Origin: Chrysophaeum taylorii
Taxonomy: Eukaryota; Sar; Pelagophyceae; Pelagomonadales; Pelagomonadaceae
DNA: 64,000 bases
NCBI GenBank assembly: GCA_029834535.1
Contig: JAQMWT010000373.1
Location: forward strand, 1 to 64,000
Direction: 5' to 3'
Below the pieces are notes generated by a model that made no database searches, was not told the origin of the DNA, and worked only from the letters and a program-made list of their open reading frames with translations. Position 1 is the stretch's first letter, and the number at the start of each line of letters is the position of its first letter. Made by a program: the position numbers and the translations under genes. This document shows positions 1 to 64,000 of the stretch, piece by piece.

Positions 1-2
1 GC

Positions 3-2909
3 GCGCGCCTTTTGTTGGACCGACGGCCCGCAGACCTGCCGTCGCCTTTGCCGCCCTCTCGACTCGATTTTCCCTTAGAAGACGACGACGACGACGCGAT
101 CACGGCGAGAGCCTGGCGCGGCATCGCCAAGACCTTCAGAGCCGAGTGGAGTCCGTGGTGTCACGACACCACCACCTCGAAGCGGTACCGACTGTCGCCG
201 CGCCACGACCGTTTGGGTCGACGGTTTTTGATGGAGCGCGACTGGGAACCGAAGGACTTTTCGGGAGCTGCCTACTCGTCATCGTCGCGAGGAGGAGGAG
301 GAGGAGGCGTCCTCCCGCAACAAAAAAAATCACCTCGTCCGAATCTCAAGAAGTTTCAATCGTCGTTGTCTGCTGGAACCAGGTTCGACGGCGTCACCTG
401 GGTGCGGCTCGCCCGCGCCGTCGAGGGAGTTCTTGTGTTGACGCGGCGCGCCCTCAAGTTCGCGTCGTCGTCGCGAGGAGACGACCCTATCGCCGTCAGG
501 TTGAATTCGGTCGAGAGAGTCGCCGCGAGAAGATACGTCCTCGAACGGCGCGCTCTCGAGATTTTCCGGGTGAACGGAACATCCCTGATGTTCGCTCTAG
601 CGTCGCCGAAAGATGCGAAGGAGCTGTGGAGCCGGCTAAAAAAAAAGCGTCTTCCGTTGCTGGCCGAGGAAGCGTGTCCCGCGTCGTTTTCCGGACTCTT
701 GGATCATCATCATCATCATCATCATCAGCAAGCGGACGGCAAAGATCTTATTATCGAAGAGGAGGAGGGAGCGCCTTTTCAGCTCCTCCTGCTGAAAAAT
801 CCGAAAATCACGGAATTGTGGCGAAAACGCCACATTTCGAATTACGCGTATCTCGCCACCCTCAACGACCTCGCCGGCCGCACCTTCCTGGACCTCGCGC
901 AATGGCCCGTGTTTCCCTGGATTCTGGCCGACGACTCGCGCCTCCGCGACCTATCGAAACCGATGGGAGCCCACGGCCCTCCGTCGAGGGTCGAGGCGTT
1001 TTTGGACAGGTACCGCAACTTCGAGGACCCTTGCGGCACGCCGCCCTTCATGTTCGGGAGCCACTACTCGTCGGCGGCAATCGTCTTGCACTTTTTGGTT
1101 CGCGTTCAGCCCTTCTCCGAGCTCGCGGTCGAGCTCCAGGGCAGAACCTTCGACGTCCCGGACCGGTTGTTCCATTCGGTGCGCGAATCGTGGACGTCGG
1201 CGACCGAATCGATGTGCGACGTCAAGGAATTGGTCCCCGAACTCTTTTATTTGCCCGAAGTGCTGCTCAACGACAACCGGCTGCCCTTGGGAGCTCGCCA
1301 GAAGCTGGGGGTGGTGGTGGACGACGTGGCTCTCCCCGAGTGGGCGGAGGACGCCTTCGACTTCGTCAGGCTCCACCGCCAGGCGTTGGAGAGCGATAGG
1401 GTATCCTCGAATCTGCACCGCTGGATCGATTTGGTCTTTGGAGTCAATCAAAGAGGGGATCGCGCCGTTCGGGCCTCGAACGTCTTCTACCACCTCACTT
1501 ACGAAGGCGCGGTGGACGCCGAAGCGATTCAAGACCCGGAGCAGCGAGCGGCGACCGTAGAGCAGATCAAGCATTTCGGCCAGACCCCGCCCCAACTCCT
1601 CTCGACGCCGCACCCTCCCCGCCTCCCGCCGCACGCCTGCGCCCTGCCCTTGTTTGCCGCCTCCTCTGACGACAACAACAACAACAACAACATAAACAGA
1701 GGAGCCACGGCGGACCATCTTAGGCTGTACGAAATCCTGCGCGACGACCACCGCGCGCTCGCGAACCGGAGACTGTTATTCCTCGACTACTCGAGGCGCC
1801 GAGCACCTCCTACGCGCGGCGCGGCGGTCGCGGTGAGCTTGCTCCAGCAGCAGAAGCTCGTCGCGTGCTACGAAGACGGATCGGTGGCGTCGTGGAAGTG
1901 GTCCGACCACCCCGACGGCACGGGTCTTCCCTTCGACGCCCGGTTCGACCCAAAAAAAAGACGAATCTCTGCGGCTGCTTCGGTATCTTGCGTTCGCATC
2001 TTGGTCGACGATCTCGTCCTATCCGTGCGCGACGGCTTCCTGCGCCTCGACGACGTCGAAAGCGCGAACCTCGTCGCCGTCGGCAAAGGCGCGCACCGGG
2101 CTGCCCGCATCACCCGCGTCGCCGTCGACGCGCTCGATCCACGACTCCTCGTCACGGGAGCGGACGACGGCACGCTCTGCGTCTGGACGCACCGCGAGGC
2201 CCTCGCCGACGCCCTCACCTTTGGCGCCGACGACACCGACGACGACGGCGACTTCGAAGACGATCTCCTCGCCCCCACCCGCGCGGCCTGCTTCGACTGC
2301 GAAAAGGGGAAACTCAGGTGCACCCACGTCCTCTTCGGCCACCAGCGAAAACCAGTCTCGTCTCTCGCCTATTCCGCGACCCTAGATATAGTCGTCTCGG
2401 CCGTCGAAGCGACCTGCTGCGTGCACGCGGCGCGCCAAGGCAAATTTGTCCACAAAATCGACCGTTCCTGCGAATCTGCGGTCGACCTCCTCGCCATCTT
2501 CGACGCATCTTGCGAGTTTGTGGCGCACGCCCGAACGACCCGCGAACTCGCTTTGCTTACCCTCAATGCCAAGAGGAGGGCGAGGGTTCGCGTCGATTCG
2601 ACCTACCTCGATATCGCCCCGACCCGCGACGCCGACAAATTCGCCTGCGCGGCCAAAGCCTCGATCCACCTCCGCCAGACCCACACCCTCTCCCTCATCC
2701 ATACCCTCGACCTCTCGCCCTACGGCACGCCCCTCGCCCTCTCCTTCTCCCCAACGAACCTCCACCTCTTCATCGCCACCAACCAGGGCGCCGTCCTCGT
2801 CCTCGCCGATCCTAAATCGCCGCTCCATTCCCTCGACGCGGCCCTCAACTCCACCATCATCGGCCTCTCCTCCATCTGGGACCCCTTCGTCGCCCCCCCA
2901 ACATCCTAA
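3..2909 (+). CDS. PH-BEACH-WD40 protein (5' end outside window)
   Basis: BEACH proteins are large scaffolds for vesicle trafficking, autophagy and receptor signalling. The frame is open to the left edge and the first Met-like codon is only a TTG, so the true start lies outside. Counting from base 12, residues about 130-215 look like the PH-BEACH domain, a His run follows near 233-240, and residues about 255-535 are the BEACH domain, with LKNPKITELWRKRHISNYAY, WPVFPWIL, RDLSKPMGA, FMFGSHYSS and the end HFGQTPPQL. The C-terminal third has WD40-like blades such as LLVTGADDGTLCVW and LFGHQRKPVSSLAYS. The order PH-BEACH-WD40 matches the C-terminus of neurobeachin/LRBA and FAN proteins, and which subfamily it is cannot be decided without the N-terminus. 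The frame ends in TAA at 2907-2909. Confidence 0.9.
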   Translation, partial: ARLLLDRRPADLPSPLPPSRLDFPLEDDDDDAITARAWRGIAKTFRAEWSPWCHDTTTSKRYRLSPRHDRLGRRFLMERDWEPKDFSGAAYSSSSRGGGGGGVLPQQKKSPRPNLKKFQSSLSAGTRFDGVTWVRLARAVEGVLVLTRRALKFASSSRGDDPIAVRLNSVERVAARRYVLERRALEIFRVNGTSLMFALASPKDAKELWSRLKKKRLPLLAEEACPASFSGLLDHHHHHHHQQADGKDLIIEEEEGAPFQLLLLKNPKITELWRKRHISNYAYLATLNDLAGRTFLDLAQWPVFPWILADDSRLRDLSKPMGAHGPPSRVEAFLDRYRNFEDPCGTPPFMFGSHYSSAAIVLHFLVRVQPFSELAVELQGRTFDVPDRLFHSVRESWTSATESMCDVKELVPELFYLPEVLLNDNRLPLGARQKLGVVVDDVALPEWAEDAFDFVRLHRQALESDRVSSNLHRWIDLVFGVNQRGDRAVRASNVFYHLTYEGAVDAEAIQDPEQRAATVEQIKHFGQTPPQLLSTPHPPRLPPHACALPLFAASSDDNNNNNNINRGATADHLRLYEILRDDHRALANRRLLFLDYSRRRAPPTRGAAVAVSLLQQQKLVACYEDGSVASWKWSDHPDGTGLPFDARFDPKKRRISAAASVSCVRILVDDLVLSVRDGFLRLDDVESANLVAVGKGAHRAARITRVAVDALDPRLLVTGADDGTLCVWTHREALADALTFGADDTDDDGDFEDDLLAPTRAACFDCEKGKLRCTHVLFGHQRKPVSSLAYSATLDIVVSAVEATCCVHAARQGKFVHKIDRSCESAVDLLAIFDASCEFVAHARTTRELALLTLNAKRRARVRVDSTYLDIAPTRDADKFACAAKASIHLRQTHTLSLIHTLDLSPYGTPLALSFSPTNLHLFIATNQGAVLVLADPKSPLHSLDAALNSTIIGLSSIWDPFVAPPTS

Positions 2910-4668
2910 TTTTATTACAGTACCTTTGTGATTTCCCCCCGGGTCTCTTCCTCCTCATTTATAAAACTAGTATCACTCACAATCTCGGCCTGCTTGCTTG
3001 CTTGCTTGTGGCGGTGTTGATCTCGACCCCGGCCGATGGTACAGTACGTTCCGAAGAGGGGGTTCACCGTCCTGGCCTGCGGAGCTGTTTTCAGGCGGGA
3101 AATATAGGTATCGACGACAGTCTGTCTGTCTTTAAGAGGCTTGTTGATGTTGCCAGATCTGACACGTCCCGTAACGCGCCGCCGCATCTTTTTTTTGCGC
3201 ACTGTGCGTGAAAGAAAACATCATCTTCACGTGGGAGACAACTCAAGAAGGCCGTTTTGGTTGGCACACCGTGACTTCGCATTCTGGCGGAGGTGGATAC
3301 GGAGAATGAGAGGATCGACAGCTTATTAGTGGAGACAAGTGCAGGTTTTGTGGCGAAAACGGTAGTAACGACTGCTGAGCGCCTTGTTCAGACGAGAGTC
3401 AACGTCCTCAGAGTCACAGTTGAGTTGCGAGGTATTTGAACGTCGCCGCGGAATAAGACGCGCGTCATGTCTACGTCGTCGGAGAGCTCGGCACCATCGT
3501 CGTAGCAACGAACGGTGTCTTGCGGCTCTTTCCATAATATGCTTGGCTGTCGTGGACTTCATCACAAATCGCATGAGACGAAACGTCTCCTATCGCTGAG
3601 ACGGTCGGGAAACGGACACATCATCTGCATACTTCTTCTTCTTCTTCGAATGAGAAATATCCTTAGGACCGACGCCGCTTCGTCACGTTCTCGCCACGAT
3701 ATGTGCTACACGCCGATGATTGAGTCGATCGAAGCGCTCGCGCCGGAAACGGAGAATCGCACTTTTATTATAACGTGGAACGCTGTGCGAGTTTCGGAGG
3801 AAGGTCGACCTTCGAGAGCACTGGCTATAGTGGTTCCTGACACCGAGGCCTATGAAGCTGGAGATAATCTTTTGCGAGCGAGCCCCTGCGATAAATAACC
3901 CGGCAGCGAAAGGCCGTCTTTTCTTCACTTTAATACCACCGAGAAAGCCAACGTCCCGTTGCTTCTTTCTCGGTCGACGACCAGAAGCAGTACGCTCCCG
4001 AGGATCTCGAACGTGCTATGTGACAACCAGCGACGTCCGACATATCTCCGCACGAACACCCGATGCTTCAGCAGCCGCACACCACGAAGACAGATTTCGT
4101 CACGCGACGATTTTTAAGGTCGAATCCTGTGACAAATCAAGGTGTATCGCTTCACGAAGTGTGCACGGTTAAAATTTATCTCGTCGGCACTTTTTAATCT
4201 CCGAAGTTATAATGAATAGCGAGCACTATCTATCCGGTAACTAACTTTTTGCACGAGCATCTTCTGACGTGACGACCATACATTCTTGGATTATCTCTCT
4301 CGAGACGGCCGATAATCTCCTGACACCATGCCACGAAGCGACTCACACAGCCAGCGGCATTCAACTCGCCACACGTCGAGCAGATCCATCGTCCCTAGTT
4401 CAAAGGTGCGAGGAGCAAGCGACGGGTGCTACCGTGAACGCCGCCCGCGAATTCGACAACCCGAATTCCGCGCTTGAACTCGAGGTGATGGATTCTCTGC
4501 TGCAGCTACGAACCATCCCGGTGCGTTGCGTAGTACGGTGCGGTCGAGCGCGGTAGATGACGCCGCTTTTTTTCTCCAACTTGGCGGTAGTACACCGGCG
4601 TTGTATTGCCAGAGCAACGTGCGGTAGCGTTGTAAAAAAAAAACTGGCCGCACCAGCGGGGGTCTGTC

Positions 4669-4690
4669 TCTCTCTCTCTCTCTCTCTTCT
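4669..4690. repeat. (TC)n microsatellite
   Basis: About eleven uninterrupted TC units in non-coding DNA. Confidence 0.9.
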
Positions 4691-5245
4691 GCGCCAGTCA
4701 TGTATGTCGAAAAGGAGCCATGACGGGCCAGCTGAGGTAGCCGTGATGTCAAGTGCGCTCTCTCAGGTTTAGGGCAGAAGGGCTGATGAGCAACAACCAG
4801 CAAGCACAAGGTCATCATCCGAGCACGGTGGTTGCCGTCGGTAGCCAGGATGCAACTAAATCGATTTGGAGCAACGCTCAAGGCCGACCTCTTTGTGTCA
4901 TCCGGGACTGTTTCTCCAGCTCTGTATGTGCAGATCACAGTTATCGCGGTATGGCGAGCCGTCATGTACACGCAGGTATCCGACCTCTCGTGGTCGGCCG
5001 ATGCTGCCCTGTTGATAGCAAGTTCCCGCGACGGCAGTCAGTGCGATCAAGCAGCTTCCTGGTATTACTGTTAACGTGGGCAGGTCTGCGCCTTCCTCAT
5101 TAGTGGACTTATGGGCATAGGAAGATTCCAGTGTCACCATTTTATGAGAATAGTCTAGGCGTGGGTTGGCAAACATTAGGCCGCGCGAGTCGCTCGCATT
5201 TGGATAAATTGGGGCGATGCGCTTAAATAAAATGAAAACCCATGT

Positions 5246-5276
5246 TTGTTTATTTATTTATTTATTTATTTATTGC
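5246..5276. repeat. (TTTA)n microsatellite
   Basis: Seven or so TTTA units, followed by a T run, about 60 bp before the sulfotransferase start; AT-rich promoter-proximal DNA. Confidence 0.9.
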
Positions 5277-5337
5277 CCTATTTTTTTTTTTGTACTAGTC
5301 CCTTGTAGGTAAACTTCTTCTGAGAAAAGAATTGTTG

Positions 5338-6354
5338 ATGAATGTTCTATGCTTCTCGGCGGCCGTCGCCGGTGCGGGAACCATCGCCGTGGACCCCAGG
5401 GACGAGCCCTCCCTCGTGATCGCTGGCATCGACAAGGGTGGCACGACGGACGCGTGGCACCTTCTACGCGCGGAATTTCGCTTTAGGACGGGGTCAACGA
5501 AGGAACTTGGCTGCTTGTTGCGACCTACCGCGTCGGGCGCGCGGGCGTGCTACCGCGACGCCTACGGCGATCCCTCGGCTGATGATCCAACGCTCGATGC
5601 GACCCCGAGCTACTTGTGGGGCTGGCGCTCGCAGCGAGACGTCGCGCGTTTGCTCGCGGACGTATCTCCTCGCGCCGTAGTCGTGGTAATGCTCCGCGAG
5701 CCCATTTCACGCATCCAGAGCTTGTACAACCACTGGACGCGCATTATCGGCGAAGGACGTGCCCCCGAGAGCGCGTACCTCGGGCACCGCCTCGATGACC
5801 ATATCGCGCTCGAACTCGAGTACCTCGAATCGCACCCCTTATTCTCGCGACTGATGGGGCGTCCGTCGAACTATCTTCCAACGTACCGCGGTCTCGTCAA
5901 GGGCTACGGCGCGTGGCTCTCCAAACGCCGAGACAGGTGCCAGAGAGTCACGGGTCCCGAGAGCGACACCGCCGCGAGAACTTGTTCGGTATTTGTCAGT
6001 TTTCTCCTCACGTCCGTCTACGCCCCACACCTCGAGCACTGGCTCGAGTACCTCCGGCACGTGCTCATCGTCCAGAGCGAAGCGTACTTCCAACGACGAG
6101 ACATACTTCTCGACCTCATCAAACTTCCAGCGGCGGCGGACCGTAACAACCTCGCGCGCCGTCCCGTCGCCAACAAAGGCGTCTACCGCGATGGCGCGGG
6201 GTCGATCAACGCGTCCTTAACGGCACGCCTTCGCGCCTTTCTCCGAACGCCGAATTCCAACCTCCGTGCCCTGCTCCAGCGGGCCGATGATGCCAACCTC
6301 GTTGTCGCCCCCGGTCTCGGCCTCCCGGGCGCCTGGGCCTGGCTCGCGCCATAG
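5338..6354 (+). CDS. Secreted or Golgi sulfotransferase
   Basis: A 338-residue protein of the heparan-sulfate/carbohydrate sulfotransferase type, which moves sulfate from PAPS to sugar hydroxyls in the Golgi. The 5'-phosphosulfate loop is visible as IDKGGTTDAW (residues about 30-40), and the 3'-phosphate site as VVVMLREPISRIQSLYNHW (about 118-136). The middle has TLDATPSYLWG, typical of this family, and the C-terminus has the conserved EAYFQRRDILLDLI and VANKGVY regions. The N-terminus MNVLCFSAAVAGAGTIAV looks like a signal peptide or short anchor. I chose the ATG at 5338; in-frame TTG codons precede it. It converges on the glycosyltransferase-like gene ending at 6759, and the two may act on the same glycans (inference from proximity). 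Confidence 0.85.
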   Translation: MNVLCFSAAVAGAGTIAVDPRDEPSLVIAGIDKGGTTDAWHLLRAEFRFRTGSTKELGCLLRPTASGARACYRDAYGDPSADDPTLDATPSYLWGWRSQRDVARLLADVSPRAVVVVMLREPISRIQSLYNHWTRIIGEGRAPESAYLGHRLDDHIALELEYLESHPLFSRLMGRPSNYLPTYRGLVKGYGAWLSKRRDRCQRVTGPESDTAARTCSVFVSFLLTSVYAPHLEHWLEYLRHVLIVQSEAYFQRRDILLDLIKLPAAADRNNLARRPVANKGVYRDGAGSINASLTARLRAFLRTPNSNLRALLQRADDANLVVAPGLGLPGAWAWLAP

Positions 6355-6758
6355 TTTTTTACCTTGTAAAATGATCGCGTGAACTTCCTCCTTCGTACCA
6401 GATGGCGTCGCATCAACCAAGTACTAACAAATACCGTTGCACTCCACAACAACTCTTGCGGTCGGTCGGCCGCGTTCATCTTCTTGTTGTTGTTGTTACT
6501 GTTTCATAATAATAAGTAAGTCGCGCGAGTGGTGGCGGCGGTTCTGCGACTCTAGATGTCCGATCGATACTCTGATCTTGAAGTACAACATACGTCGAGT
6601 ATTTTATTCCAAGTTTGATGATGATGATGATGAGTCACGAAAAATATTTTAGGGTATAAACAAAATAATTGTAAGATGCTACTTGAAGATCATATGCAGT
6701 TGTTCCCAACTAGAATAAAAATCCTTACTACTACTAAATAGAAAAATCGATAATATCA
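6355..6758. other. Shared 3' intergenic region
   Basis: About 400 bp between two convergent genes, AT-richer than its neighbours, with short simple repeats (TTG, ATG). It must hold both 3' UTRs and poly(A) sites; nothing else seen. Confidence 0.6.
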
Positions 6759-9700
6759 TCATGATTGTTGGCAGAACCAAGGTGTCTTGGGTGTGGTGGT
6801 GTCTTCGGGGTGTGCGCCGGCGATGGGGTGTGCGGCGTCGCCGAGGACGGCTGGCCTGACGCAGAGGGGTCGGCAATGAAAGGCGGGCGCGGTGCCCGCC
6901 TCGACGCGGAGCTTGTGCTCGCCGCTGAGACAGAGGCGGGCGACGAGGGTCCCGAGGGCCATTTCGCCCGCGCGGAGACCGCGGGTGATGATGTCGATTT
7001 CGGGCTGCGAGGGAAGACGGCCGAGGACGAGGTGGTAGAGGACGTTGACGACGCGAGCGTAGGCGGCGGTCGCCGGAGTTCTAGAGTCGGGGGATTGCTG
7101 CCAGCGCGCCCGGCAGAGGTGCTCGAAGAGGGGTGCCGAGGGGTGTTCGTCGCAGAGGGCGAGGCACTCGGGAGCCTCGACGCCTTGGAGCGCGGCGTAC
7201 TCGTCCGAGACGCAGAGTTTTTCCGCGAGCTTCGAGAGCGGGAGGTCGTCGACGAGGAGACGTTGCTGGTCCTCGCGACTTTCAGCATCGGGGGCGCGGC
7301 GGAGGATGCTGTGGAAGAGGTATTGGACGAAGAGCCAGAGGTCGGCCGCGGGCTCGAGGTGTGCTGGCCGGTGGCTAGAGTACGGAGTTTCCAGGACGCG
7401 GAAGAAGGGGTCGCAGAGGCGGGCGTTGGCCCGGGAGAAGTCCGCCTTGTAAGAGCACAGAGAACGGCACATCTCGACGTCGTCGTCGTGCAAGGCGGCG
7501 GCCGCCAGTATGTGGTCGTTCTCCTGGGCGCACGCCGCGACCGCTTTCTTGTTTTTCGAGGAGGCGAGAGCCGCCTTTTGCGGCGGCGGCGGCGGCGGCG
7601 GTTGCTCGAGGAGGGAGGAGCAGTGGTCGGGGTGTCGCCGCGCGTAGTCGCGGTCGGTGCAAAAGAGCTGGCAGAGGGGCGACTTGGGGGCGCCGCCCCT
7701 GACCTTGGCCGTGTATTCGTGCGAGAGGCAGAGATTTCGCCAGAGGGTCTTCGCGTCGTCGTCGACCGTCGGGGAATAGGTCGCCAGGCCCTGGGCGTCG
7801 GCGGGGCGACCGAGGATCGTGCAGTAGGCCGCCTCGACCTTGCCGATTTCGGTCAAGCAGCCGCGCGCGGGGTCCCAGAGGCTCGAGGTGCTGAGGTCGG
7901 GAGACCTCGGCTGCGGGCGCGACGCAGGGAGTCGCTCTCGCGGCACGCTCGACCACGACGGGTTGATGAGCGAGAGACACCGTTCGTTGAGCTTGGAGGG
8001 TCGGTCGGGCGGGAGCGGGCGGTAATCAGACCAGAGGGCGCGCATCGCCTCGTCGTATTGGAGGGGCATCGGCTGGCGGCCGAGGCGCCGAGCCTTGGCG
8101 GCGTCGAGGATGGACCGCCACGACGCGAGCAGAGCGTTTTTCTGGAGGGCGTTGAACTTGGCCATTTTTCGCGACACTTCGGCGAGATCGACCGTCGCGA
8201 GCTTGGAGAGGAGGTCAGCCCAACTGTCGAACTGCTGGACGTGCGGAAAGACGTAAAAATCGCAATGCGAAAGCCAGTACGAGAGACCCTCGACGTCAGA
8301 GTTGGGCGAGTCGGGCTCGGCGGCCCACGCGGCGTGCGGCTGCCGCTCGGGCGTCCCGTAGACGCGCTCCCACAAGATGCCGTGCTTGCGCACCCACGAA
8401 ATCAAGAGGTCCAGCGACGGCACGAATACGGGCGTATTCGTGCGGTATATCTCGAAAAAAAACATCGTGCTGACTTGGTACGGTATGAAGACCATAGCCG
8501 GGTGCTGGGTGATGTCCGACCACTTGTAGTTTGGGTAGAGATCTCGTATCCGCACGAAACAGTCCGCCGTCGAGGCGCACGGAAGATGTTGGCCGCGGAG
8601 GACGGCGCGTTCGAGCGCAGACTTGAGGCTTTGGAGGATGGGGTGTTGGTACGGCTTGGCTTCGACGAGGTTGTCGCGGTACGGTCCGAGCAAAAACGGT
8701 TTGCCGGCGACGGGCGCGTACTTTATCCCGGGCTGTTCGCACCACGAAGGCAAGTAGGTGGCGTCGATGCCCGCGTGGTACTTTATATAATGGACGTCGA
8801 AGAGATTGTTTGCTGCTACGAAGTTCCCCTCCAATCTCGCGATGCGTTTGAGGTTGGCAATCCACTCGCTCCATCGTCTCGGAGACTGCTCGTCCAACGA
8901 CGGTCTGCGCCAGTCGATGCGGTCGTCGTGCCGCCCAAATTCGAGGCGAGTCGTCGCGTACACGAGAATCGACCGATTAAACGGCATATAGAGCTCGCAG
9001 TTCGCGGGGGGGTGCGAGCACACGAACAGATCAACTCGACGAAGCTCCTCGTCGTTCTTGTAGGCGTCGAAGAAGGCCCGCCGTATCGTGTAAGGGCACG
9101 GATCCAAGCTAAAGCCGCGCCACTCGTCGAACTGCAACACCTTCAACCTCTTCTTGCAGAATTGCGGATACCAGATGCAGTTGTTAAAGTCGATCTCCGC
9201 GTGGACGACCGCTCCTAACGCTTTGATAATAGGCTCGTTGCACGCGATAGGCGACACGTGCAAATCCGTGCTCCAGACGTACGCGCGGTCCGGCGGGACG
9301 CGCGCCTCCCATCTCAACCTTTCGGTCGCCGGACCGCATTCTTTCGCGTGTCGGGCCCTAAATTTGGCGTCGCGCACGCACAGCTCCGTGCACACTTCCC
9401 GCGGCGCGGTCGCCACGAGCTGCCGGTACCTCTCCGAGGCGCACAGCTCCTTGGCCAGCGCCTCTTCGCGCCCGGAGTAGGTATTTTTCAGCTCCAAGAC
9501 GCGGTTTCGGTCGGGCCATTGCCCCGCGTAGTCCCAATACAGCCTGCGGAACTTTGCCTCTTCTCGGCTGAAAAAGGGCGCCTTCGAATGGACGACAAAC
9601 GTGTCCTTCGGCATAGACGATTCGTCGTATTCGTCCTCGCACATATTCTGCACCACCTCCGTATACCGGAACTTGTGTCGAACTTGGCGCGCGTAGTCAA

Positions 9701-10529
9701 AGTTCACCGGATGTTGGAGAAATTGCCACATGACGTTGTCGTGACCTCCCTCGTAGCCCTCGCCCGTCGCACACCCGGCGACGCCCGCCTCGGGTGCCAT
9801 GAAAGCCGGGTAAAAATCCTTCACGCGATCCAAAAAGTCGTCGAACCCAGCGTCCCCGACCCGGTACAGCGCGTTCCCGTTTATGTGCGCGTCGCGTCGT
9901 CGAAATATGTCCCCGTAGTCCTTGTTGCACCGAGCCAAGCTCCCGACAACCCACGGATCATCATCGGCGAGCTTGGCGAGCCTCGACAGCCACAGTCTTC
10001 GTATCGGAACGGCGTCGGGTTCCATCACGAAGAAGTGGTCCGCCTCGCCTCGAAGAACCTCGAACAACTGGTAAAACTGCGCGCACGGACCATCCGGATG
10101 TTTGTTCGCGACTTCGTCCGAGAGACCGGCGTACAACATTTTCATCCCGCCTCTGAAGCAGCTCGCGTTCACCGCAGACTTCCAGAAAGCTGCGATGTCC
10201 GCGGCTTTTGAAGACGACAAACCGGGATGATAAAAGTACGCCGTCACGCTGTTCAAATCGGGGGGTTCGTCGCACGGCGCGTACTGCTCCCATCGCTCGA
10301 GCGTGCTCCGGAGCCGCGTCTCGACCTGAGCGTCGATGAAGGGCAGCACCAGTGCCAACTTCTTTGATGACGGCGCTTTTTTCACCGCCGCCGACGACGA
10401 CGCAAGGCGCTCGACTAACAACGTCAACACCTTTTTTGCTGGCGACGACGTCACCACCGCGCCGATGTAGCTGGCGGCGAACATGCCGATCGCCACCGCA
10501 ACCCAGCGCGCCTTTTCCCGCGTCTTCAT
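6759..10529 (-). CDS. Type II membrane glycosyltransferase-like protein with DUF4214-like Cys repeats
   Basis: A 1,256-residue protein from the ATG at 10527-10529; an in-frame TTG lies 60 bases upstream. A short basic head and a membrane segment (about residues 8-27, ARWVAVAIGMFAASYIGAVV) predict a Golgi or ER type II protein. Residues about 55-340 resemble a glycosyltransferase-like domain (KLALVLPFIDAQVETRL, HFFVMEPDAVPIRRLW, GHDNVMWQFLQHP). Residues about 430-800 form a second domain with no firm family (LHVSPIACNEPIIKALGAV, LFVCSHPPANCELYMPFN). Around and after it are about five copies of a unit of the form LCxSxEY...CxxLC...C; three begin with a DUF4214-like helix block (AAYCTILGRPADAQGLATY, LFHSILRRAPDAES, LYHLVLGRLPSQPEI). 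DUF4214 is usually found in bacterial surface or glycan proteins. It is divergent with the gene at 10708 (178 bp between the ATGs). The enzymatic role is inferred. Confidence 0.7.
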   Translation of the reverse strand: MKTREKARWVAVAIGMFAASYIGAVVTSSPAKKVLTLLVERLASSSAAVKKAPSSKKLALVLPFIDAQVETRLRSTLERWEQYAPCDEPPDLNSVTAYFYHPGLSSSKAADIAAFWKSAVNASCFRGGMKMLYAGLSDEVANKHPDGPCAQFYQLFEVLRGEADHFFVMEPDAVPIRRLWLSRLAKLADDDPWVVGSLARCNKDYGDIFRRRDAHINGNALYRVGDAGFDDFLDRVKDFYPAFMAPEAGVAGCATGEGYEGGHDNVMWQFLQHPVNFDYARQVRHKFRYTEVVQNMCEDEYDESSMPKDTFVVHSKAPFFSREEAKFRRLYWDYAGQWPDRNRVLELKNTYSGREEALAKELCASERYRQLVATAPREVCTELCVRDAKFRARHAKECGPATERLRWEARVPPDRAYVWSTDLHVSPIACNEPIIKALGAVVHAEIDFNNCIWYPQFCKKRLKVLQFDEWRGFSLDPCPYTIRRAFFDAYKNDEELRRVDLFVCSHPPANCELYMPFNRSILVYATTRLEFGRHDDRIDWRRPSLDEQSPRRWSEWIANLKRIARLEGNFVAANNLFDVHYIKYHAGIDATYLPSWCEQPGIKYAPVAGKPFLLGPYRDNLVEAKPYQHPILQSLKSALERAVLRGQHLPCASTADCFVRIRDLYPNYKWSDITQHPAMVFIPYQVSTMFFFEIYRTNTPVFVPSLDLLISWVRKHGILWERVYGTPERQPHAAWAAEPDSPNSDVEGLSYWLSHCDFYVFPHVQQFDSWADLLSKLATVDLAEVSRKMAKFNALQKNALLASWRSILDAAKARRLGRQPMPLQYDEAMRALWSDYRPLPPDRPSKLNERCLSLINPSWSSVPRERLPASRPQPRSPDLSTSSLWDPARGCLTEIGKVEAAYCTILGRPADAQGLATYSPTVDDDAKTLWRNLCLSHEYTAKVRGGAPKSPLCQLFCTDRDYARRHPDHCSSLLEQPPPPPPPQKAALASSKNKKAVAACAQENDHILAAAALHDDDVEMCRSLCSYKADFSRANARLCDPFFRVLETPYSSHRPAHLEPAADLWLFVQYLFHSILRRAPDAESREDQQRLLVDDLPLSKLAEKLCVSDEYAALQGVEAPECLALCDEHPSAPLFEHLCRARWQQSPDSRTPATAAYARVVNVLYHLVLGRLPSQPEIDIITRGLRAGEMALGTLVARLCLSGEHKLRVEAGTAPAFHCRPLCVRPAVLGDAAHPIAGAHPEDTTTPKTPWFCQQS

Positions 10530-10707
10530 TTGTCGTCGTCGTCGTCGTCGTCGTGGTCTAAGGTTGGGTCGGTGTCGGACATCATCCAAATTTTCGACCT
10601 CAACGAACGGGAACCGTCGTTTAAGAATACTGACGTCAAATAGTCAACAACCCGGAACTGTCGAGTGTACTCATAAAAAGAGTATCTTTCTTTCCTATTT
10701 TGTTGTG
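10530..10707. promoter_or_regulatory. Bidirectional promoter region of two glycan-related genes
   Basis: The ATGs of the minus-strand gene (10529) and the plus-strand gene (10708) lie 178 bp apart head to head, so both promoters must be here. It contains a perfect palindrome TGACGTCA at 10631-10638, the classical CRE/bZIP site, roughly midway. Regulation by bZIP factors is inference. Confidence 0.55.
10631..10638. promoter_or_regulatory. TGACGTCA (CRE/bZIP-type palindrome)
   Basis: Exact 8-bp CRE palindrome in the divergent intergenic region, 77 bp upstream of the plus-strand ATG and about 100 bp from the minus-strand ATG. An identical site lies upstream of the RING-CH gene. Confidence 0.4.
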
Positions 10708-10716
10708 ATGACAAGC

Positions 10717-10750
<34 letters not shown>

Positions 10751-13284
10751 TGAGGCACCACCACCGCACCCACGCAGCCGCGGCGACGACCATCCTGGCG
10801 GCGGCGGTGTTGGTGTTGGTGTTGTTGTTTCGGTGGTCGTCAAGTCCGACGACGGCGGCGGCGGCGGCGGTGGTGGTTGAGAAGAAGGAACCCGCCGCCG
10901 CCGCCGTTACGCCGCCGCCGCCGCCGCCGCCTCCTGAAAAGGATGAGGAGGTGGTGTTCGCAGAGGGTCAGGATCATCTCCGACTTGCCTTCAGGCCGCG
11001 GGTACTGCCCGCGACGACGTGGGTGCTCCAAACAAAGGAGATCGAGAAGCGGTGGGCCATCTCGCAGGAGGAGGCGTTCGCGGCGTGCTTGGAACGCGCG
11101 AAAAAATGCGCCGGAATGTGCTGGCACGGCGCGGACTGGACTTTTTTTTATGCGCGCGCAGACGACAAGACACCAGGGTACGAGCGCATTCCCCCCGACC
11201 ACCCCCAGGCCTCCCCGGGCTGGAAGTGCTACACGAGATCATCACCCCCCCAAGCACCACTACCAAAAGGGTGTCCGACGACGTGCCGCGCTCCGTGTTC
11301 GGCCGTGGCGACACCCTATCATCTCGTCCCCGGCGGCGGCGAGAAGTACCTGTTGTCGGTCGTGCGCGCGCTGCAAACTATCGACCATTTCGTGGATGTT
11401 CTGGTGACGCCCGAGAACAAGTGCGGGACGAAGCGCTGCGTCGAGCACGCGGCCAAAGTCCTGGGCGTCGAGCTCCGAGCCGACGGATTTCAGGTGTGCG
11501 TCGACCCGTTCTCTAAATTTGCTGCCGCCAAGCTCGACGCGGATCCGCAATACCTAACTTTCTTTTTGCTCGGCAACGACAAACTCCCGAGCATCCCTGC
11601 GCTTGGCCAGATTTCGGTCTACATGAACCAGTTTCCCTTCGACGGCGCCAAGCGAGTCTCGAGGAAGGCCGTCGCCCACCTCTCGACGTACGACGCCGTC
11701 GTCTTCAACAGCCTCTACTCTCTCGGGTGGTGGGATACGTTCGCGGCAAAGTCGATGTCTGCGCTCGCGAAGACCAGGACTCCGCGCCCCATTCGACACG
11801 TCGTCTACCCCCCGGTCGACCTGATGGTGGATAGCGTCGACCTAAATAGTCCTCGGCCGCCGCACGTCGTTCTGATTGGAAGGTTCTTCGACGGCCGCCA
11901 GGGAAAGCGTCACCTCGCCGCGATTGATGCCTTCGAGCTCCTCAAGCAGCAGCAGCAGCAGCGACTTGCAACCACGAGGACACCTTCTTCAATCAAATTG
12001 TTTCTGGTTGGCGCGCGGGTCCCAAAGTTCGACGGCTACCTCGAGAAGGTGCGACGCCGCGCCGCGAACGTCGGCGACGTTATCGTGCTCGCCGACGCCT
12101 CGAACCGACAACTCAAGAGCATTTTGTCCAACTCGTCGGTTGTTTGGTCCTTGACGGGGTTTGGTCGAATCGAGGCGGAAGATCCGGCGGACGCAGAACA
12201 TTACGGAATCGGCGTCGTCGAAGCGATGTCCGCGGGGGCTATCCCCGTCTTGCTCGACAAGGGCGGCCTGCGAGAAATCGTCCAGCGCACCAACGTCGAC
12301 GACGCCAAGCCCGTCGGCTATTTGTGCCGCACTCTTTCCGATTTTGCGCGAAGCACGCGTGATGTTTTCGAGAACGGCGGCGACCGCCTCGCCGCTCGAG
12401 CCCACGCCGAGTCCGTGAGCTCGGACAGATTTTCTCGCGAATACCAGGACCTCGTCCACAGAGGTCACATGGCGCGCTTCTGGCAACGACTTCGGAGAAC
12501 TATTGCCGGCCGAACCCTCCGAGTCGCATCGCGCCGCGCCTCAAACTTGGCCGCCGTCATGGTCGAGTTCGGCGCCGACGTCACGATTCCCCTCGTCGTT
12601 AAATCCAACCTCCTCATGTTGCCGTGCGAATGGCGCCTCCACGTCTTTCACTCCGCCGCCAACAGGGGCTTCATGGAGCGCGCCTTGGTCGACATCAAGG
12701 ACGTGCGCTTTACGACGCTCGAGAAAACCGACGCCGTCAACAGTCTCTTCAAAACGGCCGGATTTTGGCATCTTCTCGAAGCTGAGCACGTCCTGGTTTT
12801 TTCCAGAGAATCCCTCCTCCTGCGCCCCGGCGCCCACGACTTTTCTTCGACCCACGCCTACATCGGCGCACCCTGGCACCCCGACTCCTCTATCTACGAA
12901 CGCCTCTCCCGCAACGTCACCGTCGGCGACGGCGGCTTGTCCGTTCGATCTACCCGAGCGATGCTCGCCGTCCTCGCAAAGTACGGCAACGACTGGGTCA
13001 AAGCGCACCCCGAGGAACACGAGGACGTCTTCTTCGCCAGACATCTTCCCAGCGTCGGCTACCGCCCCGCCACCGTCGACGAGGCGGCCGCCTTTGCCAT
13101 CCAGGTCCCGCACCCCGACCACCCCCGCGCCAAGCCCGTCGGCATCCACCAGGTCTGGAGGGCCACAACCCCAAGGCAAGCCCTCCTTTACCTCTGGACC
13201 CTCATCAAAAACATAGACATCCCAGACGACCGCGGCCTCGCCGACCGACATGCCTGCGCCTCGAGGTCATCATCTTCTCTCTGA
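10708..13284 (+). CDS. Type II membrane GT4 glycosyltransferase fused to DUF5672
   Basis: An 858-residue protein. The frame is open upstream, but the ATG at 10708 (MTSG, then a Ser run from AGC repeats) gives a sensible short cytosolic tail followed by a membrane segment near residues 27-42. A Pro/Glu stalk follows, then a Cys-rich module (about 95-175: KKCAGMCWHGADWTFFYA...SPGWKCYTR) also found in the gene at 27585-31067. Residues about 185-610 are a GT-B, GT4-like transferase: LVPGGGEKYLLSVVRAL near the donor side, VVLIGRFFDGRQGKRH, and the E-x7-E motif in EHYGIGVVEAMSAGAIPVL. Residues about 660-850 match DUF5672 (FWHLLEAEHVLVFSRES, YIGAPWHPD, DGGLSVRS, EEHEDVFFAR, VGIHQVW). It probably adds a sugar to secreted glycans in the Golgi; donor and acceptor are unknown. 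Confidence 0.85.
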
Positions 13285-16200
13285 CTTTTTCTTCTAGCTG
13301 GCGTCGTAGTAGGAGTTTTTTTTTTTTTCTACATCTTCACACGGGACGGGAAATTGGACCAGCGGTTCCGACGTCTGATATCACAGCCTCGTCGTCGTCC
13401 ACCGCACCGCCACCACCACCTCGGAATATCAAGGCCTGCTGCGCGGACGAAGAGGGCATGCTCAAGAAAGAAAAGAAAGATAGGTCCCACGGGTTTTCAT
13501 TCGACGATCGACATAAGGATTGCCACATGTTTGAACTATCGCCCTGCAGATAACGGGCCGCCGGGGTTGCCTGAGTGACACACCTCCAGGCTCTTGCTTG
13601 GCCGCCCATAGATACCATCGCGAACTTCCTCTACAACGCGCGACCTTGTCGTCATTTTTTTTTTAAAAACCAGGCGGTCCGTTAGTACCACTTGTTGGAA
13701 CTCCGACAACAACCAACCCCGCGAGGTCAACCGTTGAGCGCCGCATCAACAACGTAGATGTTATAAACCTTTCGTGCGCCGGCCGCTCAGTGCCTTAAAG
13801 TCCGAGGTTAAAGTCGATCCTTTAGAATTGTTGATCTTACATGTCATGATTGCGCGATTTCGCCGTCCCTCAAATGACGACCCGGCCCTCTCAGGTCTTT
13901 TCAGACGTCCTGGAATAATACACAACGGGAGGAGCTATAGCTCAACGCCGCGCGAACGAGTTTGCCCTCTCTCCCTTCCTTCCTCCGGCGAGTCTACGAT
14001 GCGTCCATTCGTTTTTTATTATTCGACAGCCACCACCGTTAGGATGCATCCGAGATGTATTTCTGAAATCCCACGCAGAGAATGGGTATAGTCTGTGATG
14101 AGGGTGTTCGTTCATTAAGACGACGTGCGTTGCGCCATCATTATTCCGCCAAACTCACTTGTACCATGAGGGCCTCCAGCGCGTTTCGATTCGATGGGCT
14201 CCATCACAACGACGAAGACCACCGCAGCTAGTCCGGAGTATCTTTGAATGTCTGTACATTGCCGCAGCATGCGGCGTTCAGCATTATCACTAGTTTTAGC
14301 ACGCGGGGATTGTCAACAACGGGAGGATAAGCTGCCGCGCGTCGCTACTCGCGCAAATGGAATCACGCCCGCGGCCCGCTGGAGCGCAGACTCTTGTCTG
14401 GCGCCGCTTGTCTCCAGTGCCGACACCATAGCAACCTCGATCGGCAAGGTAGATTTGTTGTCGTCGCGAAGAGCCCGGCACATACCGCACTTTCTTTCTT
14501 TTCCACGAGCATGCCACGTATGCCCGCAGAAACCGAGAGCGCAATCGCGCCGACGAGAAAGTACGCGGTGCTGAGCACTGTTTTTTCAGCAACACACCTC
14601 CGCACAGCCCTGCTGCGCGTTTCGTGCGCAAAACGCGGCTCGTTGGACGGCGTACGTCACAACGTGCGTCTCCCCTTGTTTTTTTGACGGGCGTCGGCGG
14701 TCGGTCGATTTGCAAACAAATCCTGGAACAACTATTCCGAAGTGAGCGAGTTCTCGGCACGACATCCGGAGAAATGCGAGGATCTTGTTGATGTACTACC
14801 GAAGGTTGAGTGCACTAAAAGAATCACCCCGCCGTCTGCATCGGCCTCTTGAGATAATTCTGTTCTGCGTGTGCCGATACGTAGCATTCCCTAAATTCCT
14901 TCCGCAATCCTCGAACGGTGGCAGCAACGAGTCGTGCATGTCGGGCGCTAAACATATCGCGAAGCGATCGACGTATATAGTGCTCGTCGGACACTTCGTT
15001 CACGACGAAAATCTTTACTAAAACGTGTCTGGGGCCTTTGACCCGTAGTTTTTGATGCTGTCGACCTTGACGCTGCTACTATTCTTCGCGTTTGGCTTCA
15101 TCGCCTTGGATAACGTCAGTCCGAGCACCATAAACCTGAAACTTTGAACCGCGGGATCAATCGTACGACGCCGTAAAACTCCCGGTGGACTGCCGGATCG
15201 TGCGAGTTAGCTCTTCTTCACTCTTATGCCCCCTTTTTTTCTCGCGGTACGAAACGTTCGCAATCTCGACCGGTTTGTCGTCCCCCAAATCCAAATCTCA
15301 TCGCTTCACAACCCGCATCCATCGTCCGCCATGATTTTCCATGCCGCTACTTTCGTTCTCCTCGCAGTCCTCGAGTCACCCTCCAGAGAGTTATGCCTAT
15401 ATCATATATGATGTACACTCTACTTCTGGACTTCAGGACCACTCCATACCTGAAAGTCTTCTCTCCGTGTTCTAGTTTCCCTCACAATCCTTACACTCCC
15501 TTGAGCTTTCAATTTAACCAAGAGCTCCTCCGTCTGGTTCTCTTCTGACCTACCCTGCGTGCCGTAAGTCGCGGAGTCCCATTGTTTATTAGAAAGTAGC
15601 TCTGTATCTCGCTACCAGTACGAAAGCTTCTCGCCCTCCTGTCCAGTGAGGAACTCTCTTATTCCTGAAAAGTAGGACGTGGAGATGCGGTATGATCTAG
15701 TGACATTAGAGATAGAAAAACTGAATTAGGGTTAGTTAGTACCCCCTATTCTAGTAGGGGTAGTTCCCTTAACTTTGCCACCCTTTGATTTAAGAAGAAA
15801 ACGCGGTTTTATTCACACCGGCTGTCCTCGTTTAGGAGACAGAGTCGAGGACAGACTACCACTGTTCTCACGCTCTGCTGAAGGGTAACACATATGTGAT
15901 TATTACTGTTCTCTCGACATCTTAGACCGCATCGCGGTTTCTACCTGACCAACAGAGGGACAAACTTCTGGACACGCTTTCTTTTGATTTCCACGTTCTC
16001 TCCACTTTGTCTTCTCCTTTCGTCCTGATCCCTGTGAGGGCGTAGAGACTTTTTTTTCCCCCCTCTGTCGCCTTTCCTCGCTCTTAGTTGTAAGATTTAA
16101 AATCTAAATCAAGGGGGAAAGGGCGTGTCCTTCCTGGTAGTCACGGGCGCAGGGAATCGCGGTGGCAGATCTGTCTCTAGGGTCTGTCCTCTACGGACGG

Positions 16201-16394
16201 AGGAAAACTCGTGTAGGATACGGAGTAGTCGCTGAAGTGAGTGCGCGTGTGGATGTGATTTAGACAGGGAAGATGGGGTAAGGATGGGGAAATGGGGATT
16301 TTCTCCTTGTAATAAAAAATCGCCAACAGCTGTTTTATGTAGCTCGGCTCCCACACTGCCTCGTGCTGTCTTTTTCGTCGTCGAGACAGGGCGC
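13285..16394. other. Intergenic, repeat-bearing, no gene recognised
   Basis: About 3.1 kb between the GT4-DUF5672 gene and the Gypsy element. Open frames are short and unconvincing. At 15707-15818 lies a block that matches, inverted, the DNA next to the Copia element near 57.9 kb. Just after it is a short inverted repeat (GTCCTCG...CGAGGAC, about 15824-15852). The rest (14.2-15.4 kb and 15.85-16.3 kb) shows nothing recognisable. Confidence 0.5.
15707..15818 (+). repeat. Dispersed repeat, probable solo LTR or LTR fragment of the Copia family
   Basis: 112 bp matching the reverse complement of 57821-57936 with a few substitutions and small indels; shared blocks include AGGGTTAG, TACCCCCTATTCTAG and TAACTTTGCCACC. 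The 57.9-kb copy abuts the 3' end of the Copia coding region, so both are best read as Copia terminal repeats. No paired copy lies next to this one, so it is isolated. Confidence 0.5.
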
Positions 16395-16750
16395 TGTGGC
16401 AGTAACGCCCATTCCCCCCCACCTGCTTGCCTGCCACCTGAGACTTACCCTGATTGTTGCTCTGGTATTGATTGACCTTGCATTTATGGGGGGGGGTTGT
16501 CATCATCTCGACACCCTCACCTGCGCCTCCACTGAAGAACCCAATGTCGACCAGGAATTTGTATTGCTTTCTTGCTGTCTTCTTGCTATTATACCCTCAT
16601 TTTGTTTGTCCGATTTCCGTGATGGCGTGAGGTGTTTGCGCTGAGGTCGGGCGTGTGGTGGTGGTTTCACCCGCGGTTCGGGTTGGGAGAAAGGGTTGTT
16701 GAGGCCCCTGGCCTGGCCGAGAGGGGCGGGTATCTGAGAAAACCACTACA
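16395..16750 (+). repeat. 5' LTR of the Gypsy element
   Basis: Starts TGTGGCAGTAACGCCC and ends ACCACTACA. It is the near-identical partner of 23222-23562. GCGC precedes it at 16391-16394. Confidence 0.9.
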
Positions 16751-16751
16751 G

Positions 16752-16764
16752 TGGTCTCAGAAAC
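16752..16764 (+). other. Primer-binding site of the Gypsy element
   Basis: TGGTCTCAGAAAC begins one base after the 5' LTR. It resembles the usual TGGTATCAGAGC site complementary to the 3' end of initiator tRNA-Met. The match is by eye. Confidence 0.5.
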
Positions 16765-18394
16765 GGGAATCGATAGTCCAACTCCCGGACTATCAATCTC
16801 CTGTTTTTCGGCGGCGAGTCGGTTCGTAACGGTCGAGTGAGTGCGAAGCCGACGCATTTGTAGGCGAATATCCAGAGGAACACGGGTACCGCCGCGGGGT
16901 TCATTTTACGTGATTCGGATCGAACGGGGAGCGGAGTCACTACGACTCCACGAGGCGAAGCATTGTAAGACCTACCCAGGCAAAAAAAACAAGTAATCCC
17001 GAACCTAGCTCGCGCGAGGCAGACCACCTCCCTGACGGCGAGCGACAGCACCGGGAAGGCCGTCCACAGCCTTCACGCGCAAGGCAAATCCTACGGTAAG
17101 TCCAGCGCACCGGTACAGCGCGCAGTCAGACGGCTGCCGGCAATTGTCGTCTGACGAAAAAGAATACAACAAACGAGTTGTGAGCGTTCGGATTAACCTC
17201 ATTATCCGGGCAAAGCGCGGTCATGGCAGAAAGACCAATGACAGAACGACCGCAGTGGTTTCGGGACGCACAGGAGCGTCTGCAACGATTCAGTGCAGGG
17301 ACTCCATTTGCGTCTATTGGAAGAACACCGTTCAGTACGCCCTTTCAACGACCGGAAGCCGAGGAAAGCGGCCTCAGAAGAGAGGCAAGATCATCTGATA
17401 GCCTCGACAAGCCCCCAAGCGTGATCATCCTTCCGGATCAACGCGCCATCGAAGGGGGAGCTACGGTTGCGCCAGACGCAACTTCCAAGACCCCCGGGTG
17501 AGCCGACGTTCCCGTACGCACGACCCTACGAACGTGCGATGAATGCTACGGAGTCATCTCGAGCGGACCCCGAAGTTCCTACGGCGATGCGTGGACCAGA
17601 GAAGAGTGCACCTCCTAGGCCACCATCCGCGAACACGAGAGCTGCGGCAGATTTTCGAGTGGATACCGACCCCGAGATTCTGCAGGCCATCAACGAGCGA
17701 TTCGAGATGTGCCAGTCGCGTAGCTCGAGCAAGTCCTACTTGAAATTGAGCGCGCCCGCCGCGACGCGCAACAACAACAACGCTCAGAAGTGGAGCGGCA
17801 GCGGATCGACAACGATCGACTTCGACGAATGGTGGAGGAATCCACGCGGGTGCGTGCTCGAGAGGCACGGCCAGCCTCTCCGGATGCTACGCGTGTTACG
17901 CCCGAAGAGGATGACGCTGTATCGGCACTGACCGACGATCAGCCACCGCGAAGTCAACCGGAGCCTACCCCGCAGCATCACAATGACCCCGGTTCAGCAC
18001 GTCCTCGTAACGAAGAAGAGATACTTCAGATCAAGAAAGGAGCTGCTGGTATGACTCGTATCACGTTTTCGCCTCCCAATGGGCAAATTACTAAGGACCG
18101 GGATGAGGTGGACGCGTGGTGGATGCAGTTGCAGCGTAAGGTGGAAGGCGAGATCATGCCGCATGAAGGATGTGTCAACATGCAGCTAGAGACCACTGAG
18201 GACGTTTGTCATGCGACTTTCATAGCTGCTGTTGACGAGAATGAAGTCGAGGAGGATGTCTTAAGTGACAGACCTCCTTCTGAGCCACCTCCAGATGAAG
18301 AAGTGAAAAAAAAACACCAGAAATGGAGATGGAGGCGACTGATAAGGACCTGCTATCCAAGCACGCCTCCTTGGTTTGGATACCCATCACCTAC

Positions 18395-19230
18395 ACCTTT
18401 GTCGTCGTCTACTTTGCTGGCGCTGGAGGATCAACGTTGGGTATCCGGCGATGCAATGAGCTATATGGCAGTTCATTTCGCATTGTCTTGGCATTGGATG
18501 CTTGTGCCCAAGCCCGAGCCACCTTTGAGCTCAATTTTCCGAAGATTCCCTATGTTTTGCACGAGTTGGGGAAATCGCATCGTCGTACATACGACTTGGT
18601 GTTGTCGTATTTACATTCAGATTTTTGGAAGCATTCTTATTTTCACGCAAGTCCGCCGTGTATCTATGGGTCGACTTCCAATTTGCACTACGGGGACGCA
18701 CGCAAGGGCGCTACTATTACTTCTTGGGTCCTGCGTCATTTCCGCAACGCACCTTATGTAATTGGACGATGGACGCTCGAGCAGGAACCATCAGTGATCC
18801 CTTTTGTGCATCACCAATTTTATGTGCCGCGCATTGTCGATTTTTATAGTATCACACCGGAATTGCTGTGCACGCGCACGCGCCTACTTGCTTGCAATGT
18901 TCGCTTGGAACTGCCGTTATTATCGCGTGTACCACCGAATTTACGGGACCGTTTTGGGCCAGCGTTGGGATTTACAGGTGGTCACCCGCTCATTATAGTA
19001 AATAGTTTCTCATCTACGCGTCCGGCTATAGGCCCTGCCTTCACAGTGACGCGCAACAAATTGCAGGTGGGACCTCATTTCTCGCACACCCGTCCACTCA
19101 CGTTGCCAATGCACCAGGAAATTATGACCCTTCCTGCTACGTGGCAATGGGGTGAGAAAGTTTCAGAGACAGCAGCTATGAATATGCTTGGCAGTATGGT
19201 GCCACCCGCGACTATGACGCGGATCGCGCT
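18395..19230 (+). mobile_element. Cytosine-C5 DNA methyltransferase domain inside the Gypsy element
   Basis: This part of the Gypsy element shows the ordered motifs of C5 cytosine methyltransferases: motif I YFAGAGGSTLGI (18410-18445), the S-P-P-C catalytic loop of motif IV (about 18648-18662), a motif VI-like stretch (about 18770), motif VIII CTRTRLLA (about 18870), motif IX RPLTLPMHQEIMTLP (about 19090-19135) and motif X NMLGSMVPPAT (about 19180-19215). The family methylates cytosine at C5 with S-adenosylmethionine. A Pro/Ser/Ala-rich linker follows, then reverse transcriptase. Capture of such enzymes by retrotransposons has been reported in charophyte algae and dinoflagellates. A role in methylating or silencing element DNA is inference. 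The element is a fossil. Confidence 0.8.
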
Positions 19231-19756
19231 AGCAGTGCACAATTCGTTTGACCCTTCACTTGGAAATTTGGGTAAGTTGCGGAATATTGCGACGACTACG
19301 ATAGCCCAACCCGATCACCATATTCTACGGTTTTCACCTTTTGCTGTCGAGTCGCGCATTCCAACGCTCGACCCTGCCACTCGAAGTGTGTCATGGATCT
19401 CGCCCGATGACCTCTACTCTCCTGCGAGTCCTGCACCATCAGCTGCTGCCCCCACCACCCCGCCACCACCTTCGGTTACATCGCCTGGGACGGCTCCATC
19501 TTTTGCAGGGGGCACCGTCGCCACTGCTGTTATGCAGAGCAACCAAGCCGACAACCAGCCCTCCGCAACTGCTGAAGAAGAAGGCACCGCGAAGGAGCGA
19601 CCTGCGTATTTCAATAAGTACGACGTTCCGTGGGCGGACGCGCCTCACGACGAACATGGTCATACCTTTACCGGTGATGCCTCCTCATTTAGCGGGTCAG
19701 GAGAGCATGCAGGTCATCCCTCCGACCGTCGCGCAGGTCGAAGAGGTGATGACTGA

Positions 19757-22700
19757 ATTGGGTATTACAGAGCATCCTGCTTTAGATGATGACGAGAAGC
19801 TGATGATGAAGCATCTAATCTCGTATTCGTGGGCATTTTTCGATGATGTGATGAGACCTGTTGATTCACCTGAAGTGACGCTCCGGTTCAAAGAAGAGAA
19901 CCCGACTCCCGTCAAACTCTCGCCATATCGGTTGTCGAAAGAAAAGATTGAATGCTTGCGGATGCAGATTGAAGAATGGACCCGAGACGGAGTTATTCGT
20001 CCCGCGAATTCTCCATGGGGTTTCCCTATTTTGATGTTGCCTAAGAAAGGTGCTGAGCCTGGCACTTCCAATGCTTACAGGGCAGCTGTCGACCTACGGC
20101 GCCTCAATGCATTGCTCAAGGATGATAGCTGGCCGAGTGTGAGCATGGCTGACGCGTTGATGTTTCTCATCGACAAGTTCTGTCGTTCCAGTTTGGATAT
20201 TCGTTGGGGCTATCACAATTTACGATTGTCGCTAGATGCACAAGATGTGCTCTGGGAGCGTACAGCTACATGCGTCTACCTTTGGGAGTCAAACCAGCCG
20301 GAAGTTTGTTTTGCAAGCAGTTGAACACTGACTTGTCGAAATGGCTATATCGTGATCTCGTGGCATATATCGACGATATTCTCGCCGGTCACGCGGATAC
20401 AAAGAATCACTTGCAGTGCCTTGTGCAAGTTATTCCCCATCTCGCCTTGAAAGGGTACAGCGCCAAGATCAAGAAGATCCACTTCATGCAAGAAGTCATT
20501 GAGTTTTGGGTCATTTATCTACCCCGAACGGACTTCTTCCATCACCGAGGTCTTTAGAAGCCATCAGACACATGCCAATCCCTGGCACTTTGTCGGATGC
20601 TGACCCTAAGAAGCAAGTGCGGTCTTTCCTTGGAATGGGGAGTTTTGCCGGCGTTATGTAAGGAATTTTGCGAAGGTTGCAGGGCCATTAAGACAACTGA
20701 CGTTGCCGGACGTAAAATTCAGTGGACGAAAGAGTGTCAGGAAGCTTGGGATGCCATCATCGAGGATGTTGTCACTTCGAAGGGTGTCTACCATCCCGAC
20801 TACTCGTTGCCTTTCTACATTCGAACTGATGCTTCCGCGCATGGGCTGGGTGCTTACCTTGGTACCAGTCGTTGACGACGATGGAAGAGAAAGAATAGAA
20901 GAGATAGTTATTGAGTACTGGAGTCGAACCGTGCCTAAGTCGATGAGGAAGTACGATCCTCGGCGCTTGGAACTCCGCGCAGTACTCTCCGCTCTTGAAA
21001 ATGTCCGATTTTATATCGAAGGTCATCAGATGAAATTAGAGACCGATCATCGTAATTTGACGTTTCTTCGGGATTCGAATCATACGTCTGGACAGTTAGC
21101 ACGATGGGCTATGCGGTTTGCTGCGTTCGACCGGGAGCTCGGATACAAGCCTGGAAATTCCCCTGGCATGTGCATCCCGGATTGTCTGTCGCGCAACCCT
21201 ATCGACAAGTTGATCGAGAAAGACGAAGACGGGGAACTAATCAACGAAGCTTATTTTTGGATTTTCCAAGAAATCCCCACCGATGTACCTGGCACAGCTT
21301 GTTTCACCTTCTCTTCGGTGACGATGCCTATACCGACGGACAGCGGACCCACCGCAGCTATGGCAGCGGTTAGTACGCGACAGAACGTACAACCGCCTCA
21401 ATTATCGTACGTGTCTGAGCCAGTTGACTCCGTGTCGAACGTCTCCATTTTGCGGATCAAGCGGAGGATGAGATCACTCTTGATGAGATAGCGAAAGAAC
21501 AAGCTGAAGATGACACATGCAAGCGAATCAGACGAAATCTGGATTCTGAGCAGAAAGATCAAGACGAGCACTCATCCGTACCGTATGAAGTTGATAACAA
21601 CGTGTGTTGTATAAGGTCGATGATTCGGATTCTGAACGCCTTATTGTGGGCCCTCAGTCTATGCGAAAGCGTGTAATCGCCATGCATCACCGAGGATTGT
21701 TCGGAGGCCATGTAGGACGAGACTCCACAGCGAATCAAATCTTAGAACGGTATTGGTGGCCAAACGTCTCATCGTCAGTTAATGAGTTCGTCAATGCCTG
21801 CATTATTTGCCAGAAGATTCGATCCACCATGCCTAAGCGTCATGGCTTGCTCTGTCAACCGAATCGCGTCGGAGATTGCTATGTCCTAGGTATGGATCTG
21901 ATTGGACCTCTGCGAGGCGCTGACCTGTACACGTACATACTCGCGATGTACGATGCAGCGTCGCATTTCTTGAAATTGGCTCTGATCAACACCAAACATG
22001 ATTATTCAATTTTGAACGCGTTTGTGGACAAGATTTTACTTGAGGGATGTCTCCCACGGTGCATAGTCACGGATAATGGAAATGAGTTCGCGAACAGGTT
22101 ATTTCGCACGTTTGTTCGTCAATTCAACGTACGTTATCGTACTACCCTTCCGTATCACCCTCAGAGTAACCACACTGAACGTGTCAACCGATTTATCAAA
22201 GCCTTCTTGCGAGCTGCGATCGATGAACAGCGTCAGCCAGATTGGTCGAATTTCCTCCCATATGTGGCATTCATGTATAATAGGATGTACATTCCGGGAA
22301 CTAAGATTTCACCTTTCATGATGCGTACTGGCAAGCAACCCCTGTTACCACCACCCGATTTCAATCTTTTGAGTGAACAGCGTGTGATCTACCGCAATCA
22401 CGTCAACAGATTTTGATGGAATTTATGAATTTTATAGTCGACTCGTTACACGAGCTCATCGCAAAGCACAGGAGAGCCAAAAACTCAACTATGATGCCCA
22501 CCAAATTGACATCCAGTTTTCCCCAGGTGATTGATTATGTTCTGCGTTTCGTGCCTAAGACGCGCCACAAGCTACGGCCCATTTGGCGCGGGCCTTACAT
22601 AGTTACCAGAAAGATATCTCCCGTCGTTTACGAAATTCAGGACGTCAACGACGATGATGCTGAGTCGGTTGTAGTATCTGTACAACAACAGATTGTGCCT

Positions 22701-22919
22701 TTGAAAGTGCCAACCATCGACACTTCTTCAGCTCCTCTGCATTTACCTTCAGACCTGGACCGTTTCAAGCATGGTAAGTTCGTGATTTTCAGGGTTAAAG
22801 GACGATCCAACGCGTGGAAGAAGCGTATCTACGTTGCCGAAGTCTATGAAGAATATGATCACGACAATGATACAGTTGCGCTTCACTACTATACCGATTT
22901 GGGACCGCGCGATCGATGA
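19757..22919 (+). mobile_element. Pol region of the Gypsy element (RT, RNase H, integrase)
   Basis: Reverse transcriptase lies about 19790-20560 (PVKLSPYRLSKEKIECL, GVIRPANSPWGFPILM, AYIDDILAGHAD). RNase H follows about 20700-21200 (PFYIRTDASAHGLGAYLG, LETDHRNLTFL, the end CIPDCLSRNP). Integrase is about 21640-22410, with a Zn-finger region (HHRGLFGGH...CIICQ), the catalytic core (MDLIGPL, CIVTDNGNEF, HTERVNRF) and a C-terminal tail to 22919. A protease was not recognised. The order and motifs are Ty3/Gypsy. The region is broken. Confidence 0.9.
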
Positions 22920-23221
22920 TCCTCGGGTTTTTTATCCTACTAAGCCTCTGGCCGAGCGACGCTTAAGACCAGAATACAAGGACCCTGACGGAGGTAGCTT
23001 CACACGCCTACGACCAAACATGGAGGGCTGTGAAAACAACCCTGTGTGACTGATTTTCGCCCGGATGAAATCGATGTCCTCGTCAGTAACTTCGGCGGCC
23101 TCCACAGCAACAAAGTTCCTGCTGCTGATGTAGCTGACCGAGCTTGTCGTATCATTCGGGAGCGTGTCGACCTTCGTCACCCTTGAAGTCGAGGACGACT
23201 TCAGCTCAAGTAGGGGGCTCC

Positions 23222-23562
23222 TGTGGCAGTAACGCCCATTCCCCCCCACTTGCCTGCCTGCCACCTGACTTACCCTGATTGTTGCCCTGGTACCGACCTT
23301 GCAATTATGGGGGGGGGTGTCATCTTGACATCCTCACCTGCGCTTCCACTGAAGAACCCAATGTACCGGGCATTTGTATTGCTTTCTTGCTGTCTTCTTG
23401 CTATTATACCCTCATTTTGTTTGTCCGATTTCCGTGATGGCGTGAGGTGTTTGCGCTGAGATCGGGCGTGTGGTGGTTTCACCCGCGGTTCGGGTTGGGA
23501 GAAAGGGTTGTTGAGGCCCCTGGCCTGGCCAAGAGGGGCGGGTATCTGAGAAAACCACTACA
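23222..23562 (+). repeat. 3' LTR of the Gypsy element
   Basis: Starts TGTGGCAGTAACGCCC after a short purine-rich run (AGTAGGGGGCTCC), ends ACCACTACA, and is followed by GCGC at 23563-23566. Differs from the 5' LTR by about a dozen substitutions and several short indels. Confidence 0.9.
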
Positions 23563-24079
23563 GCGCTAGTGACAGCTACTACCACTGCGACGACGAGAAC
23601 TCTACCAGGTGGCGTAGCTATCCTTGTTGGTGGTTTTTGATTGTCTCAACTAAAAACTTTTCGCGACTAAACTGCCCATTTGTTCCATTATTAAGCTGGC
23701 CAAATTTTCCGACCAAACTAGGTTTTTTGTGACTAAACTACTAGGCGGTTTTGGGGGACATACCTACGGAGTTTCCTTTTAGTTACCAGTACACCCCCGC
23801 CTCCCAATTGGGGACTAACTATTAAGCCCCCCGCGCGGCCTATGCCCCCCGAGCCTCCCGCGCGGGCCTTTGGCCGCTTTATATCTATCCGGAGGGAGGG
23901 CTCCCCCCCTCGAACCCCTCCCCAGGACGCATCCATCTCTCGTGGGGCGTCGAACCCGGCGCCTTACTGATCCGTTGTGTTTCCGTTAAGTGGCCCTGCT
24001 GATTTATTTGAATTTTTCCCCGCAAAGTCGGCTCAACGACACGTATATACATCTAATGCTTTGTAGAAAACAAGTGCAG
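23563..24079. other. Intergenic between Gypsy 3' LTR and repeat array
   Basis: No open frame of note. Contains several ACTAAACT-like words (about 23660-23810), a very GC-rich inverted stretch around CCCGCGCGG (23828-23870), and two GGTTCGA-like words on the minus strand (near 23910 and 23950) that recall a Pol III B box but without a tRNA fold. Confidence 0.4.
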
Positions 24080-24425
24080 GCCAGTAAGTTCGCCAGTAAG
24101 TTCACCTAGTCCCAATCTCTAACCCCAGTAAGTTCACCTGGCCCCAGTAAGTTCACCTAGTCCCAATCTCTAACCCCAGTAAGTTCGGTGTAAGCCCACT
24201 CGTGCTCACATCCACTCACCCCACTCTCCTTCGAGCTCGTCGCTCTCACCTCCGCCAATCTAAGCTGCTTTGATCCGTACACGCCGCTCGCCTTTGCGTT
24301 CACTCTAAAAACACCCCTGTAAGTTCACTTGGTCTCAGTAAGTTCACCTGGTCACTCAGCTCACCTAGTCCCAATCTCCAACCCCAGTAAGTTCACCTGG
24401 TCCCAGTAAGTTCACCTACAGTGCG
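24080..24425. repeat. Degenerate tandem array of AGTAAGTTCACCT units
   Basis: At least nine copies of a word like CCAGTAAGTTCACCTGGTC or ...CCTAGTC, alternating with CCAATCTCTAACC, with one unrelated interruption at about 24190-24320. It lies just past the C-terminal end of the minus-strand helicase remnant, so it may be the terminal region of that element (inference). Confidence 0.75.
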
Positions 24426-24447
24426 CGTGTAGACGCCGTGAGGGGGC

Positions 24448-25040
24448 TTATCGGTATTGCGCAGCACGTGTGGGGTAGGGTGGAGTCGTCGACTCAGAAG
24501 ACGATATCCTCGGGGTTGCCGATCGACAGAGAGCCACGTAGAGCTGGACGTGGCAGAAGACGGGCTTGGGCAAGAGGACGCCGACCTCGCGGGGCGTCTG
24601 CCTCTGGCTCTTGTTGATCGTTTGGCGTCGGTGGGGCTTGAGGGATACAGGTTGGAGGAGCCTCGGTGACAACGACACTATCGATCATGTATCTGGTACC
24701 GTTGCAGTGGCCGTGCGACGGGTCGAGGTTGCGAAGACTTTAAGCTCGCGATCAAAGTCAGCATGCCGTTGGTTGTCAGGGAGTTGAAATCTCTGTAAAG
24801 AGCGAGGCGTCGTCTTCCGATCCAACCTAGTCGGCCGAAAAGAACTCCGACGCCTCGTCTCCGGGAAAAAAAGGCCGCGGTCATGCGCGCGGCGTTGTCA
24901 GCATCGACAACATCGTTTCGACGGGGCGTGAGAATGGCGCGCTGGCTAAAAGAGCCGCCGCGGGTCGTGGAAATAGTCTGCGAGGTCGCCGTAGACGGCT
25001 TGGAGGATCACTGTCTGCCTCTCGCACCTACCTGATCCTT
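24448..25040 (-). pseudogene. Decayed Pif1/Helitron-type helicase, C-terminal part
   Basis: On the minus strand the conserved C-terminal blocks of Pif1-family helicases of the Helitron kind appear in order, in more than one frame. They are VILQAVYGDLADYF (about 25000), FPGDEASEFFSAD (about 24850), SLRNLDPSHGHCNGTRYMID (about 24740-24690), TINKSQRQTP (about 24620) and VGVLLPKPVFCHVQLYVAL (about 24590-24530). In an intact helicase the last two read TINKSQGQT and SHGQLYVALSR. Several stops and at least two frame changes separate the blocks, so it is not functional. Helitrons are rolling-circle DNA transposons in which this helicase follows a Rep domain; no Rep motif was seen upstream. A decayed host PIF1 paralogue is the alternative. 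Confidence 0.75.
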
Positions 25041-25081
25041 ACTCTCGCGCCTACCTGATCCTTACCCTAAATCGAGGGACA

Positions 25082-25113
25082 AACAAACAAACAAACAAAC
25101 AGACAGACAAACA
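25082..25113. repeat. (AAAC)n/(AGAC)n microsatellite
   Basis: About seven tetranucleotide units AAAC passing into AGAC. Confidence 0.85.
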
Positions 25114-25139
25114 TCTGTCGATTAGTAGTTAGGACTGAA

Positions 25140-26310
25140 CACTTAAAATTAGACCCTACTATCTCTCTCTCCCCTAGGTGCCACATCAGACAAAAAATCC
25201 TGCCCTTCAGAGACTCGTATATATACAACGAAACCGCGCTTCATCATCCTGGAAAAATCGTCATCAAAGCCGAATGCTCGTGCGTCGGGAGTCTCGATGG
25301 AGAAGTCGGCGACATCCTCGCCGATGTCGTCCTCGCGGAAGCTTTTCGCGCGCAGCCATAAGTGACCGGAGAGGGGCTCTAATCGACGTCGGGAAGTCAG
25401 CTCCGCCGCATCATCTTTATCTTCTCCACCAGCATTGGTGCTTTGGTATACGCGAATCGAACAGCATCAAGCTCGGCCCGTACGCGACGGATTTCCTCTT
25501 GCTGGGGCAGTGATCTTGTCCTCTTTCTCGTCCAGCGAGCGATGCAGGCGGTTGGCGGTCGTACGCAGCGTGTTCACCAGCTTTCACGATCGCGCAGCCG
25601 CTTCAGCAGCTCCTCCAAACTCAACTCCGTGTCCATCTCGTTGCCGTCGCTGTTTTTGCCGTCATCTTTCTTTCTTCCGGGCCACTCGCTCAACCCTTCT
25701 GGCGAGGCGGCGTGGCGTGGCTTGGGCCGCGTCGTCGCTTGATTTCGGAAGACGGCATCGGCGACGGGCTTCGAGCTCGGCCGGTGTCGGAGCAGCCCTG
25801 TACGACCGACTGGGGCTCTGCCGGAGCGGGCGCCGGAGCCGGCAAAATCGCATCTCGCGCGAAAGACTGCGGGCTCGTTTTCGCCCATCGGTGGTGTGGT
25901 CCAAGACGTCTCGTTCGTAGCCGCCGGAAACGGAATTCGGTCGGTCGACCACGGCAAGCTCTCGCGCTTCTGCAAGACGACGTAGACACCCTTTTTTTAA
26001 AATAGATGCGCCGCCGGTGTATTCCATTCGCACTGTCGTCGGAATACTCGCCTGGTGCGCGTCGCGGCGCGCGCGAGCGCAAACTTCAGCGCGTCGAGCG
26101 TCGCGCCTCAAGGAGATTCTTCGATCGGTCGCGCGCGCAACGAGAGAGTTCAGAGTAGGCGCGCCAGTCGGACCAGACCTGTCGGCAGGTGCCGGTGGCC
26201 AGGACAGCCTTGACAAGTGGCGCGTCGACGACGTCGAGCTGGAACGTTCGCGGCGCGCGTCTCTCGCGTTCGACCGAGTGTAGTGGGTCGCGATCGACAG
26301 CCTTTACTTA
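25140..26310 (-). pseudogene. Decayed coding-like region of unknown family
   Basis: Reading the minus strand, protein-like open stretches follow one another in changing frames. The first, about 26310-26088, includes FQLDVVDAPLVKAV and CRQVWSDWRAYSEL. The second, 25975-25574, ends in a charged helix, MDTELSLEELLKRLRDRE. Then come a coiled-coil-like stretch (QEEIRRVRAELDAVRFAY, about 25500-25430) and an acidic stretch (EDDIGEDVADFSIETPDARA, about 25340-25260). The frames do not connect. It could be a host pseudogene, a multi-exon gene I failed to parse, or the upstream part of the Helitron-like remnant. I do not recognise the family. Confidence 0.35.
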
Positions 26311-26990
26311 CCCAAGCTGACTGACGGCGTGGCTCAGCGGAGTAAGTAAGAAGGCCCTCGGCGCTCGGGCGGCGGCCTCAAACAAGTGCCGAGCTACGGT
26401 TTGAACTGATTTTCGCCGCAACGGCTTTTTTCAAACACGACCGAGTGCCGCCGCTGGTCTCGATGTGCCCCAGGGCGCGTCGTAGCCCAAGGCGAGAGGT
26501 TATGTGTTCCCACCTCGCACGACAGCGCTCGCGGCAGCAGTCCTCCCGAGAGAAGGCGGGAAAATAGAAACCACCATAAAAAGATGCAATGATTCCTGAA
26601 TCCGAAAAATGTGCTGCAACGTCAGAATTTGTCTCTTTCGAAAGATGATGACGTCAAGCTGACTCAGCTTTTCTACAAAGCTACAGAGGTATCCTAGGGA
26701 TTTATGTGAAGTTTTCCCCTTTGGGTCTGAAGTTTTCGCCGCAAAGGGGAAAACTAAAAAAAAATCGCGGAGCTGGGCGGGGCCACGACGGCGACGAGAT
26801 TGTATATACGAAACTGAATCTGTCCCAGTCATGATGATCGTCCTCAGGTCGGAGCGCCCAGATGATGCCGATGACCCGTGGCGATAGATAGCATCATCCG
26901 GGCACGGACCTCTCTCCGCGGGGTCGCTCTTCTTCCTTCCTGGTCTACTTACTCACAAATAAGCCCGCCCGCCCGCCCGCCCGCGATGGT

Positions 26991-26992
<2 letters not shown>

Positions 26993-27022
<30 letters not shown>
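26993..27022. repeat. (AAG)n microsatellite
   Basis: Nine or ten AAG units about 170 bp upstream of the RING-CH gene. Confidence 0.85.
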
Positions 27023-27080
27023 ACTTTCGCAATGACTCACGAAAATTATGAGGACGTGGTATGACGTGTTTAGATGAGTA

Positions 27081-27088
27081 TGACGTCA
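27081..27088. promoter_or_regulatory. TGACGTCA (CRE/bZIP-type palindrome)
   Basis: Exact palindrome about 104 bp upstream of the RING-CH ATG at 27192; the same octamer lies in the divergent promoter at 10631. Confidence 0.35.
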
Positions 27089-27191
27089 CGGATTTTATTC
27101 CCCGAAGAATAAAAGGGTCAGGTCTCCGGTTGTGTTCTCGTTTTCTTGTTGAAATATTGTTCTTAATAAATAAATCACTCATAATCTCAAG

Positions 27192-27563
27192 ATGTACTAC
27201 TGGAGAAGCACGTTTGAAGCAAGCGAGGCACGGCGAGGCCCGGCGAAGCACGGAGGGCAACAACAAAGGAAGGAAGCGATGGAGGGCGAAGCGAGCGACG
27301 TCGAAGCCAGTCCGTACTGCCGCGTGTGCTACGAGGGTGGCGGCGATCTGATTCGGCCGTGCCGGTGCAGCGGGAGCATGGCCTGGATCCACGAGAAGTG
27401 CCTGCGTGCGCAGCTCGAAGCGCAGCCGAACGAGGCGTGTACGGTGTGCAAGACTCCCTGGCATCCGTGGCGGCAGACGTTTGGCGCGTTGTACGGCGTC
27501 GCGTTGACGGCGGCGACCTTGTGGGCCCTGAGGCCTCTCCTCGCCTGCATCTCGGCGTCGTGA
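27192..27563 (+). CDS. Small RING-CH (MARCH-like) membrane protein, probable E3 ubiquitin ligase
   Basis: 123 residues from the ATG at 27192; an in-frame ATG at 27279 (MEGEASD) is an alternative start. Residues 43-87 form a RING-CH zinc finger with the C4HC3 spacing: CRVC, then CRC, H in WIHEKC, and CTVC, with the family words LIRPCRCSGSMAWIHEKCL. RING-CH domains recruit E2 enzymes and mark membrane proteins for endocytosis or degradation. One hydrophobic segment follows (about 96-118, FGALYGVALTAATLWALRPLLA), fewer than the two or more of typical MARCH proteins. It ends 21 bp from the stop of the convergent glycosyltransferase gene, so their 3' UTRs must overlap. Confidence 0.85.
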   Translation: MYYWRSTFEASEARRGPAKHGGQQQRKEAMEGEASDVEASPYCRVCYEGGGDLIRPCRCSGSMAWIHEKCLRAQLEAQPNEACTVCKTPWHPWRQTFGALYGVALTAATLWALRPLLACISAS

Positions 27564-27584
27564 GACGACGACGTTATAAAAGAG

Positions 27585-30500
27585 TTACGCGCAGAGGTGG
27601 TGGTGCGCTTTATGGTGGCCGTCCTCGCAGTCAATTTTGTGGATTCGGCGGATGTAGCAGGTCCAGCCCGGGGGAAAGCGGCCGCGCCTGTTGCGGGGGT
27701 GCATGCGGGTGGGGTCGGGTCTAATTTCGTAGAGCCACGAGTAGTCCGAGGGGTTGTTGCAGTAGCCCATGCATTTTGAGACGATGCAAATTGCGCGGGC
27801 GTGGGCATCGCTGATTTTCCAGAGGGTGTGGAGCGGGGCGAGGTCGTGCTTGCTAGCCCCGAAGACGAAATTCCGCGGGGCGTAGACCTCGTCGAAGAGA
27901 TGGTCCTCGGCGTGGCCGTCGGCGACGTAGTCGATCATGGAAATCGGGGGCAGCGCGCGGACCCAGCAGGTGTAGCCGCCGCCGCCGCCGCCGGAAGAAC
28001 CGCTGCTGCTGCTGCTGCTGCGCGCCGCGAGGGGCGCTCGTTTCGAGGGGACGTCGGCGAACCAATAGGTGGTGGCTTTGGAATCGTGGCAGAAGGCGTT
28101 GCAGCGGCGGAGACGCACGCAGCGGTCTCTGGCTGTTTTGACGTCCCTTACGCCCGTCGCCTTGTCGACTTCTCTCCGTGCCTCGAAGGTGAAGTGGGCG
28201 GGGGCGTAAACGCGCGTGAACCGGGGGGTTTCTGGTCTCGAATCGGCTCGCGACGCGCACGTCCAACCGGGCGGGTATTCGCCCGGTGCCCCTCGGTCCC
28301 TGAGGTCGAGGCGCGCGAGCGCGCCGTAATAGAAGAAAGTCCAGTCAAAGGGGTGGTAGCAGTAGGCGCCGCAGAGCTCGTCGGCGCTGCATTGGGCGCG
28401 CGCCGCCTCTTCCGAACCTACGCGCCACGCCCGGTTCAAGGCTCGGCCGGTCGTGTCGAAGACTCGATTCGCGACCGAGCTGACGCGCTCGAACTGCGCG
28501 TCGGGGGGAGCCCGTCGCCACGCGGGAATCACCGCCCCCAGCCCGTACTTGTCGTCGTTGTCGTTTCTATCCTCGAGGTGGTGGTGCGAGGCCTTGAGGT
28601 GTGCGAGCAGCTCGTCCAAGACCGCGGCCGCGCGTCGCGTCGAGAACCTGTCGGTCACCTGGGCTAGGCCTTTCTGGCTCAGCGAGGTCCAGAGCGTCGC
28701 GTTCGAGTAGACCCGGGAGATATGGGCGGCGAAAGTTTCGGGGAGGTCGGCGACCATCACGTTCTCGCCGTGCGACAGGTACATGCCCTCTGTTGCGACC
28801 GAGGTCGCGACCACCGGCACGCCGTGGAGCATGGCCGTGTTGATCTTGCCCTTGACCCCCGCCCCAACCCGGAGCGGCGCGACGGCGACCCGCATCTGCG
28901 ACAAAAACGAGCCCAGATCTCTCACAAACCCGTGGACGACGATTCGTCGTTGCTTTTTGTTGTTCTTGTTGTTGTTGTTGTAGAAAGCGAGTTCCTCGTC
29001 GACCCAGGCCGGGCGTCGGCCAGAGCCCACGACGTGCAGCGCGATATCGTCGTCCTCGACGAGAGGGAGGATTTCGTCGATCATATACCTCAGCGCGTCG
29101 AGGTTCGGCTCGTGCGCGAAATTACCGACGAAGACAACCCCGCGACGCATGTCGTAGGGCAGGGTTTTGTCGATGCGACGACGCTCGTCGTGAACGTTGG
29201 ATAGGAGAAAAAGCGGGCCCGTCGTCGCGCCGAGCCGCGCCGCAAAGCTCCGAATCGCCTCGATTTCGACCGGACTCACCGCCACGATCGCGGCCGCCTC
29301 GCGCATCAGCTCCATCTCCGCCCGCATGTCGACCTCCCATCTCCCGAAAGCCTCGGCTGCTGCCGAGGACGACTGATTCTTCCTTTTGTTCTCGAGCTCG
29401 GGGATTGCGGCGAGCAGGTCGTTCAAGGTCGGGGCGTACGTGTTCGCGTGCTTCAAGGCGAGCCACCGGAGTTCGCGGAGGAAGTGGAGATCGACCGTGT
29501 CGAAAACGACGGGCATTCTCGGGCAAATAACCCTGAGCGCCCGGGCCCACGACGTCATCGTCTCCCTTCGCGATACCAAGGCGAAATCAAAATCGCACGC
29601 GTAAGACAAAGAAGCGAGCACGACTTCGCGGTGACGGACGACGTGGACGCCCAATCGGTTGAGCGCGGCGACGCAGGGACTCGTGGGGTCGAGGTCGGTC
29701 GCCGCAAAGGTCACGTGGAGACCTCGCGACAGCATGATGCGCAAGAGGTTGATAGCCCGCACGGACCCCGAATCCCTCTCCAGACACGGGACCTCCCAGT
29801 CCGCGTACAGAACTTTGAGAGACCCCGACAACCGCGTCGCCGGCAAGAACATGGTCCCGGGGCTCGCCGAGATGAAGTCCGCGACGTCTTTTCCGTAGTA
29901 GTGGGACTCGAGTTCGTGTCGCCATTTCCGCGCGAAGGCTCGCCGGTTTTTCTCGAGGAGAAATTCTTTTTCCGAATAGTTCGAATACGTCAGCGATCCC
30001 GAGTGCACCGCCACCGCGAACGGCTGGTACACGACGTCCAAGTCGTGGTGGGCGCGAAGCCGCATCGCCAAGTCCGTATCCTCGTAATAGGCCGGAGCAA
30101 AAGCGTCGTCGAAGCCGTCGAGGAAAGCGCATCGTCGCACGACGAGACACGCGGCCGACGCGTAATCCACGCGTCTCGCGTGTCGGACCAGAGATTCGTC
30201 GGTCCCGAGGCGAGCTGGGTTCAAGTGAAATGCCGACCCGTCCCGGAGTATGATGCTCCCGGCTTCCTGGAGTCGTCCGTCCTCGTCGAGAAGTCTCGGG
30301 GCCGCGGCGCCCGTTCTCGGGATTGTCGAGAACGTCGACACGAGCGTCGCCACGGTGCTCGGGAAGAGCAAGACGTCGTTGTTCAGGAGAAGCACGTAGT
30401 CTCCCGTGAGCCTCGCGGCCCCAAAATTCGCAGCGCGCCCGTAGCTCCTCGCGGTCGTCCTCGCCATCCGTATCTCCGGGCACCACCGGCAACTCGCTAA

Positions 30501-31067
30501 ACTCGACATCAACTGCCTCAACACTCCCGCGTCCTCGGTGCTCGAATCGTCGACCAGTAGCACCTCCCGCCTCGTACGCACCTGCGACAGCGCGGTGACG
30601 AGGCTCACGAGGACCACCGACGTCAGCTCGACGTGATTGTGAAAAGTCAACAGCGCCGACACGAGGATGCTCTCGTTCTTCTTGTTTTTCGCGACGAGCT
30701 GCGGCCGTTCTCCGCACGCGTCCTCCGCCGCCGACGCCCCAAGCAGCAACTCATCGCGGCACGCGCGGAACCGCCGCTCGATGTCCAGGACTTGGCGTCG
30801 TTCTTCCTGACTAAATGGCATCATGTCATCATGATCATCGGCTGATGATGACGACGACGACGAGAGCTCGGGTATAGCCGCCCAGAACCCGCCGACCTTT
30901 TGGCACCGGACGTCGACGACAACCGCTGGTGGTGGTGGTGGTGGTGGTGGCTCCCTCTTCTTCTTCTTCTTCTTCTGGATAAGCAGAGCCACCACCACCA
31001 CCACCACCAATGCCAGGATGATGATGAAGGCGGACCACCTTGGTGGTCGTTGTCGTTTGTGGCCCAT
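27585..31067 (-). CDS. Type II membrane GT2-GT4 double glycosyltransferase with three Cys-rich modules
   Basis: 1,160 residues from the ATG at 31065-31067. A basic head and membrane segment (about 13-30, AFIIILALVVVVVVALLI) anchor it. Residues about 130-385 are a GT2 (GT-A) domain: LVSALLTFHNHVELTSVVL, EVLLVDDSS, YVLLLNNDVLLFP, AYYEDTDLAMRL. Residues about 420-800 are a GT4-like GT-B domain: VVFVGNFAHEPNLDALRYM, VVGSGRRPAW, VHGFVRDL, VAVAPLRVGAGVKGKI. The C-terminus (about 870-1150) has three copies of a Cys-rich module ending in PPGWTC or YTCW; the first has CGAYCYHPFDWTFFY. That module is also in the gene at 10708. Two transferase domains in one chain suggest polymerisation of a two-sugar repeat or processive chain building (inference). 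Its start is 68 bp from the divergent OPR-like gene. Confidence 0.85.
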   Translation of the reverse strand: MGHKRQRPPRWSAFIIILALVVVVVVALLIQKKKKKKREPPPPPPPPAVVVDVRCQKVGGFWAAIPELSSSSSSSADDHDDMMPFSQEERRQVLDIERRFRACRDELLLGASAAEDACGERPQLVAKNKKNESILVSALLTFHNHVELTSVVLVSLVTALSQVRTRREVLLVDDSSTEDAGVLRQLMSSLASCRWCPEIRMARTTARSYGRAANFGAARLTGDYVLLLNNDVLLFPSTVATLVSTFSTIPRTGAAAPRLLDEDGRLQEAGSIILRDGSAFHLNPARLGTDESLVRHARRVDYASAACLVVRRCAFLDGFDDAFAPAYYEDTDLAMRLRAHHDLDVVYQPFAVAVHSGSLTYSNYSEKEFLLEKNRRAFARKWRHELESHYYGKDVADFISASPGTMFLPATRLSGSLKVLYADWEVPCLERDSGSVRAINLLRIMLSRGLHVTFAATDLDPTSPCVAALNRLGVHVVRHREVVLASLSYACDFDFALVSRRETMTSWARALRVICPRMPVVFDTVDLHFLRELRWLALKHANTYAPTLNDLLAAIPELENKRKNQSSSAAAEAFGRWEVDMRAEMELMREAAAIVAVSPVEIEAIRSFAARLGATTGPLFLLSNVHDERRRIDKTLPYDMRRGVVFVGNFAHEPNLDALRYMIDEILPLVEDDDIALHVVGSGRRPAWVDEELAFYNNNNKNNKKQRRIVVHGFVRDLGSFLSQMRVAVAPLRVGAGVKGKINTAMLHGVPVVATSVATEGMYLSHGENVMVADLPETFAAHISRVYSNATLWTSLSQKGLAQVTDRFSTRRAAAVLDELLAHLKASHHHLEDRNDNDDKYGLGAVIPAWRRAPPDAQFERVSSVANRVFDTTGRALNRAWRVGSEEAARAQCSADELCGAYCYHPFDWTFFYYGALARLDLRDRGAPGEYPPGWTCASRADSRPETPRFTRVYAPAHFTFEARREVDKATGVRDVKTARDRCVRLRRCNAFCHDSKATTYWFADVPSKRAPLAARSSSSSSGSSGGGGGGYTCWVRALPPISMIDYVADGHAEDHLFDEVYAPRNFVFGASKHDLAPLHTLWKISDAHARAICIVSKCMGYCNNPSDYSWLYEIRPDPTRMHPRNRRGRFPPGWTCYIRRIHKIDCEDGHHKAHHHLCA

Positions 31068-31135
31068 AGCAATTCGGGCTTGCGAAAGAAAGAAAGAGAG
31101 AGTGTGTTTGTTGTGTGTGAGTAATAATAAACCCT
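31068..31135. promoter_or_regulatory. 68-bp head-to-head intergenic region
   Basis: Only 68 bp separate the ATGs of the double glycosyltransferase (minus) and the OPR-like gene (plus). It is purine-rich on the plus strand (GAAAGAAAGAAAGAGAGAG) then GT-rich, with no TATA box. Promoters probably extend into the coding regions. Confidence 0.5.
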
Positions 31136-32828
31136 ATGAGGTGCGTCTTCTTCTTCTTCTTCTTCTTCTTCTTCTGGGCGGCGGCGGTCACCTCGGCGGC
31201 GTTGAAGGTGTCGTCTTCGTCGGTGGTGCGCGCCGTGGAAAAAGCCAGCAAAAGAACCTCGTTTCACCCCGAGACGAAATGGCTCGTCGCCGCCGCAACG
31301 GACCACGTGTGGTCCTCCTCCTCCTCTGCCCTGGACGTCGCGCGCATCGCTTTTGGGGTGGCGAAGATCTCGCAGAAAAGCGGGGTCGACCCGCAGACCC
31401 GCGACGCGTTCTTCCGACGCGTCGCCCGACGCGAGGACATCGAAGAACCGCGGGAAATTGCGATGGTGCTGTGGGCGTTCGCGAGTTCGGAACAGGCTAA
31501 ACATTCGAGATTCACTCGGGAACTCGCCGCGCGCGCCGCCCGGGCGCCCCTGAACCCGCGCGACTGCGCCCAGACGGCCTGGGCCCTCGCCAAGCTCGGC
31601 GAGCTCCAGCGGCAGAGCTACGCCGCGGCTTTAACCGGAGTTTCTCGGAGGGCGGAAGCTCTGTTCCCAGAATTTAGGGACTCGGAGCTGAGCCAGCTCG
31701 CGTGGGCGTTCGCGCGGAGCGGCCCCCGCAGGCTCCTCCCGAGAATCCGGGACCGCGTTGACCTCGGGGCTCTGACCCAGAGCCAGCTGGCCTCTATGGC
31801 TTGGGTGTTCGCGAAAACAGACCTCGGAACGCCTCGTTTTTTCGCGGAGATCGCAGCCCGAGCCGATCCGAGGACGCCGCGCCAGCACTCAACTCTGGCG
31901 TGGGCCTTTGCTACATTCAGAAACACGGGTATTCTAGACAAGGTCGTGGACGCGCCGTTGGAGGACTTTACGGCTCAAGAAATCGCGAACACCGTTTGGG
32001 CGTTTGCCAAGTTAAACGACAAAAGAATTTTCGCTTCTGCTGCGAAAACCCTCGGCGGTCGCCTCGAAGAAAACCCTCGATTTCTCAAACCCCAGGACCT
32101 CGCGACCTGCGCGTGGGCCTACGCCAAGGCTGGTGTCGATGCGCCCGACCTCTTCGCGGCCCTCGCGAAATCCGTAATTTTGGCTCCCGTCGAGGACCCT
32201 CGAGGGTTGTCGATGGTCGCGTGGAGCTTCGCCACGGCCGGGGTTCACGACCCCCGGCTCTTCGCGTACATCGAGCGCCAGGGTCTCCAAAGACGCGGCA
32301 ACTCCCAGGACATCGCCAACACGGTGTGGGCGTTTGCTAAAGCTGGAATACCCTGCGACGACCTCATGACTACCGTCGAGAATTTGGACCCCGCCGCGCT
32401 GGACGCCTTTAATAATCCTCGCGAAATATCTATGACGACCTGGGCCTTTGCCAAGCAGAAAAGATCCATACCCCCCGCCTTCTGCGCGTGTCTCGCGCGA
32501 GCTGTTATCCGGAACATACACGCGTTTCGCCCGAGGGAGCTCGCGAACGCCGCGTGGGCCTTGGCGCGTTTGAACCGTCTCGATCCTACCCTGGCTTCCG
32601 CGATCTCCGAAGCGGCCATTCCCCAAATACGTAGTTTCGAGCCCCAGCACCTCGCCAACACGGCCTGGGCGTTCGCCAAAGCGGGGATCGACGACCTCGA
32701 CCTCTTCGCGGCTATCGCGGCTGCCGCCCGCGACGCCCACTTCTGCGACCTCAGCCGCGCGCAGCTCCGACAAGCGGCCCTCTTCCTCAGACACAAGGCC
32801 CCGCACGTCCACTTCCAACAGCCGCCCG

Positions 32829-32862
<34 letters not shown>

Positions 32863-32974
32863 GCTCTCGCCACCACCCGCGTATATTGCCGCGGACGCCG
32901 CCGCGCCCTGCGCCAAACAGTGCCCCCACGTCGCCGCCGCCGCCGCCGCCGCCGAGGACCTTTCTACTTCTTAA
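31136..32974 (+). CDS. OPR/FASTK-like helical repeat protein with signal peptide
   Basis: 612 residues from the ATG at 31136. The N-terminus MRC, a nine-Phe run and WAAAVTSA look like a signal peptide. About a dozen 35-45-residue helical repeats follow, each centred on a word like EIANTVWAFAKA (others: EIAMVLWAFASS, DCAQTAWALAKL, HLANTAWAFAKA). This matches the octotricopeptide/RAP-associated repeats of algae and apicomplexa, which bind organellar RNA and guide its processing or translation. No terminal RAP domain is visible; the chain ends with an Asn run and an Ala-rich tail. A signal peptide on such a protein would fit import into a secondary plastid, but no clear ASAFAP site is present. 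It shares the bases TTAA with the stop of the convergent ArfGAP gene. Confidence 0.75.
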
Positions 32975-34800
32975 ATATTATCGTCGGAAGGGGGGAGGTC
33001 CGACGTCCTGCGGCCTTGTTGCTCGCACGAGGGACTGGCGCCGTTCAAGACCAAAATCTGGGCCACGATGGCGGCGTCGTCGTCTTCTTTGGTGGTATCG
33101 ACGACGACGACGGAGGAGTTTGTGCCGACGATGGCGTAGAGCGCGGCCTGGACTGCGTCTTTGGGCGGGGGTCCCCCGAAAAACTTCTTGTCGCGCCACT
33201 TGGCTCGAATAAAGTCGGCAACAATAATATCCTCGTCGTCGTCGTCGTCGTCGTCGTCATCCAGCGGTGGTTTTTTTTTACGAACGAAAAAAAACTCGAA
33301 CATGCGGTTTGCCGCCTTGTTGCCGACGCGCGCAACCACAGACAACTCCAGGGGCGTGAGGCGATCGAGGCGGAGCGAGCGAACTTTGGACACGTGCGTG
33401 CCGAGACTCCGGTGGACGCCAGAGCACCTGACGCAGACGAGAATGCCGAGGTTGAGCACAACCCAGTCCGGTTTTGGGGCGCCGCAGTCCGCGCAGGTCG
33501 CGTTGTCGCGTTCGATCGCCGTGAGGGCGGTCGCGCCTTCGCCCAACTGACGCTCGATCGCGCGCTTGAGCGCGCGGATCCACCAATCGCGCGCGTCTTT
33601 TCCCGGCGCTTGAAGGCGTAGCGGCGACCCTCGGGCGCTGTGAATCTCGAAGGCGCAGCGGTCATCGCACTCCTTGACGGTCGACAGCAAGAGGGACGCG
33701 ACCTCGTCGTCGGTGGGCGACGGAGGGTCCGCGGGACTGGCGCCCGGCCCGCCTTCCGACGGTTCGCGCTGCAGAACTCCGCGCAAAAACCCCCAAGACG
33801 GCGCCTTGCGCGCCTTGAGAATGTCGTCGTCGATCGCGAACCACCGTCGCGTCCACTTGTTTGTCGTCGACCTGATCGGCTGCACAAACAAGTACCCTTC
33901 TTCTTTCTGGTTTCTTCTTCTTCTTCCGGAATCGTCGTAGAGTTCGCGGAGAGGTTCGTCGATCGAGTACACGCCGTGGGCTTCCTCGGCGGCGTCAAGC
34001 AGCTCGTGGAGGTCCTCCGAGTCCTCCGGAACCACCCAGCGACGCCGGGCCTCGAAGTCCGCGTTGAGAATGCTCTGCAGCCTGAGCATGCGCAGGTCCC
34101 ACGGTTCCTTCTCCCTATCGCACGCGGCGGCGATCTCTTTCTGATGCGAATGAGCCGAATTCGCGGCGTCGTTTATGGCATGCGAGGCCTGGGCGTAAAA
34201 GGCTCGCAGCGAACAGAGCGCGGCCACGCAGACCTCGGCGAGCGCCAGGCCTTTGCGCCGTTGGACCGACGACACGAACCGGCACAGATCGAACCGCCTC
34301 GATTCCGCCGCGCGACGCTTCTCCGCCGCCATTCGAGCCCTTTCGTCCACCTGCGCGACGATCGGCACGTGGTCCTTGCGCTTCCATGCGCCGTGGAGAA
34401 GCCCTTCGACGGCCGCGCACGACTCGGCGTCGGCGCGTTCCGACGCTCTCCTCGTTTCCTCGAACCTTCCGACTTCTGCTCTAAACGCGACGAGCGGTTT
34501 CCACAAACTGAGCTCGAGCGACTCGGCCAGCACGTCCTCGGCGCTCGAGAGTTCGTGGAGCACCGACGCCAGCGCCCCCACGACGGGCGTCGCCTCGAAT
34601 ATGGAGGGGGTCTTCTCGAGCACCAACGCGAGGTTCCGCGACGCCGAGCCCACCCCCTGCATCGCGGCGATCAGCTCGCCAGCGCACGCGATCACGCTCC
34701 CCAGGTGTTCGTCCGCCTGCCGCAGTTCCACGCGGTGCTGCTCGACCTCCAACCCAAAGGCCGGCGACTCGGGCGCATACGCGAGCTCGCGACGAGCCAT
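32971..34800 (-). CDS. BAR-PH-ArfGAP protein (ACAP/ASAP-like)
   Basis: 609 residues from the ATG at 34798-34800. ArfGAPs stimulate GTP hydrolysis by Arf and drive coat-vesicle cycles. Residues about 1-260 are a helical BAR-like region (LRQADEHLGSVIACAGELIA, LEKTPSIFEATPVVGAL). Residues about 300-418 are a PH domain (EGYLFVQPI, WTRRWFAID, DCAFEIHS-type strand, DWWIRALKRAI). The ArfGAP finger near 436 is C-x2-C-x16-C-x2-C, CADCGAPKPDWVVLNLGI then LVCVRC, followed by SGVHRSLGTHVSKVRSLRLD with the catalytic arginine. An Asp run interrupts the C-terminal part of the domain. No ankyrin repeats are seen, unlike animal ACAPs, though a short fragment ILVLNGA ends the chain. The start is 97 bp from the divergent ABC gene. 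Confidence 0.9.
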   Translation of the reverse strand: MARRELAYAPESPAFGLEVEQHRVELRQADEHLGSVIACAGELIAAMQGVGSASRNLALVLEKTPSIFEATPVVGALASVLHELSSAEDVLAESLELSLWKPLVAFRAEVGRFEETRRASERADAESCAAVEGLLHGAWKRKDHVPIVAQVDERARMAAEKRRAAESRRFDLCRFVSSVQRRKGLALAEVCVAALCSLRAFYAQASHAINDAANSAHSHQKEIAAACDREKEPWDLRMLRLQSILNADFEARRRWVVPEDSEDLHELLDAAEEAHGVYSIDEPLRELYDDSGRRRRNQKEEGYLFVQPIRSTTNKWTRRWFAIDDDILKARKAPSWGFLRGVLQREPSEGGPGASPADPPSPTDDEVASLLLSTVKECDDRCAFEIHSARGSPLRLQAPGKDARDWWIRALKRAIERQLGEGATALTAIERDNATCADCGAPKPDWVVLNLGILVCVRCSGVHRSLGTHVSKVRSLRLDRLTPLELSVVARVGNKAANRMFEFFFVRKKKPPLDDDDDDDDDEDIIVADFIRAKWRDKKFFGGPPPKDAVQAALYAIVGTNSSVVVVDTTKEDDDAAIVAQILVLNGASPSCEQQGRRTSDLPPSDDNI

Positions 34801-34897
34801 TCTTTCTTTTTTTTTTTAAAGACAGACTGACTGGACTGACTAGCCCTCAAGCAGCAACAAACAAACAGCACACACACAACAAACGGACCTCTAGTTG
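34801..34897. promoter_or_regulatory. 97-bp head-to-head intergenic region
   Basis: Separates the ArfGAP gene (minus) from the ABC transporter (plus). It holds a T run plus TTTAAAGACAGAC on the plus strand, and CA repeats. No TATA box. Confidence 0.45.
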
Positions 34898-36844
34898 ATG
34901 ATGATGATGATCATCACGTTGTTATTATCGGTCGCCTTTTATCCGACGACGACGACGACGACGAGCGCGCTCCAGCACGTTGGTGGTCCTCCTCCGACGA
35001 GCGCGCTCCAGCACGTCGGTGGTCCTCCTCCTCCTCCTCAGACTAGACAGGCGCGGCGCGCGATTCCGCTGCCAATCGGGCTCCCGAAGAGCCCGACGGC
35101 GGTGACCCAGAGCAAGAGGATGAAGCTCGGGAAGGTGACGCGGTCCCTCGCCGAGCACGCGTGGCACCGCGCCTCTCCCGTGTCGCGGCTGCTGCTGCTG
35201 ACGTCGGTGACGGCCCTCGTGGCGTCCAAGGCCCTGACGGTGCGGGTGCCTTTTTTGCTGCAGAAGTGCGTCGACAGCGCCGGGCGCGACGTCTTACGGA
35301 GCGCTACTATCGCTTACGTGTTCGCGCGGCTCTCGACGGTGCTGGCGAGCGAGGCGAGGTCGCTGTGCTACGCGTTTGCGTCGCAGCAGGCGACGCGGAG
35401 CTACGCGCGCGCTCTTTTCCAGAAAATGCTCGATTTGGGGGGGAAGTTTCATTCCGAACATCCGACGGGCTTGTTGAGCGTCGCGTTCAGCCGCGGCGCC
35501 AGGGGTTTCCAAACCCTCCTCTTCCAGCTCCTGTTTAGCGTGCTGCCGACGCTGGTGGAGTTGGGCTTGAGCGCGACGCTGTTGTCCCGGAGATTCGGGA
35601 GCCGGATTGGCGCGACGACGTTGCTCACTTTCGCGCTCTACGCCGCATTCACCGCGATCGTCGTCGACAAGAGGGTTAAGGTCAAGCGGCGCCTCGTGGA
35701 ACTGGACAACGCCAAATCGGCATATCTCGTAGACGCCTTGGCCAACTACGAGACCGTCCAGCTCTTCGACGGCCAAGCTCCCGAAGCGTTTCGATTCGAC
35801 GCGTTTTTAACGCGAATGCGAACGGCCTTCGTCGCGTCCTCCAGGTACAACTCTATCCTCAACATCGGCCAGGCCGTCATCTTCGGCACGGGCCTCGCCG
35901 CGTGCCTCGTGATGTGCGACAAGGACCTCGTCGCCGTCAACGGCCTCCTCCTCCAGCTCGCCCAGCCGATGGCCTTTCTGGGGTATACCGTGTCCGAAAT
36001 CAGGCAAGCGGTCGTCGACGTGACGGTCACCGAGGACATCCTCTCGCGTCCCGGGCCCCCGGCCGGTGCGGTTTCCGACCTTCCTCCTACGCCTCCGGCC
36101 ATCAGGTTCGAGAACGTCACCAAAGCCTACGGCCACGATCTCCAGCCCGCCCTGCGCGGGGCGACCTTCGAAGCTCCCGCCGGCAAGCTGACCGTCCTCG
36201 CGGGCGCGAGCGGATCGGGGAAATCCACAGCCCTCCGCCTCATCGCCAAGCTCGACGACCCCACCGACGGCCGCATTCTTTTAACCTTCGACGATCCGAT
36301 CGACCTCGACAACGTCGATTCGAGAGCCGCGAGGCGCGCGATGGGCTTCGTTCCTCAGTCCCCGCAGCTCTTCGACGAGACGGCGGAATGGAATTTAAGA
36401 TATGGCGACTTTCAAGCCACCGACGACCGGATCCGCGAGGCCCTCCGCGCCGCCAAGCTCGACCACATCCCCCTCGACGCGCGCCTCGGCGAGCGCGCCG
36501 TCAAGCTCTCGGGCGGCGAACGACAACGCCTCGCCGTCGCTCGCGCTCTCCTCCGTAAACCCCTCCTCCTCTGCGCCGACGAGCCCACCTCGGCCGCCGA
36601 CGCCCAGACCGAGCGCGCCCTCCTCGAGGCCATCACCCACACCAACGCCACCGTCATCGTCGTCGCCCACCGTCTCGCCGCCCTCGCGCCCCTCGCGGAC
36701 CACCTCGTCGTCTTCGACAAGGGCAAGGTCCTCCAGGCCGGCACCCACGCCGACCTCCTCCAGCAACAACCCAACGGCCTCTACGCCTCCCTCTGGTACG
36801 CGGCCACCGCAAACGCGTCCTCCACGCCCGTCCTCGCGATCTGA
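34898..36844 (+). CDS. ABC half-transporter, ABCB (ATM1/HMT1-like) type
   Basis: 648 residues from the first of four ATGs at 34898; an in-frame TTG precedes it. MMMM plus IITLLLSVAFY looks like a signal peptide, so an organelle or endomembrane site is likely. A 36-bp tandem duplication near the N-terminus encodes TSALQHVGGPPP twice. The membrane domain spans about 90-330 (six predicted helices, with LQKCVDSAGRDVL and the ATM1-type end LLLQLAQPMAFLGYTVSEIRQ). The nucleotide domain starts near 400: Walker A GASGSGKST (about 436), LSGGERQRLAVARAL (about 537), Walker B LLLCADEPTSAAD (about 555), and VVAHRL. Walker B has CADEPTSAAD where most ABCBs have LDEATSALD. ATM1-type proteins export glutathione-bound sulfur compounds from mitochondria; HMT1 moves phytochelatins or metals. 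The substrate here is open. Confidence 0.88.
   Translation: MMMMIITLLLSVAFYPTTTTTTSALQHVGGPPPTSALQHVGGPPPPPQTRQARRAIPLPIGLPKSPTAVTQSKRMKLGKVTRSLAEHAWHRASPVSRLLLLTSVTALVASKALTVRVPFLLQKCVDSAGRDVLRSATIAYVFARLSTVLASEARSLCYAFASQQATRSYARALFQKMLDLGGKFHSEHPTGLLSVAFSRGARGFQTLLFQLLFSVLPTLVELGLSATLLSRRFGSRIGATTLLTFALYAAFTAIVVDKRVKVKRRLVELDNAKSAYLVDALANYETVQLFDGQAPEAFRFDAFLTRMRTAFVASSRYNSILNIGQAVIFGTGLAACLVMCDKDLVAVNGLLLQLAQPMAFLGYTVSEIRQAVVDVTVTEDILSRPGPPAGAVSDLPPTPPAIRFENVTKAYGHDLQPALRGATFEAPAGKLTVLAGASGSGKSTALRLIAKLDDPTDGRILLTFDDPIDLDNVDSRAARRAMGFVPQSPQLFDETAEWNLRYGDFQATDDRIREALRAAKLDHIPLDARLGERAVKLSGGERQRLAVARALLRKPLLLCADEPTSAADAQTERALLEAITHTNATVIVVAHRLAALAPLADHLVVFDKGKVLQAGTHADLLQQQPNGLYASLWYAATANASSTPVLAI
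34960..35031 (+). repeat. 36-bp tandem duplication in the ABC gene
   Basis: Two units, 34960-34995 and 34996-35031, differ at one base and encode TSALQHVGGPPP twice, in the linker after the signal peptide. Confidence 0.9.
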
Positions 36845-37479
36845 CTTCGTCTTGTTCTATCCTCCCTCCGAGGCCTGCCAGCCTCTAATATCGCGACGCG
36901 ACGATCGATTCGGTCGATCTCTCTAACAAATCAAAAGCAGCAGCAGCAGCAGCGGGATTTTTCTTTTCCATCGTTGTTGTTGTTGTTGTTGTACATCTCA
37001 TCTCTTTTTTTACAGTAGTGTGCGAGACATTGTGGTTGGTGGTGGTGGGGGCGCCAGATTTTTTTTACTTCGGGGCTGGTCTCTCTTTTGAAAGAGAAAA
37101 CGACGACGACGACGACGAGGCATCGAAGAAGCAAGCCAGAGAGCTTCTATACCCCACAAACCCACCCACATCCTTCATGCTCCCCACACACCCCCCCCCC
37201 TCTTAGCAGTCGACATTTAAAGCCAGAGAGCTTCTTGGTCTCATGAGTGATGCCGCGAGCGACGTCTGCTGCGGACTTTGCGCCTTATTCTTAGCACCGC
37301 ATCTAGACGCGGATTTCCCGGCGCTCTGCCGAACAAGTATAATTCGGCGTCGTCGTCGTCTTGCGCGCACCACCACCACCACCACCACCACCACCACCAA
37401 GATAAGACCAGTCCGCGTCCAGCTGACGAGAAAAGTATAAATATCCGATCCGTTGTGTTGAAGGCTTTTGGCTCGCTAC
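36845..37479. other. Intergenic with simple repeats and a short retroposon
   Basis: Between the ABC gene and the dehydrogenase gene. Contains AGC, TTG, GAC and ACC trinucleotide runs and the 5'-truncated retroposon copy at 37149-37221. No gene seen. Confidence 0.6.
37149..37221 (+). mobile_element. Short retroposon, 5'-truncated copy
   Basis: 73 bp, from ATACCCCACAAACCC to AGCAGTCGACATTTAAA, almost identical to 61234-61304. It is flanked by an exact direct repeat GCCAGAGAGCTTCT (37135-37148 and 37222-37235), readable as a 14-16 bp target-site duplication. A shared 3' end, a shorter 5' end than the 61-kb copy and long duplications are the marks of LINE-driven retroposition. No internal promoter boxes were identified. 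Confidence 0.65.
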
Positions 37480-38571
37480 ATGCGGCGTCGGTGGCGACGG
37501 TGTAGCTTCGTTTTGTTGTTGTGTCGCGGCGAGGGACTGATGCATCGCGTGGGCGTCGTGGGCGCGACGGGGGCCGTCGGGCGCGAACTCCTGGGAGTCC
37601 TCGAGAAGCGCGAATTCCCGTGCGAAGCGCCGTTGCTCTTCGGGTCGAAGGGCGGCCAGACGGTCGAGAGCGGGAAGTGGGGTCCGTTGGATGTGTCGCC
37701 GTTCTCTGTCGAGGGCGTGTCCGGGCTGGATGTGGTGTTTCTTGCGGCCTCGGGGGACTTCGCGAAAGAATACGCCGACAAGATCGCGGCGGTGGTGAAG
37801 ACGTGCGTCGTCGATAATTCCTCGGCGCTCAGACTTCGCGACGACGTTCCGTTGGTGGTCCCGGAAGTGAACGGTCACCTCTGCAAGGGAGCCAAGCTTA
37901 TCGCGAACCCAAATTGCACGACGGCCATCGCGATTATGGCTCTCGCGCCTATCTTCGCCGCCTTTGGCCTGCGCAAAGTCGTCGTCAGCACCTATCAGGC
38001 CGCGAGCGGCGCGGGCGCCGCCGGAATGCGCGAGCTCCGCGACGGCATCACCCCCGCCCTCCAAAACATCAAGGACGACGGCTGCTTCGAGGGGGCCTCG
38101 ACGGCAGAAGTCTTTGCGCATCCTCTCCCTTTCAACGTCGTCCCTCACATCGACAAGTTCCAGGCCAACGGCTACACCAAGGAAGAGATGAAGGTTACGT
38201 GGGAGACTAAGAAGATACTGGGCTTTGACCCCAAAGGCGACGACGGACCAAAGGTCTCGTGCACGGCCGTCAGAATTCCCACGCTGAGAGCGCACTCCGA
38301 AGCGATCACCGTCGAGACCGAAAAACCTTGCCCCGCCGCCGCCTGCCTCGACGTCCTCTCCGATGCCCCCGGCCTCACCGTCAAAGACGACCCCGGCGAC
38401 AACTTGTACCCCATGCCCCTCACCGCAACGGGGGCCTTCGACGTCGAAGTCGGCCGCGTCCGCCAGAACATCGTCTTCGGCGAAAATGGGCTCGACCTTT
38501 TCGTCTGCGGCGACCAGCTCCTCCGCGGCGCTGCGCTCAACGCTGTCCTCATCGCCGAAAAGGCCCTCTCC

Positions 38572-38574
<3 letters not shown>
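37480..38574 (+). CDS. asd: Aspartate-semialdehyde dehydrogenase
   Basis: Catalyses NADPH-dependent reduction of aspartyl phosphate to aspartate semialdehyde, the branch to lysine, threonine and methionine, which animals lack. 364 residues from the ATG at 37480. An in-frame ATG at 37540 (MHRVGVVGATGAVG) would give a 344-residue enzyme of usual length, so the first 20 residues may be a targeting peptide or untranslated. The Rossmann motif is GATGAVGRELL. The catalytic cysteine sits in ANPNCTTAIAIMAL, preceded by SALR. The family word STYQAASGAGAAGM and the active-site histidine in IPTLRAHSEAITVE follow, and the C-terminus has DNLYPMPLTATGAFDVEVGR-type residues. These match the bacterial/plant (plastid-type) enzyme rather than the fungal one. 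The gene ends directly in an ATG/GAT triplet run. Confidence 0.95.

Positions 38575-38606
<32 letters not shown>
38573..38606. repeat. (GAT)n microsatellite at the asd stop codon
   Basis: The TGA stop opens a run of about eleven GAT units, in the 3' UTR. Confidence 0.85.
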
Positions 38607-38607
<1 letters not shown>

Positions 38608-38952
38608 CCTGCCTGCTCTGACGACCTCGAATTCGTTCGAATTGAGTGTGGTTGTTGTTCTTTTGAGAACAAAGAGTAATAATAACTCCGACAAACCAAC
38701 ACGAGCCGGCCGCATTATTGATAGGAGGAGGATATTCGATTCGAAGCAACGAGCGCCAAAAAAGCTGTCGGGAGCGCCAAGCACGGGTCTGCAGAGGAGC
38801 GTGGCGCCAATTTCTATCTGGGCTATAACAGTAAACCTTCGTCATATGAGCTGATGATGGATTGGGGATCATCACATCAATCAGGGTTGTTTGTGTTCTT
38901 GTAGGAAAGACAGACAGACAGACAGACAGACATTTAAAGACAGACAGACAGA

Positions 38953-38983
<31 letters not shown>

Positions 38984-39141
38984 CGTCGAGGACAAAAAAG
39001 GTGGGGGCAGGAGTTTGATGGAACGGATCTAAATTCGAACTGAGCGCCCAAGGGTTTCATAATGATTGAAGGTCTGGCGATTGGAGATTAGCATACATAC
39101 TGGAGTTTTGAAGGACTAGCGATACTGGCGATGGTCGGGTG
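38607..39141. other. Intergenic with GACA and TC repeats
   Basis: No gene. Holds a (GACA)n stretch broken by TTTAAA (about 38909-38952) and a (TC)n run (about 38955-38984). Confidence 0.6.
38909..38984. repeat. (GACA)n then (TC)n microsatellites
   Basis: About six GACA units, the word CATTTAAAGA, about four more GACA units, CCCCCC, then about fifteen TC units. Confidence 0.9.
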
Positions 39142-39693
39142 ATGGACCTACTGCTCCAGGCTGCGTCTGGATGGAAGCGCGAGCGTGAGGAGGAGGAGGT
39201 GGCGCGGAAGGCGCCGCGGGGCGAGATTTTGCGGCACTACAGACCATACGACGAGGCGAGACGATCATCTTTGGTGGATGGCGTGCCGCAGCCGTTGTCG
39301 CTCGAGGCGCCAGCGCAGCCCTTGCTGTACGAGGACCTCATAAACTTTCCTCGGTCTCGGGGGAAGTCGCACGCGCGGCGGTGCGTTATGTGCGGCCACC
39401 TTGCCAGCGGCGATGGAGCGACCTGCTCGATTCCGCTCCAGAACAAGGACGTGTGCAAGCGGTGCGACACCGGGATCTGGAAGCACCGTGCGACCTCCGA
39501 GTACTTTAAGTGGTGCAAGGGTTGCAAGAAATTTTTGCATGTCTGCGCTTTCGCGGAGAAACTCTCCAAGTGCACGAACAAGTACTCAAAACAACCTTCG
39601 AAATGCGACCGGTGCCGCGAGCGGGGTCGCCAGAGCTACATGTCCAAGCGCATGGAGGCCGACGCCTCCGCCCACCCCTCTCCTACTGAATGA
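39142..39693 (+). CDS. Cys-rich, zinc-finger-like protein of unknown function
   Basis: 183 residues from the ATG at 39142. The first 75 residues are charged and unremarkable. From residue 81 come closely spaced Cys pairs: CVMC, CSIPL, DVCKRC, KWCKGC, HVC, SKC and CDRCRERGRQSY. At least ten cysteines plus histidines (KHRAT, LHVC) could hold two or three zinc ions. The basic end resembles the last part of SBP-like or other plant/protist DNA-binding fingers (CxxC...CxxCRxxxR), but the spacing does not match a family I can name. Nuclear, DNA- or RNA-binding is a guess. It is transcribed in the same direction as the HYDIN-like gene 161 bp downstream. Confidence 0.7.
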   Translation: MDLLLQAASGWKREREEEEVARKAPRGEILRHYRPYDEARRSSLVDGVPQPLSLEAPAQPLLYEDLINFPRSRGKSHARRCVMCGHLASGDGATCSIPLQNKDVCKRCDTGIWKHRATSEYFKWCKGCKKFLHVCAFAEKLSKCTNKYSKQPSKCDRCRERGRQSYMSKRMEADASAHPSPTE

Positions 39694-39854
39694 ATGAATG
39701 AATGAATGACTCCTTTCTTCTTCTTCTTCTTCTTGTTGTTGGGAGCACACTGGCAGCATATTATTATTATTATTGTAGAATGAATCTCGACGTAGAAACA
39801 AACACTTACCCTGTTCGAAGCAACAGGATATGTATGCTGTGAAACTACCGTGAA

Positions 39855-42800
39855 ATGGATTTCGCGTCGTCCTCGAGCAGCAGCAGCAGCGTCCCGATGG
39901 ACAGGCCGCTGTTCGCGCCGAGGCCCGAGGTCCTCGAGTTCCGGGGGTACGCGGCCTTCGGGACCGTGGAGCGGACGATTCGGTTCCGGAACATCGACCA
40001 CGTGGCGCGTCGAATTCGCGTCGAAGTTCCTCAAAGCGAATTCTTCCAAGTTCGAGGTCACGAGGCAAAGCAGTCGAAGATCGCGACGGGGATGGAGGTG
40101 TGCTTCACCGTGATCTTCAAACCCCACCGCGTCGCCGACTACCGAGCTAGTCTCGTGTGCTTGACCGAGAGAGAGAAATTCGAAGTTCCTTTGCGAGCTT
40201 ACGGCGTCGAGGCAAAGCTACGGCTCCCGAGGGACGTGGATATGGGGGTTCGCGCGGTCAAATCCGAGACGATCAAACCGATTTTGATCCAGAATCTCGG
40301 GGACCGCGTCACGAAATTTAGACTCGCGTCGTCGGACGACGCGGTTTTTAGGGTCGAACCTATCCACGCCGAATGCGGAGCGGCGTCGATGACGACGTTT
40401 GATCTCAAATTTGCGCCAACCAGGGTCAAAAAATATGAGGGGACCTTGATCGTGCGTCTCGACGACGACACCGAAGAGCGCGTAAGGCTGCGAGGAGTCG
40501 GCGAGGAAGTTTCCGTCGACGTTTCGGTATCGTCTCTCGAGCTGGACCCGGCTTACGTGTCTCTCGAATCTCACGGGTTTCTTCTTGTCCGGAACCGCGC
40601 CGAGCTCCCCGTGCGATTCGCGTGGAAGCAGTTCAAGACCGCTGGGGAGGAGGAGAAGGAACGGAATCGATTGGCGAGCGATTTGGAGCGAATGCGGTTA
40701 TTGGAGGTGCGATCGAATCCCGAAGAGGACGACGAGAGAGTGCTGAGGTTGGACGCCAAATACCGGCACCTGCGCGCAGCCCTCGAACGAGACAAAATGC
40801 TTTTTGCGGACGATAATTTCCAGATCTCGCCCCTCGAGGGCGAGATCATGGCTCAAAATGATTTGCGCGTCGCCGTGACTTTTCGCCCCGACTTGGCGGC
40901 CGATTACTCGAGCGTCGCGTACTTGGACGTCGTTGGTCGCGAGGACCGCTTGCCCGTGTGGCTGGGCGGACTCGGGATCGGCCCGAAGGCGGCCTTGTCC
41001 TACGACGTATTGGACGCCGGCGACGTCTTCGTGGGGTCGAGGGTCGCTTATACGCTCACTCTTTCTAACAGAGGCGACATACCGACGGCTTGGGGCGTCG
41101 TTTCGACAAACCCAAAAATCGTCGAGGTAACCCCAAACTCCTCCTCGGGCGAACACCTGGCGGTGGGTGCGTCGCAGGACATCGCCGTCAGCATCTACGG
41201 CGCCGTTTTGGGCGAGTTCTGCGAAGTTGCGGAGGTTTCGCTCGAAGGGTCCAGCCGCAAGCTCTCGTGCCAGATCAAGGGCTGCGTCGTCGGGCCGACC
41301 TTTCACTTCGACGTCGAATTTCTGGACTTTGGCCTTTGTTCCCACGGCTTCGACCACCAGAAAACCCTCGTCCTCACCAACACCTCGGACATCCCAATGA
41401 CCTGCGCGCTCCGCATCCCAAATAACAACAACAACAACGCGCTGTCGTCGTCGAGGGAATTCGCCGTCTCGTCGTCGTCGTCGTCGTCGTCGTCTACGAA
41501 GATGACTTTGGAGCCGAAGGAGGAGACAGAAGTTATCGTGACCTTCAAGCCGATTTCGGCGGCTCTCAAGGCGTACGAGGTGTACTTGATGGTTGACGTC
41601 GAGGGCGTCGGAGACGGACTCCTCGCGCTCCCGATCTCGGCCGAGAGCGGCGTGCCTAACGTGAGAGTCCGCGTCGAACAAGACAACAACAACTCCTCAG
41701 CCTCCTCCTCCTCCTCCTCCTCAGATGGTAATGTCCTCCTCGAGTTTGGCGAGTGCTTCTTGAGGTACCCGTACGAACGGCAAATCTTTCTCGTCAACGA
41801 CCACGAATCTCTGTTTGCGAGATTCGAGATGTCCCCCCAGGAACCTCGCCAGAAGGATGTCGGAGAATTCGAGTGCTCGCCCGACAGAGGGGTCGTCCCC
41901 CCAAACTCCGAGATCTCGGTTACCGTGAGGCTGAGGTGCACCAAGCTCGGAGGAGGACCGCTGCGTTTGCCGCTGACCACAACTATTCTGGGGTCGACGC
42001 TTCCGCCGCGCGCGACGACGATGGTCGCGACCGCGAGAGGACCCTACCTCTCGCTCTCTGTTTCCGAGCTGTCGTGGGGCCCTACGGAGTGTCTGGTGGA
42101 TGCGGCGAGACGCATCACGCTTCGGAATATGTCGTGCATTCCTGCGCCGGCGAAACTCTTTCTCAAGCACGCGCGAAGCAAGTTTCGCGTTGATGTAAGG
42201 GAGATCGTCCTCGCGCCGCACGAATCCCAAGAGATATCGGTAATCGCTTGCCTCGACGACACCATTCTGTTTCGCGACCAGCTTCACGTGGTCGTAACCG
42301 AAAACTCGGGAGACAACTACGTCGTTCCGCTTAGCGCCAAGGGCGTCGGAACCACCATGTGGTGCGACGACGACCTCAAGGTCGTGGACTTCGAGTCGCG
42401 GTTCACGCGTCGCGCGTTCGAGCGACGTCTCACGCTCGAGAACAAGGGAAGGAGGTCGCAGGTCTTGAAGTGGGTCAACGAGACCTTTCATCTCCAGCAG
42501 CTCTCCCGCGGCGCTACTGCTGCGACTGCTACTCCTACTCCTACTACGAAGAAGAAGAAAAAAAAAAAAGCTGATGATGACGTGCCGATTTTTGCCGTGC
42601 TCCCCGAGGAAATCGAGCTGCGTCCGCGGACGGCTGCTATCTTCACGTTCCGCGGCTACGCTCAGACCCCCGGCGCCGTCGAAGAGACGCTCGTGTGCGA
42701 GACTCGGCTCCACAAAGAGAAGTCGTCGCGCCAGGTGTTTCGGACGGTGGTGAGAGCAGACGTGGTCGAGCCAGTCGTAGAGTTTTCGAGCGATTCGCTC

Positions 42801-45800
42801 TATTTTGATTACTGTTACGACGACGATGATGATGATGATGAGGTCGTTGTTGTCAAGAAGCAGCCGCTAACGCTGAGGAACGCGTCCGTGCTCCCCGTGT
42901 CGTTCCAGCTTCGGTGCGCGACGCCCTTTTCTGTCGTCGACGTCGACCAGTGCGAGCTCGATCCGGCAGAAGAGACGACGATTTGCGTCGATTTCGACCC
43001 CGCTTACAAGAACGACCGGATCTCTCATCGCGTCGAGGCAAAGCTGACGGCCATTTACGACGATCACCCGAGTAGAGATTGGATTCGTCTTCTGGGAGAC
43101 ATCGCGTTTCCGAATCTAGAATTCGAGACGACGACGGTCAATTTTGGCTGCGTGCTGAACGACACCGCCATGACGCGCCGCGTCCGCGTCACCAACACCT
43201 CCGGCCGCGTTCCCGCGTCGTTTCGGTGGGCTTTTCTACGTTCTGCGGGTGAAAAACCAAACGACCCCCCTCCCCAGACCGTCTTCGACGTGCTCCCGAT
43301 TCGATCGCGCCTCGAACCGCTCCAATCAGAAGACGTGGACTTCGTGTTTTATGGCCACGCGAACAAAAAGGTCAAGGGGACGTGTTTGTGCGAGGTCGTC
43401 GGCGGGCCCGAGTACGCGATCCAGCTCCTCGGCGAGGCCTCGACCGTGGCGTACGACATCGACAAGCAACGACTTGACTTTGGAAACGTTTTGTACACAA
43501 AGGCGGCGGATTTGGAGTTTACCATAACAAACAACGGCAAGGTGGCCTTCCCGTTTGCCGTAAAGTCCACATCCTCCTCCTCCTCCTCCTCCTCCTCCTC
43601 CTCCTCGAAGGAGCGCGTGACGGTCCAGCCCGCGACGGGCCAGGTCGCGGCTAACGAAAAGCAAACGATTCTCGTCAGATTGAAGCCGGGATTACCTATT
43701 CCGATCTCCGAGCATCTGATGGTCGAAGTTGCCCACTTCGAGCCGATCCAGATGCCGGTGACTGGCACGGGAGTGTTTGCCCTCGTCTCCATCACGCTGC
43801 CGCGAGAAGAAGAAGACAATACTAAAAATTGGGCGCGGGCGGTGCGGAAGACGCGCGTCAAGAACAAGCAACAAGCCGAGATCGAGGCGACGAGGCTGCT
43901 CTTCCTCGACCATCTCCAGTCTTCTTCTTCTTCTTCTTCTAATAAAAAAACTGAGAACCACCACCGATTCGTCGCGGGGAGGTACTCGTGCGACGTGGGG
44001 AACGTCGTCTCGGGCGGCTTCAAGAAGCGCACCTTCAAGATCACCAACGCTTCCCAGACGGGACCGCTTTCGTGGAACATCGAGAAGAACCTCCTCGCAA
44101 ACACTGGGTTTTCGATCGAACCGGAGAAGGTGGTCCGCTTGCCCGAAGGGGCTTCGGCGTCTTACGAAGTCTCGTTTAGCGCGAAAAAGACGACCGCGTT
44201 GGGTCGTCGCGACCTCGTCCTGCCTATCGACATCAAGACCGACGGCCCGTTGTCGACAATCGTGTTGTCGGCGAACGTCACGATGCCCGACCTCGCGCTG
44301 TCGGCTGACTCGCTCGACTTTGGGTTCGTCTGGACGTGCTGCGGAAAGACGATGTGGCTGCAGCTCGCGAACGTTTCTCCAGTAAATGCCGATTGGGGCG
44401 TTAAGAAACCGCTCGGGTCGCACCGCGACGAAGCTCGCTTCAGCGTATCGCCGAAATCTGGTTCCCTCGCGCCCGGCGCCAAGTGTAATCTTCGAGTTGA
44501 GTTCGTTCCCGTCGACGAACGTCCAGCCGCTCTCAAGCTGCCGCTCGTAGTCGCTCAAACTCCAAAGACCTGGGTCTTGAGCTTTTGCGGCGTCGGAGTT
44601 CTCGCCAAGGTGCGGTTCGACCCGCCCGTCCTCGAAATTCGACCCGTCCTACCGTACCAAGCCCGCGAAATTTCGACCGTCGCGGTCACCAACGACTCGG
44701 ACCGACCGATCGAATTGTGTTATCGCGATTCTGGACGCCTCGATCCTCCCGATCCTCACCACGACGAATTTGACGAATTTGAGGATCGACCCGAGTCGTT
44801 GCGGGCGCGAGGTCTCGCGCGAGACGTGGCGATCGTCGCGTGGCCTCTGAGCGGCGCCCGAGAGCTCGCGTCTCGAATCGCCGCCGCCCACGGCTACGCG
44901 CTCGCTACCCCCGCAGAGCTCCGCGACGCTCTGGAACAGATAATCGAATCTCCTTTGGGACGACAAGTTCGAAGGCACCGCGGCACCGAGACCGATCCCG
45001 AACGGGCCGAGACAGCGTCGAACGACGCGCTCCGCGAAGAAGCAGCTCGCGCCGCCGCCCGAGCAGCAGGAGGAGCAGCAGAACCCCGAGAAGAAGATCA
45101 TCAGGAGGAGGAGATTTTTTTTTCTCCTTCTTCGGAGTTGTGGTTGTCGCAGGCCTTGGAGTGGCGCCGCGGCCGCGCCGACGCCGAGCGCGGCCTCCTC
45201 CTCGATTTGACTTCTTGCGGCTCAGCCGTGCTGCCACCGTCGTCGTCTTTTGAGGTCCTGAGAGTGACGCGTTCGGACGAGGGGTACCGCGCGCGGCTGC
45301 GGGCAATCGAAGCGCTTTTCGACTCTGAAGACCCCGACGACATCGAACGATCGAGGCGACTCTGCCCAGACCGGGAAAGAGGTTTGGTGGAGCATTTTTT
45401 GCCACAGCAGCAGCAGCTTCCGGAGGGTACCATGTCGATCGAGCTCGAGGACGACGACCAACTCAACCTCGAAGTGGAGATCCTCGAGAAAGCACTCAAA
45501 CTCCTCGAACCCGCCGAACCTGCCGACGCCCTCGCGATCCCACCCCCCAGGACCCACCGCGTCGCCATCGAGCCGCCTCCAGCGCCGCCGCCGCCGCAAA
45601 ATATGTTTGAGATCGAAGGGGGAAAGACGCGATGGCTCCTCGAGCCCGAGGAATCGACGCAGATCCGCGTGAGCTTTGGTGCCGCGAAGGTAGGCCGGAC
45701 CCAGGCGACCCTCGGCTTCCAGGTCGACAACCAGTCGTTCTTCCTGCCGTGCGTCGGGACCTGCGCCGTCCCGACGATCAACGCGGATCCGCGCAACGTG

Positions 45801-48589
45801 TTTATGAAAAGAATCAAACAGAGAGCGAGACGACGCGTCGTCTCGAAACGGTACGTTACTTCGGAAAACCTCTATGATTTTGGGCCTTTGTTGCTCGAGA
45901 AGACCTCGGACGCCAACGAGGACGTCTTCCGCATCTCGAACAACGGTGTTTTCCCGGCAACCGTCGCGTTTGTCGTCGACGACAACAACGACGACGTCTT
46001 TCGCGTCCGGCCGGACCACCTCGATCTTCTTCAGCCCGGCGAGACGGCCGACGTCAAAGTCTCCGCCTTCCCGAAAGCCCGCGGGCGTCACGAGAGCTAC
46101 TTGTACGCGTGCGTCGCGCAGAACCCCGAACCCTACGCGTTCGGGGTCGCCTGCGAGGGCGTCGAGCCCTTGATTCGCCTCGAGCGAGACGAGATCGACT
46201 TCGATCGGTTGTTGGTTGGCCGTTCCGAGACGCGCGAAATCAAGCTCGTCAACCAGGCCCTGTGCGCCGTCGACTGGCGCCTCGCAACCCCCATCGAACA
46301 AAGCGCGCTCGACGTCTTTCCGCTGCGGGGTAGGCTTCCGATCCAGAACGGCACCGCCACCTTGAGGCTCACCTTTACGGCGCGAGACCCGCTCCTCCTG
46401 GAAACCAACTTGGTTCTTGAGTACTCGGACACTCTCATCACGACCGATGAGGCGGCGGCGGCGGAAGCGGCGGATTCCGCAATCATCAAACGCCTCGACC
46501 TCGCCGTCAAGGCCGAAGCCTACCTCATCAAGGCGATCGTACTCGACGACGACGACCACCGCGACGACGAGGCGTTCGAAGAAGACGACAAAATTAAGAA
46601 GAAGAAGAGTAAGAAGAAGAAGCCGACAGCAGTCGAGTCCTCTTCCAAGAAAAAGGCGCTATCATCACCACCACCAACAACAAAGGAACAGGAAGAAGAA
46701 GAAGAAGAAGAAGTTTTGGAGAAGACGCAACCAGGGACCTTGAAGTTTGGGCAGCTCCGCGTCGGGGAGGCGCGGCAGTTGGGATTCGTGCTTCGGAACA
46801 AAGGGAAGTACGACTTCTCGTTCGGCATCCTGTTGAAAAGAGGAACCTACCGCGACGTGTTTTCGGTGTCGCCCTCGGAGGGCGTCATACAAGCCGATAG
46901 CTCCGTGAGGATCGCTGTCACCTGCTGCGCCGTCCGCGAGCTCGACGTCGTCGATAACAAGGACGCGGTGTGCACGATTAGCGAAAAAGGCGAGACCGTC
47001 GAGCAGTTTCCCGTAACGGTGGCCGTTTCTGCCCACTTTCCGCGGCTCCGCTTGCTTCCGCACCGCGGGATCGCCTACGGTACCCTCAAGTACACCGATC
47101 CACCCAAGGAAAAGAAGTTCGAGATCCGGAACGAAGGCAAGTTCTCGTTCGCGTTCGCCATAAACCCGCGGGAGCGCGACGCGCTGATGGCGGCGACGCC
47201 AAAGGCCTTGTTGCTGGGCAACCAGGAGGCGATCGACAAGGGGTTCCTCGCGGTAGAAGAAGAAGAAGAAGAAAAAGAGTTTCTCCTGAAAGCGCCGCCG
47301 GTCGACGAGGCCGAGCCGCCCTCGTCCGACGACGTCAGCTGCGGAGCTTTCGTGGTGTCGCCCGGCGGCGGAATAGTCCAAGCCGGCCAGACCTTGACCT
47401 TGAGCGTCACCTTCGCCGCACCCCAGGATGATGATGGTGTTGGTGTTTGTGGGACCTTTCGCGAGCGCCTGGTGCTGGACGTGGCCGGGAAAGACCCGAA
47501 CGCCGAGAACATCGTCTACGAATTGTCGGCAGAGTCGCAGAGTCCTGGGATCGACGCGACAGACTGGCACCAAATTTTCGAAGAGCAGGCTGTCGTCGGC
47601 TCTCTTCGTGATGATGATGGCGTCGTTGCGTTTGCCGAGAACGAGAAGGTCTTTACCTTTGGCACGACGCTATTATCCGAAGACGGCGGCGGCGTCGCCG
47701 AACGGTTTAAGATCACTAACCCGAAGAAAGTTCCCGCGCGCGTGGATTTTGAGGTCGTCTCGGAAGATGATGATCACCACGGCTTTGCTGTCCAGCCGAC
47801 GTCCTGGGAAGTGCCGTCATTCGAGCATCGATACGTTACCGCGTACTTTAGGCCTCGGGAAATGAGAGAGTTCAGAGGCAAGTTTCGAGCGGTGGTCCAA
47901 GATGGCAAAGATCCGCCCCTCGAATTCGAGGTGAAGGGCTTCGGGACGCTGCCGTCGGTCTCCATCGAGGGAGATGGAACACTCCTGGATTTTGGCCGTC
48001 TCCGGAGGGGTCGGCGGCGCGCGAAAGCCCTTACCGTCCGCAACGACGGCGTCGTGCCGGCGACCGTCGTGATACGACCTGAAGAAGAAGAAGAAGGAGA
48101 GAACAAGTCGTTATTCAAATGCGCGGTCTCGTCGGTGGCTCTCGCTCCAAAGGAGGTGACGCAGCTTTGGTTTGACGGAATTATGTCGGATTCCTCGTCG
48201 TCGGGAGAGTCTTGTTTCGTTTTGTCGGTGGTGGACAACAGGTACGAGACGACGGTTATCAAGTGCGTGGCCGTTTTGCCCTCAGAAGAAGAAGAAGAAG
48301 AAGAAGCCGTCGCGATCCAAGGACTACCGGACGACGAAGACGATGTCCTCAAGTTCGGGATGCTCAACCTGTCGACAGAAAGCGAGCGCGCGGTCGAGTT
48401 CGAGCTCAGGAACGCCTCCGCCGCACGAGAAGCGAGATTCGAGTGGAACTCCTCCGCTTCGGTGTGTTTCGAGCCGCGCGTCGGGCAGCTTGCCCCCGGC
48501 GAGACAATCGCGATCGCGGCCACCTTCAAGACTCTAGATAACAAAACGCTCGACGAAATAGCGACGCTCTCGACGACGACGACGACGAC

Positions 48590-48624
<35 letters not shown>

Positions 48625-51600
48625 TCGACGACGGGACGCCTCGTATTCAAGAACTTCGATGCACGGGCGTGGCCGACCGACCGTCTATAGCCTGCGATTC
48701 TACGGACATCGCGTTTGCCTCGACGGCCGCGCATCAATCGCAAAAGGAAAGTTTCCTAGTCTCGAACAATTCCCTCGTCGATGCGTTCCTCGCCTGGCAG
48801 CTTCTATTCGAAGAGGAGGACTCACCGTTTAGCGTGGACCCTCCGACCGCGACGATTTCTGCGGGAAGTTCGAGGAGTTTTGTCGCGCGATTCGCTCCGA
48901 AAATTGACGGCGACTTTTCGTGCGAAGTCGCGTGCGAGAACATCAAGCTGTTGCTGCGAGGGAAGGCGACGCGGCCCGCGTACCACTTCGACGACCTTAG
49001 CTTTGACGAGGATTACGTTGCTTTGGCGGCGCGCTCGGCTCGCGACAAGGTCCCTCGGGTCGTGAAGATATCAGGGATGCTCCGCGTTGGATCCGCGAAG
49101 CGCTTTATGGCGCTAAATCCGACGGGCAAGCCGTACGCGTTCGCGTGGGAGGCCTGCCCGCCGTCGGGCGCGTGGCGGTGCGCGACGCCCAGAGGCACGA
49201 TCGACGGTCAGCGCGAGATGGTGTTCGAGTTCGCGCCCTCGAGCGTCGGGGTGGCCGAAGCGTATTTTAAGTTCAAGGTACCGGAGAAAGAGATCGACGA
49301 CCTCTATTTGTTTGTGGGCGTCGTCTCGGATCCGCGCGTTTTGTTCGACAGAAACCGCATCGCCTTTTCTCCTCCCGTTATGGTCGGGACCTTCGCGACC
49401 GAGACGGCGTGCCTTCTCAATCGCGAGGACGCGCCCTTCCGCTTCCAGTTCGAGAGACCACCACTATCCTCCTCCGATACGATGATGTTTCGCGTCAACC
49501 CGACGTCCGGCACCGTCCCTGCCAACGGCCGGTTTCCAGTCCAGATCACGTTTCGGCCGCCAGACGCTGGTTTCTGGAACGCCAACCTCGTTTGCGCCGT
49601 TCGCAAGAAGCAGGCCAAGCTGCATCTCAACCTCAAGGGCGAAGCCTACAGCGTCGACGCGCGCGTCGTGTACGACGACGACGACGACGATAGGCAAGTT
49701 TTTCCATCTCGTTCGCCGACCTTGGTGGACTTTGGGGTCGTTCACATCGGCAAGACGGCGACCCGCGACGTATCCGTTACCAACGCGGGCAACTTCAACT
49801 TCGAGGTCGTCGCACATCAGCACGAGGAGGAGGAGGTGGTGGCGGCGGCCTCCTCCTCTTCCTTGGAGGTTCTTGTCGTATCGACGACCAACAAAGACCT
49901 GCAGCCGGTTGTTGTTGTCGAGCCGAACGAAACTGTTTTGGTCCGGTTCGCGTTCCGTCCGACCAAGTCCTCCAAGAGCTGCCAGACTTTGGTTAAGGTA
50001 ATAGTCGCGGGCAAATTCGAGTACGCGTTCCAAGTCCAAGGTCGGGGCGTGCCGCCCGGTCTCGCGTTTTCGACGTCCCACCTCGATTTCGGGCCCTGCT
50101 TCGTCACGACGACTTTGACGACCAACGACGAAGAAGAAGATAGGGAAGTGATCGTCGTCAGAGCGACCAACCAAGAGGAGGAGGTGCCGTTGTCTTTGGA
50201 TTGCGGATTGCCGATGTTTGATAACAACCCGATCGTCTCCGTGGCGATGGGGGGACCCCGCGTGTTGATGCCCGGCGAATCCGTCGACATTTCCGTGCGC
50301 TTCGCGCCTCGCGAATACAGAGAATACAAATTGATTCGAGTGCCTTTCGTGGTCGACGGGAGTTACGAGACAAAAATTACGGTAAGCGGAAGAGGGGTGG
50401 CAGCGCGCCTCGAGCTGACGCGGCCGTCGCACGGCATCGTCTCCTTCGGGACCGCGAGGGTTGGCGAGGACGTAACGAAAGCCATCCACGTCGTCAACCG
50501 CAGCCCTCGCGCCCTCGGCTTGGAGCTCGAGGTTGCGGACCGGGACGTGATGATCATTCCGTCGCGCGAGCGGTACGATCTCGCGCCGCGCGCGACTCAA
50601 ATCATAGAATTCCGGTTCGCGCCGTCGAAACGACGCCCGTGGTTCGAAATTCCCGTCGCGGCCCGGTTCGTTGGCCAAAGAAAAGACGTCTGCGTTTTGG
50701 TCGGACGCGCGACCGGCGTGGAGCTCGCCCTCTCCACGGACACTCTTGGTTTTGGGTCTGTGTGCGTGGGTTCGCGGAGAACGAGGCGGCTGAATCTCGA
50801 GAATTCCGGCGACATCCCCGCGCTCTTTCGATGGGGTACTCGTCCGGAGTGCGTGTCGATTTCGCCGCTCGACGGTACCGTGCGACCCGGATGCGACGTC
50901 GCCTTCGACGTCACGTTTCGGCCGACCGCCCTCGACGCCGACATCAGAATCGAGGGTATCGAGCTCTTTCTACCTCAATTCAAAACGCTCAGTTTGGCTT
51001 GTGTCGGAGCTTGCGTCCCGCAGCCCGACGACGCCAAGCAGACGGTGTCGTTCGGAAACGACAACCGCGCTCGCGAAGCGAAGAGACAAAAAGTCGCGAT
51101 ATCGAATCCTTCTTCTTCTGGAAAGCCGTGGTTTTTGGCGCCAACCCTCGACGACGCAACACACTTCTCCTTCGCGCCTGCCGAGCTCGAGGTGCCGGCG
51201 GGCTCTCGATCGGAAAATCTCGAGATTACCTACTACCCTCTCACGGTCGATGCCCACGCCGCGAATCTCTTCGTCGCACTTCCCGACGGTTCCGCGCTCT
51301 CGTTTCGGCTCGAGGGTGCGGCCGGTCCTCCCGAAACCATCGTCCACGACACCTTCTGCACTCCGGCTAAACGACAGTTCGCGTTTTCGTTGCCAACAAC
51401 AAACTGGCTCGCCCACCAACCGCAGCGATTCGAGGTCGCGTTCGATTATCCTCGAGACGAGAATGTTGTCTCGTTGGAGGGCGCGCCCTCGTTCGAGATT
51501 GCCGGCGGCGCGACAGAAGAGTACGGTTGTCGCTTCTTCGCGTACGACTCGGGTTTGGTATCGGCGACGGTCAGGATGACGGCGCCCTCCGGCGAATACG

Positions 51601-52517
51601 TCGAACACGCCCTCCGTTTCGACGTTTCCGAGCCGGGGATTGTCGACGCGTTGCACTTAGAAGCTCGAGTCCGCCAGTCCGCGAGAAAGACGATCACCAT
51701 CGACAACCCGTTTGACGACATTCCTTCTGTTGAAGACGTAAAGTGGACCTGCGACGATGATCCGTGCGTGCGGCTCGTAGTACCGAAGACGACGAAAAAC
51801 ATAATTTTCGAGGTCGAGTACCGGCCGCTCGTGCCGCGTAATTCTCGACGGACGCTCTCCTTTACGACAGGAATCCCGCGATTAGGCACGTACAAGTACG
51901 AACTCAATCTCGTCGCGACACCCCCCCCTCCACAACCAACGCTCCGCTTCGAGCTCGTGTGTCTCGGAGACAAGAGTACGCGCTCGCTCAGCTTCCGCGC
52001 CTTCGAGTCGAAGACCTTCCGGTGCGTCAACCAATCCCCCTGTTTCGACGTTCCTGCGTCCGTGGACGCTACCTTGGACGATGATGATGATGCCTGGGAC
52101 GGCGCTGAAATCAAGTTCCCCGTCACCTTCGAGCCCGACGACCTCGGCGACTTCGAGGACGTCGTGGTACTCGACGGCGGCGATGCCGGCGAATACAGAT
52201 TTACGCTCGCGGGCACCTGCACGCGTCCCGCGCCCCGCGGCCCCGTCGACGTAGCAACAAAATCAGACCTCGCCTTCCGCAACGTTTTTACCCAACCAAA
52301 ACAATTCTCCTTCGTCTCCGACTCGCCTCTCTTCGCGCCCAGCCCGACAACCGCCACCATCCCGCCGAGAACAACCCGCGCGATTGCCCTTACCTACAAC
52401 AACAATAATGATGCGCCTGCCGAGTCCACCCCCACCGCCAAGCTCCTGGTCTCTTCCGGCACCTTCTGCTGGACCTACTACCTCCGCGGGCCGACCATCC
52501 CCCCGAATAAACAGTAG
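39855..52517 (+). CDS. HYDIN: HYDIN-like giant protein of the ciliary central pair
   Basis: One uninterrupted 4,220-residue frame from the ATG at 39855. It is built of dozens of ASH/MSP-type beta domains with repeated openings such as LDFGNVLYTKAADLEFTITN, LKFGQLRVGEARQLGFVL, VDFGVVHIGKTATRDVSVTN and LGFGSVCVGSRRTRRLNL. Near residues 1655-1855 (44820-45430) lies the adenylate-kinase-like insert that marks HYDIN among ASH proteins: VAIVAWPLSGARELASRIAA, then LATPAELRDALEQ. Its P-loop has lost the GxxGK pattern, so it probably does not bind ATP. A Lys-rich linker lies near 2245-2270. HYDIN is a C2 projection protein of the central pair, needed for ciliary bending; human HYDIN has about 5,100 residues. 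Ser, Asp, Glu, Asn and Gln runs interrupt loops. CFAP47 and other ASH proteins are alternatives, but the insert argues for HYDIN. Confidence 0.88.
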
Positions 52518-52715
52518 AGACTCCTGGTCCTGTCTCTTTTGTTGAATATTCTTTTGCTTATGGTGACTCCGACTCGGATTTTCTTTTTTTTACACAGTAC
52601 TAGCAGGAAGGAGTCCGTCCGCACACAAACAAACAAGGAGCGCGCTCGAGAGGTAGGTAGTTTACCCGAAACTGGGCCGGCGCCTATAGAGATTCTTTCT
52701 TCGCTGGATCCTATA

Positions 52716-52756
<41 letters not shown>

Positions 52757-52757
52757 T
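52716..52757. repeat. (TCG)n microsatellite
   Basis: About fourteen TCG units, 200 bp past the HYDIN-like stop. Confidence 0.9.
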
Positions 52758-53669
52758 CATGGGTTTTATTTATGCTTGTGATTTGATCAACACAAAAACA
52801 AGAAGAAGCCTGTCTAGCGACTAAAGAGAGAGTTGGCGAAGGAAGGATGATGGGTCTTTTCAATGAGATTGTCGCGCGGCTGCCGGTCGCGTACTTATCC
52901 ATCAGGCATGACCCACCTTTTAGTGAACGAGCGACATCTTGCTTCATGAAAAAGTATATTGTTGTGGGCACCGGCATCAGTCGTGTCGTCACGCAGGAGC
53001 GAGCGTCCCTTCGTCCTGAAGAACAGTGTTGTTGTTGGGACACTGAGCTCAGCGCTAGAACACTGCCTCTTGATGAGTCTTTCTCGTGTCGTAAAAACAA
53101 CGACAGAGATACGTAGGGACGTGAGAAGCGCTGCGTCTAACTGGAGTCGCTGAGAGAAAATTGAGTTGACGGAGCGTATGTCGACTATGCGTATATCATA
53201 GGCCATCAATTGAACTCTTACGCCGCCAGCCCTTAATCTTGATCTTTATCACCCGCATTCATACCTCTTCCTAGATGTGTCAAGGGAGTTTGAAAGTGCT
53301 CGGAAGCGCACCACATCAAAGAGGGTGGTGAATTAGCCGACCTCCATCGCCCAAAGTGTCGACGAGAGCCATCACGCGACGGTGGCTCCGAGAGTAGTGC
53401 TCGTACACCGAAGCTTTCACGGTCGGATGGACTGCTTACACCGCCGCCGCCGCTTTCATAGTCGAACGGATCGTCGTTTCTTTGGCATACGGGTCTCCTA
53501 TCACAAGTCATCGGACGACGAGTGTGCTCAGTCGCGAGTCATCATCACGTGCGTCTGGTCTCCTCATTCGTGCTGCTCGCCGACGAGGCACGCACGGACA
53601 CTCTTCTCAAGCCAGCTCCCGTCTCGTAGCCATCACGCGTCTCCATTCGCGGCGATCGGTCGTCCTCTA

Positions 53670-53975
53670 ATGGATCAGGATCTTGAGTCGCCGCAACTCA
53701 GTCGGCTCACTCATTCCGAACCAGGACATCCAAGAGCTGGATACCCTGATCTCTTCAACCGCATCAACAAGTTGCTGGAAGCAGCAAGAACCATTGGCTG
53801 GCCTAGTGCTCTGGATCCCGCGACAAGTCGAGAGGCTGCAGCGAGCGGCGTGCCGGCATCGTTGATGCGAAACAAAAACATCTGGAACCGCTTCCCCAGC
53901 GTCGTCTCCTTCCTTCAAATGTGGGAGACGGCCAGTGATGACATTCTTGCGGTCTGCCGGAAGCGGCGGACCTGA
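53670..53975 (+). CDS. Possible small or remnant ORF, unknown
   Basis: 101 residues from MDQDLESPQLSR to ILAVCRKRRT. The middle (YPDLFNRINKLLEAARTIGW, NIWNRFPSVVSFLQMWETAS) has natural-looking amphipathic helices and tryptophans, unlike the low-complexity shadows elsewhere. No family recognised, and no support from neighbouring exons or a signal peptide. Confidence 0.2.
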   Translation: MDQDLESPQLSRLTHSEPGHPRAGYPDLFNRINKLLEAARTIGWPSALDPATSREAAASGVPASLMRNKNIWNRFPSVVSFLQMWETASDDILAVCRKRRT

Positions 53976-55379
53976 TTGTGAGCATGCTCACCTCTTGGCA
54001 TGTCATTCGTTCGGGAGTGGCTTCTGTCTGTCTGTCTCCGACATCAACCCCGAGCTGGAGCCTCAGTTAACGTTCGTATGAAGCGTGGCTGTGCTTTTCC
54101 TATCCAAGTACGCCGCTGCCAGAGCAGAAGACTTTTCGTGACGACGTCTCGCCCTTTCTTTTTGGAATGCAATGGGCAATGGATCACCAGCCGACCTTTG
54201 TTCAACTTTTCACGTTTCGAATGCATACCGCTATCGAGGTGGCCATTCATTCCACCTCGATGAATGTGAGACGACTGTCGATCGGGTAGCCCCCTCCCAA
54301 CGCTAGCCACTTTGACTTGAGCTGTCGTTTGTCGTACGAGAGACAGGCCCGCTTCTCCGTACACGCAGTGCAGATGACCTTGCCCGATCCGGCGGTCGCG
54401 GTCTCGCGTGACTGGAGGACATCGAGCTGCGAATGCGAGTAGTAAGGTCTGCAGCAGATGCTCGAATTTTGACATATAGCTGCAACGCGAGCTCCGTCGA
54501 CGGCGCAGTCCCGCTCGGTCGAAAGTGCACCTTTGACCTACTCGGCCAGGGTGCTAGGTAGTTCGTTGAACTTTAACTCGATAAAAGACACGATCTAATG
54601 TTCGTCGACAGGCTCGACGGAATCGTCATTATCGGCACGCTGTTGAAGCTCTGGCCAACGACCCATCGGAGAACGGCGCGAATCCTATTTGCCCCCCTCA
54701 GTCTTCGACTCGTCCTCCACTGCCACCATCCCAACAGCTCGCTCCTCGCGTGCTTCGCGTTCCTCCTGGTTCCGCTTGAAGTCGGGTGCCATCTGCATAG
54801 CCAGCGACGCCACTCCTGGCTCCTCGCCGTAATTTTGTCCGCACACACCTCGCTTTTGTCATCAGGCCCGCCATGCTGCCGCTTCTACTTTTTTGTATGC
54901 GCAGCCCAGCCTCCTCGTCCGCGCCGCCACTGTCCATTATTTCCATATGGCCGCGGGTGGCTCGAGCACGCAGACTCTCTCCCATCTTGTGTCGCGAGGC
55001 TTGATTTTTGCGGGGTAAGGTTATTCGAGGTGGTGAGTTTTAGTAGACATGGATTCGCGCACGCCGGGCGTTCAGTGGCTTGGGAAGGTGAGGGGATACG
55101 TGAGTGGTGCCTGGAAGGTACGTGTTTACAGAACCGAGGCCTAGTCGGAGTCATCGGGGCAGGCGAAGAGAGGAGGGACGCCCCTCCTCGCCCCGCCCCG
55201 CCCCGCCCGCATGTGGCGATGGTGCCCGCAATTCACGGCCGGAGTGTTCTTTCTGTCGGGAATTTTCTTTCTGTAATTCGATCACTGTAATTCTATCATT
55301 CCCCCTTCTACTTGTACAAGTTGCAGGATAAATAATAATTTGCTTTTTTAGATTTGTATGGGAAAGAAGAGCGGCACTC

Positions 55380-55985
55380 ATGAAGACCACCATCGTCAGC
55401 CTCCTGTTGCTGCTCTTGCCCAACGCTGTCCAAAGCCAGACGTGCGAGAACACGTGCGAACACGCCTCGGACGGCGAATGCGACGATGGTTCCCCTGGTG
55501 CCCTCTACTCCATTTGCGAGTGCGGGACCGACTGTGACGACTGCGGCACCCAGACTTGCGAGACTGTTGCTGTTGATGACGAAGAAGACGAAGATGACTG
55601 CAGCAAGATATGCACCGACGACGGCAACACGTGGTGCTGCGACCCGGACGACAGGTGTGGCGATGCGGTCGGCGACACTGGCTACTGTATCACGGGGAGC
55701 GGCGGCTCCAAGTCTAAAAGCAGTGGCTCACAAGCCGCAGTCATAGCGATCGCTATCATCATCCCCGTCGCCATCGTCGCCGGCATCCTCGCGTGCTGCT
55801 TCTGCTGCACCGGTTGCCCCGGATACCAGTGCATCCACAAGGACGACGACGAGCCCGTAATAATCATGGGCAAAGTAGCCGAGGACACTACCACCACCGC
55901 CTCGGTGGCAGGGAACCCCACCACCTCGGCAACCGCGCCCCCGCCCGACTATGAGTACGAGATGGCGAGCCGCCAAGAACCATAA
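55380..55985 (+). CDS. Small Cys-rich type I membrane protein with PPxY tail
   Basis: 201 residues from the ATG at 55380. A signal peptide (about 1-20, MKTTIVSLLLLLLPNAVQSQ) is followed by a Cys-rich ectodomain with two units: CENTCEHASDGECDDGSPGA...CECGTDCDDCG, then CSKICTDDGNTWCC...DDRCGDAVGDTGYC. The pattern C..C..A.DG.CDDG...C..GTDC.DC resembles small disulfide domains in secreted and surface proteins of protists. The membrane helix is about 120-141 (AVIAIAIIIPVAIVAGILAC), followed by a palmitoylation-prone CCFCCTGC and an acidic tail ending PPPDYEYEM. PPDY is a PPxY motif, the ligand of WW domains such as those of NEDD4-type ubiquitin ligases. A surface receptor or adhesion role is inference. 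Confidence 0.75.
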   Translation: MKTTIVSLLLLLLPNAVQSQTCENTCEHASDGECDDGSPGALYSICECGTDCDDCGTQTCETVAVDDEEDEDDCSKICTDDGNTWCCDPDDRCGDAVGDTGYCITGSGGSKSKSSGSQAAVIAIAIIIPVAIVAGILACCFCCTGCPGYQCIHKDDDEPVIIMGKVAEDTTTTASVAGNPTTSATAPPPDYEYEMASRQEP

Positions 55986-57213
55986 AGTCGGCCATCTCCT
56001 TCAATATCATTCGCGCCCCCCCCCCCCCGTTTCTGCTGCAGCCCGCGTGAATTTCGCGACGGCCTCTCATAGTCGGAGACCTCGGAGGTCGTTTTTTTTT
56101 GAGTGGGGGACCCCGAGGGTTCGGTCGCCCAAGCTCGCACGTGTTGGATGTTGTGTGCCCTCGCACGCTGGCGACACCGTCGTCCTTCCACTCTTGGAGC
56201 AATCACGCCGAGCCTCGTCCGTTGGCCGATGAGACAGAATCGAGCCATTTCCGCCGTCGTCGACTGGGACCGCGGATCGATCGGCATAGGATCTCAGTTT
56301 GTCAACGAAAAAATTCGCGCCAATCGGGAGTCGATTTGCCGCATGCAGGGCTTTCGTCCTGGCGAGACGAGGGAGGTCGCCTCCGCCGTCGCGAGTGCCG
56401 CGTCGGCCCGTGCCGCGCGATGCTCGTTGCTTCTTCGCAGCCGCCACCAAGCATGCATGCAGTGGGGTAAAAAACTTTACTTTCAGCCGCATCGCCGCAG
56501 TTCGCTGCCGCAGCCTCGAGTGCCCGTCGAGTCCGACCGACATTTTGCTCGTTCGGTAATTTATCTCTGCTACGACGTCATCCGCCACGGTATGAGGCTT
56601 CGACGACGAACAGTTCGAAGAGCGATCATCGAGCTCGACGCAGCGTGCTGCACGAAGGTCAGAAGGCGAGCGCCAAGGCCAGCTGTTGAGAGCATTGAAT
56701 CACGGACGGCGGCGCCGGCGTGGATGGTGTCGCCACGCATGACACTCTCTTCTTCCGGGAAACATTGCATCAAATTACTGCAGCAGCGCCGCGGTCTTCA
56801 ATCGCAACTTTTAATCGGTGCGCGCGGCGCATTTCGGAACACGGATATTTGTTGTCTTCGGATCGACCACACCATAATATTCTTCTTGTGCACATTTTTA
56901 TTACAGTCTCTTTTCGACTTTAGCCCCGCGAGTAGGCAAAAAGGGAACGAGGTCGAGGTTTTGCCAAGACCGATGAGTAATAAGCCCCCCTTGATATTCA
57001 ACTTTTTCTGCTGCCTCGTTGTCACTGCGAATCTGCGGGAGGAGCGACTGGCAATCACCGCTTGAGGCGATTATGTACATCGCCGCGACATGCTTGAACC
57101 GAAGCGCGGCCGAGAGAGTGCAGCACGCCCACTTTATCCTCGTGAATGCATAGGGAGCTTTCCGCAGATTGCGTCGAAGAAGCACAAGACGAGGCCTCAA
57201 TTTATTATTATAA
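55986..57213. other. Intergenic, no gene recognised
   Basis: 1.2 kb between two convergent small genes. Long open frames on both strands (56103-57065 plus, 56588-56067 minus) overlap each other, lack an ATG at the 5' end or any domain, and are rejected. A C run is at about 56017-56028. Confidence 0.5.
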
Positions 57214-57763
57214 TTAAGGCGGTGGGGAGTCAGGCTTTTTATCGATACTTTTTTTTTGGCCCTCGGGGGGGTCGGTCTTGGGCTTTGGCTTGGGGGGCGG
57301 TTTATCGTCGGGGTCTTCGTAATCGTCGTCGTCCTCGTCGGGGAGGTACTCGGTCGAGCCGCTGCGAAATTCGCCGTACATGTCGAACTCCTGCTGTCGC
57401 AGTCTCGCCTCGGCGCCTGAGAAAAGCCTCTACAAAACTCAAAATGCACTCACGTTTGTTCGAGTAATGAAACACGAAGGAGACGACCGCGCAGCCAACC
57501 AAGAATATAATGCCAAAGTTACGCATCGCAACGTATTGCGCGAGTTTCTTCTGTTTAAGGGTAGTCGTCACGATAGCGATGTGGTCCGTTACGACGCGGT
57601 CGAGGAGAGATCCCCGCCGCACAGCCTTCCTCGCTGCGTCCGCGGCTTCCACCACTTTCTTGTCCACGATCATGGCCACTCGCCCAGTGTAGGCGAGCCT
57701 TCCGATGCGCAGCGGCGCGAGCGCCGCCGCGCCGGCGACTAACAACATTAACATCTTGAACAT
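57214..57763 (-). CDS. Small single-pass membrane protein with one 37-nt intron
   Basis: Two exons on the minus strand: 57763-57454 and 57416-57214, joined across a 37-nt intron (57453-57417) with GTGAGT donor and TTCTCAG acceptor. The product is 170 residues. The N-terminus MFKMLMLLVAGAAALAPLRIG looks like a signal or targeting peptide. A basic helical region follows (KKVVEAADAARKAVRRG), then a membrane segment (about 82-98, FGIIFLVGCAVVSFVF). The second exon encodes an acidic and proline/lysine-rich tail (YLPDEDDDDYEDPDDKPPP). Without splicing the frame runs into an Arg-rich shadow, while the spliced tail reads as normal coding sequence, which supports the intron. AATAAA lies just past the TAA. 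Function unknown. Its start is 58 bp downstream of the Copia terminal repeat. Confidence 0.7.
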
Positions 57764-57820
57764 CAATCTAGGGTAAGTCTCAAACTTCAACTTAGGCCTA
57801 AACGCTCGCTACCCCTCGTT

Positions 57821-57936
57821 GTGTGAATCAATAACACAACAGCGTTTTCTTTTAAATCACTAAAGGTGGTGGCAAAGTTAAGTGAACTAACTCTAGAATA
57901 GGGGGTACTAACCCTATTTCAGATTTTCTATCTCTA
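57821..57936 (-). repeat. Putative 3' LTR (or part) of the Copia element
   Basis: 116 bp beginning about 46 bp past the Copia coding end. Reading the minus strand it starts TAGAGATAGAAAA and ends ATTCACAC(A). It matches 15707-15818 in opposite orientation. The paired 5' LTR is outside the window, so the borders are approximate. Confidence 0.5.
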
Positions 57937-57984
57937 CGGCGCCCTCACAGATTGAACTCGGTGAGCGAAATCTGGATCAAACTA

Positions 57985-60930
57985 AGCAGAAAGCGTCTTA
58001 CCATCGACAAGAATGTAGAGAGTGTTCTGGGGGTGAGTCGTACGGTGGAAGAGAAGCTGAAAGAGCAACTTGATGTGATGGCGGTGAGGATGAGGTGGAG
58101 TGAACACCGTAGGAGTTTTTGAACTTGTGATGAAATAAATTGCGTCGTAGGAGCTTAGAAGAAAAATGATCAGCGACCTGGTAGTGAGTAGGACACTCGA
58201 GAGAGGTCTAATGATCGAATTAGCTTGGTAGTCACGAATGCGAAATTCTCGTAAATTGATATGACGAGAAGGAGCACTGACTTTAGGGTGATTAGCGACA
58301 CGTAATGCGCTAGCGTTATCAATAAGCAATGGAATAGCGTGAGCTTGATCACACGAAAACAGATAAGGGTGAGAGGAGAAAAGCTTGTAAAACCAGTGAC
58401 ATTCATCGGCGGCTGCGCTGGCGGCGATGAGTTCAGCTTCCATGGTGCTTTTGGCAGTAAGAGTTTGTCGTTTGCTAGACCAAAATACGAGACTGCCAAA
58501 GACGAAGATACATGCACCAGAATTGGATCGCAAGCGAGGGTCAGAACGATCAGCAAAACTTGCATCAGTGAAACAAATAATAGGTGAACGATGGTGATGC
58601 TATTCAGGATAGCGGTTGGTCAGATGCTGAATAAAGGGGGTGATAGAGGGGCTGTCGGATGAATAGTCGAGTGAATCATTCGGAGTGCCCTTTAACTAGC
58701 GAAGTAAAACATATAAGTGCAGAAGGTGGGTCTGGTCGGGTTGTGCATCATTTTGCAGCATTTGGTGCACAAAGTGGTGATGATATCATGCCGACATGTG
58801 ACAGACAAGTAAATGCTAGTGCCACAGTAGTGAGGAAATTTTGGCGTAATACGTCTAAGGTAGGAGCCAAGTCTGAGAGAAGTTTAGTAGAAGGTTTTTG
58901 AATGAGGATGTCCGAGTAGGGGACGTCTAGACTATGTAGGTTGAGCTTATGCTCAGCAATCATCTTGGTGATCTTCGCTGCTACATTCATAGTGAGATGA
59001 CCAGCGGAGACATTGTAGTGAGCATCGATGCCAAGAAAGGATCTGATGTTGTCATGCCACGTACCTTTGCCATATTCCTTCTCCAGAGCAGGGCGAAGAG
59101 ATGTAATTTTGGCAGTGTTGGTACCAGTGATCAATAGGTCATCGATTGAAACGGATAGTAGAACCCATTTGTTGATAGATCGATCCCAGTTGATATAGAG
59201 GCAAGTGTCGACTTGTGAGCGTTCGAACTCATGTTGTCGAAGAAGTGAGTCGAGTTTGATGTTCCACAACAAAGCTGACTGTTTGAGGCCATAGAGAGCC
59301 TTGACGAGTCGGAGAGCGAGCTTCGACTCTGGATGGTTCTTCTGTATCTGCTGGATAAGATTTTGCGAGACACGTATTCCTCGAGGGAAGTCGATCGGAT
59401 CCATACTGGGCGATCGAGTGCCGATTGGATGAATGCCTGGGGAATGTCCGCGTGCGCGACCGGGAGCTTGTGCTTCACAGCGATGGCGAGCAGTAGCCGG
59501 TTGGTGGCGAGCATTGCGGTTGGGGAGGATGTAGCATAAAAGCCAATGCCTGCACGTGCCAAGAAACCTCGGGCGACTAGACGAGCTTTGTAGCGGTCTA
59601 GAGTGCCGTCAGCAAAATACTTGATCTTCAGCACGAGTTTCGTCGAGATAGACGAACGGTCTGGCGGTAAAGGCTCAAGCTTGAAGACACCGTTGGAGCA
59701 CAATCCTTCAATTTCTTTGCGAATCGAAGCGATATGCTTTAACTTATCTTCTTCGCTGAGTCCTTTGAGTTCGACAGTCTCTTCAGGCTCATAGACAATA
59801 TCTTCCGCGGTCACGAGCTGTAACACGACGTGATGGATGTGCTGCAAGTCATAGTCCATGACTTCTTGGAGAATATCTTGATTCGGGTCACTTTGACTTA
59901 GGAAGAGGTGTCCGGGTTCGCCAGAATCATGCATGAAGGCATGCCTGTGACGATAAGCTAGGTGGTAGTGTTGATGCGCGGAGATGTCCCACAAAAGAGA
60001 GGAACCCATACAACCGAATTCTTGGTTCCATTGACGCGCATGGTACTCTGCCGGTGACAGTTCGTCGTGGCACACATAGTTCTCGAGAACAGAATTGTCG
60101 TTATCAAGGTGGTCAACCAATACAGATGATTGGTACGGCTTCCTTGGGAAGTCAATATACAAGAGTTCTGCGTCGGTTTCTCTCTGCAAATCCAGTGCGG
60201 TGCCGCCCATGATACCATAGTCTTGTATGGCACTTGCTAGGAGACATCCTTTCGGGACATCATTTGGCGGCTTAGCTTCTCTTCGAATGTTGAGGTCAGA
60301 TGCGATGCTGGCGGCGTGGCCCTGGTGCAGAGCGCTGACACTGATGAGGAACATCAATGTGCTGGACATGTTGGCTTTGGCGTGAGCCGTGGATTGCTCC
60401 TGCTGGTATTTCCAGTTGCGACCATACTCTGAGGCGATAATGCGTCTGGTGAAGAGTTTTCTATCGTCAGCACGTTTCACGATATAGAGCTGATCCTTAG
60501 GGATGCGAAATCCACGTTCGTCCTTGAGATCTGCTTTGAGCTTATCGCTCCGGTTGCGATGCACGAGAACTGGGGTAAAACCTGAATCGTCGAGAACAAC
60601 CTCTGGGCGATCTTTTCGTTTGGGCAACTGAATGCTACCATCCGGCGGAGGTGGCCGGTTGAGGAACGAAAGATCCTGTTCAGGTGTCTCGTCGCTGACG
60701 AGACTTGAATCAGCAGCGGGAGTTGGATCCAGTTCTTTGTGTTCGACGTCATCGCTAGGTTTATCATCGTGCTCGTCATCGTGAGTCTCGCCCTCATTTT
60801 GCGATTCCTGTCTAACTTCCGGCATTTGCTGTTCGCTTATAGCTGGTAGCGGGTCCTCTTGCCGTGCCTCTGTTGGGATCTGTGCGAATGCCTTGATCCG
60901 TTCGATCTCCTTGTTACGGTTGACTGGCAT
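57985..60930 (-). mobile_element. RT and RNase H region of the Copia element
   Basis: Reverse transcriptase is about 60000-58750: KIKYFADGTLDRYKARLVAR, PVAHADIPQAFIQSALDRP, LVKALYGLKQSALLWNIKL and the catalytic SIDDLLITG. RNase H is about 58530-58000: FGSLVFWSSKRQTLTAKSTM then EAELIAASAAADECHW. An acidic linker (60900-60600) precedes the RT. All are typical Copia words. The region is broken. Confidence 0.9.
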
Positions 60931-61148
60931 GTCTGTCTTTAAAGGTCGATTGCTAAGAGGGGGATGTGTGCGTCAACATGAAAGTAGTTAGAGGTGACGA
61001 TTTTTCCATATCGCCCCTGATGTACAAGCAAGATAGAGCTGTGAACACGACGGATGAATCGGTCCGTTCCGGGGAGGTTCGGGAGATAGTTGTTACTATG
61101 AAAGTAAGATTCGGAGACGCTAGAGGGTTCCAGCTTGTGACTTTGAGG

Positions 61149-61321
61149 GATAAACAAAAGTGACACCACACGCCTCGGCGATGACCCCGACTAGGTCCCG
61201 CGTACTTATCTCCGCCCGTCAGGCACATCCCTCATACCCCACAAACCCACCCACATCCTTCATGCTCCCCACACACACCCCCCTCTTAGCAGTCGACATT
61301 TAAAGATAAACAAAAGTGACA
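61149..61321 (+). mobile_element. Short retroposon inserted in the Copia element, with 17-bp target duplication
   Basis: A 139-bp body (61166-61304) flanked by the exact direct repeat GATAAACAAAAGTGACA (61149-61165 and 61305-61321). The last 71 bp (61234-61304) match the copy at 37149-37221 nearly base for base and end in AGCAGTCGACATTTAAA. The first 68 bp are absent at 37 kb, as expected if that copy is 5'-truncated. The long duplication and constant 3' end point to target-primed retroposition. It inserted antisense to the Copia coding strand and is therefore younger than that copy. Confidence 0.75.
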
Positions 61322-62124
61322 GGTTCGCCAAAGGGGAGAAGCTTCAAGAGCGGTGCCATGGGTGACATGACACGCCGGGGAACGGTGCATGTCATGTTTG
61401 TGCGCGAGGGCAGTCCATGAGAGCGCTCGTTGTCGGCTTGGATCTTATGCAGGAGAGCAAATGTGTGATAATACTCGGCGGCAATAGACTTTCCTTCGAT
61501 GCGTACACTGCGAAGGTTAAGGAGACGTACTACGGTGCCTCGGGTGTTTTCCTTGACGATGTTTTCCGCAAAATTCCGCTGGTGGAGGTGGTGACCAAGG
61601 ATTTAAAACTGGATGCCAAGTTGCACCTTGAGGGGGTGGAAAGCTTCAGAGCGGAAAGTTGAGAATGCATCAGACGATATGATTTTCACACTGACATCAA
61701 ATTCGACCTTGATCACATTGGCCACATAGAGGATGCCGGCCAGAACATACTGTGCGTCTAGTTTCCGCAGGAAATAGACCCACTTGTGTGCTGAGATAAT
61801 ACACACGAAGTGCGTGATGTAGCGAAATCCGCCGTAGCACTTGCTGATGCTCGGGTATGATACATCCATGTGGAGGTGTTGGCCAGGAGCATAGGCTAGT
61901 TCATCAGGTGACCAGGAAGTGTTGTTGTGACGGAAGCTGACATGCGATTGACAGCGCTTGCATTCGCTGCAGTCTTGCAGATACCGATCATCACCTGGGC
62001 GAAGATTCGTTACATTAGCGGCAATCGTGCGGCGAAGAATCTCTGGTTGCTGGTGGTGTATGCGGTGCCAGCGAGTGACCAAAAGCACTCTTTTAGCGTG
62101 CTGACTGGTGCCGGGCTTGTGCAA
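61322..62124 (-). mobile_element. Integrase region of the Copia element
   Basis: Zn-binding and core parts of a Copia integrase: a histidine pair and CSECKRCQSH (about 62080-61940), then APGQHLHMDVSYPSISKCYG and GFRYITHFVCIISAHKWVYF (about 61890-61760). It precedes RT as in Ty1/Copia. The region is broken. Confidence 0.75.
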
Positions 62125-62699
62125 GGGGGGCAGTGCGGCGGTCGATGCGCTAGGGGGGCTGGGTCGCTTGTCAACTCGGACTTTGGCAACGGTTGCCTCG
62201 GCGAGAAGCGTCTCGAGGTTTTGCGATTTGCTTGGTTAGCGGATCGCATCATGGTGAGCATCTGCAACAGCATTGAAGAGGGAGGTGAGGTTCAGGTCTT
62301 CCTTTGCTAAGAGACGGCTGGAGATGGCCGAGAAGAATTTTGCAACCTGGTTGATGTCTCCGGGGCTGGAGATGCCATGGCGTATCGTGACCCATTCGAT
62401 GTGAAGGTTCACGTGGTGGTGCGATTCGTGGAGTGCGAGAACAGCGCTGTACTTTGCCTGCAGCATATTTTGCGGGACGTTGTTGGCCAAACGCGAAGTA
62501 CGGCGGGTGCTGTTGGAACAGTCGGAGCAGTTCCGGGTCCGAGTGGTGTCCAAACTTTGCGATTTCGTTGAGGGTCGCATAGCGGATGTGGTCTGGAGAG
62601 ATCAGCAGCAAGGCGTTGGAGTAGCTCGTGTTGGTTGGGTACGAGCCAGAGACCGAGTAACACTTGGTGCTTTTCTGAAGCGTGTCTCCGATGTGGCCG

Positions 62700-64000
62700 A
62701 CATAGTCCGCGTAAGAGGGACGTGCTTTGGACATAATGAGTCCCTTGGGGTCATCGAGATTAATTCGCCCTCGTGAGTCGATCGCGGCAAAGCCAGGATG
62801 CGAACGATTCATATAGTGGACCCAAGTGGACGGGCGCGAGCAGCTGTGAGCGGCGGGCAAAGAGGTGGTGTAGGCGACGACCAGAAAGGCGGTGCCCTTG
62901 GGAACATCCAGGGAAAAGGGGTGCGTTGGGGAGAAGACTGCGGGTTGGTGGGAACAGTCCAATATCTGAGGGGGCCTGGAATGTAGTGTGAGGGAGGCGC
63001 GCGGCAAGAAGCCACATGCGACGGCAGTAGCGGCGGTGCCGGTGATGGCTCCATCCAAATGGTAAGCACATTGAGACTCTGAGGCATGAAAACAGCGGAG
63101 GGTGTTCCAAGCGGTGAGAGTTGGGTGTTGCGATAAATGGTTGTGCAGCAATGTGAAAACCAGGAGGTGGGAAATGGACTCCATTGTGGCGTAGGGGGTG
63201 CCGTCGGCATCTAGACCGAGATCCGTGAAGGGCTTGGTGGAGCGTGCGAGCATTTGGCAGATGCGGGCGGGCATTCTCGGAAATCGAGAGTTTCGTGGCG
63301 TTGGCGGGCTTGTAGTAGTGGGTGGCCTTGTGCTGGTAGTAGTCCAATGTGGAGCGGGGCACTGTACCACGAAGGGCGGGTTTGGCGAGCCAGAGATCGT
63401 CAGGGATGGTGTGACTGGGGTCCAGGAGAGGAACCATGCTCGGAGGCGAGGTTAACCAAGTAGAGGCGGTTTTCTCGAGGTTGTAGCCGGTGAGCGGGTG
63501 TCGGGCATTCACAGCGAGATAGCGTGTCTTGCTGATGACATCACCAAAAGCAGAGGCATCGTAGACACCGGAGTGGCGGAAGTAGCCTAAGCGCTGATAA
63601 CCTTTTGCGAGTTGAGCATACTCGTGGTGAGTTCGGGGGTTGGGAGGTACGTTCTCGACACTGGCGTAGGTCGGGAGCGTGCAACGAACGAAGCGGATTT
63701 GTTCTTGGACGAAAAGGTCGGCGGTGACCGGAGTGGCATAGCCGTCGTATTCTTTCATTACACTCAGATGTTGACAGGGCAATGTAAAAACTGCCAGGTC
63801 GAGTGTAGGGAGTCGTATTTTGCCGGTTTGGAGTGCGGCATTGAGTTTTCTGAGGTCCGCATAGTGCTGGGCGTGCGGGAAGAGTTGTTGCGCACGGGTG
63901 CGCAGGATATCGTTGATTTCGCAGGTGACCACGACAGTAAGGCGTTTGTCGAATCGTTTGCGAATAGTGTCGAAACCTTCCTGGTGAAGTCCAACTGCAA
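62700..64000 (-). mobile_element. Cytosine-C5 DNA methyltransferase domain inside the Copia element (runs off the edge)
   Basis: From the right edge inward on the minus strand: a motif II/III-like VVVTCEIND...AQHYADLRKL, motif IV DLAVFTLPCQHLS with the catalytic Pro-Cys-Gln (about 63790), motif VI TYASVENVPP (about 63655), and motif VIII FGDVISKTRYLAVNARH (about 63540). Further in, a less certain C-terminal part follows. Motif I should lie at or beyond the edge. The motifs differ in wording from the Gypsy copy (PCQ/ENVPP versus SPPC), so the two are separate branches of the C5-methyltransferase family. It is part of a broken element. Confidence 0.8.

Follow-up and report, generated by a model that had tools for sequence, protein, structure and literature searches.

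A large, multi-copy family of Copia retrotransposons in the pelagophyte alga Chrysophaeum taylorii carries a complete C5-cytosine methyltransferase domain in Pol, between a putative protease and the integrase, and purifying selection has preserved this domain as the family expanded. The copy described here lies on the minus strand at the right end of the window, the 64,000-nucleotide stretch that we analyzed (positions 1-64,000 in a contig of 241,792 bases; genome 70.8 Mb), and the part of the element beyond the window was read from the continuation of the same contig, in contig numbering. About 9.5 kb is enclosed by direct repeats, an LTR pair around the methyltransferase, and the minus-strand order is 5′ LTR, putative gag, putative protease, methyltransferase, integrase, RVT_2 reverse transcriptase, RNase H region, and 3′ LTR (Table 1).

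Table 1. Features of the Copia element (contig numbering; the window ends at 64,000) and of other parts of the window
Feature	Position	Strand	Basis
5′ LTR core	67,391-67,302 (outside window)	-	84% identity to 57,845-57,936
Putative gag	about 67,038-65,083 (outside window)	-	Open frames by position; no Pfam match
Putative protease motif	64,692-64,660 (outside window)	-	Motif only; no Pfam match
C5-cytosine methyltransferase domain	about 64,007-62,434	-	PF00145 31.5 bits; three frames, broken; may extend slightly past 64,007
Methyltransferase motif I	64,007-63,969	-	Crosses window end
LPCQHLSV	63,782-63,759	-	Same frame as the next two rows
SVENVPPN	63,662-63,639	-	Same frame as the rows above and below
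SKTRYLAV	63,533-63,510	-	Same frame as the two rows above
Methyltransferase motif IX stretch	62,590-62,552	-
Methyltransferase motif X	next to 62,469	-
Integrase first part (zinc-binding motif, core)	62,235-61,603	-	rve 20.7 bits, E 5e-4, cut-off 32.6; WHRIHH, CSECKRC
Copia reverse transcriptase, two open frames	60,972-58,748	-	RVT_2 60.1 + 69.7 bits, cut-off 31.6
RNase H region (presumed)	58,599-57,982	-	Motifs CFTDASFADR, STMEAELIA; no Pfam match
3′ LTR matched core, exact ends approximate	57,936-57,845	-	84% identity to 67,302-67,391
Gypsy-type element	17,724-22,919	+
Gypsy methyltransferase frame	18,299-19,756	+	PF00145 32.5 bits
Intronless open frame, 4224 codons	39,843-52,517	+	HYDIN/CFAP65-type Ig-like domains matched over the first 1000 residues

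An integrase ahead of the reverse transcriptase, together with RVT_2, is the Copia arrangement, and LTRs, gag, and an aspartic protease are likewise Copia features. The element shows RVT_2 over the cut-off, the integrase before the reverse transcriptase, and the LTR pair, and the LTR probe also matches near other copies of the family. Other parts are assigned with less certainty: the rve score of the window-copy integrase is below the Pfam cut-off, and Pfam finds no match in any of five pieces, four of them from gag and protease and one the integrase part of family member L020 (197 aa). The putative gag and protease are therefore named by position and by motif, the protease from LIDGGAS, which is present in most aligned family rows; the RNase H region is presumed from its motifs only. 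No target-site duplication was recognized by eye in the flanks of the LTR pair, whose ends are approximate. Beyond the Copia element, at about 71.5-73.5 kb of the same contig (C373), a dense field of diverged repeats (L010) is present.

Within the methyltransferase, LPCQHLSV, SVENVPPN, and SKTRYLAV share one minus-strand frame, and their 412-aa open frame matches PF00145 with an E value of 1.7e-7 (cut-off 22 bits), bearing out the first-pass annotation, which had read PCQ, ENVPP, and TRYLAV as motifs of a C5 methyltransferase and assigned them to a Copia element; the LTRs indeed enclose the domain, with RVT_2 downstream. Extension to the right, which that annotation had proposed as a check, recovered both motif I and the 5′ LTR core. 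Because motif I crosses the window end and motifs IX and X lie below 62,700, the domain is longer than the 62,700-64,000 interval first marked. One part of the annotation did not stand: the domain had been placed where gag or protease would be expected, and it is actually between the putative protease and the integrase, with that protease and further coding sequence upstream of it.

We take the motifs to be I, IV, VI, VIII, IX, and X of C5 methyltransferases; motifs I, IV, VI, VIII, and X and the catalytic Cys were all found when 35 distinct family copies were aligned. NCBIfam dcm matches six of six family members (member 1 scores 33.8, below the cut-off of 100.65), as do two PHROG DNA methyltransferase families (116 and 363), and the highest PF00145 score given for another family copy is 46.1 bits (L003; cut-off 22). 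Since the motifs are kept across the family and the dcm and PHROG matches extend to all six members, sequence comparison confirms a real C5 methyltransferase rather than a chance resemblance. The window copy itself is dead and decayed, because frame changes break its methyltransferase: no single frame covers the protease motif, the initial and second portions of the methyltransferase, and the end of that domain. Its protease Asp is replaced by Glu, with Asp in 31 of 34 rows. A single-sequence fold of the Copia window piece was of no use (mean pLDDT 33.4).

The window protein has at least 113 matches in its own genome (best 95 of 731 candidates scored), which merge to at least 95 copies; contigs C25 and C521, and likewise C10 and C297, share matches whose coordinates are almost identical, so the assembly seems to include redundant contigs and the copy counts to be slightly inflated. 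PF00145 places number at least 57 (123 of 474 candidates scored), with 49 in the Copia family, two in host genes, and six others; among these six, C395 and C683:59,821 have the family reverse transcriptase downstream, and C670 has an LTR match on either side. Of the 95 methyltransferase copies, at least 44 have a same-strand reverse transcriptase 2.2-3.7 kb downstream (median 2.93 kb), and among the matches listed none has one upstream within 6 kb, four have one on the opposite strand within 6 kb, and 51 have no reverse transcriptase partner; conversely, 28 of 72 reverse transcriptase places have no methyltransferase match among those listed. Copy C96 has its methyltransferase and reverse transcriptase matches in register within a single open frame of 1952 aa, and the same holds for copy C314, with a frame of 1868 aa. 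The putative protease, methyltransferase, and integrase run without a stop for 1057 residues in L020 (part of C96) and for 1082 residues in L025 (C104). The LTR probe finds at least 40 places in the genome (40 of 298 candidates scored), with matches 3.2-4.1 kb upstream of 10 methyltransferase copies, the window copy's own included, and 5.1-6.6 kb downstream of six.

Other Copia families seem common in this genome, with at least 150 RVT_2 places (best 150 of 1670 candidates scored), and for only one of these best 150 do the listed matches include a methyltransferase in the 8 kb upstream.

Selection was measured on an alignment of 36 rows, representing 35 distinct copies (one was counted twice), in which DNA identity is 97.2% for the closest pair and 87.1% at the median (560 pairs). 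Pooled estimates used the 17 rows lacking stops and with few missing codons, although frame-shifted copies such as the window's are still included. The dN/dS of the whole methyltransferase is 0.28 (median pairwise) and 0.20 (pooled), with 0.19 and 0.17 for motifs I-VIII and 0.31 and 0.21 for the rest of the domain; the corresponding values are 0.23 and 0.21 for the protease part and 0.32 and 0.36 for the integrase, so that the methyltransferase, at about 0.2-0.3, is similar to its neighbors. The catalytic Cys is conserved in all 35 copies, and PCQ plus EN in 32. In these respects the domain behaves like a functional component of the element.

The window also contains a Gypsy-type element with a methyltransferase, followed by Integrase_H2C2 and rve, and, elsewhere, the long HYDIN/CFAP65-like open frame listed in Table 1. 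The Gypsy methyltransferase forms its own family with at least 99 matches in the genome (best 88 of 1107 candidates scored); it keeps SPPC, and EQEP rather than ENV occupies the place of motif VI. As for the Copia piece, its single-sequence fold was of no use (mean pLDDT 32.1). At least two further PF00145 genes belong to the host and, by sequence, resemble DNMT2 and DNMT5. One (C634, L001; 1498-2580, plus strand) is an intact 360-aa frame matching the solved DNMT2 structure 1g55 (E 3.9e-39), beside which an opposite-strand open frame is, by its look, presumably a light-harvesting protein; the other (C621, L002; 1006-3537, plus strand) lies in a 2086-aa open frame and matches the solved Rad8 protein 7r76 (E 3e-143), which we take to be Cryptococcus DNMT5. 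The host also encodes an aspartate-semialdehyde dehydrogenase whose closest counterpart beyond this genome, at 76% identity, is a transcript labeled Chrysocystis (taxid 284809, class Pelagophyceae), a single-gene sign of a pelagophyte host.

The Gypsy enzyme is, as judged by its sequence, different from the Copia enzyme and much diverged, in agreement with the first-pass annotation, which had found the two unlike. Profile comparison with hhalign gives the Copia-Gypsy pair a probability of 0.3%, a negative that is weak because the comparison of the Copia enzyme with the host DNMT2-like protein is equally blank (0.3%; 0.1% for the DNMT5-like protein). In a tree of 15 rows, from which DNMT1 and DNMT3 sequences were left out, and which joined the Copia and Gypsy domains with the host DNMT2- and DNMT5-like genes, Copia and Gypsy form separate clades, supported at 100/100 on a stem of 2.84 changes per column and at 100/99 on a stem of 2.47, respectively. 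Gypsy groups with host DNMT2 at 94/95 (not starred), with a long-branch warning from the program; the Copia enzyme is a long branch with no supported sister, and its pairing with a phage enzyme is among the flagged long branches. The AU test does not reject a single clade uniting the Copia and Gypsy enzymes (p-AU 0.145), nor does it reject joint clades of the Copia enzyme with the DNMT2-like or DNMT5-like host gene (p-AU 0.102 and 0.462). Two captures are likelier than one, not proven.

Outside this genome, the best matches of the Copia enzyme among the rows listed are phage and plasmid C5 methyltransferases at 22-30% identity (best E 9e-4 and 1e-3). Along with the dcm and PHROG matches, they point to prokaryotic and phage C5 methyltransferases as the nearest enzymes among those rows; these stand alone, whereas the Copia enzyme sits in Pol. 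Word- and length-limited searches of about 5.8 billion proteins yielded no relative, either at E 0.001 (7993 candidates scored) or at E 0.01 (7999 scored), and viral contigs yielded none either (39 pattern stretches). Among solved structures, the best match of the Copia alignment (A2) is 8yf3 at E 0.55, and the Gypsy alignment (A3) finds nothing of note (best E 0.7).

The best explanation, in which we place moderate confidence, is that this is a Pol-borne C5 methyltransferase of a Copia family that methylates the element's own cDNA. The enzyme, whether released by the protease or left attached to the integrase, would methylate cytosines of the new double-stranded cDNA in the particle, before or during integration; new copies would then enter the genome already marked, following an idea put forward for retrotransposon DNMTs (PMC5890265). 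Copies marked in this way might do less harm to the host, and the element might be lost more slowly. In the same source, DIRS-borne enzymes are reported to methylate CG in yeast, and LINE and Gypsy enzymes to be inactive there, a result its authors call inconclusive (PMC5890265).

Comparisons of CpG content and substitution in the Copia copies are mixed and give no clear CpG-decay signature, and self-methylation is thus not clearly supported by one. Among 269 non-independent pairs, third-position C/T differences, which are always synonymous, occur at 12.1% of CpG, 11.8% of CpC, 10.4% of CpT, and 5.9% of CpA; at all positions, transitions are somewhat commoner at CpG (8.0% vs 6.4% elsewhere) and transversions rarer (4.7% vs 6.2%). 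The CpG observed/expected ratio is 1.01 for the window element, with a median of 1.05 across 35 Copia loci, compared with 1.31-1.48 in five open frames taken for host genes and 0.94-1.40 in six stretches between them.

Other roles for the same enzyme seem less probable to us. It is unlikely that it acts mainly on host chromosomes, steering integration or shifting the host methylome in the element's favor; its place before the integrase in Pol would suit this, as would the long region separating motifs VIII and IX, which is under selection (dN/dS 0.21-0.31) and could read DNA, but nothing favors a host-chromosome target over cDNA methylation. More doubtful still is an RNA substrate such as the tRNA primer or RNA of the element itself: DNMT2, itself a C5 enzyme, works on tRNA (PMC3145265), and the lack of clear CpG decay would fit, yet the weak outside matches are prokaryotic and phage DNA methyltransferases, and hhalign finds nothing against the host DNMT2-like protein. 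We give little credence to a role in defense, in which the enzyme would protect or attack the nucleic acids of competitors, DNA viruses for example, and for which there is a general suggestion concerning transposon methylases (PMC6338049).

Finally, a host methyltransferase gene lying by chance beside a Copia fragment, the contrary outcome that the first-pass annotation had envisaged, would suggest itself only from the cut-off view that the window alone provides, and its probability is close to nil. The domain lies within the LTR pair, the methyltransferase and reverse transcriptase share one open frame in two copies, and the same order recurs in 44 copies; on these grounds we rejected it.

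Our literature search, conducted outside subscription papers, found no Copia element with a methyltransferase before the integrase. A linkage of methyltransferases with reverse transcriptases is reportedly credited to Iyer 2011. LINE, DIRS, and Gypsy elements that carry a methyltransferase are already known (PMC5890265), and methylase-bearing Gypsy and DIRS elements are mentioned in stramenopiles, among others (PMC6338049). KnitGypsy-Dnmt3 of the charophyte Klebsormidium nitens is likewise an LTR retrotransposon whose Pol includes a C5 methyltransferase, with key residues conserved and purifying selection (Ka/Ks below 0.2), although it is a Gypsy element with an enzyme of the DNMT3 family, whereas the present enzyme lies before the integrase in a Copia Pol (PMC5890265). 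SymbioDIRS-Dnmt3 and SymbioLINE-Dnmt of Symbiodinium are also many-copy retrotransposons with a C5 methyltransferase, with several families per genome, but they are DIRS and LINE elements of dinoflagellates, not Copia; the Symbiodinium Copia elements are reported to lack a DNMT (PMC5890265). One sentence published in 2025 attributes members of DNMT3 to "LTR Copia and DIRS" elements, crediting PMC5890265 (PMC12344493). This mention of Copia may be a slip, since the 2018 paper, in the text available, says Gypsy (PMC5890265); it is still a printed mention.

We regard as evenly balanced the proposal that, in one alga, the unrelated LTR superfamilies Copia and Gypsy separately acquired distinct C5 methyltransferases, the Copia enzyme being an undescribed lineage fixed between protease and integrase and able to act on cDNA within the particle just before integration. 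If this is true, the at least 95 Copia copies, set against the two host genes among the matches listed, would mean that retroelements supply most of this genome's methyltransferase genes, and their enzymes could shape the methylome of the alga. Methyltransferase capture is now extended to Copia and, apparently, to ochrophyte algae, and the domain has a fixed slot in Pol and is clearly under selection. Because methyltransferase-bearing Copia and Gypsy families coexist here, and a listed methyltransferase accompanies so few of the best RVT_2 places (1/150), this one genome probably allows families that have the enzyme to be set against families that lack it. It becomes a testable question why a transposon carries an enzyme that hosts use for transposon silencing.
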